This document shows, piece by piece, positions 1-59,203 of a stretch of DNA of 59,203 bases. The notes beneath the pieces were generated by a model, which saw only the letters and a program-made list of their open reading frames with translations, did not search any database and was not told the DNA's origin. Made by a program: the position numbers and the translations under genes. The stretch comes from Solirubrobacterales bacterium (GTDB taxonomy: Bacteria; Actinomycetota; Thermoleophilia; Solirubrobacterales; 70-9): contig JAJTCK010000003.1 of NCBI GenBank assembly GCA_021323175.1, positions 1 through 59,203 on the forward strand, written 5' to 3'. Within the stretch, counting starts at the first letter, position 1; every line of letters starts with the position of its first letter.

Positions 1-93
1 ACCTGGAAGCAGTGCAAGGTGATGGTCGACCTGGCGGAGATGCTCGCTCAGAAGGACCCCGAGCTGGCCTCGGCCTATGAGCTGAAGGGCTGA
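1..93 (+). CDS. C-terminal fragment of an unidentified protein
   Basis: The first 30 codons of the window form an open frame ending at TGA (91-93). The visible tail is lysine- and glutamate-rich and ends ASAYELKG. The frame continues off the left edge, so the start and family cannot be seen. The next gene starts 10 nt downstream in the same direction, so the two probably share a transcript. I do not recognise the family from this tail alone. Confidence 0.6.
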
Positions 94-103
94 GGGGCCC
101 GCG

Positions 104-556
104 ATGGCCGAGCGCTTCCGCTACCGCCAGCGAGTCCGCTACCACGAGTGCGACCCGCAGGGCGTCGTCTTCAACGGCCACTACCTGGCGTACTTCGACG
201 TCGGGATGACCGAGCTCTGGCGCGAGGTCGGCGGCTACGAGGAGATGATCGCCGCCGGCACGGACATGGTCGTGGCGGAGGCGCAGGTGAGCTACCGGGC
301 GCCCCTGAGGTTCGATGACGAGTTCGACGTGACGATCGCCGTCACTCGCCTGGGCCAGAGCTCGATGACCAGCTCACTCGCGCTGGAGCGCGACGGCGAG
401 ACCGTGACGGAGGGAGAGCTGCGGCACGTGTTCGTCACCGCCGGCGAGGGCGACAAGATCTCCATTCCCGACGGTGTGCGCTCGGGGCTCGCGCCGTTCC
501 TGGCCGAGCCGGCGGCCTCAACGGCCGGTGAGGCACACGAGCCGCGGCCGGCCTAG
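104..556 (+). CDS. acyl-CoA thioesterase, YbgC/4-hydroxybenzoyl-CoA thioesterase type
   Basis: This 150-residue single hotdog-fold protein probably hydrolyses acyl-CoA thioesters in the cytoplasm. The N-terminal [20 protein letters not shown] stretch (about residues 13-32) is the family signature, and its Asp in CDPQGVVF corresponds to the usual catalytic acid. ATG at 104 is preceded by GAGGGG at a suitable distance. The gene lies 10 nt after the upstream fragment, so it is likely the last gene of an operon. Its stop codon overlaps the stop of the convergent trpB2 gene by 4 nt (CTAG). The natural substrate cannot be told from sequence. Confidence 0.85.
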
Positions 557-1917
557 GTCAGCGCCGGCGCCTCGGGCAGGGTCGTCAGCGAGTCCTCGAG
601 TTCCTGCTCGGGCATGTCCAGGTCCTCCAGGTCCCCGCGCAGGTAGGCGTCGTAGGCGGACATGTCGAAGTGACCGTGGCCGCAGAGGTTGATGAGGAGC
701 ACGCGCTCCTCCCCCGCCCGCCTGGCGGCCTCGGCCTCGTCGAACGCCGCCCGCAGAGCATGCGCCGGCTCGGGCGCCGGGATGATCCCTTCGCACCTTG
801 CGAACCGCACCGCTGCCTCGAAGGCCGCCGTCTGCCTGATGGCGACCGCCTCGACGGCTCCCTGCTTGACGAGCGCGCTGACGCTCGGAGCGTCGCCGTG
901 GTAGCGCAGCCCGCCGGCATGCACCGACGGCGGCACGAAGTCGTGTCCCAGCGTGTACATGGGCATCAGGGGGGTCATCCCCACCGTGTCTCCGTAGTCG
1001 TAGGCGTAGCGCCCGCGTGTCAGCGTCGGGCAGGCGGCCGGCTCGGCGGCGACGAACCTGGGGCCGGAGCCGGTGCGGAGCTTCTGGCGCAGCAGCGGAT
1101 AGGAGATGCCGGCGAAGTTGGAGCCGCCCCCGACGCAGCCGACCACGACGTCGGGAGCCTCGCCCGCCATCTCCATCTGCCGGATCGCCTCCTGCCCGAC
1201 CACGGTCTGGTGCAGGCAGACGTGGTTCAGGACCGAGCCCAGCGTGTAGTTGGCGTCGTCGGCCCCAGCGGCAACTTCCACGGCCTCGGAGATGGCGATG
1301 CCGAGGCTGCCGGACTCATGCTCGGCTTGTGACCTACCCGCCTCGGTCAGGTCGGAGGGGCTGCGGTGGACCGTCGCCCCCCAGGTCTCCATCATCGCCC
1401 GGCGATATGGCTTCTGGTCGTAGCTGACCCCGACCATGAACACCTCGCACTCCATCTCGAACATGCGACACGCGAGCGCCAGCGCGGATCCCCACTGGCC
1501 GGCGCCCGTCTCGGTGACGAGCTTGCGCACACCCTCCTGCTTGTTGAAGTACGCCTGCGGCACCGCCGAGTTCGGCTTGTGAGATCCCGCGGGGGAGACC
1601 CCCTCGTACTTGTAGTAGATGTGCGCCGGGGTATCGAGCTCGCGTTCCAGCCGCCTGGCACGCAGCAGCGGCGTGGGCCGCCAGAGCCGGTAGATGTCGC
1701 GGACCTCTTCCGGGATCTCGATCTCGGGCTCGGTCGAGACCTCCTGGCCGATCAGGGCCATCGCGAAGATCGGGCTCAGGTCGTCAGGGCCCGCCGGCTC
1801 CCCGGTCTGCGCGTTGAGTGGGGGCGGTGGCGGGTCTCCCGGCAGGTCGGCAAGCAGATTGACCCAGGTCGTGGGGATCTCGTCCTCGCCGAGCAGGAAC
1901 TTGGTGACCTCGGCCAC
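553..1917 (-). CDS. trpB2: tryptophan synthase beta chain, TrpB2 type
   Basis: This 454-residue PLP enzyme belongs to the TrpB2 branch of tryptophan synthase beta subunits, which condense indole with serine. The PLP lysine lies in [19 protein letters not shown] (about residue 113), and [11 protein letters not shown] is the phosphate-binding loop. The 90-residue N-terminal extension with [16 protein letters not shown] and the length are typical of TrpB2 rather than TrpB1 (about 400). GTG at 1917 is the start. No trpA lies nearby, which fits TrpB2 proteins, often found without an alpha subunit. It may salvage indole or act on phosphoserine, but this is inference. It runs codirectionally after pckG with a 55-nt gap. 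Confidence 0.9.
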
Positions 1918-1972
1918 TTGGCTGATTCTATGCGCGCGGGCCGCGGCCCGGGGCCGGGCTGACCGAACCGGC

Positions 1973-3784
1973 TCAGGAAACGCTCAGGCGCGCCTTGAGC
2001 GAATCGAGCTGGGCGCGGACCTCGTCCGGAAGCCGGTCCCCGAACATGGCCAGATGCTCCTCGAGCTGGGGCAGCTGAGCGTGCAGCGCATCGTCATCGA
2101 CGCTGAGCACCTCCGCCATCGCCTCGGGCGAGATCTCCAGGCCATCTGTGTTGAGCTCGCCCTCGGCGGGCAGCAATCCGAGGGGCGAGTCGGTTACTCC
2201 CCCCTCGCCGTCGCAGCGCCGGAAGACCCACTCGAGCACCCGGCTGTTCTCGCCGAAGCCGGGCCACAGGAACTTGCCGTTCTCGTCCTTCCGGAACCAG
2301 TTGACGTGGAATACCTTGGGCAGCACCGCGTCCTCGCGGCGGCCCGTGTCGAGCCAGTGGCCGAAGTAGTCGGCCATGTTGTAGCCGCAGAAGGGCAGCA
2401 TCGCCATCGGATCGAACCGCAGCTGCCCGACCTCGCCGGCAGCGGCCGCCGTGGTCTCGGAGGCCATGACTGCCCCGGTGAACACGCCGTGCTCCCAGTC
2501 GCGGCACTCGAACACGAGCGGGACGACCGATGAGCGGCGACCTCCGAACAGGAAGGCGTCGATCGGCACTCCGGCGGGGTCCTCCCATTCGGGCGCGATC
2601 GAGGGACACTGGGACGCCGGGGTGGTGAAGCGGGCGTTGGGATGTGCAGCGGGGTCATCCGACGCGGGGGTCCAGTTGTTGCCCTTCCAGTCGACCGCCC
2701 TGTCCGGCGGCTCGCCGGTCATGCCCTCCCACCAAATGTCGCCCTCGGTCTCGGCGCAGTTGGTGAAGATCGTGTTCCGCTCGATGGTCGCCATCGCATT
2801 GGGGTTCGTCTTGTAGCTCGTGTTCGGGGCGACGCCGAAGAAGCCGGCCTCGGGGTTGACCGCGTAGAGCCGGCCGTCCTGCCCGAACTTCATCCACGCG
2901 ATGTCATCGCCGACCGTCTCGACCTTCCAGTCGGGGAGCGTCGGCACCAGCATCGCGAGGTTGGTCTTGCCGCAGGCCGACGGAAAGGCACCCGCTACGT
3001 ACTTGACCTTCCCCTCCGGCGAGGTCAGCTTCAGGATCAGCATGTGCTCGGCCATCCAGCCGTAGTCGCGGGCCATGACCGACGCGATGCGGAGCGCGAA
3101 GCACTTCTTGCCGAGCAGCGCGTTGCCGCCGTAGCCTGAGCCGAACGACCAGATCTCGCGCGTCTCCGGGTAGTGGACGATGTACTTGGTGTCGTTGCAG
3201 GGCCACGGGACGTCCTCGACCCCTTCGGTGAGGGGCATGCCGACGGAGTGCACACAAGGGACGAACTCGCCGTCGGTGCCGAGCGCGTCGAGCGCCTTCT
3301 GGCCCATTCGGGTCATGATCCGCATGGACACGACGACGTAGGGGGAGTCGGTGAGCTGGACCCCGACGTGGGAGATCGGCGAGCCGATCGGCCCCATCGA
3401 GAACGGGACCACGTACATCGTGCGGCCCTTCATCGCGCCTGCGAAGAGCTTGTCGAGCGCCGAGCGCATCTCGGCCGGCTCCCGCCAGTTGTTCGTGGGA
3501 CCGGCGTCGGACTCGTCCGCGGTGCAGATGAAGGTCCGGTCCTCGACTCGCGCCACATCGGAGGGCGAGGAGCGCGCCAAATAGGAGTTCGGGCGCTTCG
3601 CCTCGTCGAGCTTCGTGAACGTCCCGGCCTCGACCAGCTCCTGCGCGAGCTGGTCGTACTCCTCCGCCGAGCCGTCGCACCAGTGCACCCGGTCCGCCTC
3701 TGTGAGCGCCGCGATCCGCTCGACCCATGCGGTCAGCTCGACGTGCTTGGTCAGCGTCTCGGCGGAGACTGCGTCTTCGCTCAC
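1973..3784 (-). CDS. pckG: phosphoenolpyruvate carboxykinase (GTP)
   Basis: This 603-residue cytoplasmic enzyme interconverts oxaloacetate and PEP with GTP, the entry step of gluconeogenesis. Visible motifs are the P-loop [14 protein letters not shown] (about residues 275-290), the metal-binding GDDIAWMKF, the substrate loop region [18 protein letters not shown] and the GTP-class [19 protein letters not shown] block. The frame stays open back to 4153, but that part lies antisense to the next gene and is not PEPCK-like. GTG at 3784 has AAGGAG eight nt upstream, and the resulting length matches the family's usual 600-620. The intergenic region with the divergent WS/DGAT gene is 163 bp. Confidence 0.97.
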
Positions 3785-3947
3785 TTTGTGGGCTCCTTGC
3801 TCTCTCGGGGTTCCCTGCCGGGCCGGCCACGGATGTTGGCATACGCCGACGGGGGCGGCGCAGGGCCCCATGCCAGGAGTCTGGCGCCGCGGGCCCCACC
3901 CGCCTCCGCTCCCCGCACAGCCAGGCCGGACGGCATAGTCTGAGGCA

Positions 3948-5393
3948 GTGGGAGAGCAGCTCACCGCGCTGGACGCGACCTTCCTCGAGCTGGAGGAGGC
4001 CGACCAGAGCGTCCACATGCACATCGGCGGCGTGGTCTTGATTGATGGGATCGACGGCCGAGGCGCCCCGCCGTTGGAGCGTATCCGCGCCGACGTCCTC
4101 GCCCGCCTGCCGGTGCTACCGCGGTTCTCCGAGCGCCTCTCCTCGCCCTCCACCGGGGGACTGCACTGGCCGAGCTGGGAGGCCGACCCCGACTTCGACG
4201 TCTCGCGCCATGTCTTCGCGGCGGGTCTCCCGGCCCCCGGAGGTCGCCGGGAGCTGCTCGAGTGGGCTGGCGAGTTCTACTCCCAGCGGCTGGACCGAAC
4301 CAGGCCCCTGTGGGAGCTGGTGATCGTGGAGCTCGCCGACGGCAACTGGGCTCTGATCACCAAGACCCACCACTGCATGGTCGACGGCGTCGGCTCCGTC
4401 GACATCGGCAAGACCCTGCTCGACACCCAGCCTGAACCCAGCCCGCCGCCCGAGGCTGCGCCGCGACCCCCCGGAGCGACCGCCCCGCGGGGGAGATCGC
4501 GCCTGCCGTCGCTGCTGCGCCCGGCCGAGGGGCTCACGCGCGCGGGCCTGCGCCTCGCACGCACGGGGCTGCACGCAGCGGAGTCCGCCGCCGGCATGGC
4601 CGCGCACCCGCGCCGTGCGGCCGAGGCGGTATCGCGCGCCCGCGCCCTCGCGGAGCTGGTGGTGCAAGACGAGGTGATCCCCGCCCCGCCCACCAGCCTC
4701 AATGAGCCGATCGGCGCGAAGCGGCGGCTCTTGGTCTTGGAGGCGGAGCTTGACGACCTGCGCCGCATCAAGTCCGTGCTCGGAGGAACCGTCAACGACG
4801 TCGTGCTCGCCGCCGCGGCGGGCGGCCTGCGCCGCCTGCTGCTGGCCCGCGAAGAGCCGCTACCCGAGCAGGGGCTGCGCGCCATGGTGCCGATGAATGT
4901 ACGCGAAGCGGGCGAGCGCCTGGCACTCGGCAACCGGATCTCATCGCTGTTCGTGCACCTGCCGGTCAGCGCCGACGACCCGGCGGAGCGCTACTCGATG
5001 CAACTGGAAGAGGCGGAGGGGATGAAGGCGGGAACGCAGGCGATGGGCTCCAGCACGCTCCTCGACTTGACCGAGCACATGCCGCCCGTTCTCCACAGCT
5101 TCGTGGCGCGCTCGCTGTTCGCCACCCGACTGTTCAACGTCACGATCACGAACGTCCCCGGGCCGCAGACGCCGCTGTACTGCTTCGGATCGCGGGTTCG
5201 CGAGATCTGGCCGCTGGTCCCCATCGCCGCCGAGCACGCGGTCGGCCTAGCCGTCTTCAGCTACGACGGCACCCTCTTCTTCTGCCTGAACCTGGACCGC
5301 GACAGCTGCACCGACGCCGACGTGCTGGCCGAGGGAATCGCCGATTCGCTCGCCGAGCTGGGCGCTTTGGCTGGGGACAAGACGGCAGCATGA
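3948..5393 (+). CDS. wax ester synthase / diacylglycerol O-acyltransferase (WS/DGAT)
   Basis: This 481-residue acyltransferase of the WES/DGAT family transfers acyl groups from acyl-CoA to fatty alcohols or diacylglycerol and supports neutral lipid storage in Actinobacteria. The catalytic HHxxxDG motif is present as [10 protein letters not shown] (about residue 141). The conserved N-terminal [13 protein letters not shown] and a C-terminal block with [11 protein letters not shown] are also typical. GTG at 3948 gives the standard N-terminus. The gene is divergent from pckG, and a small membrane protein follows 13 nt after its stop. Substrate preference (wax ester or triacylglycerol) is not predictable here. 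Confidence 0.93.
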
Positions 5394-5406
5394 CGAGGTT
5401 CGTTGG

Positions 5407-5649
5407 GTGAGGGAAGCCTTCGAGAAGTTCAGGGTTGTGTTCTGGGCGTTGACGGCCGGTGTCCTGGGCCTCTATCTCTTCGGCCTCTTCTTGGGCATCT
5501 ACAGCCCGCTGCAGCTCGGCGCTCTCAGCATCGTCTGCCTGGTGCTGCTGGTGATGTTCGCGATCCACGAGGTCCGACTGCGGCGAGAGCTGCGCGCGAA
5601 CCCTCCGCGGGAGCTCGACCACAGCGACCGTGAGCGGAGGGGTTGGTAG
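5407..5649 (+). CDS. small two-helix membrane protein
   Basis: This 80-residue protein is unrecognised. Two hydrophobic segments are visible, about residues 9-30 (VVFWALTAGVLGLYLFGLF) and 36-53 (LQLGALSIVCLVLLVMFAI). A strongly charged tail rich in Arg and Glu follows. The GTG start at 5407 lies 13 nt after the WS/DGAT stop, so the two are likely cotranscribed. It could be an integral membrane partner at lipid-droplet or membrane sites, but that rests only on position. The composition is typical of real coding sequence and not of an antisense shadow. Confidence 0.65.
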   Translation: MREAFEKFRVVFWALTAGVLGLYLFGLFLGIYSPLQLGALSIVCLVLLVMFAIHEVRLRRELRANPPRELDHSDRERRGW

Positions 5650-5702
5650 GAGCCTCCTCGCCGCCTCAGACTCCCATAGGGCTCGCCGCTCGGAGGTGAG
5701 AC

Positions 5703-6326
5703 TCAGGTGCCACCCAGCTCCTCGTAGAGCTCGGCAACGAGGCGGTCGACGGTGAGCTGAACGGGCTTGCTGAGGCCCTCGCCCGACGAGAACTCCCGGC
5801 CCTCGATCCCATAGACGGCGAGGCGCCGCGGCAGCCGCCCGAGCTCGCGCGCCAGCTCGACGGCCTCGGCGATCCCGAGCGCATGCGTGGAGGGCCGGAA
5901 GAGCTCGGCGGGGAGTGGGTCCTTGCCCACCTCGAAGCGATGGAGCGTGCCTGGCTTGGCGTCCGAGCTGACCCCGTCGATCACCAGCGCCTCGTCGGCC
6001 CCGCTCCATGCCTCGAGCAGCGAGGCGGGCTCCCCCTCCTGCTCGGCGATCATGACGCCGGGGGGGTCGGCCTGGCGCAGGCGGCGGGCGACCTCGAGTC
6101 CAGCCGCGTCGTCGCGCCTGAACTGATTGCCGACGCCGATCAGCGCCAGCCGCTTGCGCTCGGCCCTCTCGGCTTCAAGCGGCACGTGGATCCCGATCCG
6201 GTCGGCCAGCTCGCGGGCGTGCTCGATGTCCTGGACGAGGTGGTCGCGGTGGCGCTCCATGACATGCAACTCGGCCCGGCCGTGCTGCAGGTAGAGCCGC
6301 TCATCGTGCAGAAATGCGGGGTCCAT
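5703..6326 (-). CDS. NiFe-hydrogenase maturation protease (HycI/HybD family), orphan
   Basis: This endopeptidase family removes the C-terminal tail of a hydrogenase large subunit after nickel insertion. The catalytic domain begins at about residue 55 with LALIGVGNQFRRDDAAGLEV, the classical GxGN..RxDDxxG motif. Further on are VIDGV (metal-ligand Asp), STHALGIAEAVELA (metal-ligand His) and VYGIEGREFSSGEGLS. Together these cover the whole fold. About 54 residues precede the domain, which is unusual for a family of 150-170 residues. The start is uncertain (ATG 6326, or TTG 6365 giving 220 aa). Immediately upstream is only the last 36 codons of a hydrogenase large subunit, so its substrate is missing here. 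Confidence 0.85.
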   Translation of the reverse strand: MDPAFLHDERLYLQHGRAELHVMERHRDHLVQDIEHARELADRIGIHVPLEAERAERKRLALIGVGNQFRRDDAAGLEVARRLRQADPPGVMIAEQEGEPASLLEAWSGADEALVIDGVSSDAKPGTLHRFEVGKDPLPAELFRPSTHALGIAEAVELARELGRLPRRLAVYGIEGREFSSGEGLSKPVQLTVDRLVAELYEELGGT

Positions 6327-6369
6327 CGGAGGGTGACTGCCCGGCCGGTGAAAGAAGTGCCGCAAGGGG

Positions 6370-6480
6370 TCAGCCCCGATCCGCCTGGAGCTTCAGGAAC
6401 TGGGTCGGGCAGGAGATGCAGGGATCGTAGTTGCGGGCTCCCCGAAACGCGCGGAGGAAGGGGTTGCGGCACTCCTCAAC
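6370..6480 (-). pseudogene. relic of NiFe-hydrogenase large subunit C-terminus
   Basis: A minus-strand frame ending at TGA (6372-6370) reads VEECRNPFLRAFRGARNYD followed by PCISCPTQFLKLQADRG. This matches the C-terminal nickel-binding end of NiFe-hydrogenase large subunits (DPCxxCxxH/R), except that the usual final His/Arg is Gln. The stop lies just before the maturation protease, the normal operon order. No in-frame ATG, GTG or TTG is present close upstream, and the rest of the large subunit is absent because sucC starts at 6535 on the other strand. I read it as a gene remnant. A separately made mini-subunit, as in VhuU-type hydrogenases, is the alternative. Confidence 0.6.
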
Positions 6481-6534
6481 GGGGGTCGAGGAGGCTGCAC
6501 CGCAGAGGGGGACTGAATAGCCTTCCCCGCCGCC

Positions 6535-7755
6535 ATGCGCTTCTACGAGTACGAGAGCCGCCGAATCGTCGAGCAGGCCGGGATCCCGGTCACCGAGTAC
6601 GGGTTCGCGAAGACGGGGACCGAGGCGCGGGAAGCTGCGGGGCGAATCGGCGGGCCGACCGTCATCAAGTCCCAGGTGCTGACGGGGGGACGGATGAAGG
6701 CGGGAGGAGTCAAATTCGCAGACACGCCCGAGGAGGCCGAGGCGCACGCCGAGCAGATCCTGAAGCTCGAGATCGGCGGACACATGCCGGTCGGCGTGCT
6801 GGTGGACCCGAAAGCCGAAGTCGAGCATGAGTACTACGCCGCCGTGCTCTGGGACGGGCGCGCCAAGCGGCCGATGATGCTGTTCAGCGACATGGGCGGG
6901 ATCGACATCGAGCAGGTGGCCGAGGACCACCCCGACCACGTGGGCCGGGGGCATCTCTCGAACCTCCACCCCATCCCCGACTTCCGCGCCAAGGAGGTGA
7001 TCGCCGCGGCCGGGGGGCTGACCGGCCGCGAGCTCACCCGCGCCACCCCGATCCTGGCCAGCCTGGCCAGGCTTCAGCGCGACTACGACATGACCCTGGC
7101 CGAGATCAACCCACTCGCGCGCCTCTCGGACGGCTCATTCGTCGCCCTGGACGCGCACATGGAGATGGAGGACGAGGCGGTCGGGCGGCATCAGAGGGTG
7201 CTGACCGAGATCGGAGTCGAACTGGATCAGCCGCGCGAGCTGTATGAGCCGTCGGACTTCGAGCGCAACGTCAAGGCGATCGACGATGCCGATCACCGCG
7301 GGGTCATCCAGGGCAAGGACCACGGCTTCGTCGGCGACCTCGGTCTGGTGATCGGCGCCGGCGGCGGCTCGCTCACCCTCACCGACGCGGTCCGCAGCCA
7401 GGGCGGCAAGCCGGCCAACTACGCCGAGATCGGGGGCAACCCCTCAGTGGCCAAGTCAAAGGGGCTCGCGATGGAGGTCCTGAAGAAGGACGGCGTCGAA
7501 AAGATCGCGGTAATGATGTCCATCGTCTCCAATACTCGGGTTGACATCGTCGCTCGAGGCGTGATCGCAGCGTGCCTGGAGATGGGTAGGGACCCCGCCG
7601 AGACAATCGCGGTCTTCCGCATCCCGGGCGCCTGGGAGGAGGAGGGAGCGAAGATCCTGGGCAAGTACGGCGTCGAGTTTCGCGACCGGGGGACCTCCAT
7701 GTGGGAGGCGGCCGGCGAGGCCGTCGAGAAAGTGCAGGGAGGCGCGGGTTCCTGA
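6535..7755 (+). CDS. succinyl-CoA ligase-like acyl-CoA synthetase, beta subunit (ATP-grasp)
   Basis: This 406-residue ATP-grasp subunit pairs with the alpha subunit downstream to couple acyl-CoA formation or cleavage to ADP/ATP. The N-terminus FYEYESRRIVEQAGIPV and the TVIKSQVLTGGRMKAGGVKF block are SucC-like, as is LAEINPLARLSDGSFVALDA. The C-terminal CoA-ligase half diverges from canonical SucC (GLVIGAGGGSLTLTDAV, NYAEIGGNPS). The substrate may therefore not be succinate; malate, citrate or another acid is possible. The ATG at 6535 lacks a strong Shine-Dalgarno sequence. Its TGA overlaps the alpha-subunit ATG by 1 nt (TGATG). Confidence 0.85.
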   Translation: MRFYEYESRRIVEQAGIPVTEYGFAKTGTEAREAAGRIGGPTVIKSQVLTGGRMKAGGVKFADTPEEAEAHAEQILKLEIGGHMPVGVLVDPKAEVEHEYYAAVLWDGRAKRPMMLFSDMGGIDIEQVAEDHPDHVGRGHLSNLHPIPDFRAKEVIAAAGGLTGRELTRATPILASLARLQRDYDMTLAEINPLARLSDGSFVALDAHMEMEDEAVGRHQRVLTEIGVELDQPRELYEPSDFERNVKAIDDADHRGVIQGKDHGFVGDLGLVIGAGGGSLTLTDAVRSQGGKPANYAEIGGNPSVAKSKGLAMEVLKKDGVEKIAVMMSIVSNTRVDIVARGVIAACLEMGRDPAETIAVFRIPGAWEEEGAKILGKYGVEFRDRGTSMWEAAGEAVEKVQGGAGS

Positions 7756-8693
7756 TGTCGATCCTGCTGAACAAGGACTTCACCTTCATCGTGCAGGGCA
7801 TCACGGGCCGCGAGGCGGTCAACCTGACCAGGGAGTGCCTGGACTACGGCTCCAAGGTGGTCGGCGGCGTCACGCCGGGCCGTAAGGGCCGCGAGGTCCA
7901 CGGCGTCTCCGTCTTCGACACCGTCGCGCAGGCCATCGAGAACCACGGCTCGCCGATCGACGGCTCGGTCGTGACCGTTCCCCCCGCCTTCACCAAGGAC
8001 GCCGTGTTCGAGGCGATCGAGAACGGCATCGGACTGATCGTCGTCGTCACCGAGAGGATTCCGCGCCTGGACGTCGCGCAGATGGTCGAGCTCGCAGACG
8101 AGCGCGGCGCGCGCATCGTCGGGCCGAACTGCCTTGGCCTGATCGCGCCCGGCGTCTGCAAGATGGGGGGGATCGGCGGACCCGCCAAGGACGCCGCCAA
8201 GGCCTACAGCCCGGGCAGCGTCGGGGTGATGTCGCGTTCGGGGGGGATGACGACCGAGATCTCCTCGACCCTGACAGCCGCGGGCCTGGGCGTCTCCACG
8301 GCTGTCTCGATCGGCGGCGACGCGATCATCGGCTCGACCTACGCCGAGCTGATGCCGCTGTTCGAGGCGGACGACCAGACGCAGGCGATCGTGATCTACA
8401 CCGAGCCGGGCGGCCGCATGGAGGCCGAGCTGGTGGACTGGCGCAGTGAGGCCGGGTCCGAGCTGCCCATCGTCGCCTTCATGGCCGGCAAGTTCATGGA
8501 CGACGAGGAGATGAAGGGCATGAGCTTCGGTCACGCCGGGACCATCGTGGAGGGGGCCGAGGACTCGGCCACCCAGAAGATCGCCCGCCTGCAGGACGCC
8601 GGCATCCCGGTCGTCGAGCGGATCGACGAGATCCCCGGCGCCGTCAAGGTGAAGCTTGCGGTGGGCGCTCCGGCCGGAGCGCGAGGAATGTGA
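7755..8693 (+). CDS. succinyl-CoA ligase-like acyl-CoA synthetase, alpha subunit
   Basis: This 312-residue CoA-binding subunit is SucD-like. FIVQGITGREAVNLTRECL (about residues 12-30) is the CoA-binding Rossmann start, and GGVTPGRKG and GPNCLGLIAPG are family blocks. SFGHAGTIVEG (about residue 258) carries the histidine phosphorylated during catalysis. The ATG at 7755 is inside TGATG, so it is translationally coupled to the beta subunit. The frame also stays open a little upstream, but that would run into the partner gene. A small ferredoxin starts 7 nt after the stop. That is not the usual sucCD context and hints at a pathway-specific enzyme. Confidence 0.87.
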   Translation: MSILLNKDFTFIVQGITGREAVNLTRECLDYGSKVVGGVTPGRKGREVHGVSVFDTVAQAIENHGSPIDGSVVTVPPAFTKDAVFEAIENGIGLIVVVTERIPRLDVAQMVELADERGARIVGPNCLGLIAPGVCKMGGIGGPAKDAAKAYSPGSVGVMSRSGGMTTEISSTLTAAGLGVSTAVSIGGDAIIGSTYAELMPLFEADDQTQAIVIYTEPGGRMEAELVDWRSEAGSELPIVAFMAGKFMDDEEMKGMSFGHAGTIVEGAEDSATQKIARLQDAGIPVVERIDEIPGAVKVKLAVGAPAGARGM

Positions 8694-8700
8694 GGCCCTG

Positions 8701-8946
8701 ATGCCCGAGCGCGATGCGATCTTCATCGGGATCGTCGTCGACGACTCGATCGCGGGCGATGCCGAGATGGCCTCCAAGCTCGAGGAGGTCTGCCCCGTCG
8801 ACATCTACGCCGACGCCGACGGCAAGGTGGAGATCGTCGATGAAAACGTCGACGAGTGCGTCCTCTGTGAGCTCTGCATCCAGGCGGCGCCCCCGGGCAA
8901 GGTCGTCGTCAAGAAGCTGTACGACGGCACCGAGCTAAAGCGCTAG
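8701..8946 (+). CDS. FixX-like single-cluster ferredoxin
   Basis: This 81-residue protein has a cysteine layout for one [4Fe-4S] cluster: CPVDIY (about residue 35) and CVLCELC (about residues 55-61). The order, with CP first and CxxCxxC second, resembles FixX-type ferredoxins that accompany ETF-quinone oxidoreductases. ATG at 8701 lies 7 nt after the SucD-like stop, and an upstream in-frame start would overlap that gene. Its position between a SucCD-like enzyme and an acyl-CoA ligase suggests electron transfer tied to acyl-CoA metabolism. No oxidoreductase partner is visible beside it. Confidence 0.75.
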   Translation: MPERDAIFIGIVVDDSIAGDAEMASKLEEVCPVDIYADADGKVEIVDENVDECVLCELCIQAAPPGKVVVKKLYDGTELKR

Positions 8947-8986
8947 ACGCCGCGCCGGCGGCGGCGCGTCCGGCAGACTCCCGCGC

Positions 8987-10456
8987 GTGAACTTCATCGA
9001 GGACGTCATCCAGCGGTATCCGTTCGGGAAGCCGGCGCTGCTCGCGCTGGACGCCGACGGCGGCCGCCGCGTCTGGCACTTCAGCGAGCTGTTCGCGATG
9101 AGCGCCGGCCTCTCTGGGGCGATGGCGGCGCGGGGCGTCGAGCGGGGAGACGCCGTGATGACGCTCGCGGGCAGCCGCGTGGAGTGGGTGCTGGCGATGC
9201 TCGCCTGCTGGCGGATGGGCGCTGTCGCCATGCCCTGCAACCCCCAGCTGCGGCGCAAGGACCTGCAGTTGCGGATCAACGCCGCCGATCCGGCCCTCTG
9301 CATCGGAGAAGAGCAATTCCTCTCTGAGATGCCGGACGGGGTCGAATGCTTGGACATGGACGACGTCGAGCGGATCCTGGACGAGGATCACCGACAGGAG
9401 CCTCCGGCCGAGTCGGTGGACCTGGCGCCCGAGGACCCGGCCGTGATCATCTTCACCTCCGGGACCACGGGCGATCCGCGCGGTGTGCTCTATCCGCAGC
9501 GCTACCTGACCGGACAGGAGCTGCAGGCCGAGCACTGGTTCGGCGCTGCCGAAGGCGATCTCGCCTGGTGCACCGCGGCGCCGGGGTGGTCGAAGTCGAC
9601 GCGCAACGTCTTCATCGCGGCCTGGCTGCGGGGCGCGGCCGCTGTGATCCACGACGGCCGCTTCGATCCCGAGGAGCGATGGCGGCTGGTGGGGCGAGAA
9701 GGTGTGAGCGTGCTCTGCCAGGCACCGACCGAGTACCGGATGCTGGCGACACGGGTCGAGCTCGGGCCGGTGCCCGGGCTTCGCCGGATGGTCTCGGCCG
9801 GCGAGCCCCTGAATCCCGAGGTGATCGCGCATTTCCGCGAGCGGGTGGGGATGGGGATCGGCGACGGATACGGCCAGACCGAGACGGGCGCGGTCAGCGG
9901 GATGCGGCCCGGCGAGGACGACCCCAGAAGGGACGGCTCGATGGGCCGCCCGCTGCCGGGGATTGATGCCCGCGTCGTCGATCACCGCGGGGCGCCCGCG
10001 GAGTCCGGCGAGCTGCAGGTCCGGCCCCGGTCGCTTCCGACCTTCTTCACCGAGTACCTGGGGGGCGAGCGGTTCACGGGCGAGTGGTGGCCGACCGGCG
10101 ACCACGCGCGGCTCGACGAGGAGGGCTACCTGTGGTTCCAGGGCCGCGACGACGACATCATCCTCACGGCCGGCTACCGGGTCGGGCCGTTCGAGGTCGA
10201 GTCGGCACTTGTCTCCCACCCCGCGGTGGCCGAGGCCGCGGCAGTCCCCGCCGCAGACCCGGAACGCGGATCGGTGGTCAGGGCGGTCGTCGTCCTGCGC
10301 GACGGGGAGCCCTCGGAGCGGCTCGCGGCCGAGCTCCAGGAGCACGTCAAGAGGGTCACCGCTCCCTACAAGCATCCCCGCGTCGTCGAGTTCGCAGACG
10401 AGCTGCCCAAGACCTCGAGCGGCAAGATCATGCGCGCACGGTTGCGCGGCGACTAG
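8987..10456 (+). CDS. AMP-dependent acyl-CoA synthetase
   Basis: This 489-residue adenylate-forming enzyme activates a carboxylic acid to its acyl-AMP and then to acyl-CoA. The P-loop is IIFTSGTTGDPRG (about residues 153-165). The A5 motif is GYGQTETGAV, A7 is TGDHARLDEEGYLWFQGRDDD and A10 is PKTSSGKIMRARLR, with the catalytic Lys in SSGK. This layout is complete and in the short-to-medium-chain (acetate/propionate/benzoate-like) size range. GTG at 8987 is the start, 41 nt after the ferredoxin gene. The specific acid is unknown; the neighbours suggest organic acid use. Confidence 0.92.
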   Translation: MNFIEDVIQRYPFGKPALLALDADGGRRVWHFSELFAMSAGLSGAMAARGVERGDAVMTLAGSRVEWVLAMLACWRMGAVAMPCNPQLRRKDLQLRINAADPALCIGEEQFLSEMPDGVECLDMDDVERILDEDHRQEPPAESVDLAPEDPAVIIFTSGTTGDPRGVLYPQRYLTGQELQAEHWFGAAEGDLAWCTAAPGWSKSTRNVFIAAWLRGAAAVIHDGRFDPEERWRLVGREGVSVLCQAPTEYRMLATRVELGPVPGLRRMVSAGEPLNPEVIAHFRERVGMGIGDGYGQTETGAVSGMRPGEDDPRRDGSMGRPLPGIDARVVDHRGAPAESGELQVRPRSLPTFFTEYLGGERFTGEWWPTGDHARLDEEGYLWFQGRDDDIILTAGYRVGPFEVESALVSHPAVAEAAAVPAADPERGSVVRAVVVLRDGEPSERLAAELQEHVKRVTAPYKHPRVVEFADELPKTSSGKIMRARLRGD

Positions 10457-10493
10457 TCCCGCCCGCCCGAAGTTCCGCGGCTAGGCTCGCGGG

Positions 10494-11684
10494 ATGCCGA
10501 GCCTGGACCGAGTGGTGATCGACCCGCTGAAGCGGCACCTCGGTCCGGGCTGGCAGTCGTTCGTGGGCATCTTCATCGTCACGAACCTGGGGCTCCTGGC
10601 AGTCGGCGCCACGCTGCCCGTGATCCCGCGCTTCGTGACCGAAGAGCTGAACGGGTCGGATCTGGAGGTCGGGATCGTAACCGGTGCCTTCGCGATCACG
10701 GGATTCCTGTGCCGGCCCCTGGCCGGCAACGCAGCGGACCGGCGTGGCAGGCGCGTCACGGTGATCGCCGGCGCCTCGCTGGCTGTGATCGCCGGCGCCC
10801 TGCTGTTCCTGCCCGCCAGCATCCCCGGCCTGATCGTCTCGCGGCTGTTCCTCGGAGCCGGAGAGGGCACGGTGTTCACGGCCGGCTCGGCATGGAACGT
10901 CGACATGGCTCCGCCGGAGCGGCGCGGCCGCATGATCGGCCTGTACGGGCTGGCGATCTGGACGGGATTGACGCTCGGGCCCCCCGTTGGCGAGCTGCTC
11001 CTGCATTTTGGGGGCTACGAGCTTGTCTGGGCGTTCGCCACCGGTGCACCCGTCCTGGCGGCGGTGATCGCGTCTCGACTCCCCGAGAGCGTTCAGCCCG
11101 AGGGCAGCGCGGACGCCCGCGGCCCGATCATCTCCCGCGAGGCAGCGGGGCCCGGCGGGACCTTCGCGCTGGGCGTGGTCGGGTTCGCCGCGGTCTCGGC
11201 GTTCATCGTGCTCAGCCTCGACGACCGCGGGATCGGGCACGGCGCCCTGGTCTTCAGCGTCTTCGCCGGCACCGTGGTGCTGACCCGAATTGTCGGGGGC
11301 GGCCTGCCCGACCGGATCGGGGCGGCGCGAAGCGCGGTCGGAGCCGCCCTGATCGAGGCGCTCGGCCTGTTCCTGCTGGGGGCCGCCCAGACCCTCCCGG
11401 TCGCGATCGTGGGCGCGATGGCCATGGGCGCCGCGTTCTCACTGCTGTTCCCGGCCCTCTCGCTGCTTGCCGTCAACCGGGTGGTGCCCGAGCGCCGCGG
11501 AGCCGCGATGGGAACGTTCACCGCGAGCTTCGACCTCGGAATGCTGGTCGGCTCGCCGGCGGTGGGCGCGGCCGCGGCGATCGGCGGATACAGCGCCGCC
11601 TTCTACCTCGCCTGTGCCAGCGCGCTGGCGTGCGCGGCGCTCTCGGCGACTTTCATTGAGGCCCCCCAGCCCGAATCCGCCTGA
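10494..11684 (+). CDS. MFS transporter
   Basis: This 396-residue major facilitator protein has about 12 hydrophobic segments. The loop 2-3 motif of the family is seen as GNAADRRGRRVTV (about residue 80), with a second-half equivalent GGGLPDRIGAARS. Proline- and glycine-rich helices match the drug/sugar-exporter type. ATG at 10494 follows the acyl-CoA ligase by 37 nt. Linked transport of an organic acid or efflux is possible, but the substrate cannot be inferred. Confidence 0.9.
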   Translation: MPSLDRVVIDPLKRHLGPGWQSFVGIFIVTNLGLLAVGATLPVIPRFVTEELNGSDLEVGIVTGAFAITGFLCRPLAGNAADRRGRRVTVIAGASLAVIAGALLFLPASIPGLIVSRLFLGAGEGTVFTAGSAWNVDMAPPERRGRMIGLYGLAIWTGLTLGPPVGELLLHFGGYELVWAFATGAPVLAAVIASRLPESVQPEGSADARGPIISREAAGPGGTFALGVVGFAAVSAFIVLSLDDRGIGHGALVFSVFAGTVVLTRIVGGGLPDRIGAARSAVGAALIEALGLFLLGAAQTLPVAIVGAMAMGAAFSLLFPALSLLAVNRVVPERRGAAMGTFTASFDLGMLVGSPAVGAAAAIGGYSAAFYLACASALACAALSATFIEAPQPESA

Positions 11685-11736
11685 CGGCCCCTCCTCGGTA
11701 ACCTGCGCGCTCGTTCAGGAAACAGACGGAGGGTAA

Positions 11737-13134
11737 ATGGCGCAAAAGGCAACTCAGGCGGCCACCGGCGAGTCGCCGATCGACCGCAAGCGCATCAACA
11801 AGCTGACCGAGCAGCAGATGGCTCGCTTCCGCGAGCACACGCCGGCCTCGGCCGAGTACTTCGATCGCGCGCGCAAGGTCATGCCCGGCGGCGTCCCCTC
11901 CTCCTTCCAGCTGAACGACCCATGGCCCGTGTACATCGACCGCGGCAAGGGCGCCTTGGTCTGGGACGTTGACGGCGAGGAGTACGTGGACTTTCACAAC
12001 GGCTTCGGGGTCATGTGCATCGGTCACGCCAACCCCGTCGTCGGCGAGGCGGTCAAGGCGCGCCACGACCTCGGCACCCACTTCGCCGCCCCGACCAACG
12101 GCTCGATCGTCGTCGCCGAGAACCTGAAGCGGCGTTTCAACCTGCCGCAGTGGCGCTTCACGAACTCGGGCACAGAGTCCACGATGTCGGCGATCCACCT
12201 GGCCCGCGGCGCAACCGACCGCGACTACATCATCAAGGTGGAAGGCTCCTACGACGGTCACCACGATGCCGTGATGGTTTCCTCCTACCCGGGGCTCGAG
12301 GAGGTGGGGCCCCTGGAGCGTCCCAACCCGATTGCCTTCGGAGCCGGGTATCCCCAGGCCCTCGTGGAGCTGACCCGGCCGGTCCCCTTCAACGAGCCCG
12401 AGATCCTGGAAGGCATCTTCAAGGAGTTCGAGGGCAAGATCGCCGGGATGATCATCGAGCCGGCGATGATGAACATCAACATCATCCCGCCCAAGGAGGG
12501 GTACCTGGAGCGCGTGCGCGAGCTCTGCACCGAACACGGCGCCCATCTGATCTTCGACGAGGTGAAGACAGGGGCGACCATCTCCCATGGGGGCGCCACC
12601 CAGCGGTTCGGCGTGCAGCCCGACATGGTCTGCCTGGCCAAGGCGATCGCCGGCGGCTACCCCGGAGGCGCCATCGGCATGACCGAGGAGCTCGGCGAGG
12701 TCGTCTACTCGGACAAGGTCCACCAGATCGGCACCTTCAACGGCAACCCGCTGGTGATGGCCGCCGCCGAGGCGACCTTGACCGATGTCCTGACCCAGGA
12801 TGCCTACGAGAAGCTCGAGAGCACGAACGAGTCGCTCAAGGAGCGCTGCCAGGAGATCGTGGACAAGTACGGGCTGCCCGCCTACACCGAGGGCATGGGC
12901 GCCAAGGGCTGCGTGATCTTCGCCCCCGAGCGGATCTACGGCTACCGCGACTACCTGACGAAGGTCGACGCGGAGCTGGCCACCCTCGCATGGCTCTACC
13001 ACATGAACCACGGGATCTTCATGACTCCGGGCGTCGAGGAGGAGTGGACGCTCTCGATCGCCCACGAGGACGAGCACATCGACCGCTACGTCGAGGCCTT
13101 CGAGTCCTTCGCCTCGGACGTGACGGGGTCCTAG
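11737..13134 (+). CDS. class III aminotransferase, glutamate-1-semialdehyde aminomutase-like
   Basis: This 465-residue PLP enzyme has MPGGVPSSFQL near residue 50, NSGTESTMSAIHLARG, the aspartate of HLIFDEVKTG and the PLP lysine in CLAKAIAGGYPGGAIG (about residue 302). It resembles HemL but is longer, and the HemL signature GVNSPVR is replaced by GVPSSFQ. It may therefore act on other amines rather than in tetrapyrrole synthesis. GGAGGGTAA directly precedes ATG 11737. A pair of short inverted repeats (13138-13156) follows the stop and may act as a weak terminator. Confidence 0.85.
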   Translation: MAQKATQAATGESPIDRKRINKLTEQQMARFREHTPASAEYFDRARKVMPGGVPSSFQLNDPWPVYIDRGKGALVWDVDGEEYVDFHNGFGVMCIGHANPVVGEAVKARHDLGTHFAAPTNGSIVVAENLKRRFNLPQWRFTNSGTESTMSAIHLARGATDRDYIIKVEGSYDGHHDAVMVSSYPGLEEVGPLERPNPIAFGAGYPQALVELTRPVPFNEPEILEGIFKEFEGKIAGMIIEPAMMNINIIPPKEGYLERVRELCTEHGAHLIFDEVKTGATISHGGATQRFGVQPDMVCLAKAIAGGYPGGAIGMTEELGEVVYSDKVHQIGTFNGNPLVMAAAEATLTDVLTQDAYEKLESTNESLKERCQEIVDKYGLPAYTEGMGAKGCVIFAPERIYGYRDYLTKVDAELATLAWLYHMNHGIFMTPGVEEEWTLSIAHEDEHIDRYVEAFESFASDVTGS

Positions 13135-13261
13135 ACCCGGACCGGGTTCGGGTCCGCAGCGCGAACGACGGAGCGCCAGCCGAAGCGGCCGCTCCCCTTG
13201 CCGCTCTTGGGAAGGCGCCAAGGCGAGGAATGCTCGGCAGGTCGCCGGGTAGCCTGGAACG

Positions 13262-15271
<2,010 letters not shown>

Positions 15272-15297
15272 ATGGCGTGCGGCGATAGGCTTGCGCC

Positions 15298-15807
15298 GTG
15301 CCCCCCGAGTCTGAGACCGCCGCGGACGTCGAGCGAATTGCGAGGGACTATTTCGCCCGCGTCTCGGCCCGCGATCCCGACGGCATGATGGACTTCTGGG
15401 TGCCCGGCAGGGGCGCGAACATCCATGGGCTGACCGAGCTGGTGGCTCCCGGCAGCTATCGGGCGTGGTTCGCGAACCTGTTCGCCGCGATCCCCGACAT
15501 GCGGTTCGAGGTCGAGGAGGTCGTCGCCGACGAGACCCGCGCTGCAGTCCGCTGGCGCGCCCGCGGGACCTTCAGCGGCACGGCGAAGCTCGAGGGCTTC
15601 GAGCCCAACGGCACCGAGATCGAGATGGTCGGCATAGACCTGCTCACGATCGAAGACGGCAAGCTCGTCGACAACCAGGCCTATACCAACGGCATGGAGC
15701 TGGCCCGCCAGATCGGCGCGTTGCCGCCCCAGGGCTCTCGCGCCGAGAAGGCGATTGCGGGAGCCTTCAACGCGAAGACCCGGGTCGCGAGGGCGCTGAA
15801 GCGGTAG
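15298..15807 (+). CDS. SnoaL-like (NTF2-fold) protein
   Basis: This 169-residue protein has the NTF2/SnoaL-like cone fold: an N-terminal helix (VERIARDYFARVSARDPDGM), then FWVPGRGANIHG, FANLFAAIPDMRFEVEEVVA and AVRWRARGTFSG. Members include polyketide ester cyclases and many proteins of unknown function. GTG at 15298 follows the DUF255 stop by 26 nt, so cotranscription is likely. Its ligand or reaction cannot be assigned. Confidence 0.8.
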   Translation: MPPESETAADVERIARDYFARVSARDPDGMMDFWVPGRGANIHGLTELVAPGSYRAWFANLFAAIPDMRFEVEEVVADETRAAVRWRARGTFSGTAKLEGFEPNGTEIEMVGIDLLTIEDGKLVDNQAYTNGMELARQIGALPPQGSRAEKAIAGAFNAKTRVARALKR

Positions 15808-15822
15808 GGCGGCCGACGGCCG

Positions 15823-17175
15823 CTAGAGAATCGGCAGGAACTGCTCGATCTCGTACGGGGTGACCTGCACGCGGTAGTCCTCCCACTCCTTGCGCTTGAT
15901 CTCGATGAAGCGCGTGAACGTGTGCTCGCCGAGGACGCGCAGCATCAGCTCCGACTCGGAAGCCAGCTCGATGGCCTCTCCCAATGTCTCGGGCAGCTGC
16001 TCGATCCCGCGGCGCTGGCGATCCTCGGGTGTGAGGTGGTAGAGGTTCTGCTCCATCGGCTCCGGCAGCTCGTAGCCCTTCTCGATTCCCTCAAGCCCGG
16101 CATGGAGCATGCCGGCGAAGCACAGGTACGGGTTGCATGCCGGGTCGGGGCAGCGCAGCTCCGCCCGGGTCGCCCCCTCCTTGCCGGGGTGATAGAGCGG
16201 CACTCGGATGAGCGCAGAGCGATTCCGGCGTGACCAGGCCAGGTACACGGGGGCCTCATAGCCCGGCACCAGCCGCTTGTAGGAGTTGACCCACTGCGCG
16301 AACAGCGGGGAGATCTCGCGCGCGTGCTTCAGCTGTCCGGCGATGAAGGCCTTGGCGGTGTCGGACAGGAAGAACTGGTCGTCCGTGTCGAAGAAGGCGT
16401 TCTTCCCGTCGCGGCTCAGTGACTGGTGCACGTGCATACCCGACCCGTTCTCGCCCTGGAGCGGCTTCGGCATGAAGGTCGCGTGCCAGCCGTACTTGAG
16501 CGCGTACTCCTTGACCGTGATCCGGTAGGTCATGCAGTCGTCCGACATCGAGAGGGCGCCCTTGTAACGCATGTCGACCTCGTGCTGGGAGGGCCCAACC
16601 TCGTGGTGGGCGTACTCCACGTGGATCCCCAGCTGCTCCAGCGCCAGGATCGTCTCGCGCCGCACGTCGGATCCGGCATCGAGGGTCGTCAGGTCGAAGT
16701 AGCCGCCCTCGTCGAGGATCTCGGGCACCCCGTTTGGGGGCTTGGCCGACTTGAAGTAGAAGAACTCGAGCTCCGGGCCGATGTTGTAGTCGTCGAAACC
16801 CATCTCCTTCGCGCGGTCGAGCGCCCGGCGCATGATCCAGCGCGGGTCGCCCTCGTAGGGATCCCCGCCCGGAACGCGGACGTCGCAGAACATGCGCGCG
16901 ACCTTGTTCGCCTCCTCCCTCCTCCAGGGGATCAGGTCGAAGGTGGACGGATCGGGCATGGCGATCATGTCCGACTCCTCGATCGGGTTGAACCCCGTGA
17001 TCGAGGAGCCGTCGAATCCCATGCCTCCCTCGAAGGCGTCCTCGAGCTCGGAGGAGTTGATCGAGAAGCTCTTGAGCTGACCCAGCAGGTCGGTGAACCA
17101 CAGCCGGATGAAGCGAACGTCCTCGGATTCGCAGTAGGCGAGGATCTCTTTCGCGCTGCTCGGGGTATCAGGCAT
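15823..17175 (-). CDS. glnA: glutamine synthetase, type I
   Basis: This 450-residue enzyme makes glutamine from glutamate, ammonia and ATP and assembles as dodecamers. Visible blocks are FDGSSITGFNPIEESDM, the metal and glutamate site residues in NIGPELEFFYFK, HHEVGPSQHEVD and NGSGMHVHQSLS. ATG at 17175 begins MPDTPSSAKEIL. The frame upstream to 17256 is Pro/Arg-rich and unlike the family. The length fits the GSI-alpha class rather than the adenylylated 470-residue GSI-beta class. The segment NLYHLTPEDRQ contains a Tyr near the adenylylation position, so regulation is uncertain. It converges with the SnoaL-like gene. Confidence 0.95.
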   Translation of the reverse strand: MPDTPSSAKEILAYCESEDVRFIRLWFTDLLGQLKSFSINSSELEDAFEGGMGFDGSSITGFNPIEESDMIAMPDPSTFDLIPWRREEANKVARMFCDVRVPGGDPYEGDPRWIMRRALDRAKEMGFDDYNIGPELEFFYFKSAKPPNGVPEILDEGGYFDLTTLDAGSDVRRETILALEQLGIHVEYAHHEVGPSQHEVDMRYKGALSMSDDCMTYRITVKEYALKYGWHATFMPKPLQGENGSGMHVHQSLSRDGKNAFFDTDDQFFLSDTAKAFIAGQLKHAREISPLFAQWVNSYKRLVPGYEAPVYLAWSRRNRSALIRVPLYHPGKEGATRAELRCPDPACNPYLCFAGMLHAGLEGIEKGYELPEPMEQNLYHLTPEDRQRRGIEQLPETLGEAIELASESELMLRVLGEHTFTRFIEIKRKEWEDYRVQVTPYEIEQFLPIL

Positions 17176-17284
17176 GGGTCGGAAACTTACCGGGGGCGGG
17201 CTTCGCCCATCCCGCGGGGGGCCGGCGGGCGCGGCGGATGAGCGGATTTCGGTCATCCGGCGGCGCTCCGCGCCCGTATACCTA

Positions 17285-17312
17285 TTTGCACAGTGAAGAT
17301 CGGGTCTATACT
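17285..17312 (+). promoter_or_regulatory. predicted sigma-70-like promoter of the AhpD-like gene
   Basis: TTTGCA (17285-17290) and TATACT (17307-17312) stand 16 bp apart, 61 bp before the ATG of the AhpD-like gene. The -10 match is strong. It is overlapped by the palindrome at 17309-17327. Confidence 0.5.
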
Positions 17313-17327
17313 TACCTCGGGTAAGTA
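17309..17327. promoter_or_regulatory. palindromic operator overlapping a promoter
   Basis: TACTTACC-TCG-GGTAAGTA is a perfect 8-bp inverted repeat around a 3-bp spacer. It covers the end of the -10 box and the likely transcription start, where repressor binding would block initiation. The form resembles TetR-family operators. No regulator gene lies next to it, so the binding protein is unknown. Confidence 0.6.
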
Positions 17328-17372
17328 ACAGGCTAAAAGTAAAGTAAAGTCGCCGAATACACGAGGCCGCCG

Positions 17373-17936
17373 ATGACAGTCAAGACAGAAGTGAGTCGCT
17401 TCCACATCCACGACGAGCTCACCGCCCCGGATGACTCGGCCAAGCTGATCAAGGGCATCCAGACCGCGGGCGGCGCGGTCTCGAAGTTCCTGGGCGTGAT
17501 CGCCGAATCCCCCGCGACGCTGCGGGCCTACACACGTCTGCGCGCCGAACTTCACAAAGGGGAGCTGCCGCAGGCCACGCGCGAGCGAATCGGCCTGGCG
17601 GTCGCCGAGCGCCGCGAAGACCACTACACCCTGAACCAGTACGCACGAACCGCACGGACGGCTGGTCTCGGACTTGACGAGGTCGCGCGGGCGCGCGCGT
17701 TCGAGTCCTCGGACGAGAAGGAGCAGGCCCTGCTGACCATGCTGAAGGCCACGCTCGCCTATGACGAGCCGGTCCCGCAGCACCTGGTCGAGGAGGCGCG
17801 CGAGGCCGGCTGGAGCGACGCCCAGATCATCGAGGCCGTTGCCGAAATGGCCCTGGCTCAGTTCCAGAGCCTGTTCGCGGCAGCGGCCGAGCTACCGCGG
17901 GAGGGCTCGGACCCGGCCGTTCTCCGCGCCGCGTAG
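17373..17936 (+). CDS. carboxymuconolactone decarboxylase / AhpD-like protein lacking the CxxC motif
   Basis: This 187-residue all-helical protein fits the CMD/AhpD fold: ESPATLRAYTRLRAELHKG, then RERIGLAVAERREDHYTLNQ (about residues 71-90), TARTAGL and a C-terminal half with EEAREAGWSDAQIIEAVAEM. In redox-active members the central segment carries CxxC and a nearby His. Here the aligned stretch DHYTLNQYARTAR has no cysteine or histidine at those places, so peroxidase activity is doubtful. ATG at 17373 follows a promoter with an overlapping palindrome, so it looks tightly regulated. Confidence 0.75.
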   Translation: MTVKTEVSRFHIHDELTAPDDSAKLIKGIQTAGGAVSKFLGVIAESPATLRAYTRLRAELHKGELPQATRERIGLAVAERREDHYTLNQYARTARTAGLGLDEVARARAFESSDEKEQALLTMLKATLAYDEPVPQHLVEEAREAGWSDAQIIEAVAEMALAQFQSLFAAAAELPREGSDPAVLRAA

Positions 17937-18009
17937 GCGCGGAGCGCGATCATCCTTCCCCCAAGCAGGCGGAGGGGAACTCCGTCACCGCACGGGGCGG
18001 CAGTCGACG

Positions 18010-18459
18010 CTAGGGCGCGGGAGTGACCGTCGCCTTGATCTTGCCCGAGCCGACCTCGAGGAAGCCGACCCGCTTGGCCGCCTTCTTGGTCAGGTCCCAG
18101 GCGTAGCCCTTGTGATAGGGCCCGCGGTCGATCACGGTCGCGTAGATCGTCTGGCCCCGGTGGTTGAAGGTCACCTGCGTGCCGCAGGGAAGCTTCTTGT
18201 GCGCCGTGCCGATCGTGGTCGGGGTCAGCTTCATTCCACAAGCCGTCTGGTTCCCCCAGAAGCCGGGGCCGTACCAGGTGGCCTTCTTGTAGACCGTCCA
18301 GCTGTTGGCGCTGGTGGCGGGCGGGGGCTCGTCCGGGACGGGGTCCCCACCGGGAGCCACGATGCCACCCGACTGGGCCTGGGCCATGGAGACGCTGCCG
18401 GCGAGCGCAAAAGCGCAAACCGCGATCAGCAACGTCCTCTGTCTGCGTCGTCCGTGCAA
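18010..18459 (-). CDS. secreted RlpA-like double-psi beta-barrel protein
   Basis: This 149-residue exported protein has a signal peptide (RRRQRTLLIAVCAFALAGSV, cleavage near AQA-QS). A Pro-rich linker follows, then an RlpA-like barrel: ATWYGPGFWGNQTACG, LPCGTQVTFNHRGQ and VIDRGPYHKGYAWDLT, with the Asp of DRGPY conserved. In other bacteria such domains cut or remodel cell-wall glycan. The most likely start is TTG 18459. TTG 18432 is possible but would shorten the basic n-region. The leader directly upstream is a c-di-AMP riboswitch, a common arrangement for cell-wall hydrolases of Actinobacteria. Confidence 0.85.
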   Translation of the reverse strand: MHGRRRQRTLLIAVCAFALAGSVSMAQAQSGGIVAPGGDPVPDEPPPATSANSWTVYKKATWYGPGFWGNQTACGMKLTPTTIGTAHKKLPCGTQVTFNHRGQTIYATVIDRGPYHKGYAWDLTKKAAKRVGFLEVGSGKIKATVTPAP

Positions 18460-18460
18460 C

Positions 18461-18606
18461 CTTCCTCTTTCGTCGCCTACGGGGTTAGCTGACGGGCTCG
18501 CGCTGAAAGATCGCGCTACGCGGCGGTCGCCGCGACTCGCCCCAAATCTGGGTCCCCCGATCTCCGCTCTATGTGGGTGCGGAGATTCGGCTGAAGCGGG
18601 CGCAAC
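18461..18606 (-). promoter_or_regulatory. ydaO-yuaA type (cyclic di-AMP) riboswitch
   Basis: Read on the minus strand, the leader contains the conserved ydaO blocks in order: GCCGAATC, a small hairpin, GGGGGACCCAGATTTGGGG, CGAGTCGC, CGTCAGCTAACCCCGTAGGC and GAGGAAGG. These are the consensus parts seen before RlpA- and NlpC-type genes in Actinobacteria. The 3' end (AAAGAGGAAGG) sits at the TTG start of the RlpA-like gene and includes its Shine-Dalgarno region. Ligand binding could thus affect translation as well as transcription. Edges are approximate by about 5 nt. Confidence 0.85.
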
Positions 18607-18674
18607 CCTAACACAGGAGGGGGGAACTTTCCCCGCTTATCGCTCGCTGCCGAACGACCCATATCCTCACCACC

Positions 18675-19496
18675 GTGCCGGCAGCCCTGGTCACCGGAGC
18701 TGGAGGCGGGCTGGGCCTCGCGATCGGCCGCATGCTCGCCGGCCGCGGCTACGACGTCTGCATCACCGACCTGGCCGGCGAAGCCGCCGGTCGGGCGGCC
18801 CACGCGATCGGGACCGGCGCCTGGTCGCGCCGGCTCGACGTGACCGACGCCGCGGACTGCTCCGCGGCGGCCGGGGAGGTCGCCGAGCGCTTAGGGGCCC
18901 TGGACGTCTGGGTCAACAACGCCGGGATCCTCATCCCCGGGCTCGCCCATCAGCAGGATCTCGACGCCCAGCGGGCCATGCTCGAGGTCAACGCGCTGGG
19001 GACCTTCAACGGCGTACGGGCCGCCCTGGACGCGATGATGCCGGCCGGCCGCGGTCATGTCGTCAACGTCGTCTCGCTCGCCGGCCTGGTCGCCGCGCCC
19101 GGCGAGGTCGCCTATGCCGCGAGCAAGCACGCCGCCATCGCTTTCTCGATCGGGACGCTCGCCGACCTGCGCCGCTCCGGAGTCACCGGGATCCATGTCT
19201 CGGCGATCTGTCCGGACGGCATCTGGAGCCCGATGCTGGAGGGCAAGCTGGACGACCCCGACGCGGCAGCGTCCTGGTCCGGGACGATGCTTTCTCCCGA
19301 GCGGGTGGCCGAACGGGTCTCCGGGCTCCTCGACAAGCCGCGCCCCGTCGTGGCCTTCCCCCGCTGGAGAGGAGCCTTCGTGCGTGTCTTCGATGCCTTC
19401 CCGAGCCTCGCGGTCCGGCTGATCCCCCTGGTGATGAAGGACGCCCGCCGGCGCCAGCAGCGCTTCAAGCGCAAGCTCGAGCGCCAGGCGGCGTGA
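18675..19496 (+). CDS. short-chain dehydrogenase/reductase
   Basis: This 273-residue NAD(P)-dependent oxidoreductase has the cofactor motif TGAGGGLGLAIG (residues 7-18), NNAG near residue 80, and the catalytic Ser and YxxxK in VSLAGLVAAPGEVAYAASKH. Asp in VCITDLAGE at the end of beta-2 suggests NAD preference. The tail after residue 240 (ARRRQQRFKRKLERQAA) is strongly basic and may contact membrane or nucleic acid. GTG at 18675 starts the typical SDR N-terminus. The gene is divergent from the riboswitch leader. Substrate unknown. Confidence 0.88.
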   Translation: MPAALVTGAGGGLGLAIGRMLAGRGYDVCITDLAGEAAGRAAHAIGTGAWSRRLDVTDAADCSAAAGEVAERLGALDVWVNNAGILIPGLAHQQDLDAQRAMLEVNALGTFNGVRAALDAMMPAGRGHVVNVVSLAGLVAAPGEVAYAASKHAAIAFSIGTLADLRRSGVTGIHVSAICPDGIWSPMLEGKLDDPDAAASWSGTMLSPERVAERVSGLLDKPRPVVAFPRWRGAFVRVFDAFPSLAVRLIPLVMKDARRRQQRFKRKLERQAA

Positions 19497-19509
19497 GTGG
19501 TCGCCGAGC

Positions 19510-20184
19510 GTGAGCGAGGCTTATGGGAGCGACTCGTGCGCCGAGTCCGGAGCCTGGGGCGGCAGGGGCCGCGACGACGACGGGCTGCGCGCGTCTCGCT
19601 TCCACACGACGCGCGGGCCGATGCCCCCGTCGGCGTGGATCCGCCTGCCCACGGCGCGGCTCCGGGCGCGGCGCGGGCAGACGCCGGAGCGTCCCTGGAT
19701 CGTCCCCGCTGCGATCGGCTGGCTGCGGCGCCGGATCCGGCCGAACTGGCGTGTGCTTGAGCTCGGCGCCGGGCGGTCCACCGTGTGGCTGGCGCGCCGT
19801 GCCGGTGCTGTCCTTTCCTTCGAGGACGACCAGCTCTGGCTCGGCTGGACGCGGGAACGCCTGGCTCAGCTGGGAACCACGAACGTCGAGTTGCGCGAGA
19901 TGGCCGTGGAGCGGTTCGCTTCGGAGGTCGCGCGGCTGCCCGACGACTCCTTCGACCTGGTCGTGGTCGACTTCCTGGAGTCACCTCGCGCGGACAGGGT
20001 CGAGGCCGTTCGCGCCTCACTGACGAAGGTGAGGCCGCGCGGCCACCTGCTCCTCGACGACTCCGATCGCCCCGCGTATTCGCCGGCCTTCGAGCTGCTC
20101 TCGGGCTGGCGCGCCAAGCGGTTCGCGGGCGTGAAGGACGGATGGCCCCAGGCCGTCGAGACGACGGTCTTCCGCCGCCCGTGA
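19510..20184 (+). CDS. class I SAM-dependent methyltransferase-like protein
   Basis: This protein of up to 224 residues carries the motif I-like WRVLELGAGRSTVWLARRAG (about residues 79-98), an acidic post-II stretch LSFEDDQLWLGWTRERL and motif IV-like DLVVVDFLESP, followed by GHLLLDDSDRP. These fit a Rossmann methyltransferase of the FkbM/TylF size class. GTG at 19510 starts 13 nt after the SDR stop. The first 37 residues are low-similarity, so a later start such as ATG 19621 is possible. The substrate is not predictable. Confidence 0.75.
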   Translation: MSEAYGSDSCAESGAWGGRGRDDDGLRASRFHTTRGPMPPSAWIRLPTARLRARRGQTPERPWIVPAAIGWLRRRIRPNWRVLELGAGRSTVWLARRAGAVLSFEDDQLWLGWTRERLAQLGTTNVELREMAVERFASEVARLPDDSFDLVVVDFLESPRADRVEAVRASLTKVRPRGHLLLDDSDRPAYSPAFELLSGWRAKRFAGVKDGWPQAVETTVFRRP

Positions 20185-20207
20185 CCGGTCGCGAAGACCC
20201 GGGATGA

Positions 20208-20233
20208 GAGAGGGCCCCTCTCGGGGCCCTCTC
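20208..20233. terminator. bidirectional hairpin terminator
   Basis: GAGAGGGCCCC-TCTC-GGGGCCCTCTC is a perfect 11-bp stem with a 4-nt loop. It lies between the methyltransferase-like gene (plus) and the 3' end of RNase P RNA (minus), and could end both. No clear U-tract is present. Confidence 0.7.
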
Positions 20234-20237
20234 CGCA

Positions 20238-20570
<333 letters not shown>

Positions 20571-20640
20571 GTCACAGATGGTACTCCCGACCTGGCGACC
20601 TCGCGAATCCGCCATGCCGATGCCATGCGGGGCGCCTGCG

Positions 20641-20856
20641 TCAGGAGAGCTCGGAGCCGCAGGTGTCGCACCCGGCGGCTCCGAGCTCCCCGGCGCAGAC
20701 TGGGCATTCGGCGTGCCCGCGGGCCGTGAGGTCCTCCCAGGCGCCGAGGATCGAGTCCTCGAGCGTCGACCTCGACGGCTCGAACAGGCGGGCTGCCGAC
20801 TGCTCGTGCGGGCGCCTCGCGGCGACCGCGGTCTCGGTGGCCAGAGCCGTGCTCAC
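20641..20856 (-). CDS. small zinc-ribbon protein coupled to lexA
   Basis: This 71-residue protein ends in a predicted zinc ribbon: CPVCAGEL (about residue 51) and CDTCGSEL (about residue 63). Before it lies a helical stretch ESRSTLEDSILGAWEDLTA-like in character. Its GTG start overlaps the lexA stop by 4 nt (GTGA), so translation is coupled to LexA. That coupling and the intact cysteines argue it is real although short. No function is known to me. A role in the SOS response is inference from position only. Confidence 0.65.
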   Translation of the reverse strand: MSTALATETAVAARRPHEQSAARLFEPSRSTLEDSILGAWEDLTARGHAECPVCAGELGAAGCDTCGSELS

Positions 20857-21470
20857 GAGATCCTCCGGAACACCCCGACGACCCGCCCCATCACGGCCGC
20901 GTCCCGGGTTCGAAGCGGCTTCATGCTCTTGTTCTCCGGCTGCAGGCGAACTTGGTCCTGCTCGCGGAAGAAGCGCTTGACGGTGGCCTCCTCGTCGCCC
21001 ACGAGCGCGACGACGATCTCGCCGTTGGAAGCGTCGTCCGCCGGCCGCACCACGACGAAGTCGCCCTCGAGGATCCCGGCGTCCACCATGCTCTCGCCGC
21101 GAACCCGGAGGATGTAGTCCCCCTCCTCCCCGCCGATCACGTCGGGGACGTCGAGGTACTCCTCCACATTCTCCTCGGCCAGCACCGGCTCGCCGGCGGC
21201 TACCTGGCCCACCAGGGGAAGGCCCGAGGGCTTCACCGCGCGCTTGGCCCTCTGGACGAGGACCTCCATCGCGCGGGGCTTCGCCGGGTCGCGCCGCAGC
21301 ACTCCCAGGCTCTCCAGCTTCGAGAGGTGCGCGTGCACGGTGGAGGAGCTGGTCAGTCCGACGGCCTTGCCGATCTCGCGCACCGTCGGGGGATACCCGT
21401 GGCGGCTCAGGTAGCGGCTGATGTAGTCGAAGATCTCGCGCTGGCGCTTGCTCAGGTCCTTCAGGTCCAT
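20853..21470 (-). CDS. lexA: SOS repressor LexA
   Basis: This 205-residue repressor binds SOS boxes and self-cleaves when RecA filaments form. The N-terminal winged helix spans residues 1-70 (QREIFDYISRYLSRHGYPPT, VGLTSSSTVHAHLSKLES). The cleavage site is Ala-Gly in VGQVAAGEP, and the Ser-Lys dyad lies in GESMVDAGI and EATVKRFF. ATG at 21470 has GGAGGAG upstream. The frame continues to 21515 but that part is Arg-rich noise. A perfect SOS box at 21539-21552 implies autoregulation. A zinc-ribbon gene overlaps its 3' end. Confidence 0.95.
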   Translation of the reverse strand: MDLKDLSKRQREIFDYISRYLSRHGYPPTVREIGKAVGLTSSSTVHAHLSKLESLGVLRRDPAKPRAMEVLVQRAKRAVKPSGLPLVGQVAAGEPVLAEENVEEYLDVPDVIGGEEGDYILRVRGESMVDAGILEGDFVVVRPADDASNGEIVVALVGDEEATVKRFFREQDQVRLQPENKSMKPLRTRDAAVMGRVVGVFRRIS

Positions 21471-21538
21471 CGCTGCTCCTCCCCGCTGGCGGCGTCGTCG
21501 CCGTCGCGCTTCCAATCGGTGGCTGGGACTGTCTCAGG

Positions 21539-21552
21539 CGAACACACGTTCG
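21539..21552. promoter_or_regulatory. LexA operator (SOS box)
   Basis: CGAACACACGTTCG is a perfect match to the CGAAC-N4-GTTCG box of Gram-positive and actinobacterial LexA. It lies about 70 bp before the lexA ATG. Confidence 0.88.
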
Positions 21553-21695
21553 GAACAGTAGCGCGGCTCACGGACGCTTGCAAGCGTCGTTCGAAGCAGA
21601 ACCAGCCTCCCTTTTGCCGTGGCTCCCGGCGGCGTTCCGCGAGAGTGCCGCTGCTAGTCCCCCGCCCTGCCGTGGCTAAGATGCCCCGCAGTCAC

Positions 21696-21781
<86 letters not shown>

Positions 21782-21850
21782 CTGTCGGGCCCGCGTGAAG
21801 GGCTTCACGACTTCGGGCTCAGCGATTCGGACGGGTTCCCGGCGAGCGCC

Positions 21851-22642
21851 TCAGCTGCCCTTGAACTCGGGCGGGCGCTTCTGTACGAAGGCCATGACGC
21901 CCTCGGTGAAGTCCGCCGTTCTGCCCTGCTCCGCCTGCGCGTCCGCCTCGGCCTCGAGCTGGTCGGCCATCCCGGCGTAGACGCGGCGGTTCACGAGCCG
22001 CTTGAAGTTGGCGTACGACGCGGTCGGTCCCTTGGCCAGGTGCTCGAGCAGCTGCTCGGCGTCCACGATCAGGCGCTCGTCCGGCAGGACCCGGTTGACG
22101 ATCCCCCACTCCAGCGCCTGAGCGGCGGGCACCCGCTCCCCGAGCATTCCCATCTCCATCGTGCGGGCGAGGCCGGCGCGGGCCGGGAGGATCGCGGTGA
22201 CGCCGCCGTCCGGCACCAGCCCGATGTTCACGAAGGCGAGCAGGAAGTACGAGGATTCGCCCGCCAGCACCAGGTCGCAGTCGAGCGCCAGCGAGCAGCC
22301 GATGCCGACCGCCGGCCCGTTCACGGCCGCGATCACGGGCTTCGGCATCTCGCGGATCCCGAGGATGATCGGGTGATAGAGCTCCTTCAGGCGGACGCTC
22401 AGGTCGGGCAATCCCTCCTCCCTGCCGCGGTCCTCCTTCAGGTCGGCACCGGAGGAGAACGCTCGGCCGGCGCCGGTGATCATCACCGCGCGGACGGCGT
22501 CGTCGGATGACGCACTCTCCACCGCGGCGAGCAGGTCTCGTCCCAGCTGCTCGTTCCAGGCGTTCAGTGAGTCGGGCAGGTCGAGCGTGATGCGCGCCGC
22601 CCCGTTCTTGACCTCGAGCTTGACTGTCTCACCGTTGGCGAT
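21851..22642 (-). CDS. enoyl-CoA hydratase/isomerase family protein, start unclear
   Basis: This crotonase-fold protein hydrates or isomerises acyl-CoA. Oxyanion-hole blocks are TGAGRAFSSGADL and AAVNGPAVGIGCSLAL, and the tail is KRPPEFKGS. The conventional start would be GTG 22522 (223 aa). However, homology clearly extends upstream with ARITLDLPDSLNAWNEQL, the family's N-terminal strand and helix. The open frame reaches back to a TGA at 22660 without any ATG, GTG or TTG. The best full-length start is ATC at 22642, which would read as ANGETVKLEVKNG after the initiator (263 aa). A sequencing error or a rare AUC start are both possible. Confidence 0.8.
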   Translation of the reverse strand: MANGETVKLEVKNGAARITLDLPDSLNAWNEQLGRDLLAAVESASSDDAVRAVMITGAGRAFSSGADLKEDRGREEGLPDLSVRLKELYHPIILGIREMPKPVIAAVNGPAVGIGCSLALDCDLVLAGESSYFLLAFVNIGLVPDGGVTAILPARAGLARTMEMGMLGERVPAAQALEWGIVNRVLPDERLIVDAEQLLEHLAKGPTASYANFKRLVNRRVYAGMADQLEAEADAQAEQGRTADFTEGVMAFVQKRPPEFKGS

Positions 22643-22711
22643 GCGAGTAACCCTATGTCAGCCCAGCGGCTCCGAGTGTGAGGCTCGGCCGACTGCATTC
22701 CGCCCCTGGCC

Positions 22712-23629
22712 TCAGCCTCGGTCGATCGTGGTCAGCCACACGGCGGAGATGCGTGGGACCGGGCCCCCTCCGCTTAAGCCGCGCACCGACGCCTCCATGG
22801 CGACGCCGCCACCCGTACCGGGAGCGGCCCTCAGGAGCGGGTCCGCGCCGAGGGACCCCAACGTCCGCCGGGGCAGCGGGCCGGCGATCTGGGCACGGCG
22901 CGCGCGCACGACCGATGCACGCCCGGCGGCGGACGCGACCGCCATGAAGCCGACCGAGTCAAGGGCGGGGCCCAGTCCCAGCTCGGTCCCCCACCAGGAC
23001 GGGTTGCGCGCGAGCTCTCCCCCGCGAAGACCGCCCGAAAGCGTGAAGGCCCCCGTGCCGCTGTCCGCGGACTGGGTGTAACTGGCCCCCTCCCCGCTCT
23101 GGGGATCGAGCGACTCGGGCGACACGATCGACAGCCTGACATTGGAAAGCCTGCGGCGCAGGTCCCGAACGGGCCGGGTCAGCAGGAACCGAACCTCTCC
23201 CGGCCTGGGCGAGTCCACCGCGAATAGCTCGGGCAGGAGTGCCCTGCCCTCGGAGCTCGATGTCCACCGGCGCGAGTTCGCGATCACGGCCGCTGCATTG
23301 AACGGCGTCCCGTCGGCGAAGCGCACGCCCGGACGCAGCTGGAGCGTCCAGAGAGCTCCGTCCCCGGAAGGCCGGAACGCGACGGCCAGTCCCGCAGGTC
23401 GGGGCGGGCCGCCGTATGGCGTCGAGACGACAGCCGCAAGCGGCTCGTGGACTTGCGCGGTGACCACCCGTGACGGCAGGGTGGCGGCCGTGAGCGGGTC
23501 AAGGCTTCGAGGCAGCGACGGCAGTGCGTAAGCGATCCCACCGGCTTCGCCGGCGGCGGGCAGACCGCCGGTCGCCGTGCCCGAGTCAAACTCCCCGCCA
23601 CACCCGGTGAGCAGGAGCGCTGACACCAA
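22712..23629 (-). CDS. short lipoprotein related to family 5 solute-binding proteins
   Basis: This protein of about 305 residues resembles the N-terminal half of peptide/nickel ABC-binding proteins: SLPRSLDPLTAATLPSRVV, then WTLQLRPGVRFADGTPFNAA (about residues 92-111) and a RNPSWWG motif. A lipobox (LLLTGC) stands at the very N-terminus. Typical members have about 500 residues, so the C-terminal half is missing. TTG 23629 leaves only nine residues before the Cys, too short for a signal peptide. Upstream codons (GLRAAATALV) look like one but offer no standard start. No permease genes adjoin it. Confidence 0.65.
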   Translation of the reverse strand: MVSALLLTGCGGEFDSGTATGGLPAAGEAGGIAYALPSLPRSLDPLTAATLPSRVVTAQVHEPLAAVVSTPYGGPPRPAGLAVAFRPSGDGALWTLQLRPGVRFADGTPFNAAAVIANSRRWTSSSEGRALLPELFAVDSPRPGEVRFLLTRPVRDLRRRLSNVRLSIVSPESLDPQSGEGASYTQSADSGTGAFTLSGGLRGGELARNPSWWGTELGLGPALDSVGFMAVASAAGRASVVRARRAQIAGPLPRRTLGSLGADPLLRAAPGTGGGVAMEASVRGLSGGGPVPRISAVWLTTIDRG

Positions 23630-23712
23630 GGCGGTCGCCGCTGCACGGAGTCCACAAGGTCCGCGAAAGCAAAGCGTGCGATCCGATGGCCGAGGAGGAA
23701 GGCGCCGCGTGG

Positions 23713-23937
23713 CTACAAGCGCATCAGGACGACGGCGTTCAGCGCCCAGAGGACCGAGAAGAAGATGGTCCAGCGGGTCAGGTTCCGCTCCACCAGGGAG
23801 CCGCCGCCGAAGGCGCTTCCGCCTCCGCCGATTCCGGCCATGCCGGAGAGTCCCGAGTCCTTGCCGGAATGCAGCAGGACCAGGAACACGATGATCACCG
23901 AGAGCAGGACCTGCACGACGTTCAGGAGCGTCTCCAT
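23713..23937 (-). CDS. secG: preprotein translocase subunit SecG
   Basis: This 74-residue membrane protein of the SecYEG channel has two helices, LLNVVQVLLSVIIVFLVLL and WTIFFSVLWALNAVVLMRL. Between them lies the Gly-rich cytoplasmic loop with GGGGSAFGGGSLVERNLT. ATG at 23937 gives the typical N-terminus. In many actinobacteria secG follows gap-pgk-tpiA. Here it lies in a ccm-linked run and the glycolytic genes are 14 kb away. Confidence 0.93.
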   Translation of the reverse strand: METLLNVVQVLLSVIIVFLVLLHSGKDSGLSGMAGIGGGGSAFGGGSLVERNLTRWTIFFSVLWALNAVVLMRL

Positions 23938-23974
23938 CGCGCGCGAGTGTAGAGCAGGGCGCACGCGCAGCGCC

Positions 23975-24253
23975 CTAGCGACGCTCCAGACGGTCGAGCC
24001 GCTTCAGGATCTCGATCGCCTCGGAGCGGAGCTCCCGGTTGATGCGCCCGAAGTCCTCCTCGCTGAGCTTCCCCGAGGTCCGGTCGGCCTCAGCGTCCCG
24101 GATCTCGCGGTACTTCGCCTCCTTGCGGGCCTCGAGCTCCGCGCGCTCGGACTCCAGGGGATCGACCTGAACGGCGTCGGGGTCACGGCGCAGTGGCGCG
24201 GCCACGAACGCCGCGACCAGGGCGAGCAGCGCGATTGCCAGCAAAAACTCCAC
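23975..24253 (-). CDS. CcmI-like small cytochrome c maturation protein
   Basis: This 92-residue protein has an N-terminal membrane helix (FLLAIALLALVAAFVAAPL). A charged, coiled-coil-prone stretch follows with LESERAELEARKEAKYREIR, GKLSEEDFGRINRELRSEA and ILKRLDRLE. This pattern is the N-terminal module of CcmI/CycH. GTG at 24253 lies 68 nt after the ccmF stop, so it belongs to the ccmE-ccmF run. The larger frame that extends to 25192 is the antisense-like shadow of ccmF and not part of it. Confidence 0.75.
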   Translation of the reverse strand: MEFLLAIALLALVAAFVAAPLRRDPDAVQVDPLESERAELEARKEAKYREIRDAEADRTSGKLSEEDFGRINRELRSEAIEILKRLDRLERR

Positions 24254-24321
24254 CGCGCGAAAGCTAGAGGCAGCGTCAGGGCGGCGGTCCCTGCGGCCCG
24301 GTCCCGGGTGCGGCAGCAGCG

Positions 24322-26466
24322 TCAGGCCCGCGCGCGTACCTCGCGCCCGACCCGGGCCGCGTAGGCGGCACGTGCGCGACGACGCGCCTCGGCCGACGGC
24401 CAAAGCGCCAGCAGCGCCCCCGCCAGTGAGACGAGGGCACCGATCCACAGCCACATCACCAGAGGGTTGACGATAACCCTGAAGGTCGCCGGCGGCGGGT
24501 TCTGCGCGTAGCGCTCCGCCAGCGCCAGGATCGCGATCCCCTGTGCGTCGGGCGGCAGGTCGGCAAGCTGGCGGTTTCCGCGGGCGATGTCGTCGTCGAG
24601 GACCGAGAGGTCCGGTTGGAAGGCCGCCCAGAAGTCCTCGCTCGCACCCGAGCGGAGTCCGATCTCGCTGGTCGCCTCGCCCTCGAAGTAGCGGCCAATC
24701 GGGCCCGCCATCGGATTCTGGGTTGGGTAGTAGTTGCGAGCCGGAGCGAGCAGCGCGAACTGCTCGCCGTCCCTGCGCACATCGAGGGTCGCGATGAAGG
24801 CGACTCGCTCGCTCTGAGGGTCGGCCGCCAGCCGCTCGTAGGTGACCTCGTAATCGCCGACCTGGGCTGACTCCCCCACGTCCAGCCGCAGGTCCCGGTT
24901 CGTCTGGAAGCTCGAGGAGGCGGCGATGCCGACCAGCAGGATCGCGATGCCGGCGTGCACGATGTAGCCGCCGTAGCGCCTGCGGTTGCGAGCGATCGCG
25001 CCGGCCATCGCGGCCGGCAGGGCCTCGCCGGTCAGCGCCCGCCGCGCGATACCCGCGCGCCAGAACTCCTGGGCCAGCGCGACCAGCGTGAAGGCCGCGA
25101 AGGCGAACAGGAAAAGCGCCCAGGGGCTGTCGGCGGCGTCCGTGGAGAACGCGAGCACGACCGCGGCGGCCCCGGCCGCCATCGAGGGCCATAGCAGGAG
25201 CCCCTTCGCGGCCTCAGCGCTCAGGCGACCCCAAGCGAGCAGCGGGCCGATGCCGGTGAACAGGACCAGGGCGACGCCGATGGGGGTGACATAGCGGTCG
25301 AACCAGGGCCCGCCCAGCGACGAGCGGGTGCCGGTGAAGAACTCCGCAATCAAGGGGAAGAACGTCCCCCAGAAGATCACGGCGGCGAGTCCGACCAGAA
25401 GCAGGTTGTTCACCAGAAAGATCGCCTCGCGCGAGAGCGCCGACTCGATGCGCCGCTCCGGCCGGAGGTCGGCCAGCCGGCTCACGATCAGCGCCGCGGA
25501 ACCGACCGCGAGGATCGCGATCAGTACCAGCAGTGGACCGCCCACCGTCGAGGCCCCGAATGCGTGGATGGACTGCAGGATCCCGGACCGGACCAGGAAG
25601 GTTCCTAGCAGCGCGAGCAGGAACGCCATCGCGATCAGGCTGACGTTCCATACTTTCAGCATCCCGCGGCGTTCTTGGACCATCACGGAGTGGATGAACG
25701 CAGTGGTGACAAGCCACGGCATCAGCGCAGCGTTCTCGACCGGGTCCCAGCCCCAGTAACCGCCCCACCCCAGCTCCTCGTAGGACCACCGCGAGCCGAG
25801 CAGGAGGCCCAGCCCCAGGAACAGCCACGCAGCCAACGCGAACCGCCGGGTCACCCGGATCCAGCTCGCGTCCACGCGCCGGGTGATTAGCGCCGCGATC
25901 ATGAACGCGAAGGGGATCGAAAGCAGGACGTAGCCGCTGTAGAGCATCGGGGGGTGGATCACCATGTATGGGTTGCGCAGCAGGGGGGTCAACCCGGCCC
26001 CCTCGGCCGGCGCAGGCCGGAGCTCCTGGAAGGGGGGGGCGGCGAAGATCATCAGCCCGATGAAGAACGACCCGACGACCATCAGGACCCCAGTGGCCCA
26101 GGGCGCCAGCTCGCGGTGGCGGCGGCGTGTCAGGTAGAGCACCGCGCTGGCGGCCAGCGAGAGCACCCAGCCCCACAGCAGCAGCGAGCCCTCCTGGCTC
26201 GACCACATCGCGGTCAGCTTGTAGAAGGTGGGCGTGGTCGTCGAGGAGTGCTCGGCGACAACCTCGAAGGAGAAGTCATCTCGCAGGAAGGCCGACTCCA
26301 GCAAAACGACCGCGGTGGTCAACAGGGCCGCGAGCGCGTAGACCGCACGCCGCGACGCGTCAACCCAGCGGCGATCCCGCGACAGCGCGCCATACACCGC
26401 GGCGCCGCCTGCGAACAGGGCGACGAGCAGCGCGGCGGCGAGGGTTGCCGAGCCGAGCGCAATCAC
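24322..26466 (-). CDS. ccmF: cytochrome c maturation heme lyase CcmF
   Basis: This 714-residue multi-pass membrane protein attaches heme to apocytochrome c. The WWD-type signature is GWGGYWGWDPVENAALMPW (about residue 238), with conserved blocks IHPPMLYSGYVLLSIPFA and SVMVQERRGMLKVWN and a large periplasmic loop near residues 540-640. GTG at 26466 begins 4 nt after the ccmE stop. Length is a little above the E. coli protein. It works with CcmE and the CcmG/CcmH pair encoded about 3 kb away on the other strand. Confidence 0.95.
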   Translation of the reverse strand: MIALGSATLAAALLVALFAGGAAVYGALSRDRRWVDASRRAVYALAALLTTAVVLLESAFLRDDFSFEVVAEHSSTTTPTFYKLTAMWSSQEGSLLLWGWVLSLAASAVLYLTRRRHRELAPWATGVLMVVGSFFIGLMIFAAPPFQELRPAPAEGAGLTPLLRNPYMVIHPPMLYSGYVLLSIPFAFMIAALITRRVDASWIRVTRRFALAAWLFLGLGLLLGSRWSYEELGWGGYWGWDPVENAALMPWLVTTAFIHSVMVQERRGMLKVWNVSLIAMAFLLALLGTFLVRSGILQSIHAFGASTVGGPLLVLIAILAVGSAALIVSRLADLRPERRIESALSREAIFLVNNLLLVGLAAVIFWGTFFPLIAEFFTGTRSSLGGPWFDRYVTPIGVALVLFTGIGPLLAWGRLSAEAAKGLLLWPSMAAGAAAVVLAFSTDAADSPWALFLFAFAAFTLVALAQEFWRAGIARRALTGEALPAAMAGAIARNRRRYGGYIVHAGIAILLVGIAASSSFQTNRDLRLDVGESAQVGDYEVTYERLAADPQSERVAFIATLDVRRDGEQFALLAPARNYYPTQNPMAGPIGRYFEGEATSEIGLRSGASEDFWAAFQPDLSVLDDDIARGNRQLADLPPDAQGIAILALAERYAQNPPPATFRVIVNPLVMWLWIGALVSLAGALLALWPSAEARRRARAAYAARVGREVRARA

Positions 26467-26470
26467 AGGG

Positions 26471-26896
26471 TCACTCCTCGATGATCACGTGCTCCGGATC
26501 CTTCTCGGCCTCCTCCTGGAACTTCGACGGGCACTTCGTGATCAGGCTGTCGTGCTCGGCGACGAAGACGCCGTCGGTCAGCTTGCCTGTGACGATCACC
26601 TCGCGACCGTCGCGGAAGGGGTCCGGGACAGTCCCGGTGTAGGTGACCGGGAGGGCATCCGAGCCGTCCCGGTCAGCGATGTCGAAGCGCAGGCTCTCGT
26701 CGCTGCGCTGGACCGTCCCGGGCACCACCTTGCCGGTCAGGTCATATGTGTCGCCGGACCCCGAGGCGATCAGGTCCGAGGGCTCCCGCGCCTCGGTAGA
26801 GGCGCTGAAAGACGTGTACACGAGCGCCGACGCCAACAGGACCGCGGCCGAGAGGGCCACTACGAGCCTGATCTTTCGCTTCTTGGCGGGATCCAT
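26471..26896 (-). CDS. ccmE: heme chaperone CcmE, Cys-type
   Basis: This 141-residue membrane-anchored periplasmic protein carries heme to CcmF. A basic start (MDPAKKRKIRLV) precedes a single membrane helix, then the OB-fold (GDTYDLTGKVVPGTV, RFDIADRDG, TGTVPDPFRDGREVIVTGKL). In the usual type the covalent heme ligand is His in HxxxY. Here the corresponding site is TKCPSKFQE, so Cys-x3-Phe replaces it, as in the CxxxY variants known from archaea and some deltaproteobacteria. ATG at 26896 is preferred to GTG 26902. The gene is first in the minus-strand run. Confidence 0.88.
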   Translation of the reverse strand: MDPAKKRKIRLVVALSAAVLLASALVYTSFSASTEAREPSDLIASGSGDTYDLTGKVVPGTVQRSDESLRFDIADRDGSDALPVTYTGTVPDPFRDGREVIVTGKLTDGVFVAEHDSLITKCPSKFQEEAEKDPEHVIIEE

Positions 26897-26987
26897 CCAC
26901 ACCGATTATCGCAACCGGCGCCCGCCGGCCCGGCCCTCGCGTGATCACGGTCTCGGGACCGCGCGGCGCGCGTGCCACAATCGCGCC

Positions 26988-27698
26988 GTGGCCGACGCTC
27001 CCGTCCTGCTGATCACCGGAGCCTCCAGCGGCATCGGCGCGCAGATGGCCAGGCGGGCCTCCGAGGCGGGCTACCGGCTCGTCCTGGGCGCCCGGCGCGA
27101 GCAGCCGCTGCGCGAACTGGCGGACGAGCTGGGCGGCTCCGAGCGTGCCATCGCCGTCTCCTCCGACGTGACCGAGTGGGAGGACGCTGAGCGGCTGGCC
27201 GCCGCTGCCGCCGACGCGTTCGGCCGCCTCGACGCGGTGGCGGCGAACGCCGGCTTCGGCGCTACCCGCGGCTTCCTGGAGGAGACGCCTGACCACTGGC
27301 GCTCGATGGTCCTGACGAACGTCCTGGGGGTCGCATATACGATCCGCGCCACGCTGCCGACGCTGCTCGAGGCGGACGCCGGCCACTTCCTGATCACCGG
27401 CTCGGTCGCCGGGCGACGCGCCCTGCCGGGCTCGCTGTACTCGGCCACCAAGTGGGCAGTCACCGCGATCGCCGAATCGCTGCGCCAAGAGCTACGCCAG
27501 ATGCACGAGAACTCGTCGATACGCGTCACGCTGCTCGCCCCAGGGATGGTGGATACAAACTTCTTCGAGAACCGCCCCGGCACCGACCGGGCCCTCGAGG
27601 ACGACGACGTCGCCCGGGCGGCCCTGTGGGCGCTCGCGCAGCCGCCCGGCATGGACGTCAACGAGATCCTGATCCGGCCGAGCACGCAGGCGACGTAG
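26988..27698 (+). CDS. short-chain dehydrogenase/reductase
   Basis: This 236-residue SDR has TGASSGIGAQMARRASEAGY (residues 9-28), VAANAGFG and the catalytic S..YxxxK in ITGSVAGRRALPGSLYSATK. The sequence around residue 35 (LVLGARREQPL) is basic, which suggests NADP. GTG at 26988 starts the canonical N-terminus. The frame is open much further upstream (to 26643) but that part is antisense to ccmE. The last codons and the stop (TAG, 27696-27698) lie inside the first copy of a 40-bp tandem repeat. Substrate unknown. Confidence 0.9.
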   Translation: MADAPVLLITGASSGIGAQMARRASEAGYRLVLGARREQPLRELADELGGSERAIAVSSDVTEWEDAERLAAAAADAFGRLDAVAANAGFGATRGFLEETPDHWRSMVLTNVLGVAYTIRATLPTLLEADAGHFLITGSVAGRRALPGSLYSATKWAVTAIAESLRQELRQMHENSSIRVTLLAPGMVDTNFFENRPGTDRALEDDDVARAALWALAQPPGMDVNEILIRPSTQAT

Positions 27699-27868
27699 TC
27701 GCCGGAGTGCGGAAGAGATGTTCTGTCAGGCGACGTAGTCGCCGGAGTGCGGAAGAGATGTTCTGTCAGGCGACGTAGTCGCCGGAGTGCGAAAGAGATG
27801 TTCTGGCAGGCGACGTAGTCGCCGGAGTGCGGAAGGATGTTCGGGTGGCACGTTCGCCGGAGTGAGCG
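27687..27868. repeat. 40-bp tandem repeat, about 4.5 copies
   Basis: Copies start at 27687, 27727, 27767, 27807 and (degenerate) about 27847. The unit begins CAGGCGACGTAGTCGCCGGA and ends AGATGTTCTGT. Each unit holds the perfect inverted repeat GGCGAC-GTA-GTCGCC. Copies 1 and 2 are identical, copy 3 differs by single bases, copy 4 has a small deletion and the fifth is partial. The first copy overlaps the 3' end of the SDR gene. The array ends about 65 bp before the ATG of the next lipoprotein gene. Confidence 0.9.
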
Positions 27869-27932
27869 GGTCGCGCCGGGGTCCGCGCGGCGAATAGGAT
27901 GGCGCCGCGTCGATCCCAGACCCGAAGAAGCC

Positions 27933-28388
27933 ATGCCCCGACTTCGCCATGCCGCAATCGCACTCCTCGCCGTCGCGGCCCTCGGCCTCGTCGCGTGCGA
28001 CGAAGACACGGCCGAGAACAACGAGTACGTGGACGAGGTGAACGCGGTCAGCTCCGATCTGCTTGCGAGCGTCAGCTCCCTGCCGGCGAGCGGGGGCAAG
28101 CCGGGCCAGGTCTCGAGGGCCCTGGATCAGGTCGCGTCCCAGGTGGGGACGGCGGCGACCGACCTCACCGAGATAGACCCGCCGGAGGACGTCGCGACCC
28201 TGCACGACCACATCGTCACCGACCTGCAGACGCTCGAGGACGAGGCAACGAAAGCGGCCGGCGAGGTGAAGTCGGGCGGGGCGGCGGCGGCGCTCGGCGT
28301 GGTCGGCCGGTTCGTCGCCGAGGCGAACCGGATCGGCGCCGAGATCGACTCCTCGATCACCGAGATCAACAGCGTGCTGCAGGACTGA
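27933..28388 (+). CDS. predicted lipoprotein, helical
   Basis: This 151-residue exported protein has a signal peptide LRHAAIALLAVAALGLVAC with the lipobox LVAC at about residue 22. The mature part is alanine- and aspartate-rich and predicted helical (VDEVNAVSSDLLASVSSL, LHDHIVTDLQTLEDEATK, FVAEANRIGAEIDSS). No catalytic motif is visible and I do not recognise a family. ATG at 27933 is chosen because it starts the signal peptide. The tandem repeat occupies most of its upstream region. Confidence 0.75.
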   Translation: MPRLRHAAIALLAVAALGLVACDEDTAENNEYVDEVNAVSSDLLASVSSLPASGGKPGQVSRALDQVASQVGTAATDLTEIDPPEDVATLHDHIVTDLQTLEDEATKAAGEVKSGGAAAALGVVGRFVAEANRIGAEIDSSITEINSVLQD

Positions 28389-28424
28389 GCGACCGCCCCG
28401 GGCAGGGCGACAGCCCCTCGCGGC

Positions 28425-28850
28425 TCACCCGGGCGGCACCTTCTCCTCCTCGGCCACCAGCCGGCCGTCGGCGGCCCGCAGGGAAGTACCCGCCTTGCGT
28501 CTGCGCCGCTCCAGCAGCCTCGTGGCGAGCGAGCTCAGCGGCCTGAAAGGCAGGACGATGCCTGCGACGCTTCCCGCGTACTCGATGTGGCCCAGCTTGT
28601 CCAGAAGCTCCGAGGCCTCCCGCCGCTCGCGCGCGGTCAGGTTCCTGCCCGGCCGCCCTTCGGACTTCCTCGCCAGTTCGAACAGGCGTCTGCGGTCGTC
28701 CGGCTCCAGGCGCTTCCAGTGCCGGCGCGTCGCAAGGGCGACGTCGGCAAGCATCACGACCCAGAGCCGCTTGGCGAGCCAGCGACTGCGCACGGCGAGC
28801 CTCCGCCCGAAGCGCCCGGACAGCCGCGCCATCCCGGTGAGCAGTCCCAT
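28425..28850 (-). CDS. conserved-looking hypothetical protein, basic
   Basis: This 141-residue protein is rich in Arg and Lys. Features are LAKRLWVVMLADVALATRRH, then a block with WKRLEPDDRRRLFELARKS and LTARERREASELLDKLG, which look like helical segments, and a hydrophobic stretch AGSVAGIVLPFRPLSS. ATG at 28850 is preferred because the longer frame (to 28973) would overlap the tRNA-Gly gene antisense. It converges with the preceding lipoprotein gene. Function unknown. Confidence 0.65.
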   Translation of the reverse strand: MGLLTGMARLSGRFGRRLAVRSRWLAKRLWVVMLADVALATRRHWKRLEPDDRRRLFELARKSEGRPGRNLTARERREASELLDKLGHIEYAGSVAGIVLPFRPLSSLATRLLERRRRKAGTSLRAADGRLVAEEEKVPPG

Positions 28851-28885
28851 TGCCCGGAAGACTATGACCGTAGAATGGCCGGGCT

Positions 28886-28958
28886 GCGGCAGTAGCTCAG
28901 GTGGTAGAGCATCAGCTTCCCAAGCTGAGGGTCGCCGGTTCGAGCCCGGTCTGCCGCT
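28886..28958 (+). tRNA. tRNA-Gly (CCC anticodon)
   Basis: Acceptor arms GCGGCAG/CTGCCGC with discriminator T at 28958. The anticodon stem TCAGC/GCTGA encloses TTCCCAA, giving anticodon CCC (Gly). GGTTCGAGCCC forms the T arm. CCA is not encoded. Confidence 0.93.
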
Positions 28959-28994
28959 TCGGCGCGCGCCCACGCCTGTCTAGGCTCTTCCCAT

Positions 28995-29567
28995 ATGGGC
29001 GCCAGGACCTTCGTCGTCTTCATGCTCGTGCTTGCCGTCCTTGGGCTGCTCGGTTACGGGCTGCTCAGCAAGGGCTCCGACGCGCTCGCCGTAGGCGAAC
29101 CCGCCCCCGACAAGGAACTGGCGGTCCTGGAGGTGGGCACGCAGGCCCCGGACGCCCGGCTGGACTCGGCGGCGGGCGGCACGGGCAGCCTCGCCGACCT
29201 CCGCGGGGACTGGGTGCTCCTCAATTTCTGGGCCTCGTGGTGCGGCCCCTGCCGCGACGAGGCGCCGGCGCTGCAGGAGCTCCATCGGCGCCTTGGTGCG
29301 CGGGGGTTCACGGTCCTGGGGATCAACCTGGACGACAACACCGAGGACGCCGGCGCGTTCGTGCGGCAGTACGGGCTCACCTATCCCCAGCTTCGCGACG
29401 GGGACGGCCGGGAGCGTCGCGACGCCTATGGGATGACCGGGTTCCCGGAGTCCTTCTTGATCGATCCCGAGGGCCGCATCGCCCTGATACGGCGAGGTCC
29501 GGTGGACGAGGAGTTCCTGGCCGAGAACGTGGTCCCCGTGGTCACCGGCGAGGTCGCGCCGCAGTGA
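28995..29567 (+). CDS. thiol-disulfide oxidoreductase, TlpA/CcmG type
   Basis: This 190-residue protein has an N-terminal membrane anchor (TFVVFMLVLAVLGLLGYGLL) and an exported thioredoxin domain. The active site is FWASWCGPCRDEAP (about residue 83), followed by GINLDDNTEDAGAF and the cis-Pro region TGFPESFLIDPEGRI. It probably keeps apocytochrome c thiols reduced for heme attachment together with CcmH. Its TGA overlaps the ccmH GTG by 4 nt (GTGA). Confidence 0.9.
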   Translation: MGARTFVVFMLVLAVLGLLGYGLLSKGSDALAVGEPAPDKELAVLEVGTQAPDARLDSAAGGTGSLADLRGDWVLLNFWASWCGPCRDEAPALQELHRRLGARGFTVLGINLDDNTEDAGAFVRQYGLTYPQLRDGDGRERRDAYGMTGFPESFLIDPEGRIALIRRGPVDEEFLAENVVPVVTGEVAPQ

Positions 29568-30046
29568 GCCTGATCGCGCGCGCGCCTGGGCGGGCCCGGC
29601 GGGGGCCGGCGGCGGCCTTTGCGGCGGTCTTGCTGCTGGCCGTGGTCCCGCCCAGCGGCGCGCTTGCCCAGCAGGCCTCGCTGCCGGACATAGAGGACGA
29701 GGTCATGTGCCCGATCTGCGGGACGACGCTCGAGCTCTCGGAGTCTCCCCAGGCCGAGCGCGAGCGGCAGTTCATCCGCGACCAGATCGATGAAGGGCGC
29801 TCGAAGGAAGAGATCAAGGACGCGCTCGTCGCTCAGTACGGCGACGACGTCCTGGCCGTTCCCGACTCCAAGGGCTTCGACCTGACCGCCTGGGTCATCC
29901 CGGCTTTGGGGATTGGCCTGGCGGCCGCCGCTATCGGGCTCGCGCTCGCCCGCATGAGCCGGCGCAGGCCCTCCCCCGCCGGCCCTGACATCGACCCGGG
30001 GCAGTCAGAGCGACTGGACCGGGACATGAAGTCCTACGACCTGTAG
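29564..30046 (+). CDS. ccmH: cytochrome c maturation protein CcmH (CcmH/CycL family)
   Basis: This 160-residue protein has a signal peptide, the CcmH motif IEDEVMCPICGTTLELSES (about residues 42-60) with its CPxC redox pair, and the conserved FIRDQIDEGRSKEEI and ALVAQYGDDVL. A C-terminal membrane helix (WVIPALGIGLAAAAIGLAL) and a charged cytoplasmic tail follow. The exported domain reduces apocytochrome c. GTG at 29564 is translationally coupled to the TlpA-like gene. The gene converges with argS with an 11-nt gap. Confidence 0.9.
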   Translation: MSLIARAPGRARRGPAAAFAAVLLLAVVPPSGALAQQASLPDIEDEVMCPICGTTLELSESPQAERERQFIRDQIDEGRSKEEIKDALVAQYGDDVLAVPDSKGFDLTAWVIPALGIGLAAAAIGLALARMSRRRPSPAGPDIDPGQSERLDRDMKSYDL

Positions 30047-30057
30047 CTCCGGCTTCC

Positions 30058-31701
30058 CTACATTCGCTCGGGAGCGCTGATTCCAAGCAGGCCCAGGGTC
30101 CGGGCGATCGTGCGCTTCGTCAGCAGGCAGATCGCGAGGCGAGACTCCTCGACCCCCTCACCCTCGGCGCCGACCACCTGGCAATCGCGATAGAAGGCGT
30201 GGAAGTCGGCCGCGGTCGCGGTCGCGTAGGCGCACAACCGGTGTGGGGCCCGGCGGGCGGCCGCCTCGGAGACCTCGTCGGGCAGCTCGCAAAGCCGCTT
30301 GATCAGGGCGCGCTCGGCGGGCTCGGCGGGCGGGGAGACCGCGGTCACGTCGGCGGCCGCGGCGCGCGTCTCGGCGTCGCCGCCCGCCTTGCGCAGGATG
30401 CTCGCGATCCGGGCGTGGGCGTACTGGACGTAGTAGACGGGGTTCTCGTTCGAAGTCCGGCGCGCCAGCTCCAGGTCCAGGTCCACGGTCGTGTCGTGGC
30501 TGCGCTGGAGCATGAAGAACCGGGTCGCGTCCACGCCGATGTCGTCGATCAGCTCGTCGAGCGTCACGAACTCGCCCTTGCGCTTCGACATCTGGGCGCG
30601 CTCCCCGCCGTCCACCACGTGGACCAGCTGGATGATCGCGAACTCCAGGCGCTCGGGCTCAAGCCCGAGCGCGGCCAGCCCCGCCCTCAGGCGGTCCATG
30701 TACCCGTGGTGGTCGGCGCCGAGGACGTCGAGGATGCGGCCCCCCGAGCGCTCAAGCTTTTGGCGGTGATAGGCGATGTCGGCCAGGTAATAGGTGCCCT
30801 CTCCCCCGAACCTGATCAGCACCCGGTCCTTGTCGTCCCCGAGATCAGAAGTGCGCAGCCAGACCGCACCCTCGCTCTCGTAGACATGCCCGTGACCCCT
30901 CAGGTCCGCGAGCACCTGCTCGACCGCCCCGGAGTCGTACAGCTCCCGCTCCGAGGACCAGGTGTCGAACTCGACTCCATAGCGCCGCAGGGTCTCCTCG
31001 ATGTGCGCGCGCATCATCTCCGCGCCCTGCCTGGCGAGCCAATCGAGGTCGTCGGGGCCAACGCCGTCCGCCTGCAGCCGCTCCGAAAGCTCGGCCACGT
31101 ACTCGCCCTCATACCCATCCTCGGGGGTCTCGCCCCCGGTCATGCGCGCAGCCAGCGACTCGGCGAAGCGCTCGATCTGGCCGCCGCGGTCGTTCACGTA
31201 GTACTCCCGCGCGGCCGGGTGACCTGCGAACTCGAGCGCACGCGCCACCGAGTCGCCGTACGCGGCGTGGCGGCCGCCGGCGGCCGTGAGCGGTCCCGTC
31301 GGGTTGGCCGACACGAACTCGACCAGGACCCTTTCGGGCTCCTCGGGCGCCGGCGGCCTGCCCAGGTCTTCACCCGCGGTGAGCATCGCCGCGGCGGCCC
31401 GCCGATACCAGGCGTCGGCCAGGAACAGGTTCAAAAACCCGGGCCCGGCGACCTCGACCTTCTCGACGTCCTCCCCCAGCCTTCCGCCTAGCTCCTCGGC
31501 GAGCCTCGCCGCGATCTCGCGCGGCGGCTCGCCCAGCACGGGCGCCAGCAGCATCGCCGCGTTGGTCGAAAAGTCCCCGAAGTCCGCCCTGGGCGGGCGC
31601 TCGAGCGTTGGCGAGGACGCTGGAGGGTCGTGCGCATCGCCGCGCAGGGCCGCAGCGGACCCCTCGACGGCCGACCGGAGGTTCGTAACGGGATCGCTCA
31701 C
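30058..31701 (-). CDS. argS: arginyl-tRNA synthetase with an altered HIGH motif
   Basis: This 547-residue class I synthetase charges tRNA-Arg. It has an N-terminal Add1-like domain, the block VEFVSANPTGPL (about residues 127-138), YYVNDRGGQIERFAESL, the QMSKRKGEFVTLDELIDDIG block (KMSKS equivalent) and the C-terminal tRNA-binding domain with YVQYAHARIASILR. The position of HVGH after SANPTGPL reads TAAG (139-142), so both histidines of the HIGH signature are gone, while flanking residues are conserved. Otherwise it looks intact. GTG at 31701. Whether this lineage naturally lacks the motif cannot be decided here. Confidence 0.93.
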   Translation of the reverse strand: MSDPVTNLRSAVEGSAAALRGDAHDPPASSPTLERPPRADFGDFSTNAAMLLAPVLGEPPREIAARLAEELGGRLGEDVEKVEVAGPGFLNLFLADAWYRRAAAAMLTAGEDLGRPPAPEEPERVLVEFVSANPTGPLTAAGGRHAAYGDSVARALEFAGHPAAREYYVNDRGGQIERFAESLAARMTGGETPEDGYEGEYVAELSERLQADGVGPDDLDWLARQGAEMMRAHIEETLRRYGVEFDTWSSERELYDSGAVEQVLADLRGHGHVYESEGAVWLRTSDLGDDKDRVLIRFGGEGTYYLADIAYHRQKLERSGGRILDVLGADHHGYMDRLRAGLAALGLEPERLEFAIIQLVHVVDGGERAQMSKRKGEFVTLDELIDDIGVDATRFFMLQRSHDTTVDLDLELARRTSNENPVYYVQYAHARIASILRKAGGDAETRAAAADVTAVSPPAEPAERALIKRLCELPDEVSEAAARRAPHRLCAYATATAADFHAFYRDCQVVGAEGEGVEESRLAICLLTKRTIARTLGLLGISAPERM

Positions 31702-31753
31702 GCCACAACCCTAGGGCGAGGGGTCGGACGGGTGCAGCGCCGGGGATCGCCTC

Positions 31754-32170
31754 TCAGTGGTGATACGGCTCGCCCGCCAGGATCTTCGTCGCCCGGAACA
31801 GCTGCTCCAGCAGCACGACCCTGGCGAGCTGGTGGGCGAGGGTCTGCGGCCCCAGCGAGACCCTCTCGGCGCACACATCCATCACGTCCGGCGGCAGGCC
31901 GCGAGGGCCCCCGATTAGGAAGCAGACGTCTCGAGAGTCGAGGCGGCGCTCCTCGAGCCAGTGCGCCCAGGCGGGGGAGCTCATCGCATTGCCGTCGCGG
32001 TCCAGGGCGACGACGTGCGAGCGGTCCGGGATCCGGCCTTCGATGTTGGCCTCGTCTCGGACCTCGACCACCTCCACGGGCTGGTGGCGGCCCAGCAGCT
32101 TGCGGTAGTGAGCGTCCGCCGCCAGGAACGGCTCCTTCGCCTTGCCGACCGTGATCACGCGGACCTTCAC
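31754..32170 (-). CDS. rlmH: 23S rRNA pseudouridine(1915) N3-methyltransferase RlmH
   Basis: This 138-residue SPOUT methyltransferase modifies pseudouridine 1915 in helix 69 of 23S rRNA. It starts VKVRVITVGKAKEPFLA. The knotted SAM-site motif FLIGGPRGLPPDV is seen at about residue 91, with LGPQTLAHQLARVVLLEQLF and the C-terminal AGEPYHH typical of RlmH. GTG at 32170 overlaps the M48 protease stop by 4 nt (GTGA). The much longer frame (to 33961) crosses other genes and is not coding. The family is normally about 155 residues, so this is slightly short. Confidence 0.93.
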   Translation of the reverse strand: MKVRVITVGKAKEPFLAADAHYRKLLGRHQPVEVVEVRDEANIEGRIPDRSHVVALDRDGNAMSSPAWAHWLEERRLDSRDVCFLIGGPRGLPPDVMDVCAERVSLGPQTLAHQLARVVLLEQLFRATKILAGEPYHH

Positions 32171-33483
32171 TGCGCCGCCGCGTCCGGGTCGGGCTCCCCA
32201 GGCGAAGTCGCGTCCGGGTTCTGATCGTGCCACGCCTGCGCGGCGCCGATTCGCTCCAGCGTCGTGGGGTGGCTGCCGAGCAGGAAGCTCACCGCGTCCG
32301 GCGGGTCGGGGTCGGAGAGGTTCCTTCTTGCCAGACGCTCCTGGAGTCCGATCATCGCGTCCGGGTCCCGCGTGAGCTCGAGCGCGTACGTATCGGCCTT
32401 CGCCTCGACCGCGCGCGAGAGCTGGTTGCCCACCACTCCGATCCCGAAGGACGTGACCGCGAGCGCCACGGCTAGCGCAGGGAGCGAGGCCGGCTCCCCC
32501 GGATCGGCACCACTGCGGCGCGCAAGGGCGCGCGTCAGGCCGGCCGCGAACAGCAGGCCCAGCGGCGCCGAGATCGCGACGAACAGCAGTCCGCGCGGGA
32601 TGTCGTCCTGATCCACGTGCGCGAGCTCGTGCGCGACGACCGATCGCCGCTCGCCCCGGTCGAGATCGTCGATCAGCGTGTCGTACAGGACCACACGCTT
32701 GGTCGGGCCGATGCCGCCGACGTAGGCGTTGATAGCGGTGCTGCGGCGGCTCGCGTCCACGCGGTAGACCTCGCCGATCTCCACCCCCGAGCGCTCGCCC
32801 AGCTCCAGCACGTCCTCGCGCGCCTCGCCGCCCTCGAGGGGGTCGAAGTCGTTGAACAGCGGCGCCAGCACGACCGGCGCCAGCCAGGTGAACGCGGCCG
32901 CGAGCACGACGACCGCAGCGCTGCCGGGGACCCACCAGCGGCGCGGGTAGCGCCGTATCAGTGCCAGCAGGCCGGTTCCGAGGACTCCCATCAGCGCCGC
33001 GTTGATCCCGTTCGCCTTCGCCCAGTCGCCCGCCCAGGCCCACAGGTCCTGGGTCGAGAGCCCGACGTCCACGGCGCGCTCGTGAGCGGCGACGTCGAAC
33101 GGAAGCCCGACCACCGCGAGCACTCCGGCCAGGCCTGCCGCGGCCGCCGCGCCGCCCAGCACCGGCCTGCGTCCCGCTCGGCGCAGCACCTCCTTCGCCT
33201 GCTCGGGCCGCCCAGCGACCAGGATCAGCAACACGGCGCCCTGGGCCACGACACCACCGACGAACAGCAGCCGCTGTCCGGAGCGGTAGTCCTCGGCTCT
33301 CGCGATCTCGTCGGCCCGGAAGAAGTCCGTCGCGTCCACGGCCAGCGGGTCGATCACGCCGCTCGGGCGCAGCAGCCAGACGGCCGCCTCGGCGACGACC
33401 ACAGCGGCTACGGCCGCGGCGCCGAGGCGCACCCACCCGGGCGTCCCGCCGCCGCCGCGGCTCAGGACCCTCGGCGTGGGCAT
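32167..33483 (-). CDS. M48 family membrane metalloprotease (Ste24-like)
   Basis: This 438-residue membrane protease has several hydrophobic segments in its first 240 residues. The zinc motif is VVAHELAHVDQDD (about residues 281-293), and the third ligand is probably Glu in RAVEAKADTYAL. The INAYVGGIGPTKRVVLYDTL block is typical of the family. Ste24-type members cleave prenyl substrates in eukaryotes, but bacterial roles in protein quality control are more usual. The start is ATG 33483. Coupled to rlmH downstream. Confidence 0.9.
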   Translation of the reverse strand: MPTPRVLSRGGGGTPGWVRLGAAAVAAVVVAEAAVWLLRPSGVIDPLAVDATDFFRADEIARAEDYRSGQRLLFVGGVVAQGAVLLILVAGRPEQAKEVLRRAGRRPVLGGAAAAAGLAGVLAVVGLPFDVAAHERAVDVGLSTQDLWAWAGDWAKANGINAALMGVLGTGLLALIRRYPRRWWVPGSAAVVVLAAAFTWLAPVVLAPLFNDFDPLEGGEAREDVLELGERSGVEIGEVYRVDASRRSTAINAYVGGIGPTKRVVLYDTLIDDLDRGERRSVVAHELAHVDQDDIPRGLLFVAISAPLGLLFAAGLTRALARRSGADPGEPASLPALAVALAVTSFGIGVVGNQLSRAVEAKADTYALELTRDPDAMIGLQERLARRNLSDPDPPDAVSFLLGSHPTTLERIGAAQAWHDQNPDATSPGEPDPDAAAQ

Positions 33484-33554
33484 CGGGCCCTACGATAGAC
33501 GCCTCCCGCGGGCGCCCCGGGCGCAGAGGCGGGCCCCGGGACCCCCTCCGTCCG

Positions 33555-34283
33555 ATGAGAGTCGCCGTGCTCACCGACATCCACAGCAACCTGCCCGGGC
33601 TCGAGGCGGTGCTCGAGTCGATCGACTCAGCCGCGCCCGAGCAGACCTGGTGCCTGGGGGATGTGGTCGGGTACGGCGCGCAGCCGGACGAGTGCACCGC
33701 GCTGGTCCGCGAGCACTGCGACCTGTGCCTTGTCGGCAACCATGACCTGGCTGTGACCGGTGAGATCGACACCGGTGTCTTCTCGGCATCGGCGGCGGCC
33801 GCAGTCGAGTGGACGCGCCGGACCTGCTCGGAGAAGACGATGAGCTTCCTGAAGTCGCTGAAGCCGGAGTCGAGCGACCACGAGGTCGGCCTGTACCACG
33901 CCTCCCCCCGCGACCCGGTCTGGGAGTACGTGTTGGCCATCGACCAGGCGCGCGAGTGCATGGAGGAGCAGTCGGCCAGGGTGAGCCTGATCGGCCACTC
34001 CCACGTGGCCCTGTTCTTCTCGGACTCGGGGCCCCAGGGGTCCGGCGGACAGGCGCCCGGCGGTCATCAGCTGGACCTGTCCGAGGGCCGCTGGCTGGTC
34101 AACCCCGGCTCGGCCGGCCAGCCTCGGGACGGCGACCCCCGCGTCGCCTGGCTCGAACTGGACACCGAGGCGTGGACCGCGACCTACCATCGGGTCGATT
34201 ACGACATCGGGAGGGCGGCCGACGCGATCAGGGAGGCTGGGCTCCCTGACCTGCTGGCGGACAGGCTCTCGGTGGGACAGTAG
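33555..34283 (+). CDS. calcineurin-like metallophosphoesterase, YfcE type
   Basis: This 242-residue phosphoesterase has the dimetal motifs VLTDIHSNLPGLEAVL (residues 5-20), LGDVVGYGAQPDE, LVGNHDLAVTG and LIGHSHVALFF, in the right order. NPGSAGQPRDGDPRVAW is the C-terminal block of this subfamily. ATG at 33555 starts at the usual place. It is divergent from the M48 gene across 71 bp. The substrate is unknown; related enzymes act on phosphodiesters. Confidence 0.9.
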   Translation: MRVAVLTDIHSNLPGLEAVLESIDSAAPEQTWCLGDVVGYGAQPDECTALVREHCDLCLVGNHDLAVTGEIDTGVFSASAAAAVEWTRRTCSEKTMSFLKSLKPESSDHEVGLYHASPRDPVWEYVLAIDQARECMEEQSARVSLIGHSHVALFFSDSGPQGSGGQAPGGHQLDLSEGRWLVNPGSAGQPRDGDPRVAWLELDTEAWTATYHRVDYDIGRAADAIREAGLPDLLADRLSVGQ

Positions 34284-34336
34284 GCATGCATTCGCTCGCG
34301 GAAGCCGCAAAACGACCCCTAGCTAGTATCGCCGCG

Positions 34337-34840
34337 ATGCCGGGACGGACCTCTTCAATCGCGATCGCGTCCGTGATCGCCGGTCTCGTTCTGGCCGGAT
34401 GCGGCGGGGACGATGAGCCCGAGCCGTCGATTCCGGCCGACAGCGCCTCGACGCTCGTCTCGACCCTGCAACGGGTACAGGACAACGTCGACGTCGGCAG
34501 CTGCCTGGTCGCCGAGCGCGAGGTGCAGCAGTTCCAGTCCGAGCTGGACGCGCTGCCCTCCGACGTGAACCAGGACGTGATCGAGGCCCTCCAGCGCGGC
34601 TCGCAAAACCTGATTGGGCTGCTCGAGGAGGACTGCGAGGACGAACCGGAGACCACCACCGAGGAGACCACGACCGAGACGACGACGAACGAGCCGACCA
34701 CCACCGAGGAGACCACGACCACGCAGCCGACCGAGCCGACCACGCCGACCCAGCCCACCACGACGACCGAGACGACCGAGACGACCGAGCCCCCGCCCGA
34801 CGTCGACGGCGGGATCAGCCCGCCCGGAGACGGCCTGTGA
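34337..34840 (+). CDS. lipoprotein with Thr/Glu/Pro-rich tail
   Basis: This 167-residue exported protein begins MPGRTSSIAIASVIAGLVLA and the lipobox LAGC follows. Residues 30-100 form a helical region (LVSTLQRVQDNVDVGSCLVA, FQSELDALPSDVNQDVIEAL) with two cysteines. The last 60 residues are almost only Thr, Glu and Pro, a likely unfolded or glycosylated linker. ATG at 34286 would add 17 residues in front of the signal peptide, so 34337 is preferred. Its stop overlaps the kinase GTG by 4 nt, suggesting a functional pair. Confidence 0.75.
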   Translation: MPGRTSSIAIASVIAGLVLAGCGGDDEPEPSIPADSASTLVSTLQRVQDNVDVGSCLVAEREVQQFQSELDALPSDVNQDVIEALQRGSQNLIGLLEEDCEDEPETTTEETTTETTTNEPTTTEETTTTQPTEPTTPTQPTTTTETTETTEPPPDVDGGISPPGDGL

Positions 34841-36030
34841 GCCCTCGCAGCCCCAAGGGCGAACTGATCTCCGACCGCTACCGGATCGAGGACCGCCTCG
34901 GCTCGGGCGGCATGTCGAGCGTGTTCAGGGCCACGGACACGATCCTCGAGCGGACCGTCGCCGTCAAGATCCTGGCCGAGCACCTGGCCGACGACGAGCG
35001 CTTCGTCGCCCGCTTTCGCCGTGAGGCGCTCGCGGTCGCGAAGCTCGTTCACCCCAACATCGTCCAGGTCTACGACACCGGCAACGACGGCGGCTCCTAC
35101 TACATCGTCATGGAGTACGTGAAGGGCAAGTCCGGCGCCCAGCTGCTTCAGGCCCATGGCGCGCTGGATCCCGAGACCGCCGTGGAGATCGGGATCCAGG
35201 CATGCGCCGGCCTCGACTACGCGCACCGCCACGGGATCATCCACCGCGACGTCAAACCGGGAAACCTGATGATCATCGGCGGGCCTTCGGGCGGCGGCGA
35301 CATGACGGTCAAGCTCGCGGACTTCGGCATCGCCCGCGCCCGCGAGCAGACCCGGATCACCCAGGTGGGCTCGGTCGTGGGGACCGCCGCGTACTTGGCC
35401 CCCGAGCAGGCGCGAGGGGAAGAGGCGACGCCGGCCTCCGACGTGTACTCCCTGGGCGTAGTGCTCTACCAGTTCCTGACGGGACGGTTGCCCTACGAAG
35501 GCGCCTCGCTCGCGGAGCTGGCCGTCCGCCAGCAGTCCGAGCAGGCCCTCCCCCCCTCCTCCTACAACGACGCCGTCCCGGAGAGCGTGGGCGACGCGGT
35601 GCTGGTCGCCCTTGACTCCGATCCGAACCACCGCTTCGCCGCCGCGGGCGAGCTGGCCGACGCCCTGCGCCGGGGCCTGGGCGGCGAATCGCCCACCCAG
35701 ACCGGTACGACCCGCGTCCTGGCCGAAGATACCCCTACCGCGGCCACCCGCCACATGCCCAGCACCCGCACCACCCGCCCCGTCCGCCGCTCACCGCGGC
35801 CCCCGGCGCGCGAGCCCGCACCTCCCCCTCAACGACGCTCCGGCAACGCCGCGCGGAACGCCCTCGCCCTGATCGCCCTGCTGTTGCTCGCCGCCGTGGT
35901 CGCCGGCGCCGTCGTCCTCACCACCTCGAGCCCCTCGGACCGCGTGAACCTGGAGGAGGTCGTGAAGGACGACATCAACGACCAGATCGACGAGCTCCGC
36001 AACGTGATCGAGGACAACGCAACGGAGTAG
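34837..36030 (+). CDS. membrane Ser/Thr protein kinase without PASTA repeats
   Basis: This 397-residue Hanks-type kinase has the Gly loop RIEDRLGSGGMSSVFRA, the ATP lysine in TVAVKILAEHL, the catalytic loop HRDVKPGNLMI (about residues 141-151), DFGIARA and the activation-loop VVGTAAYLAPEQARG. A Pro/Arg/Thr-rich juxtamembrane stretch precedes a membrane helix (ALALIALLLLAAVVAGAVV). Only about 35 charged residues lie outside, with no PASTA domains. GTG at 34837 lies in a GTGA overlap with the lipoprotein gene upstream. The extracellular sensor might be that lipoprotein (inference). Confidence 0.92.
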   Translation: MSPRSPKGELISDRYRIEDRLGSGGMSSVFRATDTILERTVAVKILAEHLADDERFVARFRREALAVAKLVHPNIVQVYDTGNDGGSYYIVMEYVKGKSGAQLLQAHGALDPETAVEIGIQACAGLDYAHRHGIIHRDVKPGNLMIIGGPSGGGDMTVKLADFGIARAREQTRITQVGSVVGTAAYLAPEQARGEEATPASDVYSLGVVLYQFLTGRLPYEGASLAELAVRQQSEQALPPSSYNDAVPESVGDAVLVALDSDPNHRFAAAGELADALRRGLGGESPTQTGTTRVLAEDTPTAATRHMPSTRTTRPVRRSPRPPAREPAPPPQRRSGNAARNALALIALLLLAAVVAGAVVLTTSSPSDRVNLEEVVKDDINDQIDELRNVIEDNATE

Positions 36031-36061
36031 CGCGTGATCAGTCCGGCGGCGCCTTGTGCGG

Positions 36062-37291
36062 CTACCGCGCCTGGGAGGCGCCGGCGGACGGTGAGGCGGA
36101 CCACGGCGCTGCCCCGCCCAGAACCGCCGACGCGTATGACGCATACTCCCCCGCCGAGATCGCCTCGCGGGCGCCGGCCATGAGGCGCTCCATGTAGGTG
36201 AGGTTATGGAGGGTGAGCAGGCGGGCGCCCGTCAGCTCGTCTCCCCGGGCCAGGTAGTGCAGGTAGGCGCGGCTGTGTCGGCGGCAGGCCTCACAGGGGC
36301 AGCCCTCGGAGATGGGCGTGTCGTCGTCCGCATATCGTGCCTTGGCAAGGTCGATGCGAAATCGCCCCTCGGGCGCGGGGGCGAATGCGACCCCATGACG
36401 AGCGAGACGGGTCGGGACCGAGCAGTCGAAGACGTCGATGCCGACTCCGATCCCGTGCATGAGGTCGTCGATCTCGCCGATGCCCAGCAGATGAACGGGG
36501 GCATCCGGGGGAAGCAGAGGGGCGGTCACGGCGACGACCCCGTTCATCTCTTCCTTGTCCTTCCCCAGTGCCCCGCCGATCGAGATGCCATCCACCGCGG
36601 CGGCGCCGACCCTCTCGGCCGCCTCGCGGCGGAGATCCTCATGAACGCCTCCTTGGATGATCCCGAAGATCGCCTGGTCCGAGGGTCCGTGCTCGGCGTG
36701 CCAGTCGAGGCAGCGGTCGAGCCACCTATGGGTGCGCTCCATCGAGCGCGCCGTGTAGTCCCTGTCTGCGTGCGACGGCGTGCACTCGTCGAAGACGAGC
36801 GCGATGTCCGAGCCCAGTTTCGCCTGGATCTCCATCGACTCCTCCGGGCCAAGAAAGCGATCGGAGCCGTCCAGCAGGGACTGAAAGCCGACTCCACGTT
36901 CGGAGATCTCCACCTTCACCCGCCCCTGCTGCGGTCCGCGGCGGCCCTTGATCTCGTCGGCGACGCCGCCGTGCGCCAGGGAGAAGACCTGGAAGCCGCC
37001 GGAGTCGGTGATGATCGCTCCCTCCCACCCCATGAAGCCGTGCATTCCGCCGTGCGCGGCGATCCGGTCTTCTCCCGGAGAAAGGTGCAGATGAAACGTG
37101 TTGCCCAACACCAGTTCGTAACCGATCCCGGCGACCTCGATGGACGAGAGCGAGCGCACGCTCGCCTTCGTCGCGAGCGGGATGAAGGTGGGCGTCGGGA
37201 TCGGCCCGTGGGCCGTATGCAGAAGGCCCGCGCGGGCGTCGCCGTCGCGGGCCCTGATCTCGAAGCTGAGCCGGGCGGGGTCCTTGCGCAC
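36062..37291 (-). CDS. tgt: queuine tRNA-ribosyltransferase
   Basis: This 409-residue TIM-barrel enzyme exchanges the wobble guanine of tRNAs with GUN anticodons for a 7-deazaguanine. Key parts are LGNTFHLHLSPGED, ITDSGGFQVFSLA (nucleophile/acid region, about residues 90-105), GIIQGGVHEDLRR, the second Asp in GIGVGIDVFDCSVPTR, and the zinc site CPCEACRRHSRAYLHYL with a later His in LLTLHNLTYMERL. GTG at 37291. Tgt is patchy in Actinobacteria, so its presence is a useful lineage marker. No queC/D/E/F genes lie nearby. Confidence 0.95.
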   Translation of the reverse strand: MRKDPARLSFEIRARDGDARAGLLHTAHGPIPTPTFIPLATKASVRSLSSIEVAGIGYELVLGNTFHLHLSPGEDRIAAHGGMHGFMGWEGAIITDSGGFQVFSLAHGGVADEIKGRRGPQQGRVKVEISERGVGFQSLLDGSDRFLGPEESMEIQAKLGSDIALVFDECTPSHADRDYTARSMERTHRWLDRCLDWHAEHGPSDQAIFGIIQGGVHEDLRREAAERVGAAAVDGISIGGALGKDKEEMNGVVAVTAPLLPPDAPVHLLGIGEIDDLMHGIGVGIDVFDCSVPTRLARHGVAFAPAPEGRFRIDLAKARYADDDTPISEGCPCEACRRHSRAYLHYLARGDELTGARLLTLHNLTYMERLMAGAREAISAGEYASYASAVLGGAAPWSASPSAGASQAR

Positions 37292-37327
37292 CCGCCAAGC
37301 CTAGGCCGCGAGCGTGCACGAACGGGC

Positions 37328-37352
37328 GCGCCGCCGGAGATTCCGGCGGCGC
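37328..37352. terminator. hairpin terminator after hsp20
   Basis: GCGCCGCCGGA-GAT-TCCGGCGGCGC gives an 11-bp stem and 3-nt loop, 11 nt after the hsp20 stop and before the tgt start. No U-tract is evident, as is usual in GC-rich genomes. Confidence 0.6.
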
Positions 37353-37363
37353 CGATGCCGTTC

Positions 37364-37834
37364 CTACTTCTCGGTCCCTGAGCCCTCGACCGAGCCCGTG
37401 CCGATCTGGACGCGGGTCGGCTTGGTCTCCTCGGGCTTCGGGATCCGGACCTCGAGCACGCCGTCTGAGAAGCCGGCCTGGACCTTGTCTGCGTCCACGC
37501 CGCGCGGCAGGCTGAGTGAGCGGGCGAAGCGGCCGAAGGAGCGCTCCACGCGGTGGAAGCCCTCGCCCTTCTCCTCGTGCTCGGCCTGGCGCTCACCGGA
37601 GACGGTCAGCACGTTGTCCTTGATCTCGATCTCGACATCGTCCTCGCTCAGGCCGGGGAGATCGGCGCGAACGACCAGGTTCTCGTCGGTCTCGACCAGG
37701 TCCATGGCGGGGATCCAGCGACGGCCACGATCGCCGTTCGCGGGCCGCCCCTCGAAGAAGCGGTCGAACAGCCGGTTCATGTCGCTCTGGAACGAGTCGA
37801 GGTCGCGGAGTGGGTCCCAGCGCACAATTGCCAT
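37364..37834 (-). CDS. Hsp20 family small heat-shock protein
   Basis: This 156-residue holdase chaperone has an N-terminal MAIVRWDPLRDLDSFQSDMN typical of actinobacterial Hsp18/20. The alpha-crystallin domain spans about residues 42-140 (AMDLVETDENLVVRADLPGL, DNVLTVSGERQAEHEEKGEG, VERSFGRFARSLSLPRGVD, FSDGVLEVRIPKPEE). AGGAGGT lies ahead of ATG 37834. A strong TTGACA/TATGAT promoter overlapped by a HAIR-like element indicates HspR-type heat-shock repression. Confidence 0.95.
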   Translation of the reverse strand: MAIVRWDPLRDLDSFQSDMNRLFDRFFEGRPANGDRGRRWIPAMDLVETDENLVVRADLPGLSEDDVEIEIKDNVLTVSGERQAEHEEKGEGFHRVERSFGRFARSLSLPRGVDADKVQAGFSDGVLEVRIPKPEETKPTRVQIGTGSVEGSGTEK

Positions 37835-37883
37835 CAGATTTCACCTCCTGCGAAGTGTGTGAGTACTGCGTTGACCGCCCGTA

Positions 37884-37912
37884 ATCATAAAACCTGAGTG
37901 TGCTGCTGTCAA
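37884..37912 (-). promoter_or_regulatory. sigma-70 promoter of hsp20
   Basis: On the minus strand TTGACA (37912-37907) and TATGAT (37889-37884) are separated by exactly 17 bp. The likely transcription start is about 40 nt before the ATG. Confidence 0.8.
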
Positions 37913-37913
37913 G
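37893..37913 (-). promoter_or_regulatory. HAIR-like element (HspR operator)
   Basis: CTTGACA-N7-ACTCAGG matches the HAIR consensus CTTGAGT-N7-ACTCAAG at 11 of 14 positions, with the exact 7-bp spacer. It covers the -35 box and part of the spacer of the hsp20 promoter. Confidence 0.65.
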
Positions 37914-37926
37914 TCATGAAGGTCGG

Positions 37927-39465
37927 TCAGGCGAGCAGCGAGCGCCCTGTCATCGCCTGCGGCTGCGGGACGCCGAGCAGCGCGAGCGCCGTAGGGGCGA
38001 CGTCAGCGAGGATGCCGCCCTCCTCCAGCGCGATCCCGGCGACCGTGACGATGAAGGGCACTGGGTTCGTGGAGTGCGCGGTGTTCGGCGACCCATCGGG
38101 CTCGAGCATCTGCTCGGCGTTGCCGTGGTCCGCGGTGATCAGGCAGGCGCCCCCGCCTCGGTGCACCGCGGAGACCACTGACGCGAGGTCGCGATCCACC
38201 TCCTCGATCGCGGACGCGGCGGCCGGGATTACCCCCGTATGTCCCACCATGTCCGGATTGGCGAAGTTGATGATGCCGAACCGATAGCTCCCGTCCCGCC
38301 AGCGCGAGGTGAAGGCCTCGGTCGCGGCGCGTGCGCTCATCTCCGGCTTGCGATCGTAAGTCGGGACATCGCGCGGGGAGTCGACAAGGGCACGGTCCTC
38401 CCCCGCCAACATCTGCTCGCGCCCCCCGTTGAAGAAGTAGGTGACGTGCGCGTACTTCTCGGTCTCGGCGACGTGGAGCTGGCGCTCCCCGGCCTCGGCG
38501 ATCACCTCGGCCAGCGTCGTCTCGGGCTCCATCGGCGGGAAAGCGACCGGGTATGGCCAGCCATCCTTGTACTCGGTCATCGTGGTCAGCTCCAGGACGG
38601 GCCCGCCCTCCCGGTCGAATTCGGAGAACGCGGGGTCGGCCAGAGCCAATGTCAGCTGGCGAGCGCGGTCGGGCCGGAAGTTGACGAACAGCGCCGGCTC
38701 GTCGGCGGACACCCCCTCGTAGTCGCCGATCACGGTCGGCTCGATGAACTCATCGGTAAGGCCGACCTCGTACGAGGCAGTGACGGCCGCGACCGCATCG
38801 TCAGCCCGCTCGCCACGGCCGTGGACGGTGGCGTCATACGCCTTCTTGGTCCTGTCCCAGCGCCTATCGCGGTCCATGCCCCAATAGCGCCCTCCCACCG
38901 TGCCGATCCGCCCCGCGTGGCGCAGCCACCGCTCGACCTCCTGGACGTAGCCCGCGCCGGAGGTCGGAAGCGTGTCGCGTCCGTCGGTGAGAGCGTGGAC
39001 GATCAGGTCCGGAACGCCCTCGGCCGCCGCCATCTCGATCACGGCCTCGATGTGCTCCCAGCCAGAATGGACGCCGCCGTCCGAGACCAATGCGATCGCG
39101 TGCAGCCGCCCGCGCTTCGACTCGCGTGCCCGAGCGCAGGCGGCCCGCAGGGCGGCGTTCTCGTAGAAGCTGCCGTCCGCGATGGACTCGTCTATGCGCG
39201 CCAGGTCCTGCTTCACGACCGCACCTGCGCCGAGGTTCAGGTGGCCCACCTCGGAGTTGCCCATCTGACCCGGCGGCAGCCCCACGTCGCGTCCCGACGT
39301 CGAGAGGGTGGCGCGGGGATAGGCATCCCAAAGCTCGTCGAAGGTGGGAGTCTGGGCCTGGGAAACGGCGTTGCCGGCCCCTGCCGGCGCCAGGCCCCAG
39401 CCGTCGAGCACGACCAGCGCGAGCGAGGGCACGGGCGTGGAATCGGGCCCCTGCGGCAGACTCAA
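37927..39465 (-). CDS. gpmI: phosphoglycerate mutase, 2,3-bisphosphoglycerate-independent
   Basis: This 512-residue di-manganese enzyme interconverts 3- and 2-phosphoglycerate. VVLDGWGLAP holds the first metal Asp, and the nucleophile Ser lies in GQMGNSEVGHLNLGAG (about residues 66-81). Later blocks are TDGRDTLPTSG, VNFRPDRARQL, TYFFNGGREQ and ITADHGNAEQML. The start is TTG 39465; a GTG 11 codons later is also possible. It ends the minus-strand glycolytic run gap-pgk-tpiA-gpmI, 36 nt after the tpiA stop. Confidence 0.95.
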   Translation of the reverse strand: MSLPQGPDSTPVPSLALVVLDGWGLAPAGAGNAVSQAQTPTFDELWDAYPRATLSTSGRDVGLPPGQMGNSEVGHLNLGAGAVVKQDLARIDESIADGSFYENAALRAACARARESKRGRLHAIALVSDGGVHSGWEHIEAVIEMAAAEGVPDLIVHALTDGRDTLPTSGAGYVQEVERWLRHAGRIGTVGGRYWGMDRDRRWDRTKKAYDATVHGRGERADDAVAAVTASYEVGLTDEFIEPTVIGDYEGVSADEPALFVNFRPDRARQLTLALADPAFSEFDREGGPVLELTTMTEYKDGWPYPVAFPPMEPETTLAEVIAEAGERQLHVAETEKYAHVTYFFNGGREQMLAGEDRALVDSPRDVPTYDRKPEMSARAATEAFTSRWRDGSYRFGIINFANPDMVGHTGVIPAAASAIEEVDRDLASVVSAVHRGGGACLITADHGNAEQMLEPDGSPNTAHSTNPVPFIVTVAGIALEEGGILADVAPTALALLGVPQPQAMTGRSLLA

Positions 39466-39501
39466 GGGGCCGCCCCCGGTAACGCCGGTCCGGACCCCAC
39501 C

Positions 39502-40260
39502 CTACTCCGAGCCGGCGGCGCGCACGATCGCCGCGAAGTCTTGGGCTTCCAGGCTGGCGCCCCCGACGAGGGCCCCGTCCGCGTCAGGCTGCCGCATCAG
39601 CTCGGAGGCATTTTCCGGCTTGACCGAGCCGCCATAGAGGATTCTCACGCGTTCGGCGGCGGACGAGTCCCGCGCGGCGAGCCGCTCGCGGATCAGGGCC
39701 GCTGCCTCCTGAGCCTGTTCGGGGCTCGCTGTCCTGCCGGTGCCGATCGCCCAGACCGGCTCGTAGGCGATGACGACGCGCTCCAGGTCCTCTCCCGGGA
39801 CGTCTGCCAGGTCAGCGTCGATTTGGCGGGTAAGGATCGCGGCAGTCTCGTCCGCGTCCCTCTGGCCCTCGTCCTCGCCGACACAGAGAATCGGCTCCAG
39901 GCCGGCGGCCAGCGCCGCGGGGACCTTCCGGGCAAGGGCCTCGTCGGTCTCTCCGAAGAGCTTGCGTCGCTCGGAGTGGCCCAGGACGACTCCCTGCACC
40001 CCGAGCTCCAGCAGCATCGGCGCCGAGACCTCGCCGGTGTAGGCGCCGCTGCGCTCCTCGTGCATGTTCTGGGCGGCGACGCGGACAGGGCCGCCCTTGC
40101 ACAGCTCGACCACCGGGGCCAGTGCCGTGTAAGGAGGGCAGATCACGACCTCAGGCTCACCGTCGGCCGGTAACGAGGGCAGGAAGGCGTTCAGGAACTC
40201 CTCGGCTTCGGCGACCGTCTTGTGCATCTTCCAGTTGGCCGCCAGGATCGGAGTCCTCAC
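39502..40260 (-). CDS. tpiA: triosephosphate isomerase
   Basis: This 252-residue TIM-barrel enzyme interconverts glyceraldehyde-3-phosphate and dihydroxyacetone phosphate. The substrate Lys is in AANWKMHK (residues 8-15), the electrophile His in VLGHSERRKLFGE and the base Glu in VIAYEPVWAIGTGRTAS. GTG at 40260. The gene is 24 nt after pgk. Confidence 0.96.
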   Translation of the reverse strand: MRTPILAANWKMHKTVAEAEEFLNAFLPSLPADGEPEVVICPPYTALAPVVELCKGGPVRVAAQNMHEERSGAYTGEVSAPMLLELGVQGVVLGHSERRKLFGETDEALARKVPAALAAGLEPILCVGEDEGQRDADETAAILTRQIDADLADVPGEDLERVVIAYEPVWAIGTGRTASPEQAQEAAALIRERLAARDSSAAERVRILYGGSVKPENASELMRQPDADGALVGGASLEAQDFAAIVRAAGSE

Positions 40261-40284
40261 CCGGCGGCTCCTACTCGGGCGTGC

Positions 40285-41469
40285 CTAGGCATCGTTCAGG
40301 GCCTCCACCCCGGGCAGCTCCGCGCCCTCCAGCAGCTCCAGCGAGGCGCCGCCCCCGGTCGAGAGCCAGTCCACCCGGTCCGCCAGGCCGAACTCCGCCA
40401 TCGCGGCCGCGGAGTCGCCGCCGCCGACCACGGTGTGGCCGGACGCGTGGGCGACGGCTTCGGCCACCGCCCGGGTGCCGAAGGCGAACGGCGCCAGCTC
40501 GAATGCGCCCATGGGCCCGTTCCACAGCACCGTCCCGCCTCCGGCGACCAGCTTCCCGTACTTGGCGGCCGTGTTGGAGCCGATGTCCAGACCCATCCAG
40601 CCCTCGGGAACGTCCACGCCGTTCAGCTCCTGCACCTCCGTGTTGACGCTCAGCTCGCGGCCGAGCACCAGGTCCTCGGGCAGGTGGAGCCGGGCCTTGG
40701 CCCGCTTCGCACGCGGGAGCACCTCACGCGCAGCCTCCACGCTCGCGTCATCCAGCAGGGAATCGCCTGTGTCGCGCCCCTCGGCCTTGAAGAAGCTGAA
40801 GCACATGGCCCCGCCGATCAGGATCTCGTCGGCGCGATCCAGGAAGCGCTCGATCACGCCGATCTTGTCGGTTACCTTGGCGCCGCCCAGCACCGTCACC
40901 AGCGGCGGCTCAGGATGATCGCGGACCTTCGTGAGCTCGGAGACCTCGCGCTCCAGGAGCAGCCCCGCGCAGGAAGGTAGCCGGCGAGCGACACCATGGG
41001 TGCTCGCATGAGCCCGGTGGGCCGCCCCGAAGGCGTCGTTCACGTACAGGTCCGCCAGCGACGCGAGCGCGTCGGCCAGCTCGGGATCATCCCCGGTCTC
41101 GCCGGGCTCGTAGCGGCTGTTCTCGAGCAGCAGGACCTGCCCCGGCTCGAGCTTCTCGGCCAGCGACCGAACCTCGTCGCCGACGACGGCGGGAGCGAGC
41201 TTCACCTCGGCGTCGAGCAGCTCGTCCAGGCGGGCTGCCACCGGGGCCATGGACAGCTTCGGGTCGCGGTCCTTCGGGCGGCCCAGGTGGGAGACGAGCA
41301 CGACCGACGCGCCCCCCTCCAGCAGGAGCTCGAGCGTCGGCAGGCTTGCCCCGATCCGAGTGTCGTCTGCCACCTTCCCATCCTCGAGCGGCACGTTCAG
41401 GTCCGCGCGCACCAGCACGCGCCTGCCTTTGACCTCGGCATCGCGGACGCTTGCCTTGCCGATTCCCAA
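40285..41469 (-). CDS. pgk: phosphoglycerate kinase
   Basis: This 394-residue two-domain kinase transfers phosphate from 1,3-bisphosphoglycerate to ADP. The N-terminal block is GRRVLVRADLNVPLEDG, then VSHLGRPKDRDPKLSM, and the C-terminal nucleotide site includes VLGGAKVTDKIGVI and HTVVGGGDSAAAM. The frame continues upstream to 41571, but TTG 41469 gives the family's length and N-terminus, and the extra part overlaps gapA. It starts 32 nt after the gapA stop. Confidence 0.95.
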   Translation of the reverse strand: MGIGKASVRDAEVKGRRVLVRADLNVPLEDGKVADDTRIGASLPTLELLLEGGASVVLVSHLGRPKDRDPKLSMAPVAARLDELLDAEVKLAPAVVGDEVRSLAEKLEPGQVLLLENSRYEPGETGDDPELADALASLADLYVNDAFGAAHRAHASTHGVARRLPSCAGLLLEREVSELTKVRDHPEPPLVTVLGGAKVTDKIGVIERFLDRADEILIGGAMCFSFFKAEGRDTGDSLLDDASVEAAREVLPRAKRAKARLHLPEDLVLGRELSVNTEVQELNGVDVPEGWMGLDIGSNTAAKYGKLVAGGGTVLWNGPMGAFELAPFAFGTRAVAEAVAHASGHTVVGGGDSAAAMAEFGLADRVDWLSTGGGASLELLEGAELPGVEALNDA

Positions 41470-41501
41470 CGCCGCGCCACCGCCCGCCGGGTGCAAGCGC
41501 C

Positions 41502-42566
<1,065 letters not shown>

Positions 42567-42575
42567 CTAGTACAC

Positions 42576-42593
42576 CGGGCGGTGCACCGCCCG
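42576..42593. terminator. perfect 18-bp palindrome between VOC gene and gapA
   Basis: CGGGCGGTGCACCGCCCG is symmetric over its whole length. It begins 2 nt after the VOC gene stop (minus strand) and lies 55 bp before gapA. It can form a 7-bp hairpin and so could end the VOC transcript. It could instead be an operator for the glycolytic operon. Confidence 0.4.
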
Positions 42594-42595
42594 CC

Positions 42596-42961
42596 TCACT
42601 CAGGGGCGGAGACGATCTCTACTTCGTAGCCGTCCGGATCGCGGAGACGGGCCGCGTATGTGTGGCCGCCGTGCGCCGGCGAGCTCCCGGGCTCCGCGAC
42701 CGGCTCGCCCCCGCTGCGGCTCCCGGACTCGAAGGCAGCCTTGACGGCAGGGATGCTCTTGGCGGGGAACGAGACCCTTCCGAAGCCGGATGCCTGCTGT
42801 CCGTCGCCCTGCGTGATGAAGAGCGCGGGGCGGTTCATGCCCCAGGAGACGACGGTTGAGCTCTCCTCCTGGCGGCGCCAGCCGAGAGGCGCCAGGATCG
42901 CGTCATAGAAGCTCCCGCTGCGCTCGATGTCGGAGACGTTCAGGCTTACGTAGTGGAGCAT
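42596..42961 (-). CDS. VOC family protein (glyoxalase/bleomycin-resistance fold)
   Basis: This 121-residue protein has the beta-alpha-beta-beta-beta pattern of VOC proteins: LHYVSLNVSDIERSGSFYDA at the N-terminus with a likely His ligand at the start of strand 1, GWRRQEESSTVVSWGMNRPA in the middle and ARLRDPDGYEVEIV at the C-terminus with the Glu ligand. The likely substrate is unknown. ATG 42961 or GTG 42964 are both possible starts. Confidence 0.85.
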   Translation of the reverse strand: MLHYVSLNVSDIERSGSFYDAILAPLGWRRQEESSTVVSWGMNRPALFITQGDGQQASGFGRVSFPAKSIPAVKAAFESGSRSGGEPVAEPGSSPAHGGHTYAARLRDPDGYEVEIVSAPE

Positions 42962-43016
42962 CACGATCTTCAGGCACCCCGGGTGTCAAGTTGGATGGAC
43001 TGGCTCTTCAGCGTTC

Positions 43017-43040
43017 TTCGCGACGCCAAGGGGTCGCGAA
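43017..43040. terminator. possible hairpin downstream of ABC permease gene
   Basis: TTCGCGAC-GCCAAGGG-GTCGCGAA is an 8-bp perfect inverted repeat with an 8-nt loop, about 70 nt downstream of the permease stop (minus strand). No U-tract. Confidence 0.35.
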
Positions 43041-43110
43041 AACCGATTAGACAGATTAGGGGTTCCGCGAGGGGCGGGCGTAACCCCGGGGCCCGGCCCG
43101 GCCGCCCACG

Positions 43111-43878
43111 CTACCTGCGGGGCTCCCAGCGGAAGCTCGTGAGGGCGATCACTAGCCCGGCGAGCCCCCAGCCCGCGACGATCGCCAGGTCGCCCCACTC
43201 GAACCCGGCCCCGGCCGTGCCGGGGTCCCATGCCGTGAAGAAGGCCTCGAAGAAGTGCCGGATCGGGAACAGGTCGGCGAAGCTGAGGACGCCGTCCGGG
43301 ATCTCGTTGTCCGGAATGAAGATGCCGGAGATGAAGTACAGCGGGAGCACCACGGCGTTGCTGATCGCCGGGGCGGCATCCTCGGAGGGGATCGCCGCCG
43401 TCAGCGCGAAGCCCAGGCAGCAGAAGGTGAAGGCCCCGACTGCGAGCGTCACCGCCACGGCCGGCAGGGTGTTGACGGGGATCTCGACGTCGTAGACCAG
43501 ACGGCCGATGAGCGCGACCAGCGCGACCATCAGCAGCGAGACCACGAGCGAGTTCCCGACCCGGCCCGCGACGAAGACCTGGGCCGGCAGCGGCGTGCCG
43601 CGCACCCGCTTCAGCAGCCCCCGCTCGCGGTCCTGGGTGAGGTTGATCGCGAGGCTCTGCATCGTCGCCGAGATCACGGCCAGCGAGATGATCGCTGGCA
43701 CGTAGTAGGTCGTGGTCTTGACCCCCCTGTCCTCGATCTCGTCGTTGCCGAAGATCGTTGCGAAGATGAACAGGAAGATCAGCGGCAGCATCACCGTGAA
43801 GAACACGGACGCCGGGTTGCGCCAGAAGACCTTCTGGTCGTAGCGGAACTGGTGAAGCGACAGGCGCGCTGCGCTCAT
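43111..43878 (-). CDS. ABC-2 type transporter permease
   Basis: This 255-residue integral membrane protein starts with LSLHQFRYDQKVFWRNPAS and a helix VFFTVMLPLIFLFIFATIFG. The ABC-2 signature is RVRGTPLPAQVFVAGRVGNS, and about six helices in total are visible. PLYFISGIFIPDNEIP lies near the end. It is a typical half-exporter of the DrrB/NodJ type. ATG at 43878 overlaps the ATPase gene stop by 4 nt (ATGA), so the pair acts together. The substrate (drug, lipid or polysaccharide) is unknown. Confidence 0.9.
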   Translation of the reverse strand: MSAARLSLHQFRYDQKVFWRNPASVFFTVMLPLIFLFIFATIFGNDEIEDRGVKTTTYYVPAIISLAVISATMQSLAINLTQDRERGLLKRVRGTPLPAQVFVAGRVGNSLVVSLLMVALVALIGRLVYDVEIPVNTLPAVAVTLAVGAFTFCCLGFALTAAIPSEDAAPAISNAVVLPLYFISGIFIPDNEIPDGVLSFADLFPIRHFFEAFFTAWDPGTAGAGFEWGDLAIVAGWGLAGLVIALTSFRWEPRR

Positions 43879-44831
43879 CCGGAGTCCCTCCGGGGCCTCT
43901 CGCCGTGACCCGCGTCAGCGGGGGCGGCGGGCGAGGTCAGCTCCAGGTAGACGTCCTCCAGGCTCGGCTGGCGCACCTCGAGACCGTCCAGCAGCAGGCC
44001 GGCGTCCGTGGCCCAGCGGGTCAGCTCGAGCAGTACGGGCACGGGGTCCTGGGCCTCGATCGAGACCTCGTGCCCATCGACCCGGGCAAGCTCGCGGGCT
44101 GTCGCCGGCAGCTCGTCGGGGCTCCGGCCCGCGCCGAGCCTGAAGCTGATCCGGGTGGCGCGCTCGTCGCGGTCCCCGAGCCGGCCGGGAGGCCCCTGGG
44201 CGACGATCTCCCCCGCCGCCAGGATCGCCACGCGGTCGGCCAGGGCCTGCGCCTCGTCCATGTAGTGGGTGGTCAGGATGATCGTCTTGCCCAGGTCCCG
44301 GAGGGTTCCGATCACCTCCCACGCCTGCCTGCGCGCGGACGGATCGAAGCCTGTCGTCGGTTCGTCCAGGAAGAGCAGCTCCGGGTCGCCCACCAGCGCC
44401 AACGCGACGTCCAGACGTCGCTGCTGGCCCCCCGACAGCTTCGAGGTGCGGACGTCCGCCCGACCCTCCAGGCCGACCAGGCTCACGGTCTCGTCCACGG
44501 CGCGCGGCGACGGGTAGTACCCCGCGTACTGGGCCACCGCCTCCCGCACGGTCAGCTCCGGCGTCAGCCTGCACTCCTGGAGGACGACGCCGACGCGTTC
44601 GCGCCAGGCGCGGTCGATCCGCGCCGGGTCCTCCCCCAGGACCCGGACCTCTCCCCCGGACCGCTCGCGGTAGCCCTCGAGGATCTCGACGGTGGTCGTC
44701 TTGCCTGCGCCGTTCGGACCCAGGAACGCGAAGACCTCCCCAGGCTCGACGCGGAGGTCGATTCCGCGTACCGCCTGGAAGTCGCCGTACGACTTGCTCA
44801 GGCCGGTCGCGCTGATCACCGGCTCAGCCAC
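43875..44831 (-). CDS. ABC transporter ATP-binding protein (DrrA/NodI type)
   Basis: This 318-residue ATPase has Walker A in FLGPNGAGKTTTVEILEGY (about residues 34-52), the Q-loop LQECRLTPELTV, the signature LSGGQQRRLDVALAL, Walker B LLFLDEPTTGFDP and the switch His in ILTTHYMDEAQALADR. A C-terminal domain of about 90 residues (after residue 225) resembles the DUF4162-like domain of DrrA proteins. GTG at 44831 is the start. The permease overlaps its 3' end. A mere 67 nt separates it from the R2-like oxidase gene upstream. Confidence 0.92.
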   Translation of the reverse strand: MAEPVISATGLSKSYGDFQAVRGIDLRVEPGEVFAFLGPNGAGKTTTVEILEGYRERSGGEVRVLGEDPARIDRAWRERVGVVLQECRLTPELTVREAVAQYAGYYPSPRAVDETVSLVGLEGRADVRTSKLSGGQQRRLDVALALVGDPELLFLDEPTTGFDPSARRQAWEVIGTLRDLGKTIILTTHYMDEAQALADRVAILAAGEIVAQGPPGRLGDRDERATRISFRLGAGRSPDELPATARELARVDGHEVSIEAQDPVPVLLELTRWATDAGLLLDGLEVRQPSLEDVYLELTSPAAPADAGHGERPRRDSG

Positions 44832-44898
44832 GGCGGCGGAGTCTAGGGAGGGGGCTCGGGCCGCTGCGACCGAGCGGGCGCCGGCGCGCGGGCCCCCG

Positions 44899-45732
44899 TC
44901 AGTCCTGCAGCGATACCCCGATGATCGCGAGGCGGCGGTTCAGCGCGTTCAGGCCGAATTCCGACAGCGCGCCCTGGTCGATCCCGAGGGCTTCGAACGC
45001 CACGTCCCCCGGCGGCGACAATGACTCGGCGACGGCGGGCAACAGCTCGATCAGCCGGTCACGCACCACCTGGGCCAGGGCCGGCTCTTCTGCGACCGCT
45101 TCGCGGAGGAACCACGTCCCGTAGGCAATGTGTCGCTGCTCGTCGGCGGCGATGCGACCGTATCCGTCAGCGAAGCCCGGCAGCAGCCCACGCTCGCGCA
45201 GCAGGCCCAGCAGGAAGTGGGAGGTGACGAGTCCGAGAGTCCCCTCGATCACCATGTGGTAGATCGTCACGAACCCGACCTTCGCCTCGCGATCGGAGGG
45301 ATCGAGCCGCAACCGCTCGTGCGCCTCGACGAGCGCCTCGTCGAAGATGCGCCTGAACGGGTCGCTGAGGACCGTGCGGGCGCGCTCGACGTGGGCGGCG
45401 ATCGCCGCGGGATCGGCGATCACCTCGTTCTGGAAGCGCGCGTAGAACTGCATGTGCCGGACCTCGTCAACGAGCTGGGTCGCGAGGTAGCTCCCCTCCT
45501 CCTCGTCGTCCTGGGCCAGGACCAGCCCGCAGAACTGGGTCGAGATCCGCTCCTCGGCCACCATCAGCGAGCTGAGCGCGAACTGCAGCAGTTGCCGCTC
45601 GCCGTCGTCGAGAGCAGCCCAGTCCGCCGGGTCGCCCGCGAGGTCGATGTCCTGCGCTGCCCAGTGCGCAGTCTCCCAGTCCAGATAGAGGCCCTGTGGG
45701 TCCTTGAGCGAGAGCGCGGCGCCCGAGCCCAT
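44899..45732 (-). CDS. R2-like (ribonucleotide-reductase small-subunit-like) ferritin-fold oxidase
   Basis: This 277-residue protein has six carboxylate/His metal ligands: AEERISTQF, DEVRHMQF, MVIEGTLG and DEQRHIAYG. The spacings of the last two (35 and 38 residues from the third) equal those of R2lox proteins. A Tyr five residues before the Glu of IYHMVIEG corresponds to R2lox Tyr162, and Ile takes the place of Val71 in the crosslink partner position. The ATG at 45732 overlaps the rapZ stop (TGATG). No nrdA is nearby, so it is more likely an R2lox-type oxidase than a reductase subunit. The function is not known. Confidence 0.72.
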   Translation of the reverse strand: MGSGAALSLKDPQGLYLDWETAHWAAQDIDLAGDPADWAALDDGERQLLQFALSSLMVAEERISTQFCGLVLAQDDEEEGSYLATQLVDEVRHMQFYARFQNEVIADPAAIAAHVERARTVLSDPFRRIFDEALVEAHERLRLDPSDREAKVGFVTIYHMVIEGTLGLVTSHFLLGLLRERGLLPGFADGYGRIAADEQRHIAYGTWFLREAVAEEPALAQVVRDRLIELLPAVAESLSPPGDVAFEALGIDQGALSEFGLNALNRRLAIIGVSLQD

Positions 45733-46712
45733 CAGGCGATGTCGAGGTCCCTGTGGACGACGCGGAGCTTGACGTCGTCGCGTACGCCGATCTCGCGGGC
45801 GATGCGGTCGGCGACGGTGATCGAGCGGTGCCGGCCGCCGGTGCAACCCACCGCGATCGTCAGATGCTGCTTTCCCTCGGCCACGTATGCGGGCACCAAA
45901 AACTCCAACAGCGGCATCAGGCGGCCATAGAACTCACCGGCCTGGGTACCTGACTCGACGTACTGGACGACCTCGGCGTCCTGACCCGTCATCGGCCGCA
46001 GGCGCTGGTTGTAGTAGGGGTTCGGCAGGAAGCGCACGTCCAAGGTCAGGTCGGCATCCCTGGGCGGGCCGTTCTTGAAGCCGAAGGTGAGCAGCGTCAG
46101 CGCAAGCTGGTTCTCCTCCCGCTCGCGCCCGATCAGCTCCGTGGCGATGCGCCGGCGCAGCGCCCCGCCGGTCAGGTCCGTCGTGTCTATGACCACGTCT
46201 GCCAACTCGCGCAGGGGGGCCAGCATGCTGCGGTCCTCGCGGACTCCGTCCACGATACGGCCGCTCCGCGCCAGCGGATGGCGGCGGCGCGTCTCCTTGT
46301 AGCGGTGCAGCAGCGTCTCCTCGTCGGCCTCCAGGAACAGAACCTTCAGGTCAAGGGCGCTGCCGCGCAACTCGCCCAGCACGGCGATCAGGTCATCGAA
46401 GTATTCTCCGCCGCGGACGTCGGTGACCACCGCGGCCCTCTCGACCCCGCTGCCGTCGAAGCTGAACAGCTCGCCGAGGGCGCCGATCATGCGGGGGGGC
46501 AGGTTGTCGACGCAGAAATAGCCGCCGTCCTCGAACGCGGCGATCGCCTCGGACTTGCCCGCGCCGGAGTGACCGGTGATGACCACCATCTCCACGCTCT
46601 TGCCCTTCGGGGAGGTGCCGTTGCCGTCCCCGCCGGGGGTGGCCTGCGTCGCTCCTTCGCCCGGGTCGCCGTGCCTCGAAGCGGGATCCGATGAAGCGGT
46701 CCTGGGCGACAT
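45732..46712 (-). CDS. rapZ: RNase adapter protein RapZ (UPF0042 nucleotide-binding)
   Basis: This 326-residue P-loop protein has Walker A in VVITGHSGAGKSEAIAAFED (about residues 44-63), GYFCVDNLPPRM and the C-terminal signature VGCTGGRHRSITVADRIA. About 40 low-complexity residues (Gly/Pro/Thr-rich) precede the P-loop. ATG at 46712 is in TGATG with uvrC. In enterobacteria RapZ controls GlmZ; in Firmicutes and Actinobacteria its targets are less clear. It normally sits before yvcK and whiA, which are not here. Confidence 0.95.
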   Translation of the reverse strand: MSPRTASSDPASRHGDPGEGATQATPGGDGNGTSPKGKSVEMVVITGHSGAGKSEAIAAFEDGGYFCVDNLPPRMIGALGELFSFDGSGVERAAVVTDVRGGEYFDDLIAVLGELRGSALDLKVLFLEADEETLLHRYKETRRRHPLARSGRIVDGVREDRSMLAPLRELADVVIDTTDLTGGALRRRIATELIGREREENQLALTLLTFGFKNGPPRDADLTLDVRFLPNPYYNQRLRPMTGQDAEVVQYVESGTQAGEFYGRLMPLLEFLVPAYVAEGKQHLTIAVGCTGGRHRSITVADRIAREIGVRDDVKLRVVHRDLDIA

Positions 46713-48622
46713 CAACCGGCTCTGTTGAGTTGGCGATGGATCTCGCGAGCGAGCTTACCGGGGACCCCGGGCACCGCTTCGAGCTCCTCCCTGCTGGCGC
46801 TCAGCAGGCGGTCCGGTGAGCCGAAATGCCGCAGCAGGGCCCGCTTGCGGGCGGGGCCGACGCCGCGCACTCCGTCCAGGACCGATGCGGTCATCGCCTG
46901 ATCGCGACGGTTGCGATGGAACGTGATCGCGAAGCGGTGTGCCTCGTCGCGGATCCGTTGGAGCGTCCTGAGCGCCTCGGAGTCGCGCGCAAGCAGCACC
47001 GGCGCCGAGCGCCCCGGCACGAAGATCTCCTCGATCCGTTTCGCGAGGCTGATCACCGAGACACCCCGTTCGGTCAGCGGCTCGAGGACCCCGAGGCCCG
47101 CCGAGAGTTGGCCCTTGCCGCCGTCAATCACGATGAGGTCGGGCAGCGCCGCGAAGCTGTCATCGCGATTCGCGTCGTGCGGGGACAGGTCCGCCTGCTC
47201 CAGATAGCGGCCGAGCCTGCGGGTCAGCACCTCGCGCATGGCGGCGAAGTCGTCCGGGCCGCCGTTTTCACGTTCGCCGTCCCCGCGAATCTTGAACTTG
47301 CGGTAGTCGGACTTCTTGGCTACCCCGCCCTCGAAGACGACCATCGCCGCGACCGTGTGGGTCTCCCCCAGGTTCGAGATGTCGTAGGCCTCGATCCTGA
47401 CCGGCAGCCTTTCCAGGCTCAGCTCCGACTGCAGCGAGTTCAGGGCCTCCGCGCGCCGCTGGCGGCCATGCTCGCGTCGCAGGCGGTCCTGGGCCAGAGC
47501 CAGCTGGGCGTTGCGCTCGGCCAGCTCGCGCAGGCGGCGCAGGTCGCCGCGCTCGGCCATCCGCACCTCGACCGACGAGTCGCGTTCGCTGCCAAGGGCC
47601 TCGGCCAGGACGTCCGTGCGGCCCTTGAGCTCCGGGCCGACCACCACCCTCGGTGGTACGGACGGAGCGGCGGTGTAGTACTGGAGCAGGAAGCTCTCCG
47701 CGACCTCACCAGCCTCCCGCTCCTCGCCGCCCGCCAGGTAGAAGCCCTGTCGCTCGGCCAGCACCCCATCGCGCACCTGGAAGACCTGCGCGTTCGCGTC
47801 GGTCCCCTCGACCGCCACGCCGATCAGATCGGCGCTGCCCATGGAGCTCCCGGCCACCCGCTGGCGCTCCATCAGGCTGTTGACGGCCGCCAGGCGGTCG
47901 CGAAAGAGCACGGCGCGCTCGAAGTCCTGGGCCTCGGAGGCCTGGGCCATCCGGGACTCCAGGTCGTTCGCGATCTCGCGGTAGCGCCCCGAGAGGAAGT
48001 CCACGATCCCGTCGATGTTGGCCCGGTACTCCTCGCGGTCGATGTACCCGACGCACGGCGCCTGGCAGCGCTTGATGTAGTAGTCGAGGCAGGGCACGCC
48101 CGAGCGGCGGCCGGGCTCCGGCCCTTCGCATGTCCGGTACTGAAAGAGCTTGCCCAGCAGGTCGAGCGTCTCGCGAACCCGCTTGGCCGAGGAGAACGGC
48201 CCGAAGTAGGCGCGATTGGGCCTGTGACGCTCACGCGTGAAGTAGACGCGCGGAAAGTCCTCGTCAAGGCTGATCCCGATGTACGGATAGGACTTGTCGT
48301 CCCGCAGCCTGATGTTGAACCGCGGACGCAGCCGCTTGATGAAGCTCTGCTCGGCCAGCAGGGCCTCGGCCTCCGTCTGGGTGACCAGCGTCTCGATCGA
48401 GTCGACCTGGGCGAGCATCCCGGTCGTGCCGCCCAGACCGGCCCCGAGGCCGCCTCCCTTGCCCGAGAAGTGGCTCGCGACCCGCTTGCGGATCGAGTTC
48501 GCCTTGCCGACGTATAGCGCCGCGCCGTCGCCGTCCCGGAAGACGTAGACCCCCGGGGAATCGGGCAGCTCACGGCGCTGCTGGTCCACCTTCTCGCGTC
48601 TCTGTGCAGCGTCGTCAGGCAT
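46712..48622 (-). CDS. uvrC: excinuclease ABC subunit C
   Basis: This 636-residue nuclease makes the two incisions of nucleotide-excision repair. The N-terminal GIY-YIG domain is seen in DSPGVYVFRDGDGAALYVGK (about residues 21-40) and the UvrBC-contact region with IDGIVDFLSGRYREIANDLE. The C-terminal RNase H-like nuclease has DLIVIDGGKGQLSAGLGVLE, then tandem HhH motifs (LDGVRGVGPARKRALLRHFG, LEAVPGVPGKLAREIHRQL). ATG at 48622 matches the family N-terminus, whereas the 11 preceding codons do not. It starts the uvrC-rapZ-oxidase operon. Confidence 0.96.
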   Translation of the reverse strand: MPDDAAQRREKVDQQRRELPDSPGVYVFRDGDGAALYVGKANSIRKRVASHFSGKGGGLGAGLGGTTGMLAQVDSIETLVTQTEAEALLAEQSFIKRLRPRFNIRLRDDKSYPYIGISLDEDFPRVYFTRERHRPNRAYFGPFSSAKRVRETLDLLGKLFQYRTCEGPEPGRRSGVPCLDYYIKRCQAPCVGYIDREEYRANIDGIVDFLSGRYREIANDLESRMAQASEAQDFERAVLFRDRLAAVNSLMERQRVAGSSMGSADLIGVAVEGTDANAQVFQVRDGVLAERQGFYLAGGEEREAGEVAESFLLQYYTAAPSVPPRVVVGPELKGRTDVLAEALGSERDSSVEVRMAERGDLRRLRELAERNAQLALAQDRLRREHGRQRRAEALNSLQSELSLERLPVRIEAYDISNLGETHTVAAMVVFEGGVAKKSDYRKFKIRGDGERENGGPDDFAAMREVLTRRLGRYLEQADLSPHDANRDDSFAALPDLIVIDGGKGQLSAGLGVLEPLTERGVSVISLAKRIEEIFVPGRSAPVLLARDSEALRTLQRIRDEAHRFAITFHRNRRDQAMTASVLDGVRGVGPARKRALLRHFGSPDRLLSASREELEAVPGVPGKLAREIHRQLNRAG

Positions 48623-48647
48623 GAGACAAGGGTAGGCTCCGCGCTCC

Positions 48648-49460
48648 ATGGCCACTCCCCCTGAGCTTCAGCGGCTGAAGATCACCGCGGACGGCCCGAT
48701 CGGGACGCTTACCCTCGACCGCCCCGAGGAGATGAACGCCATGGACCCCGTGCTGATCGGGGAGCTGACGGTGGCCGCCGCCTGGCTGGCGGACCGCGCC
48801 CCGTTCCGGGCGCTGATCGTCACTGGCGCCGGCCGGGCCTTCTCGGCCGGGGGCGACGTCAACTGGTTCATGAAGGGCCTCGAGGACCCCGAGCACGACC
48901 TGCCCGCCGACGTGCGCCGGGGCGCCGAGGTACTGCACCAGGCGATCGTCGACCTGCGCCGGATCCCGTACCCGGTGATCGCCGCCGTCAACGGCGCGGC
49001 GGCCGGAGCGGGTTTCTCGCTCGCCCTGATGTGTGACCTGCGCATCGCCGCGGCCGAGGCGGTCTTCGTGGTCGCCTACGGCCGGATCGGGGCCTCGCCC
49101 GACGGTGGAATGACCTACTTCCTCCCGCGCGTGGTCGGCCCGGCCAGGGCGCTGCAGCTGGCCTTCGAGGATCCAGTCATCGACGCGAACGCTGCGCTCG
49201 AGTTGGGACTGGTGAGCCGGGTGGTGCCTGGCGAGGAGCTGCTCGACGCCGCTCACGCCAAGGCCGAGGAGCTGGCGCAGAAGGCCCCCCATTACATGCG
49301 GATGGCCAAGCGTCTGATCAACGAGAGCATCGAGCACTCGCTCACCGACCACCTGCAGCTGGAGCGCCACGGGATCGCAGACAGCATGGGGACCGAGGAC
49401 CTGCGCCGGGGCGTGACCGCGTTCAAGGCCGGCGAGTCGCCCGAGTTCAAGGGCGACTGA
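48648..49460 (+). CDS. enoyl-CoA hydratase/isomerase family protein
   Basis: This 270-residue crotonase-fold protein has a full N-terminus (LTLDRPEEMNAMDPVLIGEL), the oxyanion-hole block VTGAGRAFSAGGDVNWFMKG, AAVNGAAAGAGFSLALMCDL and the catalytic-site region GASPDGGMTYFLPR. The first catalytic acid position is replaced by Gly/Ala-rich sequence as in many isomerase relatives, so either hydratase or isomerase activity is possible. The tail GESPEFKGD matches the family. ATG at 48648 is 25 nt from the divergent uvrC start. Confidence 0.9.
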   Translation: MATPPELQRLKITADGPIGTLTLDRPEEMNAMDPVLIGELTVAAAWLADRAPFRALIVTGAGRAFSAGGDVNWFMKGLEDPEHDLPADVRRGAEVLHQAIVDLRRIPYPVIAAVNGAAAGAGFSLALMCDLRIAAAEAVFVVAYGRIGASPDGGMTYFLPRVVGPARALQLAFEDPVIDANAALELGLVSRVVPGEELLDAAHAKAEELAQKAPHYMRMAKRLINESIEHSLTDHLQLERHGIADSMGTEDLRRGVTAFKAGESPEFKGD

Positions 49461-49557
49461 CGACACGGCGCCCGGAGCGTGCGATTCCCCGGGAATATCC
49501 GGGCCGCTGGAGCGTCTTGACTAGAGTCCGATCGGAACTACCCGGAAAGGAACTGCG

Positions 49558-49986
49558 ATGAAGAGAGCCTCAGTTGTGCTCGTCGCCGTCGCGCTCGCGC
49601 TGTTCGGCCTGACTGCGTGCGGAGACGACGATGACGACGACGCCACCACGGCGGCCGAGGAGACGACCACCGAGGAGGCCGCCGGGGGCGGCGGCGGGGG
49701 CGGCGGGACGATCGACATCTCAGCGGCGGCCGAGGGCATCGCATACGACCAGGATGCGGTCGACGCCGCTGCCGGCACCGTGACGGTCAATTTCGACAAC
49801 CCCGCGGCGACCCCGCACGACGTGGCGGTCGAGGACGAGAGCGGCAGCCAGATCGGCAAGACCGACGTGATCTCCGAGTCGACGGCCTCAACGACCGTGG
49901 ACCTGCAGCCGGGGAACTACACGTTCTTCTGCACCGTTGACGGGCACCGCGAACAGGGCATGGAAGGGACGATCACGGTCAACTAG
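49558..49986 (+). CDS. cupredoxin (plastocyanin-like) lipoprotein
   Basis: This 142-residue exported protein has a signal peptide with lipobox LTAC (about residue 21). An Asp/Thr/Gly-rich linker follows, then a small blue copper domain: VTVNFDNPAATPHDVAVED with the first His, and FFCTVDGHREQGMEGTITV with Cys, His and Met (about residues 122-134). The four ligands H-C-H-M are complete, so it probably transfers electrons outside the membrane. GGAAAGGA precedes ATG 49558. A strong hairpin follows the stop. No oxidase partner is near. Confidence 0.92.
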   Translation: MKRASVVLVAVALALFGLTACGDDDDDDATTAAEETTTEEAAGGGGGGGGTIDISAAAEGIAYDQDAVDAAAGTVTVNFDNPAATPHDVAVEDESGSQIGKTDVISESTASTTVDLQPGNYTFFCTVDGHREQGMEGTITVN

Positions 49987-49995
49987 CGACGGCGA

Positions 49996-50022
49996 AGGCG
50001 CGCGGGTCCTGCCCGCGCGCCT
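49996..50022. terminator. hairpin terminator after the cupredoxin gene
   Basis: AGGCGCGCGGG-TCCTG-CCCGCGCGCCT gives an 11-bp stem. It lies 10 nt after the cupredoxin stop and 12 nt before the end of the convergent MaoC-like gene, so it may serve both. Confidence 0.7.
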
Positions 50023-50033
50023 GCCCTTCTGCC

Positions 50034-50528
50034 TTACTCGGGCAGCGCTCGGCCGACCGAGTCGGCGACGCAGCAGGGCTTCTCGTTGTCCTCGACTTCC
50101 AGCGTGAAACGGGTGACTATCTGCCACCAGCCGCCGCCGACGTCCTCGACCTCGACGACCTCGGCGCTGGCCCTGACCTTCGCGCCGGCAGGGACCGGAG
50201 CCGGGAAGCGCACCTTGTTCCAGCCATAGTTGACGCCGAGCTTGAAGCCGGTCGACTGCAGCAGGTCCTTTCGGAACCCGTCGATCAGCGACAGCGTCAG
50301 GTTGCCGTGCGCGACCGTCGTCCCGAACGGGCTCTCGGCTTTGGCGCGCTCGACGTCCACGTGGATCCACTGGTCGTCTCCTGACAGCTCGGCGAAGGCG
50401 TCTATGTCCTTCTGGGTGACCTGCCGCCACTCGCCGGGCCCGATCGTCTCTCCGACGAGTCCCTTGAGCCCCTCGATCCCCTCTACCTGCACGGCGGTCA
50501 CGCCGAGCAGCCTACCGAGCAGACGCAT
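50034..50528 (-). CDS. MaoC-like hotdog dehydratase
   Basis: This protein of up to 164 residues belongs to the R-specific enoyl-CoA hydratase (MaoC) superfamily. The hydratase-2 motif is visible in FAELSGDDQWIHVDVERA (about residues 45-62) followed by GTTVAHGNLTLSL. The C-terminal half has NYGWNKVRFPAPVPAGAKVR. It probably hydrates an enoyl-CoA in the cytoplasm. ATG 50528 is used, though GTG 50501, nearer the conserved region, is possible. It is convergent with the cupredoxin gene. Confidence 0.88.
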   Translation of the reverse strand: MRLLGRLLGVTAVQVEGIEGLKGLVGETIGPGEWRQVTQKDIDAFAELSGDDQWIHVDVERAKAESPFGTTVAHGNLTLSLIDGFRKDLLQSTGFKLGVNYGWNKVRFPAPVPAGAKVRASAEVVEVEDVGGGWWQIVTRFTLEVEDNEKPCCVADSVGRALPE

Positions 50529-50643
50529 TTGTACAGCGACCGGACGCTACAGATCTTGTGAAAGGGCTATAGATACGGCTTGACAGCGGGCCTTGATGCT
50601 TCCTAGAGGGCCCCCGACTGACGGATTGAGAGGAGACATACGA

Positions 50644-51942
50644 ATGCGAGGTCTCATGACCAAGAGGTTCCTCGCCGCCAGCGCCGGTCTGGTTCTCGTT
50701 CTCGGCGTCGCGGCCTGCGGAGACGATGACGATGACGACGGTGGTGGAGGCGGTGGAGAGGCGACGCTCGACCTGACGATCGGGGACTCGATCCCGCTCA
50801 CGGGCGACCTTTCTGACTTCGGGCCCCCGGGCCAAAAGGCCGCTGACATGGCCATCGTCGAGATCAATAAGGCAATCGATCAAGCGGGTGTGGATCACAC
50901 CGTCAACATCGTGCACGAGGACAACGAAACCAACCCGCAGGCGGCGGTGCAGGCGGCCCGGAAGCTCGTCGACTCCGACGGGGCCTCATGCCTTGCCGGC
51001 GCCTGGGCATCCGCCGACACGATCCCGACGGCTCAGTCCGTTTCGATCCCTGGCGGCGTCCTGCAGATCACGCCGGCCTCGACCGCCGATGAGATCACCG
51101 ACATCGATGACGACGGGCTGCTCAACCGCACCAGCCCGCCGGACAGGTTCCAGGGTCCGACGCTCGCGCAGGTCATCGGAGACGACCTGGGTAGCGCGGA
51201 GGGCAAGGTGGTGAACATCGGAGCCCGCAACGATCCATACGGCGAGGGCCTCGCCGGCACCTTCAGCGATGCCTGGGAGGAGCTGGGGGGAACAATCGGA
51301 GCTGAAGTCCTCTACGAGCCCGAGCAGCCAAGCTACAACTCCGAGGCTGCGGAGATCACCTCCGGCAATCCCGATGTAATCGTGATCATCGATTTCCCGG
51401 AGACCTTCATCAAGGTCGCGCCGGCTCTCGAGCGAACCGGCAACTGGGATCCGACCAAGGCATGGGGCACGGACGGCCTGTACTCGGGTGACCTGGCGGC
51501 TGACATCGGCGCCTCAGGCGAGGGATTCCGCGGGACGTTCCCCGGTGCTCCCGAGGGTGTGGAGCAGGCTGCTGCCTTCGACGAGTTGTGGAACGAGTCG
51601 GAGCCGAGGGACGTCGAGCGCCTGGCGTTCGATGCCCAGCAGTTCGACGCCGTGATGCTCTGCTACCTGGCAGCCGTGGCCGCTGGATCCACGGACGGAC
51701 AGGAGATGGCGGACGCGGTGGTGGACCTGAGTGCTCCGGGCGGTACCGAGTACACCTGGGAGCAGCTCCCCGAGGCGATCGATGCGCTTCAGAATGGAGA
51801 CGACATCGACTATCAGGGAGCCGCCGGCTCGATCGACCTGAACGAGGATGGCGACGCCACCGGCGAGGTCTACGACCTCTACACGTTCAAGGGTGGCAGC
51901 GCTGACGTGACCGGCGAGGCCAAGGTGGTCCTCCCCGAGTAA
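50644..51942 (+). CDS. branched-chain amino-acid ABC transporter substrate-binding lipoprotein (LivK type)
   Basis: This 432-residue periplasmic-type binding protein has a lipoprotein signal (FLAASAGLVLVLGVAACGDD, lipobox VAAC). A Asp/Gly linker precedes a type I periplasmic-binding fold (IGDSIPLTGDLSDFGPPGQK, IVHEDNETNPQAAVQAARKL, DVIVIIDFPETFIKVAPAL). ATG at 50644 has AGAGGAG 8 nt upstream. It is convergent with the livHMGF operon, with a bidirectional terminator between. A TTGACA-like -35 at 50580-50585 may belong to its promoter. The ligand may be an amino acid, amide or other small molecule. Confidence 0.92.
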   Translation: MRGLMTKRFLAASAGLVLVLGVAACGDDDDDDGGGGGGEATLDLTIGDSIPLTGDLSDFGPPGQKAADMAIVEINKAIDQAGVDHTVNIVHEDNETNPQAAVQAARKLVDSDGASCLAGAWASADTIPTAQSVSIPGGVLQITPASTADEITDIDDDGLLNRTSPPDRFQGPTLAQVIGDDLGSAEGKVVNIGARNDPYGEGLAGTFSDAWEELGGTIGAEVLYEPEQPSYNSEAAEITSGNPDVIVIIDFPETFIKVAPALERTGNWDPTKAWGTDGLYSGDLAADIGASGEGFRGTFPGAPEGVEQAAAFDELWNESEPRDVERLAFDAQQFDAVMLCYLAAVAAGSTDGQEMADAVVDLSAPGGTEYTWEQLPEAIDALQNGDDIDYQGAAGSIDLNEDGDATGEVYDLYTFKGGSADVTGEAKVVLPE

Positions 51943-51967
51943 CGCAGCAAGCGAAAAGCGCAGCGAG

Positions 51968-51996
51968 AACGGCCGGGGCTCACCGCCCCGGCCGTT
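51968..51996. terminator. bidirectional terminator between livK and livF
   Basis: AACGGCCGGGGC-TCACC-GCCCCGGCCGTT is a perfect 12-bp stem with a 5-nt loop, followed by TCGTTTC on the plus strand. It separates two convergent transcripts of the same transport system. Confidence 0.85.
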
Positions 51997-52027
51997 TCGT
52001 TTCAGATCCTTTCGCACCCCAAGGCGA

Positions 52028-52774
52028 TCAGGAGATGTCGAGTCGGGCGGTTCCGCCCAGATAGAGCTCGGCGACCTTGGGGTCGTCGAGCAGCTCCCGG
52101 CCCGGGCCCTCGAATCGATTGCTGCCCAGGTCCAGGACGTAACCCCTGTCGGACATCCCCAGCGCTCGGCGCGCGTTCTGCTCGACCATCACGATCGTCA
52201 CGCCGGCATTGTTGATCTCGTTCACCTTCTCGAAGATGGCCTCGACGAACGCCGGGGCGAGGCCGGCCGAGGGCTCGTCGAGCAGCAGCACGCTCGGCTC
52301 CGGCATCAGGGCCCGGCCCATGGCGAGCATCTGGCGCTCGCCGCCGCTCATCGTCCCGGCGGCCTGGGTATGGCGCTCGCCCAGCCTGGGAAAGATCTCG
52401 TATATGGCCCGAATCCGGTCCTTCGCCCGGCCGCTCTCGAGCGCTCCCATCTCCAGGTTCTCCTCGACCGTGAGGCTCTGGAAGACGTTGTCGAGCTGGG
52501 GGACGTAGCTCATCCCGCGCCGGGTGATCGAGTGGGGTGGCAGACCGGTCAGGTCCTCGCCTCGCAGTACGACTCGTCCCTCCCGCGGAGCGACCAGGCC
52601 GAAGATCGACTTGATCAGGGTCGACTTCCCGGCCCCGTTAGGGCCGATCACGGTGACGATCTCGCCCTCGTTCACGCGCAGGTCGACGTCAGTCAGGATG
52701 TCGACTTCGGGCACGTAGCCCGCGGTGAGCCCTTCGGTGCTGAGCAGCGCGCCGTTCTTCGAGGCTGAGCTCAC
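52028..52774 (-). CDS. livF: branched-chain amino-acid ABC transporter ATP-binding protein LivF
   Basis: This 248-residue ATPase has Walker A VIGPNGAGKSTLIKSIFGLV (about residues 43-62), the signature MSGGERQMLAMGRAL, Walker B VLLLDEPSAGLAP and the LivF-type tail VAELYLGGTARLD. SYVPQLDNVFQSLTVEENLE is the typical Q-loop region. GTG at 52774 overlaps the livG stop by 4 nt. It is the last gene of livHMGF. Confidence 0.94.
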   Translation of the reverse strand: MSSASKNGALLSTEGLTAGYVPEVDILTDVDLRVNEGEIVTVIGPNGAGKSTLIKSIFGLVAPREGRVVLRGEDLTGLPPHSITRRGMSYVPQLDNVFQSLTVEENLEMGALESGRAKDRIRAIYEIFPRLGERHTQAAGTMSGGERQMLAMGRALMPEPSVLLLDEPSAGLAPAFVEAIFEKVNEINNAGVTIVMVEQNARRALGMSDRGYVLDLGSNRFEGPGRELLDDPKVAELYLGGTARLDIS

Positions 52775-53595
52775 GTCGTCGAGTCCTCCTGTGTCTCCCC
52801 CAGGTAGGCATCGATCACCCGCTGGTCGCCGCGGACCTCGTGCGGCTCGCCCTCGGCGATCACCGCGCCCTCCGCCATGACCACGACACGGTCGGAGTGG
52901 TTCATGACCACCTCCATGTCGTGTTCGATGAAGAGGAACGTCACCCCCTGCTCCTTGCGGAGCCGCTGCATGTGTTCGAGCAGCCGCTTGCCCAGTGTCG
53001 GGTTGATGCCGGCCATCGGCTCGTCGAGCAGCAGCAGCTTGGGACGCGCCATCAGCGCACGGGCCAGCTCCAGCAGCTTTCGCTGCCCTCCTGACAGCGT
53101 CCCGGCGTAGGCGTTCGCGAGCTGGGTCAGATTGAAGACCTCGAGCAGCTCCATGGACTGCTCGCGCACCTCGCTCTCGCGCGATCGCACGGCGCCGGGC
53201 CTGACGATCAGGTTCATGAACCGCTCGCCGGGCTGGTCGGGCGCCGCCAACATCATGTTGTCGATCACGGGCATCGCCGCCAGCGACTTGGTGATCTGGA
53301 AGGTCCGGACCATCCCCCGCTGGGCGATCTCGTACGGGGCGTGTCGGAAGATCGAATTTCCGTCGAAGGTGACCGCGCCGCGGTCGCCCTTGTAGAAGCC
53401 GGTGACGACGTTGAACAGCGTCGTCTTGCCCGCGCCGTTGGGCCCGATCAGCGCCGTGATCGAACCCGGCGCGATCCCGAAGGTCGCCCCGTTCACCGCC
53501 TGAATCCCGCCGAAGTGCTTGAAGACGCCGTCCACGTCCAAGAGCGCGCCGTTGCGGGCTTGGGCGGGTGCGCTCTTGGCGGCCGGGCTACTCAC
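52771..53595 (-). CDS. livG: branched-chain amino-acid ABC transporter ATP-binding protein LivG
   Basis: This 274-residue ATPase has LIGPNGAGKTTLFNVVTGFY (about residues 49-68), the LivG-specific VRTFQITKSLAAMPVIDNMM, LSGGQRKLLELARALM, Walker B LLLLDEPMAGINP and the tail VIDAYLGE. The first 15 residues are an Ala/Pro-rich extension, so a later start could apply. GTG at 53595 overlaps livM by 8 nt. Confidence 0.94.
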   Translation of the reverse strand: MSSPAAKSAPAQARNGALLDVDGVFKHFGGIQAVNGATFGIAPGSITALIGPNGAGKTTLFNVVTGFYKGDRGAVTFDGNSIFRHAPYEIAQRGMVRTFQITKSLAAMPVIDNMMLAAPDQPGERFMNLIVRPGAVRSRESEVREQSMELLEVFNLTQLANAYAGTLSGGQRKLLELARALMARPKLLLLDEPMAGINPTLGKRLLEHMQRLRKEQGVTFLFIEHDMEVVMNHSDRVVVMAEGAVIAEGEPHEVRGDQRVIDAYLGETQEDSTT

Positions 53596-54604
53596 CGAGC
53601 ACCATCTCCTCCTTCTTCCCGAACAGCCCCTGCGGGCGGAACGCCATCAGCCCGATAAGCAGTAGCCCGGTGATCGCCAGTCGCAGAGCGGCGATCCTGG
53701 TCTCGGTGAAGGGCGGGTCCGGGAGGTCGATGAAGCGGGTTCCCTCGAGCACGAACCAGAACAGGATTGCGCCGACCGCGACTCCCTTGTAGTTGGCGAG
53801 ACCGCCGAGGATCAGCACGCTGAATGCGAAGAAGGTGACTAGGGGCTCGAAATTGATCGGGTAGACGGCGGCCAGGTTCAGGGCGAAGAAGAAGCCCCCG
53901 ATCGCCCCGAGGGTCGCCGAGAGGGCCAGAGACTGAAGCTTGAAGCGGAGCGTGCGCTTGCCGAGCGCCATGGCGGCATCCTCGTCCTCTCGGACCGCGC
54001 GTAGGACCCTTCCCCACGGAGTGTTGGTGAAGTAGGTCAGCGCGAATGTGGCCGCGATCGCCGTGGCCCACACGACGAGCAGCAGCGGGAAAAGGTCCTC
54101 CGGGTCGCTCCAGAAGAAGACGAGGTTGTCGTTGATCCAGTCCGAGGCCTCGCGCCACTCGTTGAAGTAGCACAGCGTCGGATCGTCCTCCGCGCAGGAG
54201 ATGCCCTGGTTGCCGCCGGTGAGTCCACGAGCGTTCTGCGCGAAGATTCGCACCACCTCCGCCATGGCGATGGTCGCGATCGCAAAGTAATCGGCCCGCA
54301 GGCGCAGGGCCGGCAGGCCGACTAGCAATCCGAAGGCGATCGTGATCAGCACCGCGAGCGGCAGTGCAAGCCAGAAGTTGATCTCGGCCTTGACGGTCAA
54401 GATGGCCATTGCGTAAGCGCCCACCGCCATGAACGCGGCCTGGCCGAAGTTGACGATGCCGGTGAACCCGACGTTGACCTGCAGCCCAAGGGCGAGGAGC
54501 GTGTAGATCCCGGCGATCACGCCGACGCCAATCCAGAACGCCGGCTCGGTGAGGGCCTCGAAGGTGACGGCGAGGGGCGCGACCGAGGTCGGATCCACGC
54601 TCAT
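53588..54604 (-). CDS. livM: branched-chain amino-acid ABC transporter permease LivM
   Basis: This 338-residue permease has the LivM motif LQVNVGFTGIVNFGQAAFM (about residues 43-61) and the coupling block RAVREDEDAAMALGKRTLRF. About ten hydrophobic segments are visible. It ends with FRPQGLFGKKEEMVLGE. The frame runs further upstream, but ATG 54604 overlaps the livH stop (ATGA) and gives the family length. An extended loop of about 35 residues (GNQGISCAEDDPTLCYFNEW) may be periplasmic. Confidence 0.93.
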   Translation of the reverse strand: MSVDPTSVAPLAVTFEALTEPAFWIGVGVIAGIYTLLALGLQVNVGFTGIVNFGQAAFMAVGAYAMAILTVKAEINFWLALPLAVLITIAFGLLVGLPALRLRADYFAIATIAMAEVVRIFAQNARGLTGGNQGISCAEDDPTLCYFNEWREASDWINDNLVFFWSDPEDLFPLLLVVWATAIAATFALTYFTNTPWGRVLRAVREDEDAAMALGKRTLRFKLQSLALSATLGAIGGFFFALNLAAVYPINFEPLVTFFAFSVLILGGLANYKGVAVGAILFWFVLEGTRFIDLPDPPFTETRIAALRLAITGLLLIGLMAFRPQGLFGKKEEMVLGE

Positions 54605-55611
54605 ATGGCTTTCGCCTTCCCGAAGATTCCTTGCGGCCTGATGATGAGCACGACCACCAGCACGACGAACCCGACCGCGACCTTCCAGCGTGCGTCGATC
54701 AGCAGGGTCGACCACTCGGTCATGACTCCGAGCACCATGCCGGCCGCCAGCGCTCCAAAGGCGTCACCGATCCCTCCCAGGATCACCGCCGCGAAGATGG
54801 GCAGGAGCAGCTCGAATCCGAGCTCCGGCCGGATATTGGTCGTCGCGGCGGCCATCACGCCCGCCAGGCCGGCCAGGGCGCCTGAGAAGATCCAGGTGTA
54901 GAGGATCACCCGCTTGGTGTCGATTCCGGACGTCTCCGCAAGATCGAGGTCATCCGAGAGAGCCCTCATCCGCTTTCCCAGCAGCGAATACCGGAGCATC
55001 AGGCCGACGGCCGCGATCACGACGATGCCGACGACGATCACGATCAGCTCGGTCTCTCCCACCCGCAGTCCCAGGAATTCCACGCTCGAGGTGTTGTCGA
55101 CGTCGAGCGAGCGGATCTCGGTGCCCCAGAACCATTGGATGACCGCGCGCAGAAGGAAGGCGAGGCCGATCGACATCAGAATCAGCTGCAGGAAGCCGGC
55201 CCGGCGCCTGCGCATCGGGCCCCACAGCGTGCGCTCGAACAGCAGCCCGAGCAGCGCGGTCGCCGCCATCGCCCAGAAGACCGCGACCACCAAGGGCGCG
55301 CCCCAGGTCACGTTGACCAGGTAGGCCATGTAGGCCCCGAAGGTGAGGAAGTCCCCGTGGGCGAAGTTGGTCAGCTTGAGGATCCCGTAGACGAGGGTCA
55401 AGCCGACCGCGCCCAGCGCGTAGATAGCGCCAAGGGAGAGCCCGTTGACGGTGGTCTGGAGGACGTCGTGCAGCCCTTCGCCGATCACGAGGGCGATGAA
55501 GATCGCGATGAGGATCAGGCTCGCCGCCAGAGCCGGGCTCTGCCTGAGTCTCTCCTCCAGCCGCCCCCGCATCGCGGTGGGCGCGGCGTCGGTCAGATGA
55601 CCGGCCTCCAT
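54601..55611 (-). CDS. livH: branched-chain amino-acid ABC transporter permease LivH
   Basis: This 336-residue permease has ILKLTNFAHGDFLTFGAYMA (about residues 75-94), RAVIQWFWGTEIRSLDV and the loop KRMRALSDDLDLAETSGIDT. It ends IRPQGIFGKAKAI. ATG 55611 is likely, though ATG 55572 is an alternative that removes a short polar head. The frame continues to 55722 without support. First gene of the operon livHMGF; a possible promoter lies at 55757-55785. Confidence 0.92.
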   Translation of the reverse strand: MEAGHLTDAAPTAMRGRLEERLRQSPALAASLILIAIFIALVIGEGLHDVLQTTVNGLSLGAIYALGAVGLTLVYGILKLTNFAHGDFLTFGAYMAYLVNVTWGAPLVVAVFWAMAATALLGLLFERTLWGPMRRRRAGFLQLILMSIGLAFLLRAVIQWFWGTEIRSLDVDNTSSVEFLGLRVGETELIVIVVGIVVIAAVGLMLRYSLLGKRMRALSDDLDLAETSGIDTKRVILYTWIFSGALAGLAGVMAAATTNIRPELGFELLLPIFAAVILGGIGDAFGALAAGMVLGVMTEWSTLLIDARWKVAVGFVVLVVVLIIRPQGIFGKAKAI

Positions 55612-55756
55612 CACCGGGGTGTCTATCTCATTCGGGGCTTCGGGGACACCGCGGCCGGTCCCTACCGGCGGGGGTTTGCTCCTAAGCCGCGGCGCCAGAA
55701 ACCGCGCTCCGTCGGCGTACATGTGCGCTGAAAGTCACACACGGGCCGGTTCTGCC

Positions 55757-55785
55757 ACTATTCAATGCACGACGGGGCGGTACAA
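55757..55785 (-). promoter_or_regulatory. possible promoter of livHMGF
   Basis: On the minus strand TTGTAC (55785-55780) and AATAGT (55762-55757) stand 17 bp apart, about 145 nt before livH. Only moderate matches to consensus. Confidence 0.4.
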
Positions 55786-55856
55786 ACGGCTAGATCGGAA
55801 GAAAGCGGGGCTCGGGGATGGAACGCAAGGATCGCGAATGGCGAGGTGGGGGCGGC

Positions 55857-56834
55857 ATGAGAGCTGGACGAGTGTTGGTCGCAGTCGCGGTGATGGCGGT
55901 GAGCCTCGTCGCTGCGTCCTCGGCCTCGTCAGCGCGCCTGGGTGAGCCTCCCGTGATCACGGGCGTTGCGGAGGTCGGCAGCACGCTGACCTCCAGCGCC
56001 CCCGGCGACAACGGCCGCTACAGATGGCAGCGCTGCGATCCCGACGCCGCGGCCTGCGCGGACGGGGACAGAAATGACCCCGATTGGGTCGACATCAACG
56101 GCGCCGACGCCAAGAGCTACACGATCCCCGCCGCGGATCACGGCTTCCTGATCCGGGTGCTCTCCAAGGACACGAAACTCGGGACGCAGTTCTCGGCCTC
56201 GGCGTCCGTGGGACCTGTGTTCGGCGTCGTCGAGCCTCCCGCCGAGGAGGACGTGCCGCAGCACGGCGTCCAGGTGATCGCCGAGCTCACGGGCGGAAGC
56301 ATCCGCTTCAAGCCCCCCGGGCAGACTGGCTTCAACCCACTCACAGAGACGACGCCGATCCCCGTCGGCTCGATCGTCGACGCTCGCAAGGGCGTTATCA
56401 GCGTCACCGCCGCTACCGGCGCCCTCGGCGACACGACTAAGGACCAGAAGTTCAAGTACTCCAAGGGCCTGTTCAAGGTGCTGCAGACGCCCGCCGCCAA
56501 CTCACTCGCGATCGCCAAGCTGATCGGGAAGCTGGGCTGCAAGTCCAAGGGCAAGGGCGGCAAGAAGGCCTCGGAGGCGCTAGCGACGACCTCGCGCAAG
56601 CGGCGGCGGCGGCGGCTCTGGGGCAGCGGCAGAGGCCGCTATGGGACGCGCGGTAAGGGCGGCACCGGAAGCGTCGTCGGCACCAAATACCTGACGGTCG
56701 AGAAGTGCGGGGGCACCCTGTTCAAGGTTCCGCCCCAGCCTGGCGAGGGTCACGGGATCAGCGTCGACCCCAAGGGCAAGAAGAAGCCGATCTTCCTCGC
56801 TCCCGGCGAGAGTTACTTCGCGAAAGCGCCCTGA
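55857..56834 (+). CDS. secreted protein with Ig-like and FecR-like domains
   Basis: This 325-residue exported protein begins MRAGRVLVAVAVMAVSLVAA, and cleavage is likely near ASSARL. Residues 30-120 match the Ig-like repeat of actinobacterial surface proteins (PPVITGVAEVGSTLTSS, YRWQRCDPDAAAC, YTIPAADHGFLIRVLSKD). The second half resembles FecR-type domains (TPIPVGSIVDARKGVISVTA, YLTVEKCGGTLFKV). Between lies a basic Lys/Arg stretch (RKRRRRRLWGSGRGRYGTRG). ATG 55818 is an alternative start. It overlaps the convergent cyclase gene by 22 bp. The role is unknown, probably cell-surface. Confidence 0.8.
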   Translation: MRAGRVLVAVAVMAVSLVAASSASSARLGEPPVITGVAEVGSTLTSSAPGDNGRYRWQRCDPDAAACADGDRNDPDWVDINGADAKSYTIPAADHGFLIRVLSKDTKLGTQFSASASVGPVFGVVEPPAEEDVPQHGVQVIAELTGGSIRFKPPGQTGFNPLTETTPIPVGSIVDARKGVISVTAATGALGDTTKDQKFKYSKGLFKVLQTPAANSLAIAKLIGKLGCKSKGKGGKKASEALATTSRKRRRRRLWGSGRGRYGTRGKGGTGSVVGTKYLTVEKCGGTLFKVPPQPGEGHGISVDPKGKKKPIFLAPGESYFAKAP

Positions 56835-58606
56835 TCCGCGGGCGGCCTCGTCGCGGTCGGCGCCCAGACCCTGATCTCATCCGCTCTTCCGCGAACCGCC
56901 ATCGAGTCGACGAACTCCAAGACTGAGTCGTCGGCCAGCAGCGCCCGCGTCGAGTCCGATACGAAGAGCTGGTGCCCGGTGCCCTTGGTCATCCCCTCAA
57001 GCCGGGCGGCGGTGTTGACCGTGTCCCCGATAACGGTGTAGTCGAGCCGCTTGCTCGAGCCCAGGTTTCCGGCCATGCCGGGCCCGCTGTTCAGCCCGAT
57101 CCCGATCTGAAACTGCTCGTCGATTTCGTGCTCGCGCATCCACTCGTTGACGCGAGGGAGTCGCACGGCGAGCATCTCCTGCGCCGACGCGAATGCCCTT
57201 TCGGCGTGGTCCTCGTACTCGATCGGGGCGCCGAAGACAGCCATGATCCCGTCGCCCATATAGGCGATCAGCGTGCCGCCGTGCTCCATCACGGCATCGG
57301 TCATCTCCTCGTGGTAGCGGTTGAGGATTTCGAGGACTTCCCCTGGGTCGCGCACCTCCGAGAAGGTGGTGAACCCGCGGATGTCGCTGAACATCACGGT
57401 CACGGTCACCCGCTGGCCGCCGAGGCGCAGGTCCTCGTCGGTGCGTGCCAGGACCTGGCCGACGACCGCTTCGGGCACGAAGCGCGCGAACGTGTCCCTG
57501 ACCCGTTGCCGCTCGTAGGTCTCCAGGAGGTAGTAGACGACCACGGAGCCGACGACCGATAGGCCCAGGGCCAGCATCGGGTAAACGACCGGCATGATCA
57601 GGCCGGAGTTAAAGGCGATCTGGTTGAGGATCAAGTAGACGATCCCGCCGCCGAGGGCCAGGCCGAGGCCTCGGAGGGGTGAGAGCCGGTAGCTGGCGAC
57701 GGGAGCGACGAGTCCCATGATCCCGATCAAGAGGATGTCCCAGCCCAGCGAGAGGGACTGCAGCGGGAATCCCTCCAGCGCGGTCGCGATGCCGTTCGCC
57801 TGGATCTCGGGCCCGGCCATCAGCTCGTCCTCTCCCGTCGTCGCCGTCGGCTTGACGTCCTTCAGGCTGGGGTCCGAGGCACCGATCACCACGATCTTGT
57901 CGCTGAAGGTTCCGGGGTCCACCTGCCCGTTGAGCACGCGGGAGAAGGGGACCGACGGATAGGTCTCGGGGCCGCCGGCGAAATCGATCCAAGCCTTCGG
58001 GCCACCCATGTCTCCCTCTGTGATCTCCTCGCCCTCGGCGGTCTCGGTGGAGGCGATGGGGAACGTCTCGAGTCCACCGACCGAGAACGGGAAGCGCCGG
58101 ATGACCCCGTCGGAGTCCTCTCCGAGCTGGGTGTTTGCGCCGCGTGCGCCGATGTCGTCGAGCAGGTCCTCACCGCCGAGGGCCCCGCTCTCACCGAACT
58201 GGTTCGGCTGGGTGTCCGCTAGCACCACCGTGCCCGGCCCGGCCCTCGCGACGGCGCTGACCAGCGCGTTGTCCTCAGCCAGCTTGGTCCGCTCGCGGAA
58301 CTCGACGTCATAGGCGATCGCCTTCGGCTCATCACGGCTGATCGCGTCGATCACCTGTCCGTGAAGCGAACGCGGATAGGGAAAGCGGATGTCCAGCTCC
58401 TGAGCCGTGGTGTCGTCGATAAGCACCAGGACGATGTCGTCTCGGGGCTGATCGTCCCCGCGAATCGAGAAACGGGCATCGACCGTGTTCAGCTCCGTCT
58501 CCCCCATCACACCCGCCGCGTAGCACGCGATCGCGATGGCGGCAGACGCGAGGCCGACCACAGCGAGCAGCTTCCCGTAGGCGCTGGTTCGGCCCCTTGA
58601 TACCAC
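56813..58606 (-). CDS. membrane adenylate/guanylate cyclase with CHASE2 sensor domain
   Basis: This 597-residue signalling protein has an N-terminal membrane helix (LAVVGLASAAIAIACYAAG). A CHASE2-type extracellular sensor follows (about residues 35-280, ending before WDILLIGIMGLVAPVASYR), then three further helices. The class III cyclase domain (about residues 400-575) holds VTVMFSDIRGFTTFSE with the metal Asp, YMGDGIMAVFGAPIEYEDH and RLDYTVIGDTVNTAARLEGM. It probably makes cAMP in response to an outside signal. The 3' end overlaps the Ig/FecR-like gene. Confidence 0.93.
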   Translation of the reverse strand: MVSRGRTSAYGKLLAVVGLASAAIAIACYAAGVMGETELNTVDARFSIRGDDQPRDDIVLVLIDDTTAQELDIRFPYPRSLHGQVIDAISRDEPKAIAYDVEFRERTKLAEDNALVSAVARAGPGTVVLADTQPNQFGESGALGGEDLLDDIGARGANTQLGEDSDGVIRRFPFSVGGLETFPIASTETAEGEEITEGDMGGPKAWIDFAGGPETYPSVPFSRVLNGQVDPGTFSDKIVVIGASDPSLKDVKPTATTGEDELMAGPEIQANGIATALEGFPLQSLSLGWDILLIGIMGLVAPVASYRLSPLRGLGLALGGGIVYLILNQIAFNSGLIMPVVYPMLALGLSVVGSVVVYYLLETYERQRVRDTFARFVPEAVVGQVLARTDEDLRLGGQRVTVTVMFSDIRGFTTFSEVRDPGEVLEILNRYHEEMTDAVMEHGGTLIAYMGDGIMAVFGAPIEYEDHAERAFASAQEMLAVRLPRVNEWMREHEIDEQFQIGIGLNSGPGMAGNLGSSKRLDYTVIGDTVNTAARLEGMTKGTGHQLFVSDSTRALLADDSVLEFVDSMAVRGRADEIRVWAPTATRPPADQGAFAK

Positions 58607-58638
58607 CGTTCACAGGCTCCGGATGGAGCGACGCGGGC

Positions 58639-58839
58639 TCACAGCCCCGCCTCACGCTTCGCGGTCTCCTGGGCCCGATAGGCCGCCACCGCGCGGCCCC
58701 GCAGCTCGGGCGAGGGCTGTGAGGTGAAGTCGTCGGTTACCAGCTCCATGAGCTCGTCGAAGCCCATGCGCCGGCTACCCACCGCCGCCCAATCGAAGCC
58801 GTAGATGCGCCGAACCAGGTCGACATCCCCTTCTCCCAT
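58639..58839 (-). CDS. short SnoaL-like fragment or small protein
   Basis: This 66-residue protein starts MGEGDVDLVRRIYGFDWAAV, which looks like the N-terminal helix of SnoaL-like (NTF2 fold) proteins (VELVRRIYEAWN-type), and continues with FDELMELVTDDFTSQPSPEL. Full-length members have about 130 residues, so half the fold is missing. Reading stops at TGA (58641-58639), and the cyclase start follows after 32 bp. It could be a truncated remnant or a small helical protein. Confidence 0.5.
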   Translation of the reverse strand: MGEGDVDLVRRIYGFDWAAVGSRRMGFDELMELVTDDFTSQPSPELRGRAVAAYRAQETAKREAGL

Positions 58840-58890
58840 ACGCCGTACTAAATCACGACGCGAGTAATGACGCCTGCGCTGATTCCGGCC

Positions 58891-59202
58891 TCAACCGCCC
58901 TCGCCGGCCTGCTCGACGGCCAGGAGCGCCACCTCATAGCGCTCCACCGAAGCCGTCTCGCCGGGCCCGGTTACCTCCTCGCGCACGCGCGTCGCCTCCC
59001 CCTCGCCCGCCTGCAACGCCTCCTCGTCTGCCCAGAGCGAGATTACGACGATCGTTCCACTCTGCCGGTCGGCGAGAAGCGCGACGCCCTTCATGTCTTC
59101 GGTCTGCCCGAACTCGGTCGGCAGGACCTGCTTCTTTTCCTCCAGGGCCTGATCTATCGCCTCGGGCGCCGCGCCCTCGTAGCGGGTTACACGAGCATGC
59201 AT
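58891..59202 (-). CDS. dimeric alpha-beta barrel protein, ABM-like
   Basis: This 103-residue protein begins MHARVTRYEGAAPEAIDQAL and has a central ALLADRQSGTIVVISLWADEE and a C-terminal RYEVALLAVE. This strand-helix-strand layout resembles antibiotic biosynthesis monooxygenase (ABM) and related ferredoxin-like-fold proteins. ATG at 59202 lies next to the right edge of the window and seems complete. No catalytic residue can be assigned, and the assignment is only at fold level. Confidence 0.6.
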   Translation of the reverse strand: MHARVTRYEGAAPEAIDQALEEKKQVLPTEFGQTEDMKGVALLADRQSGTIVVISLWADEEALQAGEGEATRVREEVTGPGETASVERYEVALLAVEQAGEGG

Positions 59203-59203
59203 G

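Follow-up and report, generated by a model that had tools for sequence, protein, structure and literature searches.

Relic of a NiFe-hydrogenase large-subunit gene beside an apparently intact maturation protease gene in a Solirubrobacterales genome

On the minus strand of a 59,203-nucleotide stretch of DNA from a Solirubrobacterales bacterium (contig JAJTCK010000003.1 of assembly GCA_021323175.1; hereafter the window), what looks like the very end of a NiFe-hydrogenase large-subunit gene precedes a gene for a hydrogenase maturation protease. Why should a hydrogenase be represented by its last residues, and its protease by a seemingly complete gene? The first-pass annotation of the window offered two answers: that a hydrogenase operon was deleted and its protease survived, or that the tail is a separate mini-subunit of the VhuU type.

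The end of a large-subunit gene

The tail (6373-6438, minus strand, ARNYDPCISCPTQFLKLQADRG, followed by a stop codon at 6370-6372) had been read as the C-terminal nickel-site signature of a NiFe-hydrogenase large subunit, and this reading was upheld with a HyhL profile. The profile combines large-subunit sequences from 26 relatives, at loci identified via their protease genes. When this profile was run against 1181 six-frame segments of the window, the tail was recovered with an E-value of 1.1e-6 and the runner-up with an E-value of 2.3; in a single-sequence search the tail scored 27.7 bits (E 6.9e-11). Curated profiles match it weakly (48 residues; PF00374, 11.6 bits, E 0.13; NCBIfam, E 0.0098). 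The large subunit of a hydrogenase-bearing genome of the same family (G063) has a single match in the whole genome under study, and that match is the tail, which aligns with residues 410-431 of 432 at 68% identity. Judged by its sequence, the hyhL relic at 6370-6438 (minus strand; the C-terminal 22 codons plus stop) is the C-terminus of a large subunit of group-3b type (HyhL), a subgroup that we take from operon architecture and motif on general knowledge rather than from formal classification.

Akin to the large subunits of that group, the tail carries the RNYDPCISC motif and precedes a protease gene. Of 15 columns that are near-invariant in the relatives, it differs in two, with Ala in place of Ile and Gln in place of the nickel-site His. 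The nickel site thus keeps DPCISC with both cysteines and reads DPCISCPTQ, in departure from the DPCxxCxxH motif of group 3b; the final Gln had been noticed at the outset, and the His that it replaces proved invariant in 26 of 26 relatives. In these enzymes protease cleavage follows the last nickel-site residue of DPCxxCxxH. Neither an N-terminal Cys pair nor a full-length body accompanies the tail: what is left, in contrast to a group 3b HyhL, is the end of the gene by itself, with a probable internal deletion and with the partner genes absent. The tail is a homologous relic rather than a working group 3b large subunit.

The claim that the rest of the large subunit is absent holds for the genome at large, which contains no other match, but a probable second scrap of hyhL lies next to the tail (6439-6513, minus strand, same frame). 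These 25 codons, situated between the tail and DNA common to the region upstream of sucC in relatives, hold the hexapeptide ECRNPF (6457-6474). The G063 large subunit contains the same six residues 113 codons ahead of RNYDPC, and frame and order agree. A shared run of at least six residues with the G063 protein arose in 18 of 20000 null peptides, and the alignment score of the segment was equalled in 29 of 5000 nulls, so that an origin about 113 codons upstream in hyhL has a p-value of about 0.001-0.006. The case for this piece comes solely from the protein comparison with the closest relative: similarity at the DNA level was not significant (200 of 2000 nulls), the HMM score of the segment on its own was negative, and its codon signal is lost (codon score 0.01). 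That the relic is a 3' end of hyhL with an internal deletion we regard as probable but not proven.

Partner genes and the operons of relatives

In the 26 relatives the large subunit ends in RN[YH]DPCISC(A/S)(T/A)H and the protease gene follows directly or overlaps it; in a few cases the large subunit is clipped by the ends of the analysed stretch or by masked bases. One such locus (L127) reads, in order, a cyclic-nucleotide-binding-type protein, an FAD/NAD-binding subunit, the small subunit, the large subunit and the protease, an arrangement that is of group-3b type.

None of the expected company was found in the genome under study, where PF00374 has zero profile matches and where HypD and the zinc-finger protein HypF are absent. 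It holds one PF01058 protein, compared with two each in G063 and in another relative, G002; the one present is presumably the respiratory NuoB and not a hydrogenase-type small subunit, so that the second PF01058 protein is missing together with HypD and HypF. The genome of the same genus (G001) likewise lacks a large subunit, a hydrogenase-type small subunit, HypD and HypF. The absence of hydrogenase genes from the genome appears strong but not absolute: the assembly is a metagenome-type draft (93.58% complete, 169 contigs), and an operon could lie on a missing contig, which counts against operon loss.

These absences bear directly on the second of the two answers. VhuU is the small selenocysteine subunit of the F420-non-reducing hydrogenase of methanogens, a short peptide with a C-terminal nickel-site motif, and a tail of that kind would complete a truncated large subunit encoded elsewhere. 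The tail is indeed a short polypeptide with a C-terminal Cys motif, and it matches the VhuU model very weakly (E 0.023, below the cut-off). Unlike VhuU, however, it has no partner: a search of the genome for another large subunit lacking its C-terminal motif, or for hyp genes that would serve nickel loading, found neither. With the final His changed to Gln and no start codon in a plausible context, we give the mini-subunit next to no credence.

The first answer fared better, the partner genes being absent here and the large subunit standing beside the protease in relatives. We put at about 0.83 the probability that a hydrogenase operon was lost, in place or as a relocated copy, and that its protease survived as an orphan. 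The ancestor would have had an operon for a cytosolic NiFe-hydrogenase of group-3b type, with the genes for the large subunit and the maturation protease at its end, as in several relatives, and nearly the whole operon would have been lost from this lineage together with the hyp genes; we infer the order, place and timing of this loss, as well as the loss of the original function. Left behind would be the protease gene and a 3' end of hyhL that is non-functional and has probably suffered an internal deletion. Loss is supported by the distribution of hyp genes in the family, since HypD occurs in five genomes, precisely the five in which the large subunit has strong matches. On this reading the case would document the loss of a group-3b-type hydrogenase and its hyp genes in one lineage.

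The maturation protease and its N-terminal extension

A complete protease directly after the tail had also been claimed. The protease is intact, as claimed, but its core (5703-6149, minus strand) starts about 220 nucleotides past the stop codon of the tail. The open reading frame (5703-6365, minus strand) encodes 220 residues from a TTG start and 207 from the ATG at 6326. Its product matches TIGR00072 over residues 75-217 with 106.5 bits (E 1.1e-30; cut-off 47.45) and the HycI family PF01750 with 45.2 bits (E 1.1e-11; cut-off 23), and all 22 near-invariant residues of the core are kept. So are the conserved positions that we take, from knowledge of HybD, to be the metal ligands, namely the acidic residue in GxGNxxRxDD, the Asp of a VIDG-type strand and the His of STH. 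An AlphaFold model (mean pLDDT 76.6, from an alignment of two sequences) matches the HybD and HycI structures, and a sequence search against structures returned 5IJA with an E-value of 2.6e-7.

By profile and metal-ligand positions the protein can be assigned to peptidase family M52 (HycI/HybD type; TkHybD, 5IJA; E. coli HybD, 1CFZ), with which it shares the full core, the metal-binding acidic and His positions and the fold; in contrast to these enzymes, it occurs without any hydrogenase in the genome and carries a coding N-terminal extension of about 59 residues unseen in its relatives. Maturation proteases of this kind cut a short peptide from the C-terminus of the large subunit after nickel insertion, as established for HycI (PMC7654741). 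The protein would thus be a putative hydrogenase-cleaving enzyme whose substrate is absent from the genome, and with its substrate gone it would have been orphaned either too recently for decay or with some use for which it was kept.

The undamaged state of the protease fits recent orphaning or a retained use, and plain loss does not predict it unless the loss was recent. An alternative that leaves the loss of the hydrogenase unchanged is that the orphan has been selected for a new job, on another substrate or without proteolysis, the helical extension being part of the new protein. In a tree of 27 proteins the protease pairs with that of G063 (support 95/86), as operon loss would have it. Its branch measures 0.49, against 0.52 in this hydrogenase-bearing sister, and the codon usage of core and extension is still that of the genome; branch length and codon usage, like the 22 retained residues set against the two departures in the tail, speak for such selection. 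Recent loss accounts for the same facts, however; the contrast between 0 of 22 and 2 of 15 is not significant, and there is neither a known nor a suggested alternative substrate, so that we consider a new job unlikely. With operon loss as the preferred reading, the relic is ordinary genome decay, and the mildly interesting points are the intact protease and its unfamiliar extension.

The extension (6150-6326, minus strand) had been given as 54 residues long; it is present, with a length of about 59 residues from the ATG at 6326 or 71 from the TTG at 6365, which is a possible start. The proteases of relatives start at most about a dozen residues before the core. Since the codon score of the extension equals that of the core (0.50 against 0.52 bits per codon) and exceeds those of all 7581 wrong-frame segments, the extension is or was coding. 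The structure model predicts one long helix for it (residues 3-43). No credible homologs were found in 399 genomes of the class or 397 of the phylum, where the phylum search returned nothing at an E-value of 0.001. Two candidates were rejected: (i) a pyruvate-kinase fragment, suggested by matches of 30-35% to the pyruvate kinases of one family, for which there is no Pfam domain and whose E-values are about what chance would give with 399 genomes; (ii) kinship to a 54-residue open reading frame of another genome (G052), whose similarity is weak and helix-like only. The extension may have arisen by fusion with a small gene or as an addition specific to this lineage.

Maturation proteases are generally held to be dedicated to one hydrogenase each (PMC7654741), and a protease that persists in a genome with no hydrogenase at all would put the one-protease-one-hydrogenase rule to a simple natural test. 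Nothing relevant to orphan maturation proteases emerged from a literature search. The case also advises caution, a maturation protease gene alone being a poor basis for inferring hydrogen metabolism.

The gap between PEPCK and sucC

The relic sits between a gene for PEPCK on the minus strand and a sucC-like gene on the plus strand. Comparison of the locus with related genomes, which the first-pass annotation had recommended, revealed an intact tail before the protease in the 26 relatives, and PEPCK and sucC in the same orientation on either side of a gap in eight. This gap is 257-601 bp long in six of the eight relatives and holds different cargo in the others. In G001 it measures 1242 bp (L119:5049-6291) and contains pieces of a universal-stress protein (Pfam Usp, E 2.2e-11); in G013 it measures 1723 bp (L120:4871-6594) and contains an amine-oxidase-like open reading frame, identified by eye on the strength of its motif. 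In the window the variable region (3785-6534) is occupied by a WS/DGAT gene, a small membrane-type open reading frame partly shared with G001, and the hydrogenase relic. The gap thus looks, from these comparisons, like a tolerated insertion site. A relic common to this genome and G001 was considered and rejected, the gap of G001 holding universal-stress-protein debris instead.

Could the hydrogenase sequence have been put beside sucC by a chimeric joint in the assembly? In a metagenome-type draft the junctions are known from the contig sequence alone. Yet the relic lies in mid-contig, and the syntenic flanks on both sides of the gap imply that the contig continues correctly in either direction, which makes a chimera very unlikely.

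Operon loss itself leaves the place of the lost operon open and is compatible with a further reading, in which the end of hyhL and the protease were copied or moved into the gap from an operon elsewhere in the ancestor, the operon being lost separately. The hydrogenase of G002 (contig 3) lies far from its PEPCK-sucC locus (contig 1), and the gap gathers unrelated cargo in G001, G013 and the genome under study, as such a move would lead one to expect, but there is no direct sign of the move, and we hold relocation to be somewhat short of an even chance.

Several minor features of the region may be recorded here. The small membrane-type open reading frame (5407-5649) encodes 80 residues without a Pfam match, and the gap of G001 encodes a conserved counterpart of its C-terminal half (64% over 39 residues). 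The broken universal-stress-protein gene of G001 (L119:5183-5996) has inside it a short tandem repeat of about 35 bases (GCCGCCGGGGCCGACAC...). At 6535-8946 the window carries a second succinyl-CoA-ligase-like pair of sucC/sucD type, followed by a small ferredoxin-like open reading frame with the Cys motif CVLCELC and no Pfam match. Almost all genomes of the family have a second, divergent sucC paralog, which lies on contig 89 in the genome under study.
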